Assembly: GCA_036172665.1 (NCBI GenBank)
Contig: CM069875.1
Span: 24,025,806-24,089,805, forward strand
Length of the DNA stretch: 64,000 nt
Origin: Prosopocoilus inquinatus
Taxonomy: Eukaryota; Arthropoda; Insecta; Coleoptera; Lucanidae
Direction: 5' to 3'
In this document: positions 1-64,000 of the stretch, in pieces
Layout of the letters: each line of letters begins with the position of its first letter
How positions within the stretch are numbered: the first letter of the stretch is position 1
Translations under genes and position numbers: made by a program
The notes under the pieces: generated by a model
What the model saw: the letters and a program-made list of their open reading frames with translations, nothing else
Database searches by the model: none
Told to the model about the DNA's origin: nothing

Positions 1-45
1 GTATAAATCGTCAAAAAACAACCTACAGATGAGAGCAAATCACAC

Positions 46-191
46 CCACACACCATAGGTTGAGAGCACTTTAGGAAAATTTATCTCGGAGATCCTCTCT
101 TTATGAAATATCCAGTGCAAATGTGGATATTTCATAAGGAGAGGATCTCCGAGATAAATTTTCCTAAAGTGCTCTTAACATGTGGTGTGTG
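46..191. repeat. Foldback palindrome (MITE-like)
   Basis: Two nearly perfect arms (about 61-114 and 124-177, extended by ACACACCA/TGGTGTGT on the outside) flank a loop of about 9 nt. The arms pair through GAGAGCACTTTAGG and its complement with about one mismatch. There is no coding potential. It is probably a non-autonomous foldback element; no target-site duplication is obvious. Confidence 0.75.
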
Positions 192-914
192 TATCCAGTG
201 CTAATGTGGATATTATTATTATTAAAATAACGATACAGAAAAACTTTAAATAGTTTATTACAATTTACACTATTGCTAAGAAACTGAACTAAAAAATTGA
301 AATTATGTATTAAATAAAATTTTCATTTAAAAATCTGTATTATTTAAGCTTCAGATTAATATTAACTATTAAGTGTGATGTACCGTTACAATCACGAGAA
401 AGAAATCTATCGCTTAGAATAATAAAAAGACATAAGTTGTATTTAAAAAATCGAAACTGATGATGGTCATGGAAAGACGAAACGTTTGACTTCAATTCTG
501 TTACTCTTATTCGAAGCAGAATCAAAAAGTGCATGTAGAAAGTTAAATTAGAATTTCAAAATTATGTATAATAAAAGAGATACAGAGAGAAAAAGAAAAT
601 CAATTTTTTTACGCTTTTATTAATATTTCAAAAAGAAATAATAAAAAAATCATTCTCTCAATGGATACGAATTAGGCATTGATTCGTGCAACGTTTCTTC
701 CATTTAACCGAATTTGTATCTCTTACGGTTTAGGAGATCCCTTCAGTGCACACTCAATTTGGAACAGCCGGTATAATACACATACAAGGTATTCTACTTA
801 AGGCAGCTTCATTCTTACCTTCCTAGTTACTAATTTAAAAGAAATGCTTCGAGTGAAAGTTACTTTGTATCACGTCGAGCATATTTTAAATATACATATA
901 TATATATATATATA
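192..914. other. AT-rich stretch without a gene
   Basis: I see no credible coding region. The stretch ends in a (TA)n tract at about 891-914 that abuts the Penelope-like element; a matching (TA)n tract (about 2401-2426) follows its other end. Confidence 0.5.
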
Positions 915-1211
915 TGCTGTAGTATTCTTCCGGGTAGTCCTCCGCGTTGAGTTCTCTAAAGAACTATTTGTCTTCTGACAACGTTTCGGCAAGGTCTCAC
1001 TTGCCATCTTCAGGTCTTCGCTGCTGCTTGCCTGCTTCTGCTCCTCGTCGTTACTCGAGTCACAGTGGCTTCTGGTCGCGCTGGTGGTGGTTTAAGTACC
1101 GTGTTGCGGTCACGCGTCGTTACGCTTGGTGGTTTTTCCGCTTGACTTCTTGTTGTTGGTTGATTGGGTCGTGCCTGTTGACTGCTTTCTCCTAATCCTG
1201 ATGGTCCGGGG
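915..1211 (-). repeat. Penelope pseudo-LTR, 3' copy
   Basis: This is the reverse complement of 2074-2371 with essentially no divergence. It starts TGCTGTAGTATTCTTCC and its inner end is at CTGATGGTCCGGGGTTC. The end of the element's reading frame lies inside it. Confidence 0.85.
975..1013 (-). ncRNA. Hammerhead-like core in Penelope terminal repeat (minus copy)
   Basis: On the minus strand: CTGAAGA (1013-1007), one extra U, helix II GGCAAG/CTTGCC with a 6-nt loop, GAAA (987-984), then CGTTGTC, which can form a 3-bp helix III ending in a GUC triplet. I could not find a good helix I, so activity is doubtful. Hammerhead motifs in Penelope terminal repeats are known from the literature. Confidence 0.5.
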
Positions 1212-2050
1212 TTCGCTGGTTTCTGGCTTCGGGTTACTGGTCCTCGACGGTCGGTGGATTTTCGGATCACTGGCCTCCAGGTGGGTGGTAGTCGTAAGGC
1301 ATCATCTCTGGTGTTTAAGTTCATCTGATGTTTCTCGATTTCTATCGCTTCTCGGATGATGCGTTTGGTCTTGTGTTCTACGCTGGCAATTGTTCTGGTG
1401 TTGTCGAAATCTATTTTGTGTGAAGTCGCTTTTACGTGTTGTGCCAATGATGATGTTTTCTCGTCCTTCTCGACGGCCTTTCGATGTTCTTCTCTCCTGA
1501 TGCTTATTTTTCTATTTGTTTGGCCTATGTAGACCTTGTCGCAATCTTGACAGGGAATTCCGTACACGCCTTGGCTTTCCAGTTGTATTTTAGTTTTGAC
1601 TGTTGGCAGGATGTTTCCAATTTTCTTGTCGGTGTTGAATGATGTCCGGATATTGTGTTTCTTGAGTATTCTGCTGATCTTCTCTGTTGTCCCTTTAACA
1701 AATGGTAGGCATGCTGTTCCTACTATATCTTTTTCCTCTTCCTGTGTCTTGGGTTTGCGTTGGTGTTCGGCTTTCCTGATTTGTTTGTCCTGATATCCAT
1801 TTTTTATTAAAGATGAGCGGATTTTCTTCATTTCTTCTACCTTGTTTTCTGAGTCAGCCAATCTTTGGGACCGGGTGACGAGGGTCCTTACCACTGATTG
1901 CAATTGTGCTGGATGGTGATGTGATTGTGCGTTCAGGTACCGTTCCGTGTGGGTTGGTTTTCGGTATACGGAATGTCCAAGGCTTCCATCTGGTTTTTTC
2001 TTTATAAGTACATCGAGGAATGGAAGTTCGTTGTTTTCTTCGATTTCCAT
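1010..2050 (-). CDS. Penelope-like element polyprotein fragment (RT C-terminus plus GIY-YIG endonuclease)
   Basis: The 346-residue frame starts in the last part of the RT/thumb region (LPFLDVLI and YRKPTHTERYLNAQSHHHP are typical Penelope motifs). A charged linker follows (about 60-110), then the GIY-YIG nuclease: GVY at 161-163, a CxxC pair (CQDC, 167-170) of the Penelope zinc motif, YIG at 174-176, catalytic-type arginines about 185-186 and later His residues (about 189 and 205). The C-terminal 60 or so residues are encoded in the terminal repeat. The first residue shown is not a true start, because upstream RT sequence is absent. The TGA stop is part of the CTGAAGA hammerhead-like box. It should be catalytically incomplete as a retroelement because it has no RT palm. 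Confidence 0.85.
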   Translation of the reverse strand: MEIEENNELPFLDVLIKKKPDGSLGHSVYRKPTHTERYLNAQSHHHPAQLQSVVRTLVTRSQRLADSENKVEEMKKIRSSLIKNGYQDKQIRKAEHQRKPKTQEEEKDIVGTACLPFVKGTTEKISRILKKHNIRTSFNTDKKIGNILPTVKTKIQLESQGVYGIPCQDCDKVYIGQTNRKISIRREEHRKAVEKDEKTSSLAQHVKATSHKIDFDNTRTIASVEHKTKRIIREAIEIEKHQMNLNTRDDALRLPPTWRPVIRKSTDRRGPVTRSQKPANPGPSGLGESSQQARPNQPTTRSQAEKPPSVTTRDRNTVLKPPPARPEATVTRVTTRSRSRQAAAKT

Positions 2051-2073
2051 CGTGAACTTGATCTTCGGATGGA

Positions 2074-2371
2074 ACCCCGGACCATCAGGATTAGGAGAAA
2101 GCAGTCAACAGGCACGACCCAATCAACCAACAACAAGAAGTCAAGCGGAAAAACCACCAAGCGTAACGACGCGTGACCGCAACACGGTACTTAAACCACC
2201 ACCAGCGCGACCAGAAGCCACTGTGACTCGAGTAACGACGAGGAGCAGAAGCAGGCAAGCAGCAGCGAAGACCTGAAGATGGCAAGTGAGACCTTGCCGA
2301 AACGTTGTCAGAAGACAAATAGTTCTTTAGAGAACTCAACGCGGAGGACTACCCGGAAGAATACTACAGCA
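2074..2371 (+). repeat. Penelope pseudo-LTR, inverted 5' copy
   Basis: This is the inverted partner of 915-1211. The near identity of the arms suggests recent insertion or a snap-back event during integration. Confidence 0.85.
2273..2311 (+). ncRNA. Hammerhead-like core in Penelope terminal repeat (plus copy)
   Basis: Mirror copy: CTGAAGA 2273-2279, helix II 2281-2286 with 2293-2298, GAAA 2299-2302, then CGTTGTC. It has the same missing helix I as its partner. Confidence 0.5.
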
Positions 2372-3118
2372 TTCAACACCCGCGGAAGCCTACGGATTAA
2401 CATATATATATATATATATATATATAGAGTGTTCCGTTTGGTCTGGGCGATATGTCACTTCGTTATTTTAAATAAAATGCCCTTTACATTTTTACATTTT
2501 CGGATTCCGGATTGAATTTTTATGTGACTTTGTGCATCACACATAGAGGCAAATGTAAACCGTTTTCGTATTATTGAAAGGCTCTCTCACTTACACCATT
2601 AAGAAAAATTCCAAATATCACAAGTTCTTACAAACAATTTAATAAACTTGATAATATTCAAACTACAGTTAACTATTTTTTTTAATGAGATGCCATGTCT
2701 TTTACGAGCTTTTACCATTAGTAAATGTACTATTTAATTCTCTCAAACAATTATGCAAAACTGAAATAGTAGTATTCTTCTTTAAAGCAGTGTATCTCAA
2801 CCTCTAGGTTCCGCAAAGGGATGTTTGGGGTTCTTCCGCAAATAAAAACAGAAATCACACCACAAAAATGTGTCGTATAAAAGTAACATAATGTCGATAT
2901 TTTGATGAAACATTAGATATCTCATATTTTAGTACTAAGGGAGTCCCTCTGAAAAAAATGTACTCTAGGGTTTCTCGCTCTACAAAAGGCTGAGAAACAA
3001 TGCTTTAAAAAAATGAATCTATTTCGTACAACCGAAATGAAGCGATTCAGTTGAATCATTTAAAGAACTTGCCTAGCTCGATGTTTGTTCTTGCCATGAT
3101 ATTGTGGATGTATATGTA
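2372..3118. other. AT-rich stretch without a gene
   Basis: It holds a (TA)n tract at about 2401-2426 and low-complexity sequence. I see no coding or RNA gene. Confidence 0.5.
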
Positions 3119-4387
3119 CGTGGGCTGCTGGAAAAGTTTCTGGAAACGGTATGAAAAAAAGCATGAAATTTGGTAAACGGTATCATTGTTTTTCGAAGTA
3201 TTCGCCTTTGACGTCAATACACTTTTGCATACGCTGGAACTAATTTCTAAAGCACGTTTTCCACTCTAAAGATGGTACCTCAGAAACCAGTGTCCGGAAT
3301 GTTTGAACTACTGCTTCAGTCGACGAAAATCGCTCACCACGCATTTTATTTTTGATATTTTGGAACAAAGAAATCATTAGGTGATAAATCAGGTGAATAT
3401 GGACAATGAGTCATTAATTCAACATTTTTCTTGGACAAAAATCAACTTTTTGACGGGCTGAATGAGAGCTGGCGTTGTCATGATGGAGAATAATTCGTCG
3501 ATTTCGATTGTTTCTTCTTATTTGATCGATGACTTCCGGCAAACAAATTGTAGTATACCAATCAGCATTCACGGTTTTTCGATCCTCTAAAGCCACGGTT
3601 GCTACATGTCCAGTTAAACCAAAGAAACAAGCAATCATTTGCTTCGCAGCACTGCGTGAACGGACAACTTTTGTTGGTTTTGGTTCATTTTGAAATACCC
3701 AAACGGTAGATTGTTGTTTATTTTCTGGCTCGTACGAATAGATCCACGTTTCTTCACCAGTAACGGTGTTGTAAACTAAATTTGAACGACCTCAATTGAA
3801 TTTCTTGAGCATTTCTTCGCACCATTTGACACGACCCTGCTTTTGCGCTTCTGTTAAATTGTGTGGGATACAACGATTGCAAAACTTTCGTACGTTCAAA
3901 TGATCATGCAAAATCTGGTATATTGCTTTCATGTCGATGCGTAAGGATGCTTGAATCTCACGGTATGTCACATGTCGATCTCGCTCAAGCATTTCACGCA
4001 CAGTATCTACATTAGTGGCAACAACAGATGTTGATGGACGACCTTCACGAAATACGTCACTGAGAGAGGTACGTTCACGCTGGAATTCGGCAAACCAATT
4101 ATAAACGCTGCTCTTTGATGGTGCTTCATCTCCAAAGCCAAACGAAGCCGGCGTTAGACCACATTTAAAATCTTAAAAAATCATGGCAAGAAAATTTTCA
4201 CGCGAGATTTCCATGTTTACACAAAATTAGTTTTTCTCAAATGCTGTACAAACAAAACTAGTTTACTTGGATAGGAACTGTCAATAGAATTATAGGCGAA
4301 AAACGTCAAATTATTCAAATATAACAGTTGATAAACGCTAACAATTCTAGACCTACTAGATTCCAGAAAATTTTCTAGCAGCCCACG
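3119..4387 (-). mobile_element. mariner element, copy 1 (inactive)
   Basis: This 1269-bp element has terminal inverted repeats starting CGTGGGCTGCTGGAAAA and is flanked by TA on both sides (3117-3118 and 4388-4389), as expected for the mariner family and its usual 1.3-kb size. It encodes a broken transposase on the minus strand. It is the same subfamily as the copy at 31641-32885. Confidence 0.92.
3240..4214 (-). pseudogene. mariner transposase, copy 1
   Basis: The minus-strand frame starts at 4214 and runs through an N-terminal helix-turn-helix region and the WIYSYEPENK and LHHDNASSHSA blocks of a mariner DD34D transposase. The frame is broken: a TGA follows EMLKKFN (near 3792), and there is a frameshift after the second catalytic aspartate region (near 3415-3440). 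The first catalytic position, normally TGDETW, reads TGEETW here. Both the TGA and the loss of Asp are shared with copy 2. Confidence 0.88.
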
Positions 4388-6204
4388 TATATACAGCCTA
4401 CCCTAAAAGCAAATAAAAAGTTGCGACATACTAAGCGAACATCAAAGCAACTAACGACAAGAATATATCCAAACTGTTACGTTGTTCACCTTGTGGACAA
4501 ATTTATTTAAATAAAAGAAAAACTAAGTATAAATCATATCCATCTCTTACTAAAAAAGTGTAGAAAATAAATCAGAGTTTTAAGGGATCAAGATATTCGA
4601 AATGAAGACTTCAATTTCCTTATTTTTAATAAAATGCAAGTCAAGTATCAGTCTTTGAAAATCAATAACCACCAAAATGCTCGCGACTGTAAATATGTAA
4701 CCCCATTTATGGATGGAGTAAAACGAGATAACACGGTAAATAGAACAACACATGCAGTTAACAACAAAACAACAATGTAGTTAAATGAACAACAATCTGG
4801 GAAGCCATTAAAATTAATTAAAATAGATTTCAAACTTAGCTAGTAAAGAAAAGATTGAATTTTCTGTTGAAACTAAAATTAAGAGAGTCGATTATTTTCA
4901 AAAGAAAAAAAAAGAGAAAGTAGGGAAAATGAATAGAGGGAAATACAAGAAACCCGAGATGCAACTCCGATGTAGAAAGAATAAGAATAGAGGAAGAATA
5001 AAGTCAACAGAATATTAAGGTAGAGTGACAGAACTGTTAGGAAAAAAATGGTAAGACGCAGGATGTAAAAGAAGGAATCGATACGAGAAATAAACTGAAA
5101 TTTAAGACTCTACGAACAAAGAAGATAAGAGAAGATGAGACAGAAGCAAAAGAAGAAAGTCAAATATGAATGTAGGAGAAAGAAAACTGAAGGAAAATAT
5201 ACAGGATTTCTAAAATGGATATTACAAAAATTTCTAAAATGGATATTACAAAAGAAAAGAGAAAACTAATCTGTAAGTGCTATAAGCCACATTACCACAG
5301 TGTGTAAACATCTGTTTACACTCAAAAGGCAACGGAACATTATTAAAATAACGAAGGCTGGTACTGGAGACAACTAACAGTTCAGTTTATTAAGAGTACT
5401 AAGAGTAGAGAAAGTATGGGAAATCAAAAAGGTCTTCGAACTCGGATCATATGAATTTGAACAGTTAAACGATCTGTCACCCAATCCCAGTTACCCAAAT
5501 TTTACAAGATAACTAATTAACTCCCAAAAGAAATTACTATTCCTCCGAAAAGCACTCTTCTAAACTCTTCTTTGAATTGGTCATAGCGATACTCAAAATC
5601 ACATAACATTCCCTCCATTCCGACTACCCTAGGTGGCACTAGTAAAAATAGGTCTTTAATATGGAAGGAATAAGAAATAAATCCTACCTACAAGAGAAGA
5701 AGTAGAAATAATAATTATGGTCTTCAAAATTTGTGAGAAAGAAAAACCTACAAGAAAAGAATAAGAATTCGGAAAAACCGCGACTGTAACAAATAACGGA
5801 GGAATGGTACTTCAAAAAAGAATTTACTAATTACATTCATATTATGCAAGAAAATGTAAATTCCTATTTAGAAAAAAAAAAAAACAGAACTGCAAGAAGG
5901 GAAAAATATGCATTAAATCATATCTTACGGAACTTTTTAATATACTATTATTGACAATTAAATTAACACAGTCTACTGTTTTTGCATTATCATGCCTATA
6001 AACAACCCAAACAAAATACTTTGTGTTATCTTATCTTTGTATGTATGTAATTCAATTTTGATAATTGCCTTGCATTCTTCTTTCTGAACAGCCTTAAGGT
6101 TGCCGACCTTATAAAAATGGTGACTTATCGTATAAATCTTTAAAAACATTGAAAGCTTTCATGGTTATCAAGTCATCTGATACGTTTGTATGTATAACAT
6201 TATT
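4388..6204. other. Intergenic, no gene seen
   Basis: AT-rich. About 4890-5260 is purine-rich on the plus strand (many AAAGAAGA-type runs) and includes a short direct repeat (TTTCTAAAATGGATATTACAAAA, 5209-5253). No open frame resembles a protein. Confidence 0.45.
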
Positions 6205-6469
6205 AACATATAAAATAGCGACATCATACTATCGCTTTTTGACCTAACATTGCAGTAGGATAGACAAATTGAAGCGGTATTTGCTCCTAATGAGTCCCCC
6301 ATGCAAGGCGGCCATGCTTGCGAATAAATTGGGCAAGTCGTTTTTGGTCTGCAGTGGGAATGTCGAGCTATGTTTCTGCTGAAGAAGCCCCAAGCAGGGC
6401 TGAAACAGCTGTCCAGAGGCTGCTCGAGTTTCTCACTGCAATCAAAAACGATTTGCACAAAATTTTTCT
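6205..6469 (+). mobile_element. Hammerhead retrozyme-like element, copy A
   Basis: This 265-bp insertion is flanked by an 11-bp direct repeat, ATAACATTATT (6194-6204 and 6470-6480). The left part (to about 6321) is in reverse orientation to the right part, with an inversion joint at CATGCTTGC/GAATAAATT. The outer ends (AACATATAAAATAGCG and CACAAAATTTTTCT) are the same as in copies B, C and D. It has no protein-coding capacity. It carries one complete hammerhead ribozyme. Confidence 0.85.
6364..6426 (+). ncRNA. Type I hammerhead ribozyme, copy A
   Basis: Core boxes CTGAAGA (6379-6385) and GAAA (6402-6405). Helix II is AGCCC/GGGCT with loop CAAGCA. Helix III is the minimal ACAG/CTGT pairing with no loop, ending in the cleavage triplet GTC (cleavage expected after 6413). 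Helix I is GTTTCTG (6372-6378) with CAGAGGC (6414-6420), with an internal loop (TAT opposite T), then CGAGC (6364-6368) with GCTCG (6422-6426). The tiny helix III suggests cleavage as a dimer. Confidence 0.85.
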
Positions 6470-6535
6470 ATAACATTATTCTGTACGAAACAAGAGTTGC
6501 GAAGAAAAATATGAATATGAAGCAATTTTTCGTTA

Positions 6536-6575
6536 GGACGAAGCTATCAAGCGACAGCGAAACGTTGAGTGTTCC
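6536..6575 (+). ncRNA. Degenerate hammerhead-like box (GAAACGTTGAGTG family)
   Basis: GGACGA, then GCTATC-AAGC-GACAGC (an imperfect 6-bp stem), GAAA (6559-6562) and CGTTGAGTG. It resembles the second core and helix II of a hammerhead, but the first box is mutated. The same tail recurs near 36.7, 50.4 and 57.57 kb. Confidence 0.35.
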
Positions 6576-7299
6576 TTCCGTTATTACAGTGTCCGTTTAA
6601 AGTATAAAACAATTTTCTTTATTAATATTGCTTGTTATGACTCGATTGTAGTATACAAGTATAAATGTTCAAAAATCGTATTATGAAAGTATCAATAACT
6701 TTTTCTTCTTCTTCTGCTGATTCAATAATGGGTCTTGAAGGAGCACATGTCGTCGACACCACGAATAAGTAGCGAATGTATTCACAAATGTTGAGTCACA
6801 TTTGTTAGTTACACATGGCGCCGACAATGTTTTCTCAGAACAGATGGCTCCTCGCATTCTTTAAAAAAATTATGAAAATCTTTCAGAAAGTCTTTTAAGA
6901 AATCTCCGCCGGTCTCCTCTTTATGTCTCTTCAGTGTTTCTGTCGTTAAATCCATATGTAAAGGATCGAATATTCAGTACGCAGAGATGCATAGTCTTTA
7001 TAGAAAATTAAATGTTGCGATTAACGAGGAACGAACAATAATTAGAGAACTGCAGTCAAAGAACCCGAAACAATGCCTTTTCTTGTACGATTCCACTTTA
7101 CTCAAGCACTCTCTGACTTATAAAATAAGTGGGATATGTTGTATTTGCAATGCAAAAATGTCCTTAATCGTAGGCATAATTTGGGGGCAATATTGTAAGT
7201 TTCGTAGCTACAATTTAATTCCTCTGCGGACGCACTCTGCACGCCGGGTGCGAAATTCCAGGAAAATTAACCTCCGCTGCTTTACTCATTTCATTCTGA

Positions 7300-7425
7300 C
7301 TTTGTACCATCGCGGCCAGAAAATACTGGGGCAAAGCAGTTGTCATTTTTGACGGAAATCAAGCAAAATGTTATGATTTAAACCCAACTTTGGGCAAAAG
7401 TCAGAATGACTTTCTTGTCATGGGT
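7300..7425 (+). repeat. Unclassified dispersed repeat, copy 1
   Basis: The stretch from GTACCATCGCGGCCAGAAAA to CAAAAGTCAGAATGA is shared, at roughly 80% by eye, with 61985-62110 in the same orientation. The family is unknown. Confidence 0.6.
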
Positions 7426-7559
7426 TTACTTCGATAATACAATACTTATTCTTCATTCATCAGGGATTGATCGAATGATGATACCATCATAAAATTTAAC
7501 AACAACTGTTTCTTGTTCCTCTCATAAACGTGGCAACTTGAAATGAAAGTTCACATTAA

Positions 7560-7733
7560 GGCTCAATTCTCACACGAGCAGCGCGTCGCGTCGCCTCATA
7601 TTTTTACATGTACTTTTTGACATAAAATGCTGCCGAGTAAGAATTGCTTCATTTAAAACTATGGCAACTTTTAGAGGCAGCAAAATGACGCGACGTAAAG
7701 CGATGCGACGTGCTGCCGTGTGAGAATTGAGCC
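7560..7733. repeat. MITE with terminal inverted repeats
   Basis: The ends GGCTCAATTCTCACACG and CGTGTGAGAATTGAGCC pair as inverted repeats, and GC-rich subterminal blocks (GCGTCGCGTCG and CGACGTAAAGCG) also pair roughly. It is 174 bp and non-coding, with TAA/TTAA-like flanks. Confidence 0.75.
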
Positions 7734-7734
7734 T

Positions 7735-10238
7735 AACTAATAAAATATTTGCATATCTCAGGATTTTGTAATAATTAAAATAATAATAAATAATAAATAA
7801 AATAATAATTTTTGACGCTCTTTACAATTTTGTTTACAAACCAAAATATATTATACATTTAAGACTTAAGACTATAATAGAGTTTACCGCAAATGTTGGT
7901 CCAAGTTTCAACTTGTACATACGTGGCAAACATAACAAATGTAAGTAATTCTGGGAGAGCTTGTGAAATATACAAAAGAATGGTATTCACTGATTAACAT
8001 AAATGCAATACTTAGAAGGTATATAACAAATTATAAAAATAATCTCTATGGAATGAACTAATCCATTTTTTTACTTCCTTATCGAAATGATTATTTTTTT
8101 TTACTTTAATATCACCGGGTAACAAGTAATAAATACGGGGAATAATAAAATGGAATATGGAATTCCAAAATTATAATATTATTTAATCGCAGCATTTAAT
8201 TTTCTATACAAATTTTGCATCTTTGCATACTGAATATTCGGACCTTTACACATATACAAAAACAATATATGCATATTCGGGAAACAAAGTAAGCAGGTAA
8301 CAGAGCCTCTGTTTATATGATAAGAACTCTTTAAGAACTCCATTTTTAAGAACCTCTTTCATTCTTTATCATCATTTCGAAACATCCTGTATAAGTTGTT
8401 CTAATATAGAGCAAAAAAACTTTCGCCGTAATAAATCTAATAATTGAGGAAACAAATCGTTATTTTAGAACTTAGAATCAATGTGCAATGTCAATATATT
8501 TTTTCATTTAGAAAATTACATTTTACTATTAACTGCCAAATTAATTACTTTTTTATAACTAATCACAGCCATTATTTTCGGTTTCAACAATTCGAGCGAC
8601 GGTATTGTAGTATTCTAAGTACAAATTCTACATTTCGAACTGACCCATAAAGTTTAAACAACAAACAAATTAAAATAATCACGTAGGTATTAAAGTTCTA
8701 GGACATTTGAAACGTGTAAGTGAAAATTAGGGCAGTGAACGGCAAGACTCTCTGAAAAATAATGCAAAAATTATACGCATTCGATTCCTGAAGCACACAA
8801 CAACCTAATTTACTTAAAAGATAAATAAATAAAAACAAGCAAACAATACTTTTTGACATTTTGTACCAAAAAAAATTGGATTTTCGTAATTTTCATTATA
8901 AAAGTTTTTAGTAATTAAAATAATTCGTTAGAGGTTTTAGCTTGGAAGAAATGTAATTATAAATATGTGTAACAAAATCATAAGCTCAATTAAAACGAAT
9001 CTTTAAAAATTATAATTTTTTTCAGTATGCAAGAGAATAATCTTTAAGTGTTGTCATTTTTTAAACGTACCGTATTACAAAATGTAAACTAATCTTAGCT
9101 AAGTATAGGAGTGAAATGAATAGCGTATATAAATTAAGGAAACTATAAAGCTCTACATATAAGTTAAAAGGTACATGCAGTTAAATCGTTGGGGGCTAGT
9201 AATCCATCACTGCCTCCATTATCTTACGTGCACTTGGAACAATGTTATTGCCAATAAATTATTTGCAGTACGGTATATTAATCGTTACATCCGATTTTTG
9301 ACATTAATTTTTTTCTCGAGCTTGAAAAATGTGAAATTATAAGAGAAAACAGCCACTTAGTTGACTATTTCTGAATTTTCTTTAATAAAATATTTTCATA
9401 AACAGACATGACTATTTTATTTTTATTTTATTTACGGTATTTTATTTTTAAATATTGTTTTTTTCAAGATGCAAGAATAGTAATAAAAATTTACTAATTA
9501 TTTTAAAACTCATTAATAAGCTTAGGATAATTATGTATTAAAAATCTTCAAAATACGCAGGCAAATATACACCAAAATTATCAAAAATATGCACTTAAAT
9601 ATGCACTAAAAATTAACTTTTTCAGAATAAACAGTATTTTTTATATTAACGTATATTTATTTTTCTGTTAAAAAACACTTTTTTTTAATTCTAAATTTAG
9701 TCGTCATTATAGAAATAAATTATAATTACGTTTAACTATAACATGATTTAACAAATTGTCCCTAAGTAAATCGGCACCTACTGTTGGCGAGAATATTTTT
9801 GTTTCGCGTGGCGGAGATAAGTTATGTGCTGCAAAAATTTAAGTTTAAATTGTTCGCGCCATTTAAGAATCCACTCGTGGAAGAATGCGTAGTGGTTATA
9901 TTGAAGACACAAACATCAAAGGTGCCGATACCCAGTGAAAAGGCTGTGTAGAATATGCCCATACACTGACAATTCTCTTATTATTTCTAAATATTCTGAT
10001 TTTAGAACATTGATTATCTAGTTAGTCTGCTATAATGTGTCATGTTGCAATTGGCAACAAGAAATAATGGCAAATTTACAATTCAAACGAAAAATGCAGC
10101 AAATTATGCATTAATACTTAAAGAATTAAAATATGATTTATTTATGAAAATGTTCAAAATATGCATATGCAATGCAAATTAGCAAATGCATAATTATCCT
10201 AAGCCTACTCATTAAACTTGGGAAAAGTTTTTTGATTA
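7735..10238. other. AT-rich intergenic stretch
   Basis: I see no gene, RNA gene or clear element. Sequence is very AT-rich with only short chance open frames. Confidence 0.45.
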
Positions 10239-10421
10239 AGGGCCAGTTGTACCAAGGCGGCCGGTTCAAGGGAACATTCAATTGAACCAAGTTCCAAGTA
10301 AACAAATTTGCATAGGATTTTAAGGACATACGGCAATTAATGCATTCCTAAATAAAATTTGATGCGATTTTGTTAACCTTGAACCTGGTTCAGTTGAACG
10401 TCCCCTTGAACTCCCTTAGTA

Positions 10422-11960
10422 CGGTGGTGTCGAAAAGTTTTAAGACGAAATGAAATACTCCTGACCTGCTTTTATGGTACGGCCGGCGGCAAGCCTAATA
10501 AATAAATATTGGTTACGGTTTCCAGTAAGAATAACAGGTATCGTTGGTCCTATGACAATATACATACAATGGAATGATTATCTCTTTCGGTAGCATGTGT
10601 TCTGGTTTCCATTTAACAACGAAATTAAACAAAACTTTCCGACACATGAAATTGTTCAATACTAAAAGATAATTAGTTCGCAGCTTCTTATACAGAGAGA
10701 AAAATCAATAGTAAAAATAACACAAATTGTAGTCAGAATAAAGACAGAAACAAATTGTAACAAATATTAACACAATTGTAGTAAATATTAGCACACTTGT
10801 AGTAAATAGTCCGACAATTGTGCGAATATTTGCTACAATTTGTTTCCGTCTTCATTCTAACTACAATTTGTCTTACTTTTTACTATTTATTTTTCTCTGT
10901 GTACCTAGACACTAAATTGGGATATTACCGGTATTACCGGAAATTTTCCAGAATATCAACATTTTACAAATGTAATAGGATGTAGAGGTATAAAATCATT
11001 CCTGCGCAAGATAATTAAACAGGATTAAATATTAGGGACAATATCCAACTTTGTATTAATTTTCATTTTCTTATTAGATGCTTAAATTCCTCAATTTGCG
11101 TTTAAATGTCCGGTTTCATGAACAAAAATTTGCATCACTTTTAAGAATATTCTTTATCATACGTTTTGTACATACATTTGTTTCCCCATTCTTAAATTGA
11201 CTTAACGCTTCCTTAAAGTCTGATTATCAAAACAGCCATAAGTCCAATTAAAAATTAATGTGTCATTAAAAATACTTTGTTACTCATTCGATTCATACAG
11301 AAAAAAAATAGGATAATAAAATAATTTTGGTTTATTTAACTCGTTTTGTTTGACTCTGTATAATAGTTTGATCTAAATTAGCGTTGGAAATTTTTAATTG
11401 CAACACATGAAACATAAAAAGTATTTTCCTTTTCTGATCACTTCGTTTATTTATTATTCAACAACAATAACACGTTCAAACTTAAATTTAAATTTAAATA
11501 CATTCCGAACTTATGGCAGTTTAAAACATTTTGATTTAATATCTTTCAATTTTGTTAACAATTTAAATATAAAAATCTAAATTGAATCATAAAAAAAAAA
11601 AACAGAATATAACAAAACCCGGGTAGGTATTATTTTTATTAACATTAAACTAAAAACAACAAACTAAACTTGACTTCACAAAATATAACTATATTCCTGA
11701 ATTAATTTTATTAATAATTACTGTCATAATACATTACAAATTACGCAGTTCTCATTACCTGGAATTTCGTTATTCAATGCTTAACAGATTACCTGCTCTC
11801 GTGAATGAATTATGACCCTGCTCATCCCCTGGTCAAGAGAGGGAAAGAGAAACGGGGAGGCTCGAATGCAGAAGGTTCTAAATTCAGACGGGCTATTTCA
11901 ATAAGGCTCAAATTCCAACAGATTTACCGCTTTTCGTCTTAAAAGTTTTCGACAGTAGTG
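10422..11960. mobile_element. Tc1-like non-autonomous element
   Basis: The terminal inverted repeats (CGGTGGTGTCGAAAAGTTTT and, at the other end, CACTACTGTCGAAAACTTTT) extend through TAAGACGAAA and are flanked by TA on both sides (10420-10421 and 11961-11962). It is 1539 bp and includes an inner foldback (10692-10902). No transposase frame survives. Confidence 0.7.
10692..10902. repeat. Foldback MITE inside the Tc1-like element
   Basis: ACAGAGAGAAAAATCAATAG at the left pairs with CTATTTATTTTTCTCTGT at the right, and the inner parts (ACAAATTGTAGT and ACTACAATTTGT) pair as well, making one hairpin of about 210 bp. Confidence 0.7.
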
Positions 11961-11974
11961 TATAACTGGCCCTA

Positions 11975-13244
11975 AATCGTACACACATTTTTCAGATATA
12001 AATTTAATTGAATTATAAATATTTTTTTAAATCTGACTGTGCAATTACTAAATATATTGAATTATTATCATTATATTCTAAAAGAATTCTGAAATAATAT
12101 TTGAATTTTAAAAATGGAAACCAGGTACAACATTAAAAAAAAAATTAAATTAAACTATTTAAAATGTGTTTGGTTTTTTTTATATTTTAATCTTTAAATC
12201 TGGTCTTATTCATATGCAGTTTAAATGCAGAATTGTGTAGATGATTAAATACAATATTTGTTACTCACTCAATATGTTCTTGAGAGTTCGCATTTTTCGA
12301 AAACTAACAATGTTTGCCAGCAGTTCCACAATCTATTAAACGTAACAAATTCACTTCAAAGCGAAATACTTTTCCTTGTATATTTTTCCATTTATATAGC
12401 GCAAATAATGAGACTTCGCGCGAAAACGCTAACTGATTTAACAGCGCGAGTGAAACGAGTGAGTTGATGATATTTTGGCGAAACTAAGTGGTACTGGGTA
12501 TTCACGTAAGTACGTACTTGTTCTTATGTAATCGTTAATTTATTGTATTATGAATGCTTCGAACGTACGGCGATAAGTTGAGAAATTATTACACTGTCAA
12601 ATATGCATTTAGCACGTTTTAGTCATTCGTTTAATGATGTGATTACCGGTTTGTTTTTCTAGTTTTTCACACTTGCTGCGGTTAAGACCTAAACCAGATA
12701 TTTACATTCGTTTGATTACTTACTTTATTAAAGCCTGAGGCTAATATGTAAATCAACTTCGTGGAAATATGATTAACCTGGAAAGCAACAAAATTTCCAG
12801 GGAGATGAATGTGTTCTATTAAGTTCGAAAATAATTCTAAAATAATAACTTTAATTTAAAATCAAATATCTTACAAATTACTTCTATAAAGTAATTTAAG
12901 TATCAAGTGCTCCAAACTTGAGTGTTTCTTCTGTGAGGCCTATGGGAATAGCATGAAGAAAAATACAGGTTACGAAAATGATACTAAGCTTCATTTTAAA
13001 ATTATTTTCAATTGTACAGAGTGTTCCAAAAAATAATGTTATTTACCATTAACACTCGTGGTTGTTTACTCCGCATTTATTCTCGATCTGTCATGTTGAC
13101 TGTTTCATGTGACACATATTACATATTAATATTACATATATTAAATTTCGTAATTTTTAAAAATCAAAATGACTTAATAAATTTGTTCGAAGAGAGTTTC
13201 TGGCCGATTAAGTTTATTGGCTTATCGGCGTCATTCAGGAAATA
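11975..13244. other. Intergenic, no gene seen
   Basis: AT-rich. I find no coding sequence or clear element. Confidence 0.4.
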
Positions 13245-13887
13245 CAGTAGTGTCCGGTTATAACGAACCCTGAAATTGTATCAAAATACGTTTGTTATTT
13301 CCGGAGTTCACTATAATAGGTAGTTTAAAACAAAGTGTGTTTTTAATAGTTACTTTTTTATTTTATATGAAATAAGTATTGTAAAAGATAACATAAATCC
13401 TTTGCGAAACAGTTATGTACATATGCTTAAAAACACAAGTCTACATAATAAAATCAGTTATTTTTTAGTAGATATTTGTTCGTTAATTTTGAAGAACAAA
13501 GAAACTATTCCAAACACGTTCTGGAATTGCATGTGACTCTAAACAGTTGCGAGTTTCTGCCATTTTTTGGAGCATTTGACTCTGTCACTGGTGAAAATGC
13601 TTGCAGTCACTGTTTCAATATTCTGCTCATGCTGCTATGTTATTATCAACCCTAACATATTCTTTAAAGATAAATCGGGGAAACCCCTCCAAAGTTCGTT
13701 ATAAAAGAAAACTTGTATCACATTTTAAGTCATATCTGGTTCACATCCGAAAGTTCGTTATTAGCGAGTTCGCTATAATCGGGAAAAAAATATATTGAGC
13801 TTATAGAAAAATTTTCGTTGCTTGAAATATAGGACGTTATAGCGGGAAGTTCGTTACAAACGGGTTCGTTATAACCGGATTTTACTG
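13245..13887. mobile_element. pogo/Tigger-like MITE
   Basis: The ends CAGTAGTGTCCGGTTATAAC and GTTATAACCGGATTTTACTG are inverted repeats flanked by TA (13243-13244 and 13888-13889). The CAGT...CCGGTTATAACGAA end is characteristic of pogo/Tigger elements. Further TTCGTTATA repeats lie inside. It is 643 bp with no transposase. Confidence 0.75.
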
Positions 13888-13929
13888 TATTTTATTAAGA
13901 AAATTCATTGTAAAAAGTTACGGAGCAAA

Positions 13930-14596
13930 TTTGTTGTATTTGAGGAGCTATTGAGTATTATCGATGCGTATCGAAATATTGGATACCGAATATCGATACG
14001 TACGGAAATATCGGATATCGATACATATCGAAATATTGGATAACAAATATTGATACGTACCGAAATATCGAATATCGATACTTATTAAAATATCGAATAT
14101 CGATATACCAACACTTACTGAAACATCGAATTACAGACTAATTAAATATTTATTTATTTGTATCTATTTGTATTTATATGGTTGAGGAGTCGGCGTTATT
14201 ATTTAAACTTATTCCAGCTCTATTTTTTATCTCCTTTTGTTTAAGTAAGAATAAAATTATTGTTTTTGGTTTTCTGTTCTTTGATTCTTCAGCTTAACTT
14301 GTTAGAATATATTTTTTAATATAGGTAAAGTGTGTTTCTGAAGTCATAAATTTTCAACATGAACCTGCAACTTACGAATTCGGTTAAATTAAACGAATTA
14401 TTCCTAAACATTTAAAGACGCACATACAACTTTAAAAAAAATCCGAGTTAATTACCAGTGTGCGCAACGATTCGATATATCGATTAGATATTTCTGTACG
14501 TATTGATAAGTACCGTCCGATATATCGATACGTATCGATACAGAACTCGTATTGAAATTCGGTACACAATTTCCCTCTATCGCCCACCACTACTTA
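13930..14596. mobile_element. hAT-like TATCGATA-rich element, copy 1
   Basis: It has blocks of TATCGATACG-type repeats at both ends (about 13960-14110 and 14470-14560) and the right end ATCGCCCACCACTA. The interior matches, in reverse orientation, sequences on both sides of the insertion at 56381-57293. The TAGWGGTGGGC-type end resembles hAT elements. No transposase is visible. Confidence 0.6.
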
Positions 14597-15325
14597 TAAC
14601 TCCTTTATTATTCACTTTTGGAAAAAAAATTATATAAAATGTGACCTTATTTTTTGATGTTCTATTTACCCTGAAAATATCGGGAGACATTAGACAGAGG
14701 TTACCGGTTGCAAACTGTCTTTGATTGTAATAGGATGTCAATTATTTTAGACTTTCAATTATATTGAAACGCACTATACTTATACTATCTGACATCGCAG
14801 CTGGCAGATGTGAAATGTTAAAATATAAAAAGAATACCCGCAGGTAAATATAGCACCTACAGATGTATCGTCAGTTTTACGAGGAAGTAGCTATATATTT
14901 TCAAAAAAAAAGACTTATTAAAAACTCCTTTCAACTATACAGGTTGTTTATTTATTAATTTACACACCAAACTTATGTTTTTAATAAAATATCAAACATC
15001 TGATGTGTTGAAAATGATGTGACAATTTATTGATTTATTTTTATTAACTTCTGAATTACTTCGTATTCTGTGAGTCAAGTTAAATAATTAAAAAAATATT
15101 TTTTTTGTAGTAATTTTACCAGCTCTTTAAATACTACGTAAATATACACGATAAGGTCTATCCGTACAGCATTTTCGACTGTTTTGAAACTGTTAGAACC
15201 ACTTGCTGGCCGAAATGATAATCGAGCCAAGGGCCAACAACTTTGATGAATGTATGCTTTTGACGGTTTCAAACTAATTAAAGGCTTCTGTGCGAACAGG
15301 TATAACATGTTTCATATCATTTAAT
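14597..15325. other. Intergenic, no gene seen
   Basis: AT-rich sequence with no convincing frame. The 77-codon minus-strand frame at 15075-15308 resembles nothing I know. Confidence 0.4.
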
Positions 15326-15520
15326 GCCTAAAAGGTCCAAGTGGTGAGAAGACCGACCTTACAATCGCAAGGTAATGGATTCGAACCGCGCTCGAGATAT
15401 TTTTCGGAGTGATCGATATTCACTTCGTATACCCTTCAGGTTGGGATGCAATTCGTCACTCCTTCCTCTTCAACGGCAAGGACGTAACAAAGCCGTGGAA
15501 CGCTTTACAATTTCCGTTTC
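15326..15520 (+). mobile_element. tRNA-derived SINE, copy 1
   Basis: It has a tRNA-like head with an A-box-like GGTCCAAGTGGTGAG and the B box GGATTCGAACC (15377-15387). The body is shared with the SINE at 21571 (CTTCAACGGCAAGGA and AAAGCCGTGGAA). The 3' part is lost or diverged. Confidence 0.7.
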
Positions 15521-16340
15521 AAATGATCTTTTTACGTTTTAGATTGAAAATAATCACTTTCATAAATTGAAATTAATTTGATTTACTCAATAAGAAATGA
15601 AAAGAATAGACAAATTAAATTTTAAAAAATGAGATAAGGAATGAGGTTAGAAGTAAAAAAAATATTTAAATAGATTCTCAAACCTGCTTGTCCTGCTTTC
15701 GAGATTTGAAGAATTGGAGGCATGGAGGCAGTAGCCTAATCTCTAGAAAGTATATTCAAGTGTTTTCAACTTTTCTTTCTTTTTTCTTATTCTTTCTTTC
15801 AGTTATAAGACCCATACGCGTTTCTCGGTAGCTCAATCAGCAGTTTCTGTTAATTTATCCTCACATTTCTTAACAATTTACATCAAACAAACATATTTCG
15901 TACCCCCTCCCTAATCGCCAATTCTCCAAATCTCCAAAGCAGGGAAAGCAGCTTAAAAATAGAGACGGAATAGAGAAAAACCAACGAAAAATCAAAATAA
16001 TGATATAGAGTCATAATTCGAATAGCATTCGAAGCTGAAAACATTTATTTCGCAACGTAATGTGTTAATCTTTTTTAACATATTCAAGTTGTTAAAAGAG
16101 TCTGAACACTGATTTATCACACCGGTGAATCTCGTTCTCGTATCATTGGTAATCATGAAATTAGTCTACGCAATTATTTTAAGAAATAAAATATAAACTC
16201 TCCAATGTCTTTTAGAGATGCGACAAACGCACACTGATAAAACGTAACCTTATGATTAAAGCACGGATTTGGATGCATTTTAGATATTGTCAAAATTTTA
16301 GTTGAACCGGCGCAGCGCGATATGAAGTTATGATCATAAC
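15521..16340. other. Intergenic, no gene seen
   Basis: No gene or clear element. Confidence 0.4.
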
Positions 16341-16536
16341 CAAGAAAAAGAATTCAGGCCACTTGCTCCGCGAACGGTACGAAAATTTAGTATTCGAACT
16401 GTATCAGCCTCGCCCATAACGTGCGAACGCTCGCATTGCACTCCCTCCCCTTCCACTCAATAATAATTCGATGCATCGCGTAGTACATTCGACGTAAAAA
16501 GCGTCCAACACTAAGTGGCCTGAATTCTTTTCCCTG
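16341..16536. mobile_element. hAT-type MITE, copy 1
   Basis: Inverted repeats (CAAGAAAAAGAATTCAGGCC against GGCCTGAATTCTTTTCCCTG) are flanked by a perfect 8-bp duplication ATCATAAC (16333-16340 and 16537-16544), as in hAT elements. It is 196 bp and non-coding. Relatives lie at 49915-50128 and 58507-58896. Confidence 0.8.
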
Positions 16537-18670
16537 ATCATAACATACAAATGCACTTATATCCGTATAATATTTGCTACTAAGAATAGTAAACAGTAAA
16601 CAACTAATGTAAAAGGAAAAGTAGTATAATACATTATTTTCAGCTATCTAGGATAAAGGATGTAAGTAAATGACATTACATAAGTAAAAGTTATGCAGAT
16701 GAATTCATTACATTTCTTTAGTCATCGTAGTAACCTTCCTTTTAATTTGTAATTTCCAGGGTCGCCGAGAAAGGTTGCCGGGCCCGGGGAAGAACAAGGT
16801 TGGTGGAGTTGGGCTGTGTATTAGAAGGTTGCCTTGATCCAGAGGGGAGGATTTGGGTACGTAAATCGTTACGTCACACACATGAAAAATTCCATAGAGT
16901 ATATTAACCAGGTTTTTGCATTATATTATCAATAGTATTATAAATTTGATTCCATTTTTAGTGAATTAGATTAGCCTTTAGAAAACAGATTAAAATTTAC
17001 TCTATGTATTTACTTCACTGTGACAGATAGAAGTTTATCAGTAACCAACCTTGGGGAAAAATATTACTTGTGCTCTAAATTGTAGGAGGATGACCGGGTT
17101 CCAGTGATGTGATGAGCGCGCCCTTGTAAATCCCGGGCTCGGAGAATTCACCCCATCATCCCCCTTCGCTCCGCGCCACTTAAATAATATGTTTCCTTTT
17201 TTTTTTCTTTTAATTAGTTATTAATTATTAATAATATTATGAAATTACGACTTCTTTTTTTAATCATTGTTTAAAATTAACTAAAACAAATAACGCAATT
17301 TTTTGTTGATTAAAATTTTGTAAACATGCAAATAATATTCATTTATGGTGATTTTCATGTTATTAATGTAATTTCAATAACAATAATTATCAAAACTCTT
17401 TTTTACAATATTCTCTGTACTCTATGAATTTTTAATTATCTGTCCTATTGGTTAAAATATTTTCTCTTCGATTTTCATTTCTTAGATTTTGAGCGTGCTG
17501 TAAAGCTGTAAACAATATTAATTTAACGTTTCATTCGCAACTAATAACACAAATAACAAGTAATGGCTTCACAATATTTTGCATTTAGAAAAACAAGTCA
17601 TTAATTTGAACAATGTTGCTAAAGACATTAACGTTGTCTTTCGAGCACCACAAGGAAATTTTTGTGAAGGATAAAAGCTTTTAAAAAATAAACTACAGTT
17701 GCTGCAGAAAAATGAAGCATGTGCCTCTTAAAATAAATATGTTTACGAACTGCAATTAAGAGTTAGGAAATAACTTCAATAAAATACCTTTACACCTAAC
17801 ACAGACCTTCAGTAATACGCAGACGCATTTATTATCCGATTCAAACATAAAAGAAAAATATCTGAATTGTAAAGTTAAAATAACGTGCAATTAAGCAGCA
17901 ATTATCGTAATTAAACAATTACTCTCAAAGATAACACAATCTCTTCCATACTCCATACTAATAACAGATATGATATAAGATATAACTATATTTAATTGAT
18001 TAATATTCTTATTTTTTAGGAGATTTAATAATTGAAATATTACTTGTATTTTCGTAAACTTCGTAATCCATTCGCCCAGTTTTCTGTAACTGCCCACAAC
18101 TGACAACAGAAAACGCTGCAAATTTGTTGAACCCTAGATGGAAGAAACGAAATGAAAATCATTTCTAACTTCTTAACTTTCTATTACTGTTAGCCACGAT
18201 TGTCAAAGACAAACACGTAACCCGATCATTTCTTTTGAAATACTGAACGAACTGTACCCGTGTTATGTTATCACATCACACAACATATGTTGATAAGACT
18301 TTTTTTATGTATAAATTTTCAATTTGAATGAGAATTTTAAGTGAAAGATATAGGCAAACATTATTTACATTGTTATATTAAAGTAGTAATTCTGTGATGT
18401 GAAAATAAATTAATAAACTTTGCACGTTAGTAATAATTGTTGCAGTTTCAACTTCAGCAATTTTCCTTGTCTGTTAGTTATAATCCTGAAATATTTACTT
18501 AGGACTTCTAAAACGTTATCTCTATCAAATATGTTTATAATCATCGTATATCGTATGTGTAACTTAATTTACACAACAAGTATTTAGAAAAACTCACAGT
18601 TATTCAAGAAAAAGCAGAAACAGATTGATGTTTCACAAAATTCTTGTATGTAAACATATCACATGCGTTA
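16537..18670. other. Intergenic with two GC-rich islands
   Basis: No gene is seen. Two GC-rich patches stand out in AT-rich sequence: about 16758-16860 (GCCGGGCCCGGGGAAG) and 17084-17175 (AATCCCGGGCTCGGAGAA). They may be the two ends of one unclassified element, or SINE remnants. Confidence 0.4.
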
Positions 18671-20267
18671 TAGGGATGGCAAAAAAAATATATATCGATA
18701 TATCGGCTCATATGATATATCGTTGACCATGTATCGATACATTCGATATATCGTTACAAAAATATCGATATCGATATATTAAACTGATTGTAAAAAAAAG
18801 GTAAATAAAAATAAATTCCAGCATATTTAATAGATTTCAATTTATTAATAAAGTAGGTTTTATTTTAATATAGTCGCCCAAAAATGAATAACATAACTAA
18901 TAACGTTAATTAATAGGCAAAATATTTCCAAATTTTTGCGGTGGTGAAGTTATGACTTTTTATTAAATAATTTGTAAACACAAGTCCCAATTAAAAAAAA
19001 AAATAATTTTTAAAATCGCACCTCAAAAGTCAAATCGTTGCTTCCGCAAGTCACAAGAACGAACGACAAAAAAGTTTTTTCTCGGCTGTTATAAAATCAA
19101 ATTGTTCGGGGATTTACATACCAAATCCAGGCCAAATCTTTAAAAATAGACTTTATAGGGATGCACGGTTGTAGGTTTCTGCAAAAGTTCAGCATAACTT
19201 ATTTTTAGTAATTAACGTGTTTGGCATCTACTATTTAAGCAACAAGTTGCACTTATATATAAACAAATTAACCAACATTTCCAATAAACGTTAATTTAAA
19301 ATTTTCGTTGTGATTACCTACATAAATATTCGGAAATATAATGTGTTCATTTGAATTTGTGATCTAGTGAGCTTTGACGGCTGTGTATGTATGTCGTAGC
19401 TTATGTCACACATACTTTGATGTCAGTCTGTTTGTGTGTCATACGTGTTTGTTACTAGCCTAGAAGTATTCCATAAAATCGTGCTTAAAACAAACATGTA
19501 TTTCTAAGAATTAAAAGAAATTTTCACAATGGGGTTAAAATAAAAAATAACTGTTATCATAAATTTGTGTATTATTTTCGGCAAATGTCAAATTAAAAGG
19601 TAAGCCCTATGATTTAATTCACGACATGAGTTTAACAGTTCCAACGATCACTAGACTATAAATTCAGATGAATACAAGTTATGTCCTTGGATGCCACTGA
19701 TATTGGTTTTTAAAATTTGAGAGAGAATTTAGCTAAGTACAGTTCTGCAATCGATAGTAATAACTTCAACATCCTTGTAATAACTCTGTGTATTTTATCC
19801 TTGTCGACAGTATAATCAGAATTTATAAAAAAAAAAACCGAAAAAACTCTGACGATGAAGGCAACTTCGAAACAATAGGGTACATGAACATTTTTTTTAA
19901 GAATTTTATTTGAAAGTAGGTAAAAATACGATAATTTAGATATATTTCTTTTTTTTAATAAATGAATATTAAAGTCGTAAAAAATTAAAGAAATTTGAAT
20001 TGATTAAATTCCCGCCAAAACGCACATTCTGACCGTGTGATGTCAATGTTCATATGCTGTCAAATCGTAATAACTGAATAAAACTCAAGAAATATAATGC
20101 TAAAGAGAAATGAGAAAGAAGTTGTTATCAATGAAAAGTAGTCATGAATTTTTATTATCATTTTACTTTATTTGATTAAAAAAATAACATTTAATAAGGC
20201 AATAACATTATTTGATAATCTACTAACGTAGTCTGTTCGAGTTCTCGCAAGGACAATCTGAGAACCA

Positions 20268-20320
20268 TCAGGAGCATGCGCATTACAAAAAAGTTTTTTT
20301 ATGGTGCGCATGCTCCTGAC
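20268..20320. repeat. Short inverted repeat (hairpin)
   Basis: CAGGAGCATGCGCA and TGCGCATGCTCCTG are perfect inverted arms separated by about 22 nt of T/A-rich loop. Confidence 0.6.
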
Positions 20321-20379
20321 GATTATAAGACGATTGTGAATTGAAAATATGGAAAAAAAACGCAAACACAAAAGAACAT

Positions 20380-21300
20380 CGATGATTAAGACGAACAAAA
20401 ACCAAATTAATCTCCAGACGAAAAATTAAATTAAAAATTAAACAAATCTGTAAACAAAAAATAATTTTAAAAAGGCATCAATCGACAAAATGTGAAAAAT
20501 CAATTTGATGAATATAAACAAAAGAGAAATGTATATATAAAATAAATTAAAAAAAAATACCAGAATACCAAGATGAACAAAAAAATATAAAATCGTCGAA
20601 TTTTTTTGCTAATAAAAAGAAGCACACAGGAAAAGAGAACTATCAAAATGAGTCAAAAGACAAAATAAAAATACATAGCGCAAAAGTATAAAGAATAGAA
20701 AAAACAAAAAGTTGGACTGCTTAGATGAATGAACCAAAAACAAAAGACTCTCCACTAACCAGACGAAAAAAAAAACTAGTATAAAATAAAAGGCAACTTA
20801 AAGAAGCGACAACAGTCAATTAATTAGATAAAAATAAACAAAAGAGTATAATACAAAGTATAAAATAAATTAGAAAAAAAAAAAAAACAGAAGTACCACC
20901 ATGTTAAGAAAAGTAAAAATCGACGAAAGTTTTTGCAAATAAATACAATTCATAAGAAACAAAAGAAAACTGTAAAAACAAGTTAAAATAAAGAATAGAA
21001 AACACAAAGGAAGTTCGACTACTTAGATGAATGACAAAAACAAATGACTCTCCAGACCAAAAAAAAACTAGTAAAAACAAAAGACAACTGCAAAAAAGCG
21101 TCAACCAAAAAATGTGAACAATCTATTAGATAAAAATAAACAAAAGAGATATACAAAGTATAAAATAAATTTAAAAAAAAAAACAAGTATCACGATGTTA
21201 AGAAAAATGAAAATCGACGAAAGTTTTTGCAAATAAATACAAACTCATAGGAAACAAAAGAAAACTGTAGAAGCGTATCAAAATAAAATGCAGAAAGCCA
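20380..21300. repeat. A-rich degenerate tandem repeat, about 300-bp period, about 3 units
   Basis: Blocks such as AGATGAATGA...GACTCTCCA (about 20722 and 21026) and AATAAACAAAAGAG...AAGTATAAAATAAATT (about 20515, 20830 and 21135) recur every 300 or so bases. The plus strand is extremely A-rich and T-poor, with no coding capacity. Confidence 0.6.
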
Positions 21301-21570
21301 ATTTGATTAAAAAAATTAAATAGCTAATCTTTAAAAATAGATTTTAAAAATAGATTTTATGGGGATGCATGAAAGTTCAACATAACTTGTTAATTGTCTT
21401 TACTACAGGGCAGGCGTAAAAGAAATTAAAAAAATATTTTAAGTGGTTTTCTCTATCATCGCGGTAACAGATTTTATTGTTCTCTGCAACTGCGCAGGGT
21501 AAAAAACGATAGGTTATTCGAAAATATATCGACACATTTACCAATATATTGAATTATAATATCGATAATA

Positions 21571-21850
21571 ACGCCTGAACGGTCCAGTGGTAAGGGACCG
21601 GCCTTGCAATCTTAAGGTCGTGGGTTCGCACCCGCTCGGGATATTTCTCGGCGGTCGTTACTCACTTCAGGTGCCCTTCAGTGTTGGGGAGAAAATTCGA
21701 CACTGCTTTCCCTTCAACGGCGAGGAGGTTTGGAAGTAACAAAAGCCGTGAAATACTTTACGCACACAAAAATACACTTCAGTTCCTGAGGTCCTGACAA
21801 GTCCATGACTTAGGACCCCGTTGGGGAAAACACCACAGAAAAAAAAATAT
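21571..21850 (+). mobile_element. tRNA-derived SINE, copy 2
   Basis: It has a tRNA-like head (GGTCCAGTGGTAAGGGA A box; GGTTCGCACCC B box at 21623-21633), a non-tRNA body and an A-rich tail. It lies tail to tail with the minus-strand LINE, whose trinucleotide tail starts at about 21850. Confidence 0.78.
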
Positions 21851-22314
21851 AATAATAATAATAATAATAATAGTCTTTATTCGATTAAACTTACCATTAC
21901 AAATAGGAGAAGAGATAACAAATTAACTAATTAAAAAGTAAGAATGACCGAACCACAGGGCGAGCTTCAGGCTTAGGAATAATCCTACCTGCTTTACAAG
22001 CTAACCATGATTGCTAGAACAGATTAAAAGAAAAATAGGACTGCCTACATTACAATTCTGCGACAGGCGAAAAAGCTTAGAAATTAAACGCAATTTAATA
22101 AAAATATTACAACTAAAAATCGAGCAATCAATTAACGTTGTATGAAATAACTAAAGCATAATGAAAAAAAAACACATATTCAATGAGCGAAAGAAAAAGC
22201 TATTTGTGTTCTAAAGAGCATATCTACATATAACAAAAAAAAAATAGAACACATATTAAATCGTTAATAAGTTATTATTACACAAGGTAATTAGTATAAG
22301 AATTTTCGCACACA

Positions 22315-25300
22315 TCAGCACTGCTCCAAAAATGAAATTTTATATAGTTCACATTTAAATTTAGACATACTTAAAGATTTTAGTGATTCATTTAATGGAT
22401 TATAAAGATGATAAATTTGAAAGCTGAAAGAACGTTCGAACAATGTGGTCCTATGGAGAGCTGGAGAAATTAAACCTCTAAATCTTGTTGTGATGTTATG
22501 TATATCACACCGGAACTTGATTTTGTAATATAAGTAAGGTGGTGTTTTTGTTAATAAAATTTTGTGATATAGTACAATGCATTGCAATTTCCTTCGATGA
22601 AACATGTTAAGCCATTTAATTTCCTTTAATTTATGTGTAATATGATCATACTTTTTTATGCCATAAATAAATCCCAAACACGAGTTTTGCATCATTTGAA
22701 TTCTATTGGAGGTATATTGATCTATTGCAGAGTGATAAATTTGGCTGCAATATGAAAAATGAGACAGCACAAAGACTTCACATAATTGTTTTTTTAAATT
22801 AACAGATAGTTCGCGTCTATGGGGATAAAGTTTTTTGAGGTTCATATAAGCAATTCTGATATAATTAGAAATTTGGTCTCTAAAGCGCAATGAGTTATCT
22901 AAAACTAAGCCAAGACTTTTAGCGGACTGAACTAAAGGAACCTGAGCATTGTTAATAGTGATTTTTATAAGATCTTGGATGTCACGGCAAGCAGATTTAT
23001 TTCCAAAAAGTAAGAACGCCGATTTGTCAGGATTTAACTTGAGAGAATGGTTAACAGATGCCTCAGAGAGGTATGCTAAATCTAAATTTATCTGATCCAT
23101 TGCTGTTCCCCATTCAGAAGGTTTAAAGGACTTATAAAGTTGAGTATCATCAGCGAATAAATGTACATTACAAAACTTAAGATGCTTAAATATGTCGCTG
23201 GTGTATATGGAAAACAATAAAGGACCAAGAATGGAACCCTGAGGGACACCTCTTGCTAGTGGCAAACAATGAGAGGTTTTATCATCTAAAACTACGCTCT
23301 GGGTGCGACTGGTTAAGAATGATTCCAACAAGGCTATAGCATTTGCACTTAAACCAATGAACTTCAGAATTGAACATAAGACTGTACTACTAATCGTATC
23401 AAATGCTTTGCTGTAATCTAATAAAACAAGAGCAGTCAATTTACCTTCATCCGATGTAGCAATAATATCATCTAACACATTCAATAGTGCAGTGGTGCAA
23501 CTATAATTTTTCCTAAATCCGGACTGAATTGACGGTAGAATTTTTTCTTTAGTAATAAAAGACAGAAGTTGATCTTTAATAACTTTCTCAAAAACTTTGG
23601 ATAAGATAGGTAGAATACTGATTGGACGAAGGTGTTTATATTCAGATGGCTGAGCGATTTTAGAGATAGGTAACACAAGAGCATGTTTCCATATATCAGG
23701 AAACTTACTGGTAAAAATGCACTCATTAATTATGTGAATAATAAACGGGACTATATGAGGAGAACACAACTTTAACATTGTAATATTGATGTGATCATCT
23801 CCCATGGAGGACGATTTAATTGACATTAGAGTATTCAAGATGTATGGCGCATCCACCAACTTAAATTTAAAATTTTTACTGTTTGCAAGTGAAGAGGCAT
23901 ATTGGCTTAAATTTAAGTTGGCACTATCAGAAAAAGAAGGAACGCTATTTATGAAGAAATCATTAATACCGTTCACATTCGCCAGATGGGCAGGAATAGT
24001 TATCTTTGGTTTCTTTGGCAAATCAAGATAATCTAAATGTTTCCATAAGTCTTTTGGGTTTTTATAACGTTCGATGTACTGAAAGTACGCTCTCTTTTCC
24101 CTCAGTAAAGTGGAGTTGGTCAAATTACGTAAAGACTTATAGTAACTCCAGTGATGCAGCAATTTAGACTGTCTATACCTAGATTTTGCTTTGTCTCGAA
24201 GAGTCATAAGTAGTCGCATATTAGGAGTTAACCAAGGCAAATAAGGCTTCGTAAAACGTTTAGTAATCACTGGGGCGTGTTTATTAAACAAGTTTAAAAT
24301 CTGCGCATTAAAGAAAGATAGTTTATCTTCTACAAAATCTATATGAAAGATGTAATTAAAGGGAATACGTTGCAAATCAAATGTAAAAGAATCGTGGTTA
24401 ATGTTGCTGAAGCATCGAAAAGTTCTATATCGGACGGTTGAAGGATTTTGGCAGATCACTGTGCAAAATACTGCATCGTGGTCAGAGAAATGACAGTCTA
24501 TGATACCGCTCTGGGAAATGGACACATCATCGGTACAAATAATGTCAATAAGAGACATAGAAGATTCAGTGATGCGAGTGGGTTGATTTATTATTTGCTT
24601 GGCACCTACCGTGTCTAATACATTAAGGAGATATGAGGAATCGAGATTATCTGTATTCAAGATATCGATATTTAAGTCTCCACAGCAAATAATTTGCGTG
24701 GATAATGGCAAGTGAGATGCAAGAGAAGCTTCGAGTTCACTAATAAATAATTTATAGCATTGCTGAGGAGGTCTGTAGAGAGATCCAACTATTATTTTCT
24801 CATGAACATATAAAATAGCGACATCTTACTATCTCTTTTTGACCTAACATTGCAGTAGGATAGACAAATTGAAGCGGGATTTGCTCCTAATGAGTCCCCC
24901 ATGCAAGGCGGCCATGCTTGCTATCAAAGCATAATGAAAGATTTTAGAAAAATTTTGTGCAAATCGTTTTTGCTTGCAGCGAGAACCTCGAGCAGCTTCT
25001 GGACAGCTGTTTCAGCCCTGCTTGGGGCTTCTTCAGCAGAAACGTAGCTCGACATTCCCGCTGCAGACCAAAAACGACTTGCCCAATTTATTCGCAATTG
25101 CGATGTAAGAATGATGAACATATAAAATAGCGACATCTTACTATCTCTTTTTGACCTAACATTGCAGTAGGATAGACAAATTGAAGCGGGATTTGCTCCT
25201 AATGAGTCCCCCATGCAAGGCGGCCATGCTTGCTATCAAAGCATAATGAAAGATTTTAGAAAAATTTTGTGCAAATCGTTTTTGCTTGCAGCGAGAACCT

Positions 25301-26400
25301 CGAGCAGCTTCTGGACAGCTGTTTCAGCCCTGCTTGGGGCTTCTTCAGCAGAAACGTAGCTCGACATTCTTCTGCTGAAGAAGCCCCAAGCAGGGCTGAA
25401 ACAGCTGTCCAGAAGCTGCTCGAGGTTCTCGCTGCAAGCAAAAACGATTTGCACAAAATTTTTCTAAAATCTTTCATTATGCTTTGATAGCAAGCATGGC
25501 CGCCTTGCATGGGGGACTCATTAGGAGCAAATCCCGCTTCAATTTGTCTATCCTACTGCAATGTTAGGTCAAAAAGAGATAGTAAGATGTCGCTATTTTA
25601 TATGTTCATCATTCTTACATCGCAATTGCGAATAAATTGGGCAAGTCGTTTTTGGTCTGCAGCGGGAATGTCGAGCTACGTTTCTGCTGAAGAAGCCCCA
25701 AGCAGGGCTGAAACAGCTGTCCAGAAGCTGCTCGAGGTTCTCGCTGCAAGCAAAAACGATTTGCACAAAATTTTTCTAAAATCTTTCATTATGCTTTGAT
25801 AGCAAGCATGGCCGCCTTGCATGGGGGACTCATTAGGAGCAAATCCCGCTTCAATTTGTCTATCCTACTGCAATGTTAGGTCAAAAAGAGATAGTAAGAT
25901 GTCGCTATTTTATATGTTCATCATTCTTACATCGCAATTGCGAATAAATTGGGCAAGTCGTTTTTGGTCTGCAGCGGGAATGTCGAGCTACGTTTCTGCT
26001 GAAGAAGCCCCAAGCAGGGCTGAAACAGCTGTCCAGAAGCTGCTCGAGGTTCTCGCTGCAAGCAAAAACGATTTGCACAAAATTTTTCTATTATTTTCTC
26101 ATTGAGTACATGAACCTCGTCCCAGAGTTGTTCAATTGTGTCATTAGAATTTAATACCTTAAATTTGAAACGATTATGTATATACATAGCCACACCTCCA
26201 CCACGTGTAGGTCTATCTTTTCTAATAAAAGAATAGCCTTCTATGCGTACTAAATCGCTTGAAATCAAATTTGATAGCCACGTTTCTGAAAGGGTTAAGA
26301 TATCAAAGTTATTGAGTCTAATATAATCGGATAATTCAATAACCTTCGGTACCAAAGATCCTATGTTGATGTGTGCGACGTTTACTGATCGATTATTCAT
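22315..26400 (-). CDS. LINE ORF2 (endonuclease plus reverse transcriptase), interrupted by retrozyme array
   Basis: The frame starts at 26400 and carries the APE-type endonuclease: SETWLS, then after the interruption CGDLNID and FSDHDAV. The reverse transcriptase follows, with LDYSKAFD, the RGVPQGSILGPLLF block and the FADD catalytic box at about 23143-23157. The frame is interrupted at 26090 by the hammerhead array (24804-26089) and a 13-bp duplication. Leaving out the array and one copy of the duplication, the two parts are in the same frame and total 2787 nt (928 codons plus stop) with no other stop. The insertion falls in the endonuclease between the SETWLS and GDLNID blocks, so this copy should not make a functional ORF2 protein. 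Confidence 0.88.
24791..24803. repeat. Target-site duplication, left copy
   Basis: ATTATTTTCTCAT, identical to 26090-26102. It is the 13-bp duplication made by insertion of the retrozyme array into the LINE. Confidence 0.9.
24989..25051 (-). ncRNA. Type I hammerhead ribozyme B1
   Basis: Minus strand: CTGAAGA at 25036-25030, 5-bp helix II, GAAA, palindromic helix III, GTC with cleavage expected between 25002 and 25001. Helix I is GTTTCTG/CAGAAGC plus CGAGC/GCTCG. Confidence 0.85.
25301..25363 (-). ncRNA. Type I hammerhead ribozyme B2
   Basis: Same motif as B1, exactly 312 nt away (core 25348-25342; cleavage expected between 25314 and 25313). The inversion joint lies 6 nt upstream of the motif, at 25369/25370. 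Confidence 0.85.
25370..25422 (+). ncRNA. Hammerhead ribozyme B3 (5' edge trimmed by inversion)
   Basis: Core CTGAAGA 25375-25381 and cleavage expected after 25409. The inversion joint removes the outer CGAGC strand of helix I, so only about 5 bp of helix I remain. Confidence 0.7.
25672..25734 (+). ncRNA. Type I hammerhead ribozyme B4
   Basis: Core CTGAAGA 25687-25693, helix II AGCCC/GGGCT (25694-25698 and 25705-25709), GAAA 25710-25713, helix III ACAG/CTGT, GTC 25719-25721 (cleavage after 25721). Helix I is GTTTCTG (25680-25686) with CAGAAGC (25722-25728), outer stem CGAGC 25672-25676 with GCTCG 25730-25734. Confidence 0.88.
25984..26046 (+). ncRNA. Type I hammerhead ribozyme B5
   Basis: Identical to B4, shifted by 312 nt (core from 25999; cleavage after 26033). 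RNA between the B4 and B5 cleavage sites would be a 312-nt monomer. Confidence 0.88.
26090..26102. repeat. Target-site duplication, right copy
   Basis: ATTATTTTCTCAT, identical to 24791-24803. Confidence 0.9.
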
Positions 26401-26586
26401 AATTTACACGCAAACATACATTTTGGCAATAAATAAGTATGTCAGCATAAAGTAAAGAAAACTGTATTGTAAAGAAAAAAAAACTCGAACAAAATAAAAC
26501 AAGAATTCAAAACAATGAAAAGAACCCGAGAGACTTGCTATTTATGACGGCGACCAGCGAAGAAGAGCAAGGTAAGCTACTACGAA

Positions 26587-27225
26587 TCAAGCGTTAAACA
26601 AAAGCTTATAGTTGTTTAGTGACGAAATGTTATGAATTTTGTTACTGATTTTAACAAATAAATTACCGTTGTTGGTAAAGACTTCGTTGCTACCATATTT
26701 TTTCTGAAGATCTTTGAGAAGCAGCGTGCGTTCGTGAGTTAAATCTTCCCGGATAACTACTCTTGTGCCCTTTAATTTCCTTTTATTATGAAATATATTG
26801 TTTCTTACAGATCGTCTGCAAAACTTGACAATCATGGGGCGATGAAGACCCTCCTTTGACCCCAATCGGTGACAACAATCGACGTCGGTTTCCTTTACCT
26901 CGATTCGTAACTTCCCTCGAAAAAAGTCGATAATAACTTTTTCGAGATCCTCATTGGGTGTTTCAGGCAGGTTGAAAATTCGAATATTATTTCTCCGGGA
27001 ATAGTTTTCCTGCAGTTCAACTGCACTTTCCAGATCTTTAATTTTGTTTTCCAACAATTCGACCTTCTCTGTTAATACATTGAATTTCTGATCCACAATT
27101 TTGCACAATTGATCACTGAGCTTGTCGAATAATTTATCAAAGAAAATAGAATCGGTGAGAACTTTTTCGACGACTTTTTGGATGAGTACTTCATCTTTAT
27201 CACTGTCTGATCTTAATTGTGGCAT
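26587..27225 (-). CDS. LINE ORF1 (coiled-coil, RRM-like nucleic-acid-binding protein)
   Basis: This 212-residue frame has an acidic N-terminus, a heptad-rich coiled coil (about 40-75), then the NYSRRNNIRIFNLPE signature at the start of an RRM-like domain, followed by a basic C-terminal region (HRLGSKEGLHRP, VIREDLTHER). This is the layout of L1-type ORF1 proteins, which trimerise and coat LINE RNA. It is intact and lies just upstream of ORF2. Confidence 0.85.
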   Translation of the reverse strand: MPQLRSDSDKDEVLIQKVVEKVLTDSIFFDKLFDKLSDQLCKIVDQKFNVLTEKVELLENKIKDLESAVELQENYSRRNNIRIFNLPETPNEDLEKVIIDFFRGKLRIEVKETDVDCCHRLGSKEGLHRPMIVKFCRRSVRNNIFHNKRKLKGTRVVIREDLTHERTLLLKDLQKKYGSNEVFTNNGNLFVKISNKIHNISSLNNYKLLFNA

Positions 27226-27401
27226 AATTAGTAATATTTGTTAAATAAATAATAACACTAACAACAAGATTTATCGCAGCGGCCTAAACCCGTCTAGCAA
27301 GGAACACAGCACATCGCAGAATGAATATAATATATATCAATATTTTTCGCGAATATATCGATATTTCTAATATATCGATATATCGTTGCTATGCCTAGTT
27401 A

Positions 27402-28190
27402 TAACCAAAGACGGCGTTCTTTTCGAGGACATTAATTTGAAAAAATGTGGCAGTGAAGAATTCTGTTAAATGCATGTAAAAGTGAAAAAAATACAATAAC
27501 CAGATAACTTCGATTGAACTATCAAAAACGGTAACATTATGTCGTCCAATTTTAAATTATAAAATCAAAATGTGTAATTATATTTCAAGAAATTCCTGTT
27601 GATAGTTTAATTTAGGTAAATAATACCAATACAAATCAGAGACAATGTAAAAGAAAAATTAAAGTCGCACGTAAGCTTCATTTTTGTTCCTTAAGTAATA
27701 ATTTCTATGACAACTGTACATTTATGGGCAATATTTTTTTGTAATCCACAACAAATACGTGATGAAATTTTCAACGTATTTAACTCGTCAACTTGTTTGT
27801 GTCCGCTTTTCTTCCTCGTATGAATAACAACTATGATAAATGCTCTTCTAATCTAAATGAAGTCGTACAATTGTAAATCGTTCATCTTCATCCTTTCTTT
27901 CGCTACTGCTGCCTGCCTACGTGTAAATGCGAAATGTTTAATTATCTTCTCCTCAGGAGTAAATAAACAAAAAGTTAATCGCCTCAAATATTTAGAGATG
28001 GCTCAAGCAAAGCTGGCATCAGGTGACTATTTGTTTTAAGGATTTATTTAATACTTTCCGCCGGTCTGCAAATATCACATTGCAAATTCTAGTTAGACGT
28101 GTTTTTGTACATAGATATTGTTGCTTTGTCTGAAGCCCAACCTTGACCTGTTTTTAAATTTTTATTTTTATTTTTTTGTAGTTCATTCAC
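27402..28190. other. Intergenic with one small signal-like ORF
   Basis: No convincing gene. The 60-codon plus-strand frame at 27857-28039 begins with a stretch that looks like a signal peptide (hydrophobic FIFILSFATAACL), but the rest resembles nothing known. I treat it as unproven. Confidence 0.3.
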
Positions 28191-28325
28191 TTAGGCCCGG
28201 TCTTTTCATCTCTGATTAACTTTAACCTTTGATTAATTTCCATAGAAACAATTGTCTCTATAATTGTAACTATCGGAATAACTCAACGATTAAAGTTACT
28301 GAAAGATGAAAATACCAGCCCTTAT
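28191..28325. repeat. MITE, TTAGGCCCGRTCTT family, copy 1
   Basis: The ends TTAGGCCCGGTCTTTTCATC and, on the other strand, AAGGGCTGGTATTTTCATC form inverted repeats running into AACTTTAA. The terminal motif and the inner TTAA block match the MITE at 45131-45270. Confidence 0.65.
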
Positions 28326-28619
28326 AATTTGAATTAAATTTCAGAATATGTTCAAAAGTTAAAGTTAAAAAGTGAAATTAATTAACGAATTAATGACAAG
28401 TGCAGGGCCCAGGACGATGCATGGAAAGGCAAATTATTCAATCTTTGGTTTTCACTTTTGTAAATTTTCCTAGAAATATTGAAATGAGTTTTGCACAGTA
28501 CCCCATTTTCTGCTGCTCAATGCTCGCATTGAGCTTGAGGGAATACTGTAGAAACTGCCATTTCTGATATCCATAATTCAATCACTTCCTTGTCCGATGA
28601 GAATATCAGTTAAATAATA

Positions 28620-29599
28620 CTCCCTCTGTCCCAATTTAGTTATCACATTTGGTGTTTTTTGAACTAATGTGCTATAATTAACTACCCATATATGTTTAAA
28701 TCACATCATTTCTTGAGTGCACCCGGTGTGACTTCTGTTCTGCGTTCAAGATGACGAACATAAGTAATTTTACAAGAGTTATCATAAAACAAGAATTGAC
28801 TAAAATTACGCGACATGGAGTATTTCAGTTTTTGCTGTTTAAGCCGGCAATACATGTTCCAATAATTTCACGTAAAGATTCATGTAAACGTGTGTGTATA
28901 AATTCATGAATTGTAATTTGCAATACACGTTTCAATTATATTAATAAAAAGATGTTCTGCTAAATAGGTATTTAGTGTTAATTTTGGTAAAAATGGTAAT
29001 TCATTAATGCTTCTAACTTCAAGTCATTTTCTTTGAGCAGCTGGGGATGTTGGATTATGCTATCAAGGGTATCATCCAAACGGAGAGTACATGGCCATTA
29101 CTGATTAAACTGTCTTGAAGCTAAAATAGTTATAAACATATACGCACATAAACTAGCTGAAGTCGTTCTTCATTCATCTGAGTCAACAACCAACAGCAAC
29201 AATCAAAGTCACTAGAATTTAATAAAATTTCACGTCAAAAACCTTGAGAAATAGAACTTGCTCTTTGTATTCAATTTTACATGTATAAATTCATGTCATT
29301 CTTTTTGCTCGCTATACACGTTGAAAAATAGGTTTTGTCATAAATTACATGTAAATTTCATGCAATTTATGATCGTCTATTGCGGACTTAACGCAATGAA
29401 AAATATGAAAAAGGCAAATTAAAACATGTTGCTTTAAAAGAATTTGGGTACCATGGACGTACAGTTTCTCGATTATGAAACCAGGCAAATTAAAAATGTG
29501 TTAAAATAAATTGCAATTCCTATTGATGTGCATTTCTAACTAACTAACTAAATTGGGACAAGATTTAAAGGTGAAATGTGAACAAAGGGACAGAGAGAG
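28620..29599. mobile_element. Tc1/mariner-type (Stowaway-like) non-autonomous element
   Basis: The left end CTCCCTCTGTCCCAATTTAG and the right end, read inward, CTCTCTCTGTCCC and later CCCAATTTAGTT, form imperfect inverted repeats flanked by TA (28618-28619 and 29600-29601). It is 980 bp with no transposase. A solo LTR has inserted at its right edge. Confidence 0.6.
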
Positions 29600-30382
29600 T
29601 ATTGTTACATCGCCGCGGGTCAGGATAGACACGCAGGCACCACCGACCGTTGTTTACCTGCTGACACTCGCGATGGTTACAGCACTTTCCCGAAGGAGTC
29701 CAGGCGTTTCTATTCGGTTCGAGAAATAGGCGCTCTAACTATACCGGGTGGAAAGGTTCAAACCCGAACATAGTAAAGTTCCATTGAGAACTACGTTTCT
29801 GTAGATTACTGCTTGCCATTTAAAGATACAAAAGTGGTAATGGTATTAAATGAAAAATAAAATTAAGGCCAATGTTATCGTGTTAAAATTGTTCCTATTT
29901 TGTTAATACTTTTGAAACAGAGATTAAATTTTTAAATTTCAAATGAAAAATGTAGTCGCCTTAGTATGTCAGATTTAAAGTTTGCAATTCAATAACAGAA
30001 TTTTGTACAATATGCTTCTTATTCAAAATAAAATTCCATTCATCTGTGTAGCATACTGACGATGAAAAACTGTTAGGATTTATTTCTTTGCTCCTGTATT
30101 GCTTCACAAAATACTTTCCTGCTATTCTTGTTAATTACAATACAATGTTGATGGCAACTGGATTTGTGGAATTGATCTTTTTTTTAATATTCTTTACGAA
30201 CATATAAAATAGCGACATCTTACTATCGCTTTTTGACCTAACATTGCAGTAGGATAGACAAATTGAAGCGGGATTTGCTCCTAATGAGTCCCCCATGCAA
30301 GGCGGCCATGCTTGCTGTCAAAGCATAATGAAAGATTTTAGAAAAATTTTGTGCAAATCGTTTTTGATTGCAGTGAGAACCT

Positions 30383-30445
30383 CGAGCAGCCTCTGGACAG
30401 CTGTTTCAGCCCTGCTTGGGGCTTCTTCAGCAGAGACGTAGCTCG
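30383..30445 (-). ncRNA. Type I hammerhead ribozyme C1
   Basis: Minus strand core 30430-30424; expected cleavage between 30396 and 30395. Helix I reads GTCTCTG/CAGAGGC, a C-G pair where copy B has U-A. Confidence 0.85.
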
Positions 30446-30536
30446 ACATTCCCACTGCAGACCAAAAACGACTTGCCCAATTTATTCGCAAAAATAATAA
30501 ATTGGGCAAGTCGTTTTTGGTCTGCAGTGGGAATGT

Positions 30537-30599
30537 CGAGCTACGTCTCTGCTGAAGAAGCCCCAAGCAGGGCTGAAACAGCTGTCCAGAGGCTGCTCG
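30537..30599 (+). ncRNA. Type I hammerhead ribozyme C2
   Basis: Core CTGAAGA 30552-30558; GTC 30584-30586 with cleavage expected after 30586. Helix I is GTCTCTG/CAGAGGC. Confidence 0.85.
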
Positions 30600-31640
30600 A
30601 GGTTCTCACTGCAATCAAAAACGATTTGCACAAAATTTTTCTAAAATATTCTTTACATTTGTGTGTTACTTATTCTTGAACAGTGTGAAACTTATTTAAT
30701 TCTTAGTACAATTGAATTTAAAACTGATTTAGTATCGACATGTGTCGATATTGATTGCCCATGGTATCAGTTCAAGTTTATTGATAGGGTCAGAAACAAT
30801 AGTATTTTTGTATGCAATGACGTAGATTACCATCCTAATAAAGAAAGAATTGTTGTAACTTAAACGACAAGAGTACCTACCTTTTTGCTATGTACAATAA
30901 TTCATAATGCTTTTTGACTGACGTATAAATTATTTTTCATTAATTGAAACAACTGAAAATTTCAAACCTGACACAGGCGACTAAATTTTTCGTTTAAAAA
31001 TTTTATTTATGTTCCGAAAGTATTAATATTTAGGAATAATTTTAACACCATAATATTGTCCATAATTTTCTCTTTTCTTTAATACCATTGCCATTTTTGC
31101 ATCTTCAAATGGTGAGCAGCAATTCACAGAAACATAGTTTTCAATACAAGTTTGCTATGTTCGGGTTTGAAACTTTCCACCCGGTATAAGGGAGGTCGGC
31201 GCGCGGTAGGGCAGTTCTTATCTAGTAAGCGAAGAATGTGAGGTATCACGAAGCCATAAACGGCGACGTAATAGAAGTGCGATTTGTTATTTATTTATAA
31301 CTTAGTGTTATAGAGTATTTCTAGTGTAGTGTATTTATTTGTATAGACGATTACGTCTTAATAAAGTATTTGAAATTGGTCAACGAAATTTAATTTGCGA
31401 ACCCCGAAATCGTAACAGTATGTTATTTTTGCACAGACATTTCGAAAAATAGGATTAGATGTGTATTTAACAGCTTCTCCGGGATAAATTATAAATTAAT
31501 AACTTGTCAAGGGAAACTAAAAACGTGTGTCAAACATCTTTCTGGTAGTTTTTGTCATAAAAATTTAAAATATTTTCCTTCCTTGTGATCAATTACATTG
31601 ATTGCCATGTAAACATCATAACATCAGTTTACAGACTATA

Positions 31641-32885
31641 CGTGGGCTGCTGGAAAAATTTTCTGGAATCTAGTAGGTCTAGAATTGTTAGCGTTTATCA
31701 ACTGTCATATATGAAAAATTTGACGTTTTTCGCCTATAATTCTATTGACAGTTCTTATCCAAGTGAACTAGTTTTGTTTGTACAGCATTTGAGAAAAAGT
31801 AATTTTGTGTAAACATGGAAATCTCGCGTGAAAATTTTCGTGCCATGATTTTTTACGATTTCAAATGTGGTCTAACGCCGAAACAATGCCTCGATCAGCT
31901 TCATTTGGCTTTTGGAGATGAAGTACCATCAAAAAGCAGTGTTTATAATTGGTTTGCCGAATTCCAGCATGGACGTACCTCTCTCAGTGACGAATTTCGT
32001 GAAGGTCGTCCATCAACATCTGTTGCCACTAATGTAGATACTGTGCGTGAAATGCTTGAGCGAGATCGAAATGTGACATACCGTGAGATTTAAGCATCCA
32101 TTTGAACGTACGATAGCTTTGCAGTCGTTGTATCCCACACAATTTAACAGAAGCGCAAAAGCAGAGTCGTGTCAAATGGTGCGAAGAAATGCTCAAGAAA
32201 TTCAATTGAGGTCGTTCAAATTTAGTTTACAACACCGATACTGGTAAAGAAACGTGGATCTATTCGTACGAGCCAGAAAATAAACAACAATCTACCGTTT
32301 GGGTATTTCAAAATGAACCAAAACCAACAAAAGTTGTCCGTTCACGCAGTGCTGCGAAGCAAATGATTGCTTGTTTCTTTGGTTTAACTGGACATGTAGC
32401 AACCGTGGCTTTAGAGGATCGAAAAACCGTGAATGCTGATTGGTATACTACAATTTGTTTGCCGGAAGTCATCGATCAAATAAGAAGAAACAATCGAAAT
32501 CGACGAATTATTCTCCATCATGACAACGCCAGCTCTCATTCAGCCCGTCAAAAAGTTCATTTTTTGTCCAACAAAAATGTTGAATTAATGACTCATTGTC
32601 CATATTCACCTGATTTATCACTTAATGATTTCTTTTTGTTCCCAAATATCAAAAATAAAATGCGTGGTGAGCGATTTTCGTCGGCTGAAGCAGCGGTTGA
32701 AACATTCCGGACACTGGTTTTTGAGGTACCATCTTTAGAGTGGAAAACGTGCTTTAGAAATTAGTTCGAGCGTATGCAAAAGTGTATTGACGTCAAAGGC
32801 GAATACTTCGAAAAACAATGATACCGTTTACCAAATTTCTTGTTTTTTTTCATACCGTTTCCAGAAACTTTTCCAGCAGCCCACG
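31641..32885 (+). mobile_element. mariner element, copy 2 (inactive)
   Basis: A 1245-bp element with the same CGTGGGCTGCTGGAAAA inverted repeats as copy 1, flanked by TA (31639-31640 and 32886-32887), here on the plus strand. Confidence 0.92.
31815..32764 (+). pseudogene. mariner transposase, copy 2
   Basis: Starts at 31815 with an intact N-terminal helix-turn-helix part (MEISRENFRAMIFYDFKCG...). A TAA follows VTYREI at about 32091, and about 50 bp present in copy 1 are deleted near 32100. A TGA after LKKFN is shared with copy 1. The C-terminal part (32363-32764) has the second aspartate (LHHDNASSHSA) and the third (LSLNDFFLFP), with spacing that fits DD34D, but the first catalytic site reads TGKETW instead of TGDETW. 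Confidence 0.88.
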
Positions 32886-33362
32886 TATGTATGTCAGTGT
32901 TGGTTCCTCAATTTAAAAAAAAAAATAATATTAACAACAACAATAACAAAAGAGTTTTATAAGCACCTAACAAAAACTTGTGTTATTTCCGGCTATATTA
33001 AATCTAGATAATTTAATTTGTGGCGACCTCCCCAAATTAGTCAATAGCCATGCCGGAGGAGAACTAAACACATTCCAAGACCATTTACTTCTTTCTTTGA
33101 GTAGCCCAGAAAATTTCAGGAACTTCTGAACTTATTCCAGAAAGACCCACAAATGCAATTTTAATAAAACTTCGAAGAAAACAACAGAGATATGTGATGA
33201 CACAGAAAGAAAGACCTTCCTTAAGACTTTCTTTCAATTTTTCGATGTCACCATGAGTCGCAAAACAAAAATATTGCAAAAGTACTTTTCGTAATATTCA
33301 CAAAAATAAACTCAATATCTGTGGTTGTGGACCGACACATGTTATAATGTCATAGCCTTGTG
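32886..33362. other. Intergenic, no gene seen
   Basis: AT-rich. The 64-codon minus-strand frame at 33085-33279 resembles nothing known. Confidence 0.4.
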
Positions 33363-33661
33363 TCACTAAAAACGCCGTGAATATAGAACCTGTTTATTTT
33401 GTTCATTAAAGAATTGATTAAGATGGCACGTTTCAGTCCACAACCATTTCCAAATCTTATTACAATTCGTAAAGTCACATGCGGGAAGACATTTTGGTTA
33501 CGACTCCTACCAAGTCCTAACCAAAATGTCTTCCCGTATGTGACTTTACGACCTGAAATAAGATGTGAAAATGGTTATGGACCTAAACATGTCATCTTAA
33601 TCAATTCTTCGATAAACTAAATAAACAGCTTCTATTTACGTTGACTGCGTTTTTAGTAACT
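33363..33661. repeat. Foldback MITE, about 300 bp
   Basis: Nearly the whole stretch is one hairpin. The outer ends CACTAAAAACGCCGTGAATA and TATTTACGTTGACTGCGTTTTTAGT pair roughly; the inner arms (ATTGATTAAGATG, then TCACATGCGGGAAGACATTT) pair almost perfectly around 33500. Confidence 0.75.
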
Positions 33662-33892
33662 CAAACCCAATACGTTTTCAAATTTCTTCCTTTCATCAGT
33701 CACTAATATCATGGACATGTAAAATTTTATAATTTTTTTAATGTTTGGAAAGATAACCCTATAAACTTCAACATTTCAGACAAAAACTATTTTTTCCCGA
33801 ATGCATGTTTGCCAGACAAATATGACTGCTGGTTTCTGAAAATTCCCAACAATCCAACCACCGTAATATACAGAGGAATTTATATTCACACA

Positions 33893-34733
33893 GGGTGTAA
33901 CAAAAATTTAAGCCGCTACTTCAAAAACTTATTTTACTCATCAAAATATAGAAAAAAGTTCATATAAGCTTATATGCAGGCTGTTCATGGAAAGCTAACT
34001 TTCTTACTTGAATTTTTATGAAGTAACTTAAATTAGTAACGTTTCAGGACATTTTTTGATGGATTTTATAATATCGAAAAACGAAATTACTGTCAGATTT
34101 TTAAGACTTTTAACTGTTTTTAATTTTTTTAAGAAACTAATGTTTTTATTGTCGTATCACGTTCAGGACGTCAAATTAATTATGTACGTCTCTAAACTAG
34201 TATCTTAGTATGATATTAGCAAGCTTATTATCTTTTAAATTATTTAGTAAATAAACCTTGGTATTCAAAGAAAATGTCTACAGCTATTTTTTTATTCAAA
34301 ATTTCATAACGTAACTTAAATTAAGAAAATTTGAGGACTTTTTCTACTCGAATTAATGGCAATATCGGTAAAACGATGACTATTTTGTTTTCGAGACTCT
34401 CGATTGTTTCTAAAAAAAATTAATGGAACACTTGTTTCCTATCATCGCATCGCGTTCAATAGTATATCAAATTAATTACGCCCCTAAAAATTATTCTTAG
34501 CCTATTACTATAAATTCAAAACCTGAAGCTCATTTGTTTTTCTACTGATGCCGTAAAATTGAACGAGAAAGGTCCTGAAACGTTGCTTCCATAAATATTT
34601 AAATAAAAAAGTTAGTTATTGTAGCGGAATCTGTGATCACTCTATAGATACATTTATATGAACTTTCGTGTTTATTTTGATCTGTAGAATACATTTCTGA
34701 AGTAGCGCCCTACGTTTTTGTTACACCCTGTAA
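33893..34733. mobile_element. TIR element with ACAGGGTGTAACAAAAA ends
   Basis: The ends CAGGGTGTAACAAAAATTTA and TACGTTTTTGTTACACCCTG are inverted repeats that continue through GCCGCTACTTCA/TGAAGTAGCGCC. It is about 840 bp and non-coding. Confidence 0.68.
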
Positions 34734-34845
34734 AAAAATATATACATATTTCATATTTTATCAGATCTGATTATGGCAGTCTTACAAATCAGCATGCACA
34801 GTTATGATTCTGCCATAGTTAGGCCTTTACAATGTTAATGTTTGT

Positions 34846-35183
34846 TTTTGAAAAATTTTGTTGCAAATCGTTTTTGATTGCAGTGAAAACCTCGAGCAGC
34901 CTTTGTACAGCTGTTTCAGGCCCTGCTTGGGAATGTCGAGCTACGTCTCTGCTGACAAAGCCCCAAGCAGGGCTGAAACAGCTGTACAGAGGCTGCTCGA
35001 AGTTTTCACTGCAATCAAAAACGATTTGCAACAAAATTCTTCAAAAACTTTCATTATGCTTTGACAGCAAGCATGGCCGCCTTGCATGGAGGACTTATTA
35101 GGAGCAAATCTGCTTCAATTTGTCTATCCTACTGGAATGTCAGGTCAAAAAGCGATCGTAAGATGTCGCTGTTTTATCTGTTC
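34846..35183. mobile_element. Hammerhead retrozyme-like element, copy D (diverged)
   Basis: A 338-bp insertion flanked by GTTAATGTTTGT (34834-34845) and GTTAATTTTTGT (35184-35195), a 12-bp duplication with one mismatch. It lies in the opposite overall orientation to copies A-C but has the same two ends (GAAAAATTTTGT and TTTTATCTGTTC). The inversion joint is at about 34926-34930. It is the most diverged copy. Confidence 0.82.
34937..34999 (+). ncRNA. Hammerhead ribozyme, decayed (copy D)
   Basis: Helices are kept, but the first core box reads CTGACAA (34952-34958) instead of CTGAAGA and the cleavage triplet is GTA (34984-34986). The loss of the invariant core G predicts little or no cleavage. 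Confidence 0.7.
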
Positions 35184-35386
35184 GTTAATTTTTGTGTAAA
35201 ATTTGTTACAAAGTGAGGGAGTTAGGTATATCACAATAAATGTTTATTGCTTAAATTGATTATGAGATTGATTGCAGAGATTCATTGAGTATAGCCCCAA
35301 ACGTTGACTGGTGCATAATAAAATAAATTAAAAAATAAAAAGAAAAATATCTATTACCTAAAAATGAATTTTACAGCTATTAAACG

Positions 35387-35987
35387 TTACTCTATTTCTA
35401 TTGTGGCTCCAACTTTTGTCATTGCTTCTTTAAGTTTCTCAGCTTCTTCTTTGCTTACATCAGCCTTAACAACTGCAGGTGCACTTTCCACAAATTTCTT
35501 CGCTTGAACCAAATTCATACCCTCCAACAAGTTCTTACATTCTTTTATAAGTGCAACCTTTTGCTTTTCGTCAAACTTCATCAGTTTCACTGTGAAAGAC
35601 GTTTTTACTGCTTGTGGTGCGGCTTCTTCCTCTTCTTCCTGCGCAGCAGGAGCTGCTGCTGCAAATCCCCCAACAGGGTACGCAGGAGCATCTGGTAGGT
35701 TTAATCTCTTCTTCAAGAGTGAACTTAACTCGGACACTTCAATCAGATTTAATTGAGAAATTTCAGAGACTAGCTTTTCTATTTTGGCAGATGGTGGTCT
35801 GTCGACATTCGAAGGGGGTGGTATAGTTAATTTTTCCACAGGTGCTGCTACTTCTGTTTGCGTTAGTACAGCACTAGGATTTATGTTTGGTTAAGTTGTG
35901 AAGAATTACAACAGTTTCAACTTACCAACGAGACAATCCCCGCCACTGGCTTAAAGGTAATCTAAAGATGATTTTGATTGACTGCAT
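35387..35987 (-). CDS. mRpL12: Mitochondrial ribosomal protein L12 (bL12m)
   Basis: This is the nuclear-encoded stalk protein of the mitochondrial large ribosomal subunit, which recruits translation factors. Exon 1 is 35987-35926: ATG, then a basic, hydrophobic N-terminus (MQSIKIIFRLPLSQW...) that looks like a mitochondrial presequence. A GTAAGT donor and TAG acceptor bound a 52-nt intron, and exon 2 is 35873-35387. The phases fit and give 182 residues, the usual length. The N-terminal dimerisation helix region (LVSEISQLNLIEVSELSSLL) is followed by an Ala/Glu hinge with five consecutive Glu, then the conserved globular C-terminal domain (FTVKLMKFDEKQKVALIKE, NLVQAKKFVESAP, EAEKLKEAMTKVGATIEI). 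Retrozyme copy D lies about 200 bp downstream of its stop. Confidence 0.93.
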
Positions 35988-37572
35988 ATTAACGGTTTAT
36001 TTTAGAATGTCCTATTTCTGATGATATCGAAATTGTAAAAACCTAACCTCAAAACAATCCAGTCGGCCATATGCATTTGCTATGCAGGTAAGCCAATCAC
36101 ACGGAAAGTAAGCTTGAAATATTCCAGGAGTATTTGATCATTGATCTAATTATTAGAACTCCAAAGGAAAACACTTCAAAGTAGAGATGGGCCAGGGAAT
36201 GAACCCGGTAGATACATTGAAAGCAACCATATGGGTGCATTCACCAGGGTGCATACACGAATGTATGGGTGCATTCAAAAATTTTAATTTCCCTCGCAAA
36301 TCAAACGAGAAATAATCTTTTCTTGATGTTATTTAATTGTTTGCAGATGGTTTACAGTAGTGTTGTGAGTCGCTAAAATTACCACGTTACCTTACGATAA
36401 ATTTCCAATGTTACCATAAGGTAACATTCATTATTGTTACCGTTAGTTACCGTTTATTACCTCTGTCATCAAAATAATGTAATTTCGGGTTTCGCATTTG
36501 CAAAATTCAAGTAAAACAATGAAAGAAATGGCCAAGGAATATTTTCGATTATTTAGGAAAAACGTAAATACTAAAAAAAAGGAAATAAATATTTCATAAC
36601 CTAAAATGACTTTCGTTTACGCATGAATTTATTTAGTGGAAATACATAATATTAAATATTGTAAACATTATTTTTAACTACAAAGTTTTATTAATCTCAA
36701 ACCGGACAAAAAAATGAAGGGAACACACTCAACGTTTCGCTATAAATTTATAGATTTATAGCGAAACGTTGAGTGTGTTCCCTTCATTTTTTTTATAGCT
36801 CAAGTGGCGACATCTATCGCCGAAGTTACCTATTACACTTTTAATTAAAAATGTGATATTTACTTATTCTTTTGATTAATTTGATACCGAATACGCATTA
36901 TATTTTCGGCTTTTGTTAAAAATAAGTGAAGTTTGTTCTTGTCCGATGAAAATTGTAAGTACAAAGTTTTATTAATCTCAAACCGGACAAAAAAATGAAG
37001 GGAACACACTCAACGTTTCGCTATAAATTTATAGATTTAAGGTAAGGTAACATTCATTTGTTATCGTTTCTTGCCGTTTGTTACCTCTGTCTTCAAGATA
37101 ACGTAATTTCGAGTTACACACTTGCAACATTCAAGTAAATTTAGTAATAGTTAAATAGTAATTTAAAAACACTAAGGCAGGCACTAAGGTTGCGGTAAGT
37201 GAACGGTCGAAGTGGTCAGACCAAACCACGTGATCACTTTTCTCAATTGGTGCTTGGTCAGAGGGTTTAATCGGACCGTTGACATGACGATTTTGTGCAA
37301 TTTGACAGTTCACTTAACTCAGCCAAAGTTAAACTATGGCACTTTTTTAAGCTGCTTTTCCTGCTTTGGAGAATTGGCGATTAGGGACAAATTAATAAAA
37401 ACAGCTGATTGAGTTAATGACTATGGCTTATGATCTACATGTTTTATGTTTTTGTTTTCACGTTTGAAGTTTAGTTTTTAGTTACTTTTGCTTTTAGTAG
37501 TGCTGCGGCGACACTGATTGTGGTACACGTGTTCGTTGTCAAGTTGAATGTTTTCGAGATTATAAAATTGAA
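35988..37572. other. Divergent intergenic region with repeats
   Basis: It separates the head-to-head starts of mRpL12 and NOL12, so it should hold both promoters. It also holds a TAGAGATGGGC-type element end (about 36183), a minisatellite-like block of GGGTGCATTCA (36231-36275), GTTACC-rich sequence (36390-36460) and an inverted/direct repeat at 36690-37040. Confidence 0.45.
36690..37040. repeat. Inverted and direct repeat with CACTCAACGTTTC motif
   Basis: AAACCGGACAAAAAAATGAAGG and ACACACTCAACGTTTCGCTATA occur at 36700-36755 and again, directly repeated, at 36975-37030. The inverted form (TATAGCGAAACGTTGAGTGT) is at about 36755-36785. The GAAACGTTGAGTG box is shared with the 6.5, 50.4 and 57.57 kb sites. 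Confidence 0.6.
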
Positions 37573-38283
37573 ATGGTTGGTTCAAGAAACCAGAAAAAAA
37601 CAAAAAATCGTAGTAATAAAATACATTTGGTGTTTGATGAAGCAAAACGCAGGTAAATTATTATCATAATTTGTTAAAACTTCACGAAAACTTCAATTTT
37701 TAGAGAATTCTTGACAGGGTTTCACAAACGAAAACTTCAACGAAAGAAAAAAGCACAAGAGAAGTTAGAGCAACAATTAAAAGAAGAACGCAAACGCTTA
37801 AAAACAGAAGCTAAAGAATCATATAAGAAATTGGTAGTATCAAACCGACCTGTGCCAGGCTTAGAACATTTACTAGAGGATCAGTATGAAGATGAAAATG
37901 TAACGGTTAAGATAGTGGAATTATCTGCTAATGATATTGCTGCAAAGAATAATTGGATAGGTGCAAATGTACCAAAATATGCAAAAGAAGAAGAAGAAGT
38001 AAGAGATACAGAATCTTCAGATGAAACCGAAGAAGTTCCAGGAATGGAGTTAAAAGCAAAACCCAAATTAAAAGTAAAAACAGAGGAACATGATTTTAAA
38101 TCCGAAAAGGATATAAAAAAATTAATAAAGAAAGAAGCTACGAAAAAGGTACAAAAGAGTAAAGTATTTCAAAGGAAACATAAAATGGAAAGATTAAAAC
38201 AGAAAAAGAAATCAATGCAGCAAAAGAAAGAACGTTTCAAGTTGGATAAAAAAAGAAACAAGAGACGTAAAGGTCAAAAGTGA
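37573..38283 (+). CDS. NOL12: Nucleolar protein 12 (RRP17 family; viriato homologue)
   Basis: A nucleolar RNA-binding protein that in other animals acts in pre-rRNA processing; the Drosophila homologue is viriato. Exon 1 is 37573-37652 (ATG; ends in the codon split by GTAAAT) and exon 2 is 37704-38283 after a TTTTTAG acceptor, a 51-nt intron. The phases fit and give 219 residues. The family signature is at the exon joint: VFDEAKRREFLTGFHKRK, followed by a long basic helix (RKKKAQEKLEQQLKEERKR). The middle is acidic (EEEEVRDTESSDETEEV) and the C-terminus is lysine/arginine-rich, fitting nucleolar localisation. A polyadenylation signal AATAAA is at 38324-38329. Confidence 0.9.
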
Positions 38284-38969
38284 GAGTCACCAATTTCATA
38301 AATATTTTATTAAAAAATTAAACAATAAAGCTTGAGATTTTCTAGTAAGTTAACAATTGTCTTCACTTAGCCATTTTTTTAAGATAACCATTTTATAATC
38401 CAATGCTTTCATTGGTAGTCTGATACCATGAGTCGCGTTTAGGCAGGAAATGTGGATTTGGGTAAGTTTGCAGCATTGTAGCACAACATAACACTTTAAA
38501 TTACCTGAACTGACTTCTTGGTGTAGAGGTTACGAATTCTCTGTGTTATAGTGTGATGCTGGAAGGCAGCATCTTTTAGATTTACATTTTACAATTGCAG
38601 GTGCTGCTTTCTGTTAAAGCCTAATATTAGAAATCTCAGTACCCAGATGTTTGAAGTCCACTTTAATAAAATACAAGAACTCACCCAAAATTATTCATAG
38701 TATTATTATTTGATAACTTTATTAACAAATTGTTATTCCAAAAATTTTCCACTTAACAAGAAAACCAATAAAATAATAATCATATTACCCAAGTTTTACA
38801 TATTTGAAATACTCAGTCATTACAAAATACCAATGTTTATCGTTTTGTAAACTTTAATAAAGTAATATACATACAACACATCGTACATATTCAATATACA
38901 AAACAAATTAACGTCAACATATTATTAAATCTGGTTAATCATACTCGAAAATTAAGTTCTAAAATAAAA
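38284..38969. other. Convergent intergenic region
   Basis: It lies between the NOL12 and SPRING1 3' ends. It holds the NOL12 polyadenylation signal (38324). I see nothing else. Confidence 0.45.
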
Positions 38970-41900
38970 TTATTCGTCGTTCTCTATACTATTAGTACTC
39001 GGAGCAGTTTCCCCGAAACAGTGTTTTGCTTTGGGATCTTTGTAGGAGTTTTCATGTTGAACACTCTGAGAATTAGTACGACACTTTGCCAAACACAATT
39101 CAAAGTGATCTCGCACGGACGCAAATAGCACGTTATTTTGCTCGGTTGCTTTTCCTAATACATTTTCTAACATATCTTTCTAGAAAAAACAAACAAACAA
39201 GTAATGACCATGATATTAATTGCAACACTTAGTACATACTTTATCTGGATGTAAACAACAGGAAATGCAGTATTCATATATTGCACAGCAGTTATTGTTT
39301 CTACATGTTTCACATGTGTATTGGATCACAGTCAATAAGTTGTCGTTGCAGCATCCATTCACGAGAATTTCATTTCTTGGACAAACGTAACCTTAAAAAC
39401 AATCATAGATTTGAAGAAAAATAATTAAGTGTATGTGTTGTGTTAACTGTATCTACAATATTCATAAATGTAGTGTGTACGAAATTTAATAATTACAGTA
39501 CTAAGGAATTTTCAAAATTGTCACTAGGAAAATTTCAACTCAAATCTCAAAAATTCCAAATCAAATTTCAATTAATATTGAGAAATTTAATTTAAAAGAG
39601 TTTACAAAAGAATCTAAGTGGTACTAACTTAAAGACACAATCACAACTTCTGCTATGAATTCAGACATTAAGAAGCAAATTAAATGATTTTTTTTTTTAC
39701 TTTAACTACAAAGAACACTTATTAATAAACAGTGTATCACGTAAGATACATGCATTTGATCAAGTGGCAGTTCCTCATCTAAGTTGTATTATAAAATTTG
39801 CTTTAAAATGCATGCTATTATAACTGACTACAAAAATTTTAATAAGTGACAGAACAGAAACCTAAAATGATCTAATTTTGAAAAATCAATACTTTTTGTA
39901 TCAAAAATATTTTACAAAATTTAATTCAGAATTCTAGAATGAATGTAGTTAAATCCAGCAAACAAAAAAGTTTTATATTCATTGTTTGCAGGATCATTCA
40001 TAGACTAGAGAAAAACGAATTTTAAACATTAGTTTATACAGGCATAGAAATTATGGCAATATTGAAAGTTAACATTCCAAACTAAGGATTTCCAATGAGA
40101 CCGATGAAAACTTGGAAAGTATGGATGAACCTGTAGTGGTCAGTTGGAGGTCAATGAATCTTTAGGGATCTTTTGTAAATCGTGAAGTTTTAGTGATCAA
40201 CTGGGATTAATTCAATAAAATATATGAGATATATTTATTTTATTTATGTTTATACTTTACATGGAAAGTCAATGCCATCTTTTGTTTGTTTTCATAGAAA
40301 TTAATTTGTTATGAACTCTATTGGTACGTGTGAGCAGTTATAGATTTAAAATATTTTCATTAGGAGAGGTTCTCATATTGAAATGAAAAATGTCACACAA
40401 TGTTTCTGGAACGAAAATTGGTGCAAACTTTTGTGTTAAAGACTTAAAAAATTAAGACATTTTTTCTTACACACATTGCTCTTTTATACGAATTTTTGTT
40501 TATTAATTATTTAATTTAATATTTATTCGTGAAGAGTAACATTTGAATAATTTCTTCTTCTTCTTTAAGTTCAACTTAACCTAATCCACCGGATTTTTTA
40601 TAAGGTCACATGAAACAATTATTCTTTGTAGTTGCAACTGCAATCAAAAATCAAAGCGTTCTGCAGCAAAATATGCTTGAAGCAGCAGCTAGAAAATTTA
40701 AGTAAAAATTGCAAATACATATTTTAGAACGAGTTCATGTCATCTGAAAAGCAGGACGACAAGTTTTCATACGATCTAATAAAAGATATTTATTGTAAAA
40801 GGGTTTAATAACACTTGTGTGACTGCCATTTTAATTGTATTAGTTCTTAGGGTCTACTTAAGAAGAATATCTGGTTTAAGGGGAATAATGACTTGTGTAA
40901 CTCTGTTATGCATTTAAGTGGTTCCGAGAAAGATGTCCATTCAAGAGGAATGTCTACATAAAAAACGTCGTTAAAGAAATTTCACTATATAATATTTCTT
41001 AATCTTCAAATTGTAAATCGATCTTAATTTGGACTGTAACAATACATACATACCACTTATGTAAGAAGTTCTAGTCTCATTGATTTAAAGACTTGGAATA
41101 AAGGATTACAAAGATACTAAAACTCACCTGCTCTGTCACTTGTTAATATATTTGTACTCACTTGTATTACATGCTGTATATTTAAACAATCGCTCATTCT
41201 AATTTTATCATAAACTGAATAAAGTTTATTTGTTTTCAATTTGATAAAGCAATAAAACAAAACTACTATTTTTTTGAAACAGTTACAAACTATGACAGAC
41301 AAATACAGTTACAGGTGTTTCGTAAAATTCTTTTCGTACATGATTATACATACGTACATCGTTTACTGTTCAACTGCTCACTGTTTAAGACAAATTATAA
41401 GATAAAGATAAATTTATAATTCTAGGTAAATGTGCAGTAGGTATCCAATTTTCTTTTTCAAACAAAAAATGCACATGTAAGTTTAGTCTGAATGGTACCT
41501 TTATGCTACACAAGGAAGTGCAAAGAACTTTAAAAAAACAATTACTGTCCTTAAGAAGTTATTTTGTTATTTTTACAAAAAAAATTATGATTTATGTTAA
41601 AATTTTGCAGTAAAGCCGACAACGGCACATGATTGTAATTTGGTGTAAGGATATGAAAACTGCGTTATTAAAAATAATCCATAGTGTTGGTCAGAATCCA
41701 AAAAGGTATTAAAATGCAGTTGTACTTTCGATGCAGGCACAAAAGAGAATCACAAATTGCACTTTTATTTAATTCTGCAATAAAGCATTTTTTTTTTCAT
41801 TTACACATTTGGATTTATTCTCTATTATTTTATTTTTCAGGAGGTATTAATTACAAACAGCACAAGATTCAATTATACGCAAAGGTCTGAAAAAAAAAGA

Positions 41901-42952
41901 AATGAAATCATTTTATTGCCAAAATCATAATGTGTACCTAATTTATAAGCCGTTTTAAATTAGCAAGGAACTGGGTGGAAATCATGAATGAAAATATTCT
42001 ATTAAGCTTTTCGACAATTCTGGGTTGCTTTCACATTTATAAGGTACAGTGTAATCTGGGCATGCAATCATATCTTTGTCACTCATGATTATTGACGTAT
42101 CTTGTGACTTGTTCATTCGTTTCAAGAAGCCTTGTCTTTACATCATTGCCAAGACATCGAGTGAACTTTTCACATCTCATTTTTGAGTAGGGTATGAAAA
42201 GTTCACCTGTTGCCATGACAATGATGTAAATACGAGACTTGAAACGGATGGACGAGATGCAAGCTATGACAACCATGAGTGAGAATGATACGATTGTACG
42301 ACCAGATTACACTCTACCGTATAAATCTCTAAACACAATCCAGATGTGTATTATGGCAGGACATGTTATTAGCCAAAGAAGCAGTCGTATTAATTGCCCT
42401 TTTAAAAAAGGATTGGCTGCCTTTACTTTTAATCATATTTGACATATTTAATCCTATTTGGTCCCATGATGATACAGAACGAATACTTTTTATGTGAATT
42501 AGATCTGTGTCAGAGTTATTCCACTCATTGGAACGAAAACAGATAATATTGCATTTACAAGAACCGTTTTCAGTTTTGGCATCTACACCACTATTTATCG
42601 AAACATATCAACAATACATGATGTAAGTTAGTTTTAAATATTACCTCTATCATCTACTATTAAAACTTTTCCTTGCACTGAATTTCTGCATGTTATGTCT
42701 CCATCATTACTGGAGTTGTGTTGTTGCAATGTTCGCCAAATAAAAGGTTGTGTTCGTTTGACTGGAATCGAATCATCGCCGTCCAAAAACTCGTTCTGAA
42801 ATTCAAACAATTCGGTTTTTGCGTTGTATCTAAACAAAGCGAACGCACACCTTTCCGACGAAACTGACAATGCAGTACATTAAAGATAGAGTGAAGATAA
42901 TTCCTAATACTATCCTACGACGAATAAATCTCACGAGGGCGGCGTACCACAT
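38970..42952 (-). CDS. SPRING1: SPRING1 homologue (SREBP regulating gene protein, C12orf49/UPF0454 family)
   Basis: In vertebrates this Golgi membrane glycoprotein is needed for SREBP activation through S1P/SCAP. Four exons on the minus strand: 42952-42851, 42795-42645, 39391-39240 and 39179-38970. The phases fit and give 204 residues, against about 205 in human. Exon 1 encodes a short basic cytosolic tail and a single membrane anchor ([21 protein letters not shown]). Exon 2 ends [16 protein letters not shown], exon 3 carries the cysteine-rich core ([32 protein letters not shown]), and exon 4 the signature [20 protein letters not shown]. Intron 1 is 55 nt; intron 2 is 3.25 kb and holds a foldback repeat. 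Confidence 0.92.
42036..42327. repeat. Foldback element in SPRING1 intron 2
   Basis: About 140-bp arms meet near 42180: TTTACATCATTGCCAAGACA pairs with TGCCATGACAATGATGTAAA, GTGAACTTTTCA with TGAAAAGTTCAC, and the outer GTGTAATCTGG with CCAGATTACAC. Confidence 0.7.
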
Positions 42953-43280
42953 TTTTGTGTGATTTTTATCATGTTTACCATATTTTAGCACTTATTTCTT
43001 GCATTTTACGTCTATTATTTTTGAAGTAGGGTTATGTTTAACTGTGATTATTTTTACTCCATTGGTACAATAGAGCGCCGTTTGTCGTTGTTTCCGGTAC
43101 ACTAGCGCCGCCAGCGCTAAATCTTGGTAGTTCGGTCGGCGTTTTCTGGCGTCACTTCCCTTCTCTTCGTTGGGTTTGGCGTTGGTGCTCAAAGCAAGTT
43201 TACGCTCTAAAAGAAAACATAAAAGTTGTTACTTCTTACAAGTGAGTTTAAATCCTTTAGTTTCTGTTTTGACCTCAGAA
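42953..43280. promoter_or_regulatory. Putative bidirectional promoter, SPRING1 and dsRBD gene
   Basis: 328 bp separate the two divergent start codons. The middle (about 43070-43160) is clearly richer in G and C than its surroundings (GCGCCGCCAGCGC and similar). I see no convincing TATA box. The 66-codon minus-strand frame here is probably leader sequence or chance. Confidence 0.5.
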
Positions 43281-46200
43281 ATGGCTTATAATATGCGCAG
43301 AACTGGTAATAATTTTGGTGAGTTATTATAAAGTATTGATTTTTTTTCCTAGCGGTTAGAAGACGGTTTTATTCTACTAGCTTGGCCTATCATTTCGTAA
43401 TATCATCTAACTAAATACAAAAATGCAGTATTTATAAGAACCATGAAGTAAATCTAATTTTGCATTTTTAATTTGACAAATAATTACGTTTTATGAGCTT
43501 TTCAACTTCGCAAAAACAAAATGGCTTCGGCGAGTTCAGATTTTCAATGGCCGAGTATAAATTCATATTCATGTGTATTTTGCAGCAAACTCTGTCAGCT
43601 CTGTCGGACAGCGTCGACCTCCACCTGTAGTTACAAATAATTTTGTATCAGGAGGACAAGTAAGTTAATTTTATTCTTGTTTCATTGATATAGGTATCTT
43701 TATAAAACTTTAAACAGGTAAAATTTTCAAAAATTGTTATGAAGCTTTGGGCACGTTTTTTTTTTTATTCGGGATTAGATCATCCGTTGCAGAGGATTAA
43801 ATCAAAATCATTTTGTTACAGTTTAAGGAGGTGTAACAGTTTATCACTATAGATGTGTTTTTAAATTATGATGCAGCCAAAAAATTACAGCAATGAATAA
43901 TTTTCTACAGCACTTTTTTTACTCTAAGGGGTACGCATCTGACTTTATTTATCCCAATATAAATGCCAGATATCAATAACTTGATAGGTACAACATACAA
44001 AACAAAACAATTTTTGAAAATTTTAGCCGTGTTTTTATAAATTCCACAATATTGAACCCATTGTTTTCTTTTACTTTTGAAACAATCTGGTCAGTACGTC
44101 TGAATATACTACTGTACACGGTTTTTGGTTATACATTGTGTCCATGGTTTTGATTCGTCATAGGAAAAACTTTAGTTTTGAGTTTTCGAAAAAAAGGTCA
44201 TTCTATTAAAAGTTCTTGCTTATCTTAAAACTCCCCAAAAATTTTTGAAACAATTAATTCTGATGGCTGAAAAAAATTGAATATTTTGTTTCGATTTCAA
44301 AAAGTTTTAGTAAAATCATGTTAACCAGTATTATCAAATAATGTTACTAATTTACATGAAAAAAGAAAACTTCAGACAAGAATATTAATTTACTTCATTG
44401 ATGCCCAGTTTCTAGAAGCTTTTCTCATTAGATAAAGTAAATATTGCTGTGGTAACTTATGTTAGAACTATAGGAATTTATAACTTATCTAATGATAAAA
44501 GTTTCTAGAAACCAGGCTTGAATGTTTGAAGTATCAGCCAACGTGATTTTAATTTTAAAAAAAACATTTTGTAAAAGTCAAAAGAGAATTTTCAATTTTT
44601 TCCAGCTAGAAATTTATCACGTTCTAAGAAATTTCTGGATATTTTAGGATAAGCAAGAACTTTCATAAAAAATAAGTTTTTGAAAACTCAAAAACAAAAA
44701 ATTTTCCATGGACAGTGTATTTTGAATGATTTTGCCGGACCTATCAAAAAATGTTAAATATAAACGTTTTAGGAATTTATTTGATTTCATATTTTTGAAT
44801 TTACTTCAATAGGCTTTGGAATAATAAGAATTTTGTTTTGTGTAAAATTAGTTATAATAAAAAATTGTTAATCAGGGTCATTTTACAAGACAAAATGCTA
44901 ACAGCTAAGACAAATTAACATATTGTATAAAAAAAATTAATAAAAATATACCACAATATAATTTCAAACTTAAATATTGCAAAAAGTATATTTTTAGAAT
45001 AAGGAGAAGAATGTCTTTTTTAATTCAAGAAAACATACTGGGTGCTCCTAAAATACCAAAGTCAGTACCGATTTGTTACGTTTCCGGTCATTTGTTTTCT
45101 TTTTTTAGTAAATTCTGGCGGTTCAGTTAAATTCCTAAGATCTGATCTTACCACCTCCAGATAAATTTAACCGTCGGTTAATATCCTTGGAAACTATTGT
45201 GCCGACAATGGTTTCCCAGGATGTTAACCGATAGTTAAATTTATAAGGAGGTGGTAAGATCGGGCCTAAAACGTTTATATTTAACACTTTTTGATATGTG
45301 ACAATAAAGCGCGTACAGAGTATCCCATTTTCGACGGTATTCTGTAGGAATCTCCGTTAATAATGGAAATAGAAAAAAAAAAAAACAAGCACCCAATATT
45401 GGATCAACTTTGTATGCTAATTTCAATTGTAAACAAAAATTTGCTATTTACTACTGTTTTCGTGGTACAATTGAAAAACGAAAAATTCATCAAAATTTCA
45501 AAGCCAAAGAACTTTCTTGTTTTTAAAAATGTTAGGACATAAAAAAGTTGACCACCCAATATTGCATGCTTGATTTTTTTCCAGTGCCATTATTTTTCGC
45601 CATCACGTATAACTAACAAAGGTGACTCACATTCGTGAATCACAATTGTTACTCACACATGGTGTGATCGTATTAACGGGGATACCTATAAAATTTCATT
45701 GAAAATGGGACACCTGTACACGTTGAAAAAAAGAAAAAAACTACTTTGCAAATTTCTTATTAAGGACCATTTAATTCTAAATTTAACAAAAATGAAACTA
45801 ATAGAGTTTTTTTTTGTTTTCTTCCGGAAGGAACGGAAAGGAAAACAGTACTATACAGGTCCTGTAGGGTAGTGGTACTGTTATAGGTTTTTTTATAAAG
45901 TCTTTCAGTTTAATATTTACTATGAAACGATTCACTCAATCTTAAGTTTAAAACGTGCAGTTACATATTGTTAATGAAGTTGTTATAAATGTAATTTTTT
46001 TACATGATATAACAATGTCGATTTGCGGTGAATTTTTTCATAATAAAAATTAAATGAATGGCTGATATCTTGACTATTTTTGTCTTTTCTTTACTATGTC
46101 CTTAATTTGCAAGAATTTTAACATTATTTCTCACAGTTTTGTATGAGTTTGATTGCAATACTGTAGAAAACTATGGGAGTTCTGTTGGGGTTCTTGCAAA

Positions 46201-49085
46201 TTACTATGGTTGCAATAAGCGTCAAGATATATTTGACGATACCTTTCCACTATGATGGTAACATCTGTGGTAAGGTAGCACCTATATCGGTGCACACGGC
46301 CGCCAAGGCATACTTGTGTAGTAAAATAAATGATCGACTAGATGACTCGACAGGCAGCTGCTGCGCAACAAAATAAAGGGCAACAGAATAAGTCTTTTCA
46401 ACAACAGCAGCAACAACAACAAACTCCTCAACAGCAGCAACAGAACAAAACTGCACCTCAACAGCAACAGGTTTGTTGTTAGATTTCTAATATGTAATCA
46501 AATATCCATGTGATCAATTTTATTAATAACTTTTTTATCCCACATGGAGTCAGCAGCTTAGTTTTAGGCCATGATCTAAGTAGCGTTACACCTGTGGAAG
46601 ATTAAACGGTTATTTCAGAATTATATAGATGTCTATTCGTTCTGAGTAGTTCCATTATCAATTCTTTATAACCGAATTCCAGAGAGTAGGCTGTTACTAT
46701 CTAAAAGTGTATACAGCCATAGAAAAGGAATGTACAACAGCAATACAATTTAGTTTTTAATTTTGAAATCTCAGTGTGATGCAAGAATCATGTAGGTACG
46801 TTTTTAAAGTTACAGCAAAAGCAGGTGACGCCTCAGCAACAAATGAAACCAGGTGTCCAACAATCACCACAAGCACAGGTACAATCACAACCACCAACAA
46901 AGCCCGTACCTCCACAGCCTCAAGGGAAACCAGTGCAACAAGCACCTCCAGCTCCTCAACAGCAACAAAAAACAATGCCTCCCTCTCAGCAGAATACTTT
47001 GACGAAATCTGCAGAGCAACTGGTTGTTCAACAACAGCAAAATGTAAAAAATGAAGCGATGGAATCAGAAGTAACAATGATTACCGAAGGTGAAGCACCT
47101 CCAATGAGACCCAAGCCTTTCTGGGTGAAGAAAGCAATAGGTAGAGAGCATTTCAAATTATTTGAAACTCAAAAAACGCACGACTTTAATCCTTATATAG
47201 AGTGAACGCAGCTTATAATTTTTTAAAATTTTTTGAAAACAAAAACACGATTATAAAGAAAATAAAAAATGATGACATTTCACTGCGCAAATTTGAAGCA
47301 CAAATGTGTGCTCCAAACAACAAAGAATGTTTGTTGAGTAGTTGTAGCTATGTGAATTACATGAAGTCTGACTTACTTTACATATAGTTTATTTTAATTT
47401 AATTTTCTGTTATTTATAAAATTGTCTGATATTTTAGGGCGGATCTCCAAGGCTGAAAAAATGCGAAAGCGCAATTTACGTTTACGCAAAATGTTACAAC
47501 CAAAGAATGCTTTGATGGTTCTTAATGAACTTGTTGGAAACACCTCATACACAGTTCAAGAAGTAAGATTAGCTGGTTTCGATGACATTTTTAAAGCTGC
47601 AGTTACTGTTGATGGAATAGAACATGCAGGCTCTGGTAATATCTTTTTTTTTTTCCTGAATAATGTAAATGAAATGTAGGGACTTCATCAGTTAAATATT
47701 TTCTGAGATTAACTTTGCATTTTATATTCTTTATTATTTTTTAAAGCAGATTATCAACATTTTGTAAGATATCCCGTTTTTTCAGCAGTTCCAACACATT
47801 AAATAACTTTAGTTCTCGCGTTATTTACGTTATATTTTTTTTTCTGCTATCTTATTAACCATAACTATAACTACATATTTTGCTTAGCTTTTGTGATTGC
47901 TGTTTCATACGCATATATTAAGTAATTTCTCTTATTTATCTGTCTTCTAATAACATATTTTTAGGGAAGAGTAAAGCAGGAGCAAAAACAGCAGCAGCTG
48001 AAGCAGCTCTAAAGCACATTGTATTGAAAAAGATCCGTGCATTTAGCCTGTCTGCCTTAAGCGGCTCACTGACTGAAGATGGACAAACTGAATTCGGAAA
48101 TGAGAATGTTGAAAAAATGGATGAGAGCAATGCAGCATCCGAAGAACAAGAACAAGTATCTTGGTCTCACATTGCAAGTTTTGCAATTCATAAACTATTT
48201 TCAAGTTGGGATGAAGACGGCAACATAACAGATTTGGTGAGAATTGTGTTAAGTCTTGGTAAGCGCCTGGAACTATCAATCATAATATTTTTACAGTTTT
48301 CTAATTCGAATTCTCCTGGAGTAATTGGATTTGATTCTTTAACTAAAAGAAGTGGATCTTCCATGACCGGCTTTCAAGTGCTGGAACAGAAACCAGCAAA
48401 AAAATTACCTGAAAATGCTGTCCTCATGAATCCAATTATGCTATTAAATCAAATGCATCCAAATGCAAAATATGAAGAAATTGCAAAAACTGGTAATCCA
48501 CCTCATATTCAATTCACCATCAAATGCACCGTCCTTGACCAAGAATTTGTGGGCGTTGGTAAGTAACATTTAATATATTTTTACAAATTATACAATAGGT
48601 CTATTCTGTAAGCATTTCATATTCATTGTTACGCTTGTTACAAATGATATGTAACAAACATAACAATTGACTTCCTAAAAAATCGTATTCTCTATAATTG
48701 ATTGTTAAGGCGTTAAAGTCTGATTAGTGGGTTTCTAAGGTTGCTATAGTTACATATCAATTAATTTCTCTTCAATTTTATTGTTAAATATCAATTAAAA
48801 TCAGTTTGTGCTGGGTGTCTAATAGCACCATGTGCACTGAGTGTATCTTCATCTCGTTTGAATCTCATGTAATGAAATGAGATGAAGATACACTCTGTGC
48901 ACCCCAAACGAAAACGCTACATTCTTAAAATTGTTGCAATTGTAGGTCGTAATAAGAAGACAGCTCGTAAACAAGCTGCATTTGCTGCATGTACTCAAGT
49001 CCTTGGCATTCAGTATCCACCAGAAGTTTTGGACGAGAGTGCAACTGTACCAACGCTACAACTGCAAACAGCAATGGAAACATAA
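43281..49085 (+). CDS. Two-dsRBD RNA-binding protein with glutamine-rich N-terminus
   Basis: Eight exons: 43281-43317, 43586-43659, 46354-46470, 46816-47140, 47438-47635, 47965-48236, 48297-48558 and 48946-49085. All have GT/AG borders and phases that fit, giving 474 residues. Residues about 38-150 are Gln/Pro-rich, encoded by CAG/CAA runs. A basic segment (about 188-205) precedes dsRBD1 (about 205-272: PKNALMVLNELVG ... KSKAGAKTAAAEAALKHIV). dsRBD2 is about 384-448 (NPIMLLNQMHP ... GRNKKTARKQAAFAAC). No deaminase or nuclease domain follows, so it is not ADAR or Dicer. It may match the insect DIP1-type two-dsRBD proteins, but I cannot confirm the orthologue. The dsRBDs suggest binding of structured RNA. 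Exon 4 could read through to a stop at 47205, and the 60-nt sixth intron can be retained in frame. Confidence 0.88.
44130..44715. repeat. Foldback element in dsRBD gene intron 2
   Basis: The outer parts (GTGTCCATGG and CCATGGACAG) and inner parts (AAGTTCTTGCTTATC and GATAAGCAAGAACTT; CCAGTTTCTAGAAGC and GTTTCTAGAAACCAGG) pair around a centre near 44430. Confidence 0.7.
45131..45270. repeat. MITE, TTAGGCCCGRTCTT family, copy 2
   Basis: GATCTTACCACCTCCAGATA and its complement near 45240-45265 form the arms, with TTAACCGTCGGTTAA inside. The outer end reads TTTAGGCCCGATCTTACC on the minus strand. It lies in intron 2 of the dsRBD gene. Confidence 0.7.
48833..48900. repeat. Perfect-stem hairpin in last intron of dsRBD gene
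   Basis: TGCACTGAGTGTATCTTCATCTC-type arms at 48833-48855 pair with 48879-48900 around a 23-nt loop, nearly without mismatch. It could fold in the pre-mRNA; it may equally be a MITE. Confidence 0.55.
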
Positions 49086-49664
49086 ATAGTAATTTTATGA
49101 CATTTTAACTCTTGATGTATCTCATGTTAGTTATATAGGACACATATTTTCTGCACGTAGTAACATTTTAAGTTTTTTATGAATAGTAGAATTCGATTCA
49201 TAATATTGTTATTTGGCGAGTTAGACCTTTTTGCTCTTAACCATATTAGTTATGGTTCATTGTTCAAATTTATAAAATCGAACCCAAATTCTCTTACATT
49301 AAAAAAATGTTGGGAAGTGTTTGTTGACTTTATAGTCGGTGTTTTTCATTTCATATCTGTAAGAAATTAGTTAAAAAAATATTGGCATTAAGCACAATGC
49401 AATTGTACTTCAATTTTGCTTTTGTGTTAAATTATTCTTGATCATATTCCAATATACTTTTTTTAATACCGAAAATTCAAACCAATGAGTCTGAAATTCA
49501 TTTAAAATTAATGAAGGAGTATTTCATTGAGATGATCGTTTTTTTTTTTGTGAATTTATAGGATGTATTTACAATGTTTAAATTAGGAACTTGTGTAAAT
49601 GTTTTTATTTAAATAAACCATGCTACGTTCTACATTCTAATTTTATTTTGATAAAAGGAAATAA
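49086..49664. other. Convergent 3' intergenic region
   Basis: It lies between the stops of the dsRBD gene and ASRGL1. AT-rich, with likely 3' UTRs only. Confidence 0.45.
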
Positions 49665-51669
49665 TTATGTACTTGGGATGTTTTCTACAATTTGGTTTTC
49701 TGTATCGATTCCAAAATGTATCACTTCTTTTCTGCGACATGCCCAACTCATGTGTTGTGAACTGAATGCTACTCCCACGTCACCTTTTCTTGAAAGCACG
49801 ATTGCACCTAGAAATGCAATAAAAGTAAAATTAAGTATTTTGATTCTATTACGTATAACAGCAATATGAAAGTTATAAACACTTGGCTTTATCATAATCT
49901 TTTGAGTTTATGATCAGGGAAAAGAATTCAGACCACTTGGTGTTGGACGCTTTTTACGCCGAATGTACTATTTAACTCCCGTCTCCTTTCCGCGACTCGA
50001 ATTGTTATTGAGTGGGAGGGAAAAAAGCGTTCGCGCTTCGCAGAAATTATTGTGGACGAGGTTGATACAGCCCGAGAACTGAATTTTCGTAACGTTCACG
50101 GAACAAGTGGCCCGAATTCTTTGCCCTGGTTATGACTATTAAAAAGATCAATTCCCAAAATTCAAGATATTTGTTATCGACTGAAAAATTTAAGTAAACA
50201 ATTTTTAAACTAAACCGGACAGAAGAATTAGGCATTTACGATAAATGGAGCGGTATATACCGGTTAATCTATTCTCGCATTTTTACTTGCATTAAACGCA
50301 ATCCTTCTACCTCGATCCGTGTACCACTCCAATTATTGTAAACGCCTATTGTAATTGGAAAAACACTCAACGTTTCACTATCGATTCATAGCTTTGTCAG
50401 GAGTGAAGTGTTTATTTACATTTTTCATTCCTGATGAAACTATCAATCGATAGTAAAACGTTGAGTGCTTTTCCAATTATAATTCTGTCTGGTTAGAGTT
50501 TAGAAACCATTTATTTACAATTTTCATCGGACAAGAATCGACTTTAATTATTGAAAAGATTTAATTACAAACAAATTACAATTTCATCTGCGGTCTTCAG
50601 TCATAAAAAAAATACTAAAACAATAAACTACCTGCCGTATTGTTTAAACGCAAAAACATATACATCAACCATTTTTGTGTTGCTTCTAATGGTGTTAGAC
50701 CTTGTTCCATAGATTTTATAATCGAATGAGCCAGAGAAATTTTCATTATACTTTCTCCATGACCTATAGAATTTTTAATGTAAGTCAAAGGAATTTTCTA
50801 CATCAAAAACGACCTGTAGTGGAAACAGCCCCAACATTGTCATCAGCATAAGTACCTGCACCAATTTTTGAAGAATCACTACCTCTTCCAATCATCTTTC
50901 TATTCAGTCCTCCTGTTGACGTACCAGCTGCTAAATGGCCTGCACCATCTAGCGCAACAGCACCAATAGTTCCCATTTCAGACTGTCCAAAAGCATTATA
51001 CTTTTTAAACGTTTCCTTTGCGTTTTGAGTTACTAAACTTCCAACAGGTAAAATCGGTATACCTTGATCCTTTGCAAATTTGTTTGCACCGTGCCCTACT
51101 AATAGCACATGTGGTGTCTTTTCCATTACTAAACGGGCTAAACTGTAATTTTCAGTTAATTTTCTTTGGTGTTTGTTTCGACCTCTCTGTACCTTATTGG
51201 ATGTGCAATATCTTTCACTACGCTGACTCCACCACAATTGAGATCTGAACCTACCATTATGCTAGCATCCATTTCAACTTCACCGATCTCATTTAGGACA
51301 GAGCCATATCCTGTAAGTGAAATTTAAAACCTAACTTGAATTAGAAGAAACGGCTTATAATACCTGCATTAAATTCCTCATTGTCTTCCATATTCCGGAT
51401 GGCAGTTTCCACAGCATCTATAACACTACCGGTTTGTTGTAAAACATCAAACCCATTATTTACTGCTTTTTTAACACCTTGAATCATGAGTTGAACTTTA
51501 CTGTCTGATACGTGACCGGCTCCGCCATGTACTATAATTGTCGGTTCTAATTTGCAACTAGGTTTTTCTTAATAAGTAGAGAAATATTTGAATACAGTTT
51601 TAAGCCTCACCCAATTTCTAACGTCCTAATAAACAAGTTGGATAGGGTGAAAGGTTTTAAAAACGACAT
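49665..51669 (-). CDS. ASRGL1: Isoaspartyl peptidase/L-asparaginase (ASRGL1 type, N-terminal nucleophile hydrolase)
   Basis: It hydrolyses L-asparagine and isoaspartyl dipeptides after self-cleavage. Six minus-strand exons: 51669-51611, 51557-51364, 51310-51193, 51142-50814, 50763-50632 and 49807-49665, with phases that fit and 324 residues. It has the HGGAGH motif (about 30-35), the alpha-subunit block EFNAGYGSVLNEIGEVEMDA, then the autocleavage site MGTIGAVA with the nucleophile at about Thr182. Next come STGGLNRKMIGR, GAGTYADDNVGAVSTTGHGES and a C-terminal VIHFGID block. The N-terminal 25 or so residues (MSFLKPFTLSNLFIRTL) are extra compared with human and could be a targeting sequence. 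Introns are about 50 nt except the last (824 nt), which holds a hAT MITE and an inverted repeat. Confidence 0.92.
49915..50128. mobile_element. hAT-type MITE, copy 2
   Basis: CAGGGAAAAGAATTCAGACC and GGCCCGAATTCTTTGCCCTG are inverted ends; the flanks TTTATGAT and GTTATGAC are a decayed 8-bp duplication. Same family as 16341-16536. It sits in the last intron of ASRGL1. Confidence 0.78.
50345..50490. repeat. Inverted pair of hammerhead-like boxes (AAACGTTGAGTG family)
   Basis: Plus strand: CTGATGA (50431-50437), stem ACTATC-AATC-GATAGT, AAAA (50455-50458), CGTTGAGTG. Minus strand: CTGACAA (50400-50394), stem CTAT/ATAG, GAAA (50376-50373), CGTTGAGTG. Each has one intact hammerhead box and one mutated box, as if descended from an active pair. 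TTGGAAAAACACTCAAC and its complement extend the inverted repeat. Confidence 0.5.
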
Positions 51670-51910
51670 ATTCAACAAAACAAACTGAAATTTACCTGTC
51701 AAATTCACAACTTACTTAGAACATGGAGTAATATTAAAGCAATTACAAAACTTGAAACTGACACAGTGACACACTTCTTTTAAACAAAACATAGAAATGT
51801 AAGTCAGTTCACATCTGCTATATTAATCTATGATTAGGCAAAGGAAGTTATTAAAAAATCACGTACAAAATAATTTTTTTTTAAGAGATAATTTATTTTT
51901 GAATAGTACA
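51670..51910. promoter_or_regulatory. ASRGL1 upstream region
   Basis: 241 bp between the end of the ZAD gene and the ASRGL1 start. It should hold the ASRGL1 promoter and the ZAD gene 3' UTR. No specific motif is recognised. Confidence 0.35.
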
Positions 51911-54900
51911 TCATATGCAAGGGCTTTCATAATTATATTCATCCAATGCCTTGTGCGTTCTCATATGTGTTCGTAATTTATCTTTCCGGCTAAACATTTT
52001 GTCACAAATCACACAGTTAAACGGTTTTTCTCCAGTGTGTGTTCTCTGATGTAAGCACAATTTATCCTTCCTGCTGAAGCTTTTGTCACATTTCGAACAT
52101 TTATATGGTTTTTCTCCGGTATGAATTCGAGCATGTCTTGTTAACTTGTCTTTTGCCTTGAAACCCCTACCGCATATATCACATGTCCAAAGTTTTGCCT
52201 TGTCTTCAAAAGAACCGTACATATTATTTTCATCCATGTCTTTGCTGCTGAAATTTTTGACTTCTACAGTGCACTCTGGAATCCTTGATAAAAGGGAATC
52301 AACATCGTCGCTAGGGGTTTTTTCTTTAAACCTGTAAATCAATAAAACACAATCATGACCTGAAATGTACAGCTGCGAACAGAAAATTTCGTACACCACT
52401 GCCATTCCACCGATGATAACGACAACGTGAAGAGAAACAGTTTTCACAAGCAAGTAACCTCACTTTTGGTTTCTGTCAAAAGAGTTTTTTTTTTATTTGA
52501 TTTGTTTCGTCAACTCAGCGGTGTGACGTCATAAATGTCGAATCAACGATCAAGGATATTTAAGCGTAACGCCCTTGTCAACGACCGATTACTCTAATTA
52601 TTAAGCCGAGAGCTTAGCTCAGATGCATCCAGATACGCAAAATATTTATTGCCAATCGGTTTCTGACGGGTTCTATCAAAAAAAAACAACCAATCAAAAA
52701 CAATCCGCAATAAATTTTGTGTATCCAGAAGAATGCATCTGAACTAAGCTCTCGGCTTAATAATTAGAGAAGAAGAATGCATCTGAACTAAGCTTAAGCC
52801 TGTTTTACATTATCATGTAAAATTAGAGATGGGTGCAATCGTTTGCACCGGTGGAATCAAGGAATGCACGCGGTATATTGACAATTTACCTACATTTACA
52901 TAAGAAATAAAAAATACTTCAAATGGTACCAAATATTAGTGTTGTTAAATTATCCGTAATTTATTTTTAATAGTGTTGTAAAGCCGAAACATTTCAACTG
53001 AAATATTTCACATAAATTTCATGAAACTTATTTTAAATTTGCCGCGCAGAAAGCGTCTGCGCATGATTTGAATTTGGATGGTAACGTAAACATAGGGCGA
53101 GTTCTTTATTTTATCAAGAAGCCTGCTGGATGGCATCAGTTCCATCAAAATCGTTCTTTTATTGCTGGATTCATCAACAATCGTTCTTTTATTCTAGTTG
53201 GTTTTCATTTCATCAGATGGCATCACAAATCCATCATTCGTTTCAGAGGGCATGTTCTTTATTTCAACGCAATTTTGTGGTTGAAAGCATCAGTGTTGGA
53301 ACCTGATGCCGTGACGTCATCTACTGATGGATGCAACAGATTAGGAATAAAAAAACGCTTTGCGTTCACATAAAATTCTTTTTAACCTCAAAAATTTTTA
53401 TTTATGTTTTTGAAATAATTGATCATTTTATCTAACTCTTGCATTGTCCTAAACATGATACACATACTAGTATAATTTCCAATTAATTGTAGATAGGTGC
53501 AACCAATTTTAAAAAATGCAAATAAAAGGAATAAAACTTTCACTTGACTTTCACTTATGTTTATAAAAGCGAGGTTAGGTTTGAGATTTCAACTTTCAAA
53601 TAGTTCCATCATCTGAAACGAATGATGGATTTGTGATGCCATCTGATGAAAACCAACTAGAATAAAAGAACGATTGTTGATGAATCTGAGTCATCTATCA
53701 AGCAATAAAAGAACGATTTTGATGGAACTGATGTCATCCAGCAGGCTTCTTGATGAAATAAAAAATTCGTCCAGATGATGGAACTGTTTGAAAGTTGAAA
53801 TCTCAAACCTAACCTCGTTTTCTTAAACGAGTGAAAATCAAGTGAAAGTTTTATTCGTTTTATCTGCATTTTTTTAAATTTCTTGCACCTACCGCTTCTG
53901 TAAAAATGAGATGTCTATAAATAAGTAGGAGTGCAAACAAGTTAAAAGTCAAGAAAGTACAAAACAAACCTAAAATTAATTGGAAATTTTACTAGTATGT
54001 GTATCGTGTTTAGGACAATGCAAGAGTTAGATGAGATTTTAATTATTTTAAGAACATAAATAAAATGTTTAATTTTTGAGGTTAGAAAGAATTTTATTTG
54101 AACGCAAAGCGTTTTTTTATTCCTAATCTGTTGCATCCATCAGTAGATGACGTCACTGCATCAAGTTCCAACACTGATGCTTTCAACCACAAAATTGCGT
54201 TGAAATAAAAAAACATGCCCATAAGCTGCTGGTTATACACATTTGCAGCTGAATTAAAAAAGTCGGGAAATGTAAAAAAATATATACGATTGTCTTAGTT
54301 TCTTCATATTCATATCTTGACGTCATCATTGGGCGGGCCTTTTCATGCTGCAGCTCTGCAGCAACGTTGCCAACCGTATAACTATTTTAGTAGTCAGTAC
54401 TATGAACGAATCTTCAGAATCGTTTGGATGCTTGGGGTGGATTTTGGATTTTGAGAACGGAAACAAAGTTCCGCTTCCATTTCCATTTAGTCAAGCGCGA
54501 TGAAACTCAAAAAAAGAAAAGAAAGGAAAAAATAAACAAGAGACAAACGAAACAGTTTGCAAGAAGGAAGATACAACAAAAGAAAAAGTTACACAATGAG
54601 AAACAAAATTTAATAGCCCTTTAAATTTAACGCTTTTGATACAGAATAGGCCCTAATGTCATCATTAAATACAGAATTTTCTTCAGTTTTCAAAAATGAA
54701 CATTTTATTGGGCTTATTTCTTGTAGTTCATAGGATAAATTGTGGAAAAAACTGCCTGTTTTATTATTTTTGTCTATATAAGACTTAGTAGGCTACGCTT
54801 CAATGTAATGCGATTATTTTTTGTTTTTATTAAATATTAAGGAACTCTGGTTCAAATATGTTGACGATTTTGACAGTTTTAGCTGTGTAAATAATTTCAT

Positions 54901-57900
54901 ATTAGGAGATTTAGATTTGACCATTTTAGGGATTGCTGTTATTGGCTGTCGTCGTTCACTTGGCAAAACTTATCAGTTATCATTAGTCACGTGACCGATG
55001 ATGATGACCAATATCAGCAATCCCTAATCTTCCAAGCAGGAAAAGCAGCTTAACTTCGTTGCGGTTCAAACTACCATACGGTTGAAAAATTTGTCGGCCG
55101 AAGAACCTAACCTACGTAAAAAGTCGTTTCCAACAGAAGGCTATAGGATAGACATATTTTCGCGTTGAAAGCAATTCATAGAATGTTTTGAACCTTATTA
55201 GCTATTTGATTACCTACTACATCATAACTTGAAAGAGTCTCGAAAATGCATTTTGAATACATTTTGAAATTATCGACCTGTCAGTGTCAGCTGTCACTGT
55301 ATAAAATAGTTCACTTCTGTACTTATTCTAAAAACATTTCTATACAACATTTGAATGTAGAAAACCTTCTACTTAACTCACAAATACAGTTTCAAGTTTA
55401 TGGATGTCAAATTACGGTAGCCATCTCTAAAATTTAATAGCCAGGACAAGAGCTGCTTTCTTTTGCTTAAAAGTTAGAATTTGGTTTTGAATAGTTTGGA
55501 TCTGGATTCTGTAACAGTTGTAACAAGGCACCTTACATTTAAATTATTGATTGATAGTTCGTCTGCAAATAACAGTAATTCAGTCCAAACAAAATATAAA
55601 AATAGTTTGATTCGAAGAGGAAAGGGGATTATCGATCCAAACTGAAATTTCAAAGAAAAGTGGGGATTAATCCGTTTGCAAAAGAACGTCTGTCTTTTAA
55701 ACTAAACGCGTCTGGACCACGTTTTTGTGAGCGAAAGAAAACACCTATTGCTACTTAAAAATCCAGGTAAAATCCGGATGGCGAAGATATCTCAAAAAAT
55801 CACTTATAACAAAAAAAAATGTATTTACATTTGATCGTAAAGTACTGCACCAAAGTTACATTTTAGTGCAAAAATCTTTCCTTGATCGGCATTTTGCTTT
55901 TTCCGCTGTGACGTCACCGTTAATTTTTTTTAACGACAACCCTAAGTTTTTTATCCAGTTTTCAGTTCTCCTTCATATCGCTTAAATGGTGATGATTAGA
56001 GGTGGGCGATACGAGAAATTCTAAATCGAATATCGATACAGAAAAAGTATCGATATACGATACAGAAAAAGTATCGATATACGATTCACAATTTCCCGTA
56101 TCGCCCACCTCTACGTTCTGTATCGATATATCCAACATGGATACGTATCGAACATCGGACGATATGTATCGATCGATATTTCGGTACGGCTAGCGTATCG
56201 GTACGTATCGATATATCGATTCATCGAGTCATCTCTAGTTAATACATTCTATATAAAAAGCGTAATGAAAATAACGTATTGACTATTACAAAGAATTTAT
56301 TAAAAACGTGATATTTTTTACCATACTGTTAATTAACTGGGAATTTTTAGTTCCGAAAGCCGTATGTATGTACGTCCTTATACCGGGTGTTCTGCGCCAT
56401 GTGCTCACGCTTCTAGAATCTTTATTTATTAATCGATTGACCTGAATTTTGGAGACAATAAACTAAACAAAAAATGGAATTTTCCGACATACAGATAGTC
56501 GTCATAGGACTTCCGGTTTCGCCGGAAGTGATATCAACTTTCTTATTTTAAATAGAACACCCCATATGTTTTTAAATATTTAAAATCTACAGATCATTAC
56601 GAGTTCGAATACGTATCAATTGTTAATTTTGGTTTCCATGACAACGAAAAAAAAAACTTTTTTATTTTTCAATCTAGAAAGCTATGAATCGCATTTTTTC
56701 GATCTAATGCGATCAAGTGTTTCGAAAAAATCACTCCTTTGATGGTATTTTGGTTTTTAACATTTTTACAGTATTTGAAATTTTCATTAGCTCTTAACTC
56801 ATCTTTTTCGATAGAACCTCATATGTTTCTTAGCTTAGTCCAACTGAACATTTTTTTCTGAATACGCTGATACCAAATACGTCATATTTTCTTTGAAAAT
56901 AATTTCAAATAGAGCATGTCTTATTGAAATTTTACACTCTCTTTATTTCAAATGACTTGATCGCATTAGATCGAAAAAATGCGATTCATAGCTTTATAGA
57001 TTGAAAAATAAAAAAGTATTTTTTTTTCGTTGTCATGGAAACTAAAATTAACAATTGATAAGTATTCGGACTCGTAATGATCCGTAGATTTTAAATATGT
57101 AAAAATATATAGGGTGTTTCATTTAAAATAAGAAAGTTGATATCACTTCCGGCGAAACCGGAAGTCCTATGACGACTATCAGTATGTCGAAAAATTTCAT
57201 TTCTTGTTTAATTTATCATCTCCAAAATTCAGGTTAATCGATTAATAAATAAAGATTCTAGAAAGGTGAGCACATGGCGCGGGACACTCGGTATGTTTAG
57301 GAATAATAATTCATTTAATTTAACCGAAATCGTAAGCCGCAGGTTCACGTTGAAAAGTTTAAGTAATAACGCGGAATCAGTACGGAATCTTCAACCATAT
57401 AAATACAAATAAATAAAATGCTTAATTATTCAATATTTCGGTACGTATCAATATCCGATATTTCGATACATATCGTTCGATATCTTGATACGTAACGACA
57501 TTCGATAGCCATAGCCTCGTCGAAGCTATTAATCAATGATATTGATATTAATAATTGATTAACCAATAGCGAAAACGTTGAGTGTTTTTTTCCTATCATA
57601 ATTCTGACCGGTTTAAGATTAAAAAAAAAAAAAAATTACGAAATTTGGTACATCAACACAGCTGACAATGTGTATCGATATATCGATACATCGATGCAGC
57701 CCTACTTTAGGTTTCAATTATCTGCTTAGGCAGATTCTGTTTTGCGAGTCCTTTTGGGTTTAGGATCTATTGAAAATCCGGACCAATTATCAAAACCCGT
57801 CCGGATGTCCCCGGACTGCCGTAAAACCCAGACATGTCCGGGGAAATTCGGACGTATGACCGCCCTAATCAAACCTCCGCCATAAAAACGTCTCAAAAGT

Positions 57901-59601
57901 ATCACCGCGGGATGCTTTAAAATAAAATGAATGCACAAAAAAATCATACTTATAAAGCATTTAATAAAATTTTGGAAAAGCATGGATTAGGTAGCCAAAG
58001 ATTCAAAATAACAGATATAGTGGCAGACAAACGGGCTGTCTTACGTAAAACGCCCCATTACTCTATTATTAATAACCTAATTTCAGTAATTCAAAAAAGA
58101 CTGGTTTATAAATGCTACAAAAGATTGTCATTTTTGTCAAGTGATGTTCGATTTTTTTTTAATAGCACGACATTCTTTTTTCAGTTATTTTTCAGTTTGA
58201 TAGATTCTTTCTCTGAATTCAATGAACTAGGAGAGGCGTGGACGTAAAATACAAAAAGAGCAAGCGTGTAGTATTCCCTCTATTAAATAGGAAACAAGGT
58301 AACAATTAGCTGATTAAAAAACGAATGTGATCGTGTGTATCATTGGTTCTTGATATTAACCACTGTTACTACCCATCATGTTCACCTAAACTAGATTCTA
58401 TACCAAAGAAAAGAGTAATAACTATCATTACTAAAATTACTAAAATTAAATATGGACCCTTACAATATCACAGCTAGTAAAAAAAAAGGTACCTAAAGTA
58501 GATTACCAGAGAAAAGAAATGAGCCCACTTGTTCTGTGATCAAAATGAAAATTTAATACTTGGCCTATACCAGCTCGGCCTGCATTATTTGGAAGGGAGT
58601 TATCTTATCTGGCATCGAGGACAATACGATGTCAACTTGTAGACGCTTTTATGGTTTGAAATTAAATATTTAAAGTATGTGGTGATTCTCTCGAGGATGT
58701 GCGAAAAACCCTTTGACGATTAATTACATTTAAATTGTTTAGTTGTCGAAGGAAAAACCTGAACTCGTAACTCACACACCTTCCCTTTCCACTCAATGAC
58801 AACTAAAAGCATTGTAGTTGTGCAAATGTAGGAGGAGTAAACAGTACATTCAGCATAAAAAGCGTCTGTACTAAGTGGGCTCAATTCTTAAGCTTGTAGA
58901 TAATTTAATTATAACGAGTTTTTATTTTCTCATGATCAATACTGAAAAATTGTTACTCTTAAAATACACCAAGGGTTAAATTTGTATTGTATTTGTGAAA
59001 CCAGACCTGTATAATTTGAATTTTCTAAAGAAATAAATTCTATACTTATACTTTAATACTTACATAAAAAAATATCTTACTTGTTATCATTATCGACTTC
59101 AGCCATAAAATGTGAAAAAACTGCTCCAAATTCCGCTCCATCATGAGCATATTTAATAATAACATCTATTTCTTCAAGTACAATTCGTTTGACAGCTGCG
59201 TTTGCTTCTGGATCACCGTTGTATGTGGTACGCCGCACAACATCTTCTAAGTTAAGGTACTTCTTTGCTTGCGAAGAGTTATTAATTAAATAGTCGTTTA
59301 AAGTTTTCTCGGTTTCTAAACATCTCTGTCGAAATTCATATGCTAATTTGAGGGCATCGTAGCAAGACTGACATATCACGTGATTTTCGAGAACGTCGAT
59401 AACCTGTAAATATTATTAGAAATTTTATGGGTAAAAACCAGCAAAATCGCTCTAATATAATAGCTAACAAACCATTTCAGGTACGCAAAATAAAATTTTT
59501 TCCTGTCTTGTCACTGGTTCACTCGTTGAATCTATTGCATCTATAGCGTAGTACAGTGAGTCTTCTATTACTACCAGGCATGTTCTGCAAATTCGTGCCA
59601 T
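51911..59601 (-). CDS. ZAD plus three-C2H2 zinc-finger protein
   Basis: Insect-type transcription factor. Exon 1 is 59601-59473, starting MARICRTC, the first cysteine pair (C5, C8) of a zinc-finger-associated ZAD dimerisation domain. Exon 2 is 59403-59081, with the second pair in HVICQSC (C54, C57). Exon 3 is 52331-51911, with an acidic linker and three C2H2 fingers (about 201-221, 229-249 and 257-277) joined by TGEKP linkers. Exon 2 has a frame stop just past a good AA/GTAAGA donor; joining to the TTTACAG acceptor at 52332 fits in phase and gives 290 residues. The exon 2-3 link across a 6.75-kb transposon-filled intron is inference. The finger helices are near-repeats (AKDKLTRH, RKDKLCLH, RKDKLRTH). 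Confidence 0.82.
52595..52767. repeat. Foldback MITE in ZAD gene intron
   Basis: TAATTATTAAGCCGAGAGCT and AGCTCTCGGCTTAATAATTA form near-perfect terminal arms; AGATGCAT blocks also pair. A partial direct copy of one arm follows at 52770-52798. Confidence 0.8.
53096..54225. repeat. Compound inverted repeat, order A-B-A'-B'
   Basis: Segment A (about 53096-53245, with ATCGTTCTTTTATT repeated twice) recurs inverted at about 53611-53765. Segment B (about 53246-53610) recurs inverted at about 53766-54225. Both pairs are about 85-90% alike by eye. No coding capacity is seen. It lies in the ZAD gene intron. Confidence 0.7.
54926..55027. repeat. Small MITE
   Basis: The ends TTAGGGATTGCTGTTATTGG and CCAATATCAGCAATCCCTAA are inverted repeats about 100 bp apart end to end. 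Confidence 0.65.
56381..57293. mobile_element. Foldback element nested in the TATCGATA element
   Basis: The ends TACCGGGTGTTCTGCGCCAT and ATGGCGCGGGACACTCGGTA are inverted, with arms of about 350 bp (CACTTCCGGCGAAACCGGAAG is internally palindromic on each arm). It is 913 bp and non-coding. A partial relative is at 60590-60790. Confidence 0.75.
57555..57625 (+). repeat. GAAAACGTTGAGTG motif site
   Basis: AATAGCGAAAACGTTGAGTG followed by TTCTGACCGGTTTAAG. It is the same terminal motif as at 36.7 and 50.4 kb. No intact CUGAUGA box is beside it. Confidence 0.4.
57740..57890. repeat. Transposon-end-like GTCCGG repeat
   Basis: GTCCGGATGTCCCCGGACTG and ACATGTCCGGGGAAATTCGG, then GGACGTATGACCGCCCTAA. 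This kind of repeat-rich end is often seen in insect DNA transposons; the family is not assigned. The 106-codon plus frame after it (57927-58247) resembles nothing I recognise. Confidence 0.35.
58507..58896. mobile_element. hAT-type MITE relative, copy 3
   Basis: CAGAGAAAAGAAATGAGCCC and GGGCTCAATTCTTAAGCTTG form inverted ends related to the MITEs at 16341 and 49915; TTCCACTCAATGACAA and GCATAAAAAGCGTC are shared inside. Confidence 0.6.
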
Positions 59602-60589
59602 TTTTTATATAAAAATTAAAGCATTTACAAAAGACACATTTAAATTATTGTGAATTTTTGGTAATTTCTTCAGCGCGCGATATTTTGGCAATACATTACA
59701 ATCACAACTCATTATCAATAGTGCTAGAAGTAATTAGTCCTAATAGTTCAAGTCAATTAATGTCATTAGTATTACTAAGCTTAAAGCGAAGCCTTTTTTT
59801 AGGCGGTCGAGAAACCGCGTAGATAGGCGCAGAGTACATGCGATCATGTCATTTTGTAACGATTTGTTTAAAATTCATTTTAAAAGAATTATAAACATGC
59901 GGATTTCGTGTGCTTTTTACCTAAAAAGCTTACAGAAGGCCTAAGTCTAGTCATCATTAACAACGCTTTCGATTCACTGCTATACAGCATTTCGCGAGAA
60001 TTCAAATGCACATTACTTACAGCATATAGGTTTAGATAACGAATCAGTTTGGCTATCCCCTCTCCATTTATTCGCGCGTCTTTAGAATCTACGCAAGCGT
60101 ATGAAGCAGGGTTGGAAAAAAAACTGCTTTTTTTTAAAGAACAAAACTTCTGTTTTTTTTTGTTTTAAACAGTTTTTTTTTGTTTAAAACATGTTTAAAA
60201 TTGTCCCTAAATTAAACATGTTTTAAACAAAAAAAAACCGCTGTTTAAAACAACTTTTAAATGTTTAAATTGCCCTTACAGGTTACATAAAAAGATATAT
60301 ATTATTATTATTATTTGATATTTGTGTAAAAAGAAGAATTTGTTAAAATTCGATCTCTAATTAAAAGAAAGATGAAAAGTTTGTAATGTTAGATTATGTA
60401 CCCTTTTAAAAATAATGTTTGTACTTTGATAATAATTTAAATCATTTAAGGCAGAGTTTGCTTTATTTAGGATCTACGATCGCGGTGTTTTAAATGATTT
60501 TCAAAGAAAGTATGAAGTATTTGATATCAACATACTGAGAAAAACATTCCCAATAAAAACTAAAATCAAATACAATTCAAAGAAATATT

Positions 60590-60790
60590 TTTTTTCAAAT
60601 TACTTGATCGCATTAGAACCAAAATACATGACTCGTGGCTTTCAATATTGGAAAACAAAAATATCAAATATGTAAAAACATGTAGGATGTTCCATTTAAA
60701 ATAACAAAGTTGATATTACTTCCGGCGAAACCAAAAGTCCAGTAGGTACATGTCTGAAAATTCAAATTAAATTTTTGTTTAATTCATCGT
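60590..60790. repeat. Fragment of the 56.4-57.3 kb foldback element
   Basis: TTACTTGATCGCATTAGA, CATTTAAAATAACAAAGTTG and ACTTCCGGCGAAACC match one arm of 56381-57293. Confidence 0.65.
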
Positions 60791-60847
60791 TTTCAAATTT
60801 TAAAGACGGTAGAAATTCAGTGAAGACAAATGAAACGATAACGTTAT

Positions 60848-60950
60848 AAATAGTTTAAACAGCGACATCCTACGATCACTTTTTGACCTAACATTGCGTT
60901 ATCATTGACAAATTCAAGCCAGTTTGCTACATAATAACTCATCCCGTAGC
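60848..60950. mobile_element. Retrozyme fragment, copy E
   Basis: AGCGACATCCTACGATCAC and TTTTTGACCTAACATTGCG match the left arm of copies A-D, followed by diverged sequence. No ribozyme remains. Confidence 0.65.
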
Positions 60951-61377
60951 CCAACAGGGAAGCGGAGGACCCAATATGTTTCAAAACTTAATGTAGTAAG
61001 AAAAGGTTAAATATTGAAAAGGTATTTTATAAATTTTACAATATAACCCACTAAGCATAGAATGTTACATAGCATTTCTGAAACGTTTTCAACACAACAA
61101 CTTAGCAACATTTTGAACAAAATGTTGATAGAATATTACGAATGGTACATGGAATGTTATGAAACACCAATGTAATGTTACCACATAACAGAATAATAAC
61201 ATTTATTGAAAATATCGAAATAATTTTACAGCTTGGCATGAAACATTACATAATATTGTTGGAACATGATATTTTTATGATAAGTAACGTTTTATTGAAA
61301 TGTTATAATAACAACCCAAATTCAACGATGTCACAATTATTTTAATGCGCATGTGCGCAATAATATTGCGTCCCAGC

Positions 61378-61520
61378 TTTCCCTTCACTCTTCACTAGTT
61401 CCGTCAATTTACTAAACTTATTCGAATTATTTTCCGATTGCTGCTGATAGTGCTGATTGTCGTTGCTGTTCTTAATTTGGGGGCATGAAACATCATCTAT
61501 TTAATAAAGAGGTAAGCAGT
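61378..61520 (+). other. Possible first exon of a plus-strand transcript
   Basis: A GC-richer patch ends in ATGAAACATCATC...AAAGAG followed by GTAAGC, a good donor. No matching downstream coding exon is identified in the window, so this is only a possibility. Confidence 0.2.
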
Positions 61521-61984
61521 TTGTGGGCTAATTTAATACTTCTATTTTACGTATTAAATTGTATGTTTATGAATCATCGTTAACATGCGCAATATGTCGC
61601 AATTTGAATTTGTACCTACCTCTTTCAAATGTTTAGTGTTAAAAACGCAAAATCTATAAATAAAAAATATATTTCGACTTCTGACGTGACAAAAACTGCG
61701 TTTTCTACTGACGTGCACTACATGCACTGAGTGCGCACTCAGAGTAACTCCAACTCATTTTATTACTTGAGGTTGGAAGACGATGAGAGGTACACTGAGC
61801 ATGACTCTACTTTTTTATATCTGCAAATTAGCATATTTATTGGTGAAAGTGACAATGCTAGAAGAAATTTTGAAAGTACTATTTTCATACTTAAAAGAAA
61901 ATAGCTTGAATTCAGGTTCATCGCATAACCTTTTGTATTCTGACAGTTCTTGCGATTACCACAGAACCTGTACTGTTTAATCTA

Positions 61985-62110
61985 CGGTACGTACCATCGC
62001 GACCAGAAAATACTGGGATAAAGGAGTTCTAATTTTTGGTAGAAATTAAACAAAATATTTTGGTTTAAACCCAACTTTGAACAAAAGTCAGAATGAAGTT
62101 TCTTATTATG
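61985..62110 (+). repeat. Unclassified dispersed repeat, copy 2
   Basis: GTACCATCGCGACCAGAAAA through CAAAAGTCAGAATGA; partner of 7300-7425. Confidence 0.6.
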
Positions 62111-62784
62111 GTCTTAAAAGTAGTTTTACTGATTCTTAATTCGCGATGGTACTTTTGTTTCTAAGGCTACTCGAGGTGTATTTTTTTTTGTTGAAAGGCT
62201 CGTTATAAGAAATACACTTTTAAAAAATTATTTAAAAAGTTTATTTGTTAAATATAAGGATGTCAATACGGGAATTCCCTTCATCCACTACGCCCTTTCA
62301 ATTCTAAATTTAGAGCAAAATAGTGGAAATCAACTGAAAATTTATACAAATACAGCCAATTGTATTACTCTATAAAATTTGTGCTGGATTTATCTTACTT
62401 TTAAGCCAAAGCTAAGCAAAAAGACAAACATTTGCTTTCACTTCAGATTTGGAAAGTGACATTCTCTTAGGAAAAGGGAGTTAGTTAGGCTGCACTATCG
62501 CTTTTCGATAAATCCTCGAAAGTGATGTTTTGCTACATTTTAATGATAGAATACAGAATGCAATATACACGTAGAAAATATAGAAGTAAAATGCTTTATT
62601 TATTTTACGTATTTGTAAAACAGATAAATTTCAGATTGTCAGTCACATCGTCTAAAATGTTTTTATATTAATAAGGAAAAATTGAAATCTTGAAAATCTG
62701 ATGAAGGGTAAGTAATACGATTTTTTTTAATAGTTTTGACATTATAGTGTACTTATAAATCATTTTCTTAATTTATTTTTACAG
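62111..62784. other. Intergenic, no gene seen
   Basis: AT-rich, nothing recognised. Confidence 0.4.
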
Positions 62785-63093
62785 AATTTTGCCACCTCAC
62801 CGAGAACAAAATTTTTAGCATGGTAAAATGATGATGAAGCCACACAAGTTATTGAAGAAAAATGCATGATTAACAACGATTACATAGAAGTTTTGGACCA
62901 AACTCAACTCAGCAAATAGACACAGCTGATACGCAGCTTTACGTTGTATTGTCTCCCGCCTGCAAGTACACCTATTTCGCCAGCTCAGATTAATAAGCGG
63001 ATTAGATTTTATAATTATTATGATCTTTACGGTTTATATTTTTATATGTACCAGTTTTTTCCGGCGATTATTGTACACTAAAGATATTTTTTT
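62785..63093 (+). pseudogene. Decayed coding fragment, family unknown
   Basis: After a splice-acceptor-like TTTTTACAG, one frame reads about 100 codons of protein-like sequence (NFATSPRTKFLAW, NDDEATQVIEEKCMINND, PASTPISPAQINKRI) broken by TAA (about 62824) and TAG (about 62917). It may be an old transposase or a retrocopied or duplicated exon. I do not recognise the family. Confidence 0.3.
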
Positions 63094-63155
63094 AGCCGCT
63101 GATTATGAACTACATTCTAGCTCTTTAATTCAACTGAATAGCTGTAGATTGCGAA

Positions 63156-63936
63156 TAGGGATAGTAAAAAATATATATATCGATATATCTACTCATATGA
63201 TATATCGCTGACCATGGTTATCGATACATTCGATATATCGTTAAAAATATATCGATATATTTAACTGATTCTAAAAAAAGGCAAATAAAAATAAGTTCCC
63301 GCATAGTTAATAGATTTCAATTTAATAATAAGGCAGATTTTCTTTTAATATACTCGCTCAAAAATGTATGTATGTATAAGAACTAGTAAAATTATTATTA
63401 AAAACATTATGAAGTAATAATAAGGTAGTACAATTCTACTACTGTGCTAAGGCGAAATATTTCCAAATTTTGCTTTTCGGTGGTGCCACAATTAAAAGAA
63501 AAAATAATTATCAAAACCGCATTTCAGAAGTCAAATCACTACTTGTGACACAAGTCACAAGAACGAATGACGTTCTTTGTCGACCGTTTATAAAACCAAC
63601 GTTAATTTGTTCGGGGATTTACATAGCTAATATTTAAAAATAGATTTTATGGGGATGCATGATTGTGGGTTTTATTTTCTTTACTACAGGGCAGGCCTAA
63701 AATGAAAGAAATTAAAAAATATTTCAAGTAGTTTTCTCTCTCATCAATATAAAGATAGCGATAACAGATTTCATTTTTCTTTAAAACTGCACAAGATAAA
63801 AAAATATATCGGATGATTATTCGAAAATATATCGATATTTTTACCAATATATTGAATTATAATATCGACATTATATCGATATTTTTCGAGAATTTATCAA
63901 TATTTCTAATATATCGATATATCGTTGCTATCCCTA
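63156..63936. mobile_element. TAGGGATRG terminal-inverted-repeat element, copy 2
   Basis: The left end TAGGGATAGTAAAAA and the right end GTTGCTATCCCTA are inverted, with ATATATCGATATAT subterminal repeats on both sides. The 781-bp uninterrupted form shows what copy 1 (18671-27397) looked like before later insertions. No transposase. Confidence 0.72.
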
Positions 63937-64000
63937 ACTGTGAATGCTTCGGTTTAGGGCTGTAGTTGAAGAATAAAATATGATTATTTTTTAGGCCTGG

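Follow-up and report, generated by a model that had tools for sequence, protein, structure and literature searches.

Head-to-head insertions of a 312-nt hammerhead retrozyme with two fixed outer ends in the genome of Prosopocoilus inquinatus

In the beetle Prosopocoilus inquinatus, most of the complete insertions examined of a 312-nt hammerhead retrozyme consist of two head-to-head arms with two fixed outer ends, and this plan is anatomical evidence in favour of the idea, already in print, that retrozymes are mobilised by Penelope-like elements. As movers of animal retrozymes, Penelope-like elements have been proposed from the hammerheads, tandem arrangement and hosts that the two have in common (available text of PMC7229834 and PMC11722881), and insertion anatomy is more direct evidence than these shared features. 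The anatomy is also the new part of this analysis, the class of hammerhead retrozymes being already published. No report of head-to-head retrozymes was found in the open-licence papers searched, though one may exist; the terms "inverted" and "head-to-head" are absent from the main text of PMC7229834.

The window, that is, the whole 64,000-nt stretch of DNA analysed (GCA_036172665.1, contig CM069875.1, positions 24,025,806 to 24,089,805), carries at 24804-26087 an insert built of 312-nt units, each containing a type I hammerhead. The unit is exactly 312 nt long, with a GC content of 43.3%, and is numbered from the first base 3' of the predicted hammerhead cleavage site (position 1). Two head-to-head arrays, both pointing outward, make up the insert and hold five hammerhead cores, three on the plus strand and two on the minus strand. 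The element landed in a LINE ORF2: once the insert and one copy of a 15-bp duplication are removed, a minus-strand frame of 928 codons is rejoined, which at 22315-24711 matches the Pfam reverse transcriptase domain RVT_1. The features of this locus are as follows.

22315..26400, minus strand: LINE ORF2 broken by the retrozyme insert
24789..24803, unstranded: target-site duplication, left copy, 15 bp, CTATTATTTTCTCAT
24804..25369, minus strand: arm running from its outer (B) end at ~198 back through 1.8 units to 257
25002..25036, minus strand: type I hammerhead core
25314..25348, minus strand: type I hammerhead core
25370..26087, plus strand: arm running from 273 through 2.3 units to its outer (A) end at ~55-57
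25375..25409, plus strand: type I hammerhead core where the two arms meet, with junction bases in helix I
25687..25721, plus strand: type I hammerhead core, with predicted cleavage after 25721
25999..26033, plus strand: type I hammerhead core
26088..26102, unstranded: target-site duplication, right copy, 15 bp

A preliminary description had reported a repeated hammerhead array at 24804..26089 with neighbouring sites 312 nt apart. The hammerhead parts that it listed were all found in place, its spacing agrees with the measured unit, and the repeated element stands; however, the left half of the array, 24802-25369, lies on the minus strand, which that description overlooked. It also passed over the 15-bp target duplication and three further copies in the window.

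The hammerhead is composed of CTGAAGA, GAAA, the ACAG/CTGT strands of helix III, GTC and a two-part helix I, together with a helix II of 5 bp (AGCCC/GGGCT) closed by the loop CAAGCA. From these parts, cleavage is predicted at 25721/25722. A descriptor of the motif, composed after the motif had been seen, matched 8 sites in the window, every one of them in the 312-nt retrozyme. Thirty windows simulated by a first-order Markov model gave no match, and a chance hammerhead was rejected on this ground. Support from Rfam is borderline: scanned as a whole at the gathering cut-off, the window yielded no entry, whereas in a local scan one of the five sites of the insert, the arm-junction copy (25369-25415), exceeded the cut-off of 34 for Hammerhead_1 (RF00163) with 34.5 bits; the four ordinary cores fell below it, with 30.6 bits and E 3.5e-5. 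The exact 35-nt core was present in 129 of the 144 motif copies found by a search allowing up to 5 substitutions. Mismatches per base amount to 0.0039 in the core versus 0.024 in the remaining unit, and 14 of 312 other 35-nt stretches of the unit lie even below the rate of the core. No match to a 28-letter core pattern was found in the viral contigs searched.

Helix III, ACAG/CUGU, has no loop. Within one molecule it leaves two pairs and an AGCU loop, while eight pairs are possible between two molecules. In the hammerhead families of the axolotl, helix III is likewise very short and its loop palindromic; these families differ from the 312-nt retrozyme in host, unit sequence and copy number. 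The axolotl motifs perform better as dimers (available text of PMC7229834), and by analogy the retrozyme hammerhead would be expected to act better in that form. In the minimum-energy fold of the 312-nt circle, bases 277-280 of the core pair with 305-308, and this predicted pairing would block the ribozyme. Pairing in the predicted circle (0.61) equals that of shuffled sequences, and its energy is lower than theirs (z -6.0). Covariation is weak in an alignment of close relatives, in which the 52 of 64 distinct variants with an identity of 85% or more were retained. At pair 22/254, 20 variants have G-C, 25 have A-T and 7 have A-C; double changes at two pairs occupy 22 cells, against an average of 10.9 over 300 shuffles, all of which stayed below 22.

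Other copies occur both in the window and across the genome. The window holds the following.

6205..6468, unstranded: second retrozyme insertion, head-to-head, ends B/A
6193-6204 and 6469-6480: duplication of the second insertion, TATAACATTATT
30198..30644, unstranded: third retrozyme insertion, head-to-head, ends B/A
30186-30197 and 30645-30656: duplication of the third insertion, AATATTCTTTAC
34846..35183, unstranded: fourth retrozyme insertion, of greater age (~90% identity), with head-to-head arms and ends A/B
34834-34845 and 35184-35195: duplication of the fourth insertion, one mismatch
60857-60928: retrozyme fragment, 82%

In the whole genome (649.6 Mb, 173 contigs), the best 40 of 1175 candidate places yielded at least 171 retrozyme matches; the true copy number is higher, because only these 40 places were scored. 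The sample that was mapped comprises 38 genomic places among the matches listed and the three other window copies, and is a best-scoring, non-random subset. It contains 42 elements, of which 34 are two-armed, 5 single-armed and 3 cut by an edge, leaving 39 complete. The three other window copies, found independently of the genome sample, are all A/B.

Outer ends were assigned by alignment to class A (unit positions 49-76) or class B (185-212). Among the 34 two-armed elements, 29 have one end of each class and one is B/B; no A/A element occurs, and the remaining four have an end of another kind. When L033 and L062 are set aside as duplicated loci, the A/B share is 28 of 32. Comparison of flanks identified L031 and L033 as one duplicated locus and showed that L062 has its left flank in common with L060. 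Flanks are also similar within the pairs L034/L038 and L063/L064. The sole B/B copy, L056, sits among old fragments of another Penelope-like family. When the ends of the A/B elements are placed by their target duplications, A falls at 52-60 in all 29 and B at 192-202 in 26, the remainder being at 185, 186 and 214, and the two sites are ~141 nt apart. Both lie in unpaired stretches of the predicted circle, to either side of the foot of the long helix I.

A target duplication with a score of 9 or more accompanies 27 of the 39 complete elements, compared with 4 of 300 mismatched flank pairs. These duplications are 12-13 bp long in 22 of the 27, and none of the 27 is an (AT)n duplication. The inner ends, by contrast with the outer ones, are scattered across the unit; arm-arm junctions vary and arm lengths differ widely between elements, although L043 and L050, which lie at different target sites, share one junction, where the arms overlap by 11 nt. 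Exact-match microhomology of at least 2 nt occurs at 8 of 32 joints. Such matches are uninformative because the copies differ from the reference unit, and the joints were assessed by the overlap of the aligned arms, with simulated joins as control. By that measure, 25 of 31 elements have a joint with an overlap of 1 nt or more (35 junction rows minus L033, the second L044, L050 and L068) versus half of 150 simulated joins. Every mapped A arm continues from position 1 into 312, across the cleavage point. The template was therefore continuous there, either a circle or an uncut multimer, and a linear monomer that had been cut and was copied starting at its 3' end was rejected as template on the same ground.

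A Penelope-like family of the same genome is represented in the window by the following features.

916..2401, minus strand: truncated Penelope-like element, head-to-head, flanked by (AT)n
1010-2050, minus strand: Penelope-like ORF
2273..2309, plus strand: minimal hammerhead-like motif of this element, read by eye

The left end of the 916-2401 element has no tail and the right end carries a tail of 31 nt, the ends lying 61 and 92 nt past 2309. Its hammerhead-like motif has no Rfam match. A Pfam search of ORF 1010-2050 gave no match; 257 relatives of the ORF were found, and among 120 listed, most carry PF26215, many also RVT_1 and two GIY-YIG. The best named relatives among the matches listed are insect proteins (Anoplophora, 59%; Pyrocoelia, 63%). 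In this genome, the best 117 of 5029 candidates for the family are places at 99-100% identity, and 12 of the 117 keep an open frame of 922 codons. The family looks recent, given this identity of the scored places and the 12 long open frames. Neighbouring copies within 8 kb (30 pairs) are head-to-head in 23 cases, tail-to-tail in 2 and co-directional in 5. Both outer ends were retrieved for 20 of the 23 head-to-head pairs, and in all 20, one end lies at +61 and the other at +92 from the hammerhead-like cleavage site, the latter with 31 nt extra. A script had called 18 of these A/B and 2 A/A; the two carry one base change at the tail end, and the tail is present in both. The ends adjoin (AT)n in 39 of 40 instances, and each head-to-head pair is likely to be one insertion.

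The retrozyme and this Penelope-like family share an insertion plan, which therefore suggests a Penelope-type enzyme. In the account that we regard as probable, such an enzyme copies retrozyme RNA from both cut target strands, using two internal start sites. Multimeric retrozyme RNA would cut itself by its type I hammerhead and close into circles. A Penelope-type reverse transcriptase/endonuclease acting in trans would cut both target strands with a stagger of ~12-13 bp, and each target 3' end would prime cDNA at a fixed position within the retrozyme RNA: the first at A, ~55-60 nt past the cleavage site, and the second at B, ~198. Both cDNAs would travel round the circle, or along the multimer, and be joined mid-insert. 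This joining would produce an insert whose arms are head-to-head and whose outer ends are fixed, while its centre varies. We interpret the ends to mean that, in each insertion event, either target strand has a single start site of its own.

Biochemical and genomic work on other Penelope-like elements bears on this account. According to the available part of PMC11167929, the Penelope-type enzyme of Anolis cuts and extends both target strands in vitro, and reverse transcription begins internally on the RNA, at a pair of sites that delimit the tail. The main start is given there as 111-118 nt into the ORF, with the hammerhead cut at 26; by subtraction of these figures, it lies 85-92 nt past the cut. 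The start sites on the two strands showed no difference in that work, which does not favour a strict rule of one site per strand. In rotifers, the pseudo-LTRs of such elements are arranged head-to-head, the duplications measure 8-10 bp and one of the two pseudo-LTRs has an optional 31-bp tail (available text of PMC3846280). The Penelope-like family of P. inquinatus follows this plan, and the retrozyme follows it with sites of its own. Help from the window's Penelope-like family is nevertheless improbable, because that family sits in (AT)n, which the retrozyme does not, and has no sequence in common with the retrozyme. Descent of the retrozyme from the window's Penelope-like element was rejected too, as comparison of the two found no sequence similarity.

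Several observations count against copying by a Penelope-type enzyme. The sites are spaced differently, at ~141 nt in the retrozyme and 31 nt in the Penelope-like family. Five of the 34 two-armed elements break the A/B rule, and five further elements are single-armed. The junction common to L043 and L050 could also stem from the copying of a whole inverted unit, and the predicted fold of the circle is one that would block the ribozyme.

Mobilisation by a LINE enzyme through target-primed reverse transcription, with twin priming yielding the inverted inserts, seems unlikely, though it has several points in its favour. LINEs are present, and the 12-13 bp duplications and variable junctions with short overlaps fit twin priming. 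Twin priming, however, inverts only part of the inserts, and the point at which its second cDNA begins varies. In the retrozyme, two arms are present in 34 of 39 complete elements, and both ends are fixed to the same degree; twin priming is disfavoured because it does not predict a second fixed end. Moreover, inspection by eye of the ends of the four window copies showed neither poly-A nor another simple tail. LINEs or Penelope-like elements are both named as candidates in print (available text of PMC7229834).

More improbable still is that the head-to-head unit is itself mobile and copied whole, its fixed ends being inherited and not remade at each insertion. Both ends are fixed, and L043 and L050 do share a junction at different target sites, but other junctions are locus-specific, duplicated loci excepted, and arm lengths differ widely. 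Least probable of all, and very improbable, is that the family is satellite DNA which has spread through unequal exchange, its hammerhead being a relic. The units are tandem, and 5 of the 39 complete elements are single-armed arrays; against this stand the fixed ends and the low mismatch rate of the core, with the 14 stretches that lie lower still. Additionally, the copies are dispersed insertions, mostly each with its own target duplication, and the name "satellite" in the preliminary description is not supported.

A broader proposal can be made, on which we place even chances: Penelope-type enzymes would grip their RNA at two start sites at once, each serving one target strand, which would give every insert an A end and a B end. 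Retrozymes would be RNA circles and the short non-autonomous passengers of Penelope-like elements, offering their own two-site platform beside the hammerhead. Were this true, the hammerhead region would form part of the recognition signal for the enzyme. The 312-nt family makes the question of the mover testable through its putative start sites, which are fixed and differ between the two strands. The recent-looking Penelope-like family, which follows the same rule, is in turn a natural dataset on how both target strands are treated, about which little is known.

Among known systems, the metazoan non-LTR retrozymes are the class to which assignment of the 24804-26087 element is supported, in line with the preliminary description. 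Members of this class have units of ~170-400 nt, a GC content below 50% and target duplications longer than 4 bp, and insects are listed among their hosts (Cervera and de la Pena 2020, available text of PMC7229834). The present element resembles them in its type I hammerhead, tandem 312-nt units, low GC (43%), duplications and many dispersed copies. For a protein of the host genome, mitochondrial L12, the named matches with the highest scores are from beetles, at 78-81% identity, followed closely by those from butterflies and moths. However, metazoan non-LTR retrozymes are described as tandem, whereas most complete inserts examined here are head-to-head with two fixed ends.

With Penelope-like elements, the retrozyme has in common head-to-head inserts, target duplications and two alternative ends, one of each per insert, which in the Penelope-like elements differ by the presence of a tail, and in both the hammerhead lies shortly upstream of the ends. 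The retrozyme thus shows the integration plan of the Penelope type, with head-to-head arms, two fixed internal ends and a duplication. It is not itself a Penelope-like element, since a 312-nt unit is too short for an ORF encoding reverse transcriptase and GIY-YIG endonuclease, and no ORF of at least 150 aa is listed inside one unit. Penelope-like elements, unlike the retrozyme, carry such an ORF, and their sites are 31 nt apart instead of ~141 nt. Finally, pDo500 of Dolichopoda cave crickets is an insect satellite repeat with a hammerhead. Both it and the present family are insect repeats that contain a hammerhead, and by description they are set apart, pDo500 as a satellite and the 312-nt retrozyme as dispersed insertions.

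The LINE that hosts the main insert of the retrozyme (the hammerhead element with a 312-nt unit) has an ORF2 that runs uninterrupted for 928 codons when the retrozyme is removed. Features of the window include:

47-191, inverted repeat with 68-nt arms spaced 9 nt apart
916-2401, Penelope-like element, truncated and head-to-head
22315-27225, LINE with ORF1-like and ORF2 frames
26587-27225, ORF1-like frame of the LINE
53095-54212, long inverted repeat that forms a nested palindrome (~1.1 kb)
56380-57294, long inverted repeat with 290-nt arms, 91%
60857-60928, old fragment of the retrozyme unit (unit positions 117-189), 82%

The Penelope-like family represented at 916-2401 occupies at least 117 near-identical places in the same genome assembly. 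An open frame of 922 codons is present in 12 of the 117 places scored, and (AT)n adjoins nearly every end seen (39/40). Old fragments of Penelope-like origin, which match a different family from that of 916-2401, also face inward on either side of the retrozyme copy in L056:1-2501, a locus of the same genome and the only one of 34 two-armed copies in which both outer ends lie at site B (unit position ~198).

The inverted repeat at 47-191, which is matched by microRNA models with scores below their cut-offs, looks like a small foldback element. A further small repeat family may be represented at 36680-37040 and at about 6556-6571 by a repeat containing AGCGAAACGTTGAGTG, with direct as well as inverted copies; AGCGAAACGTTGAGTG adjoins the retrozyme copy at 6205-6468. 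Lastly, a decayed region at 3119-4388 is bounded by ends that, read by eye, resemble inverted repeats (CGTGGGCTGCT and AGCAGCCCACG), and we take it to be, perhaps, a mariner-like transposon.
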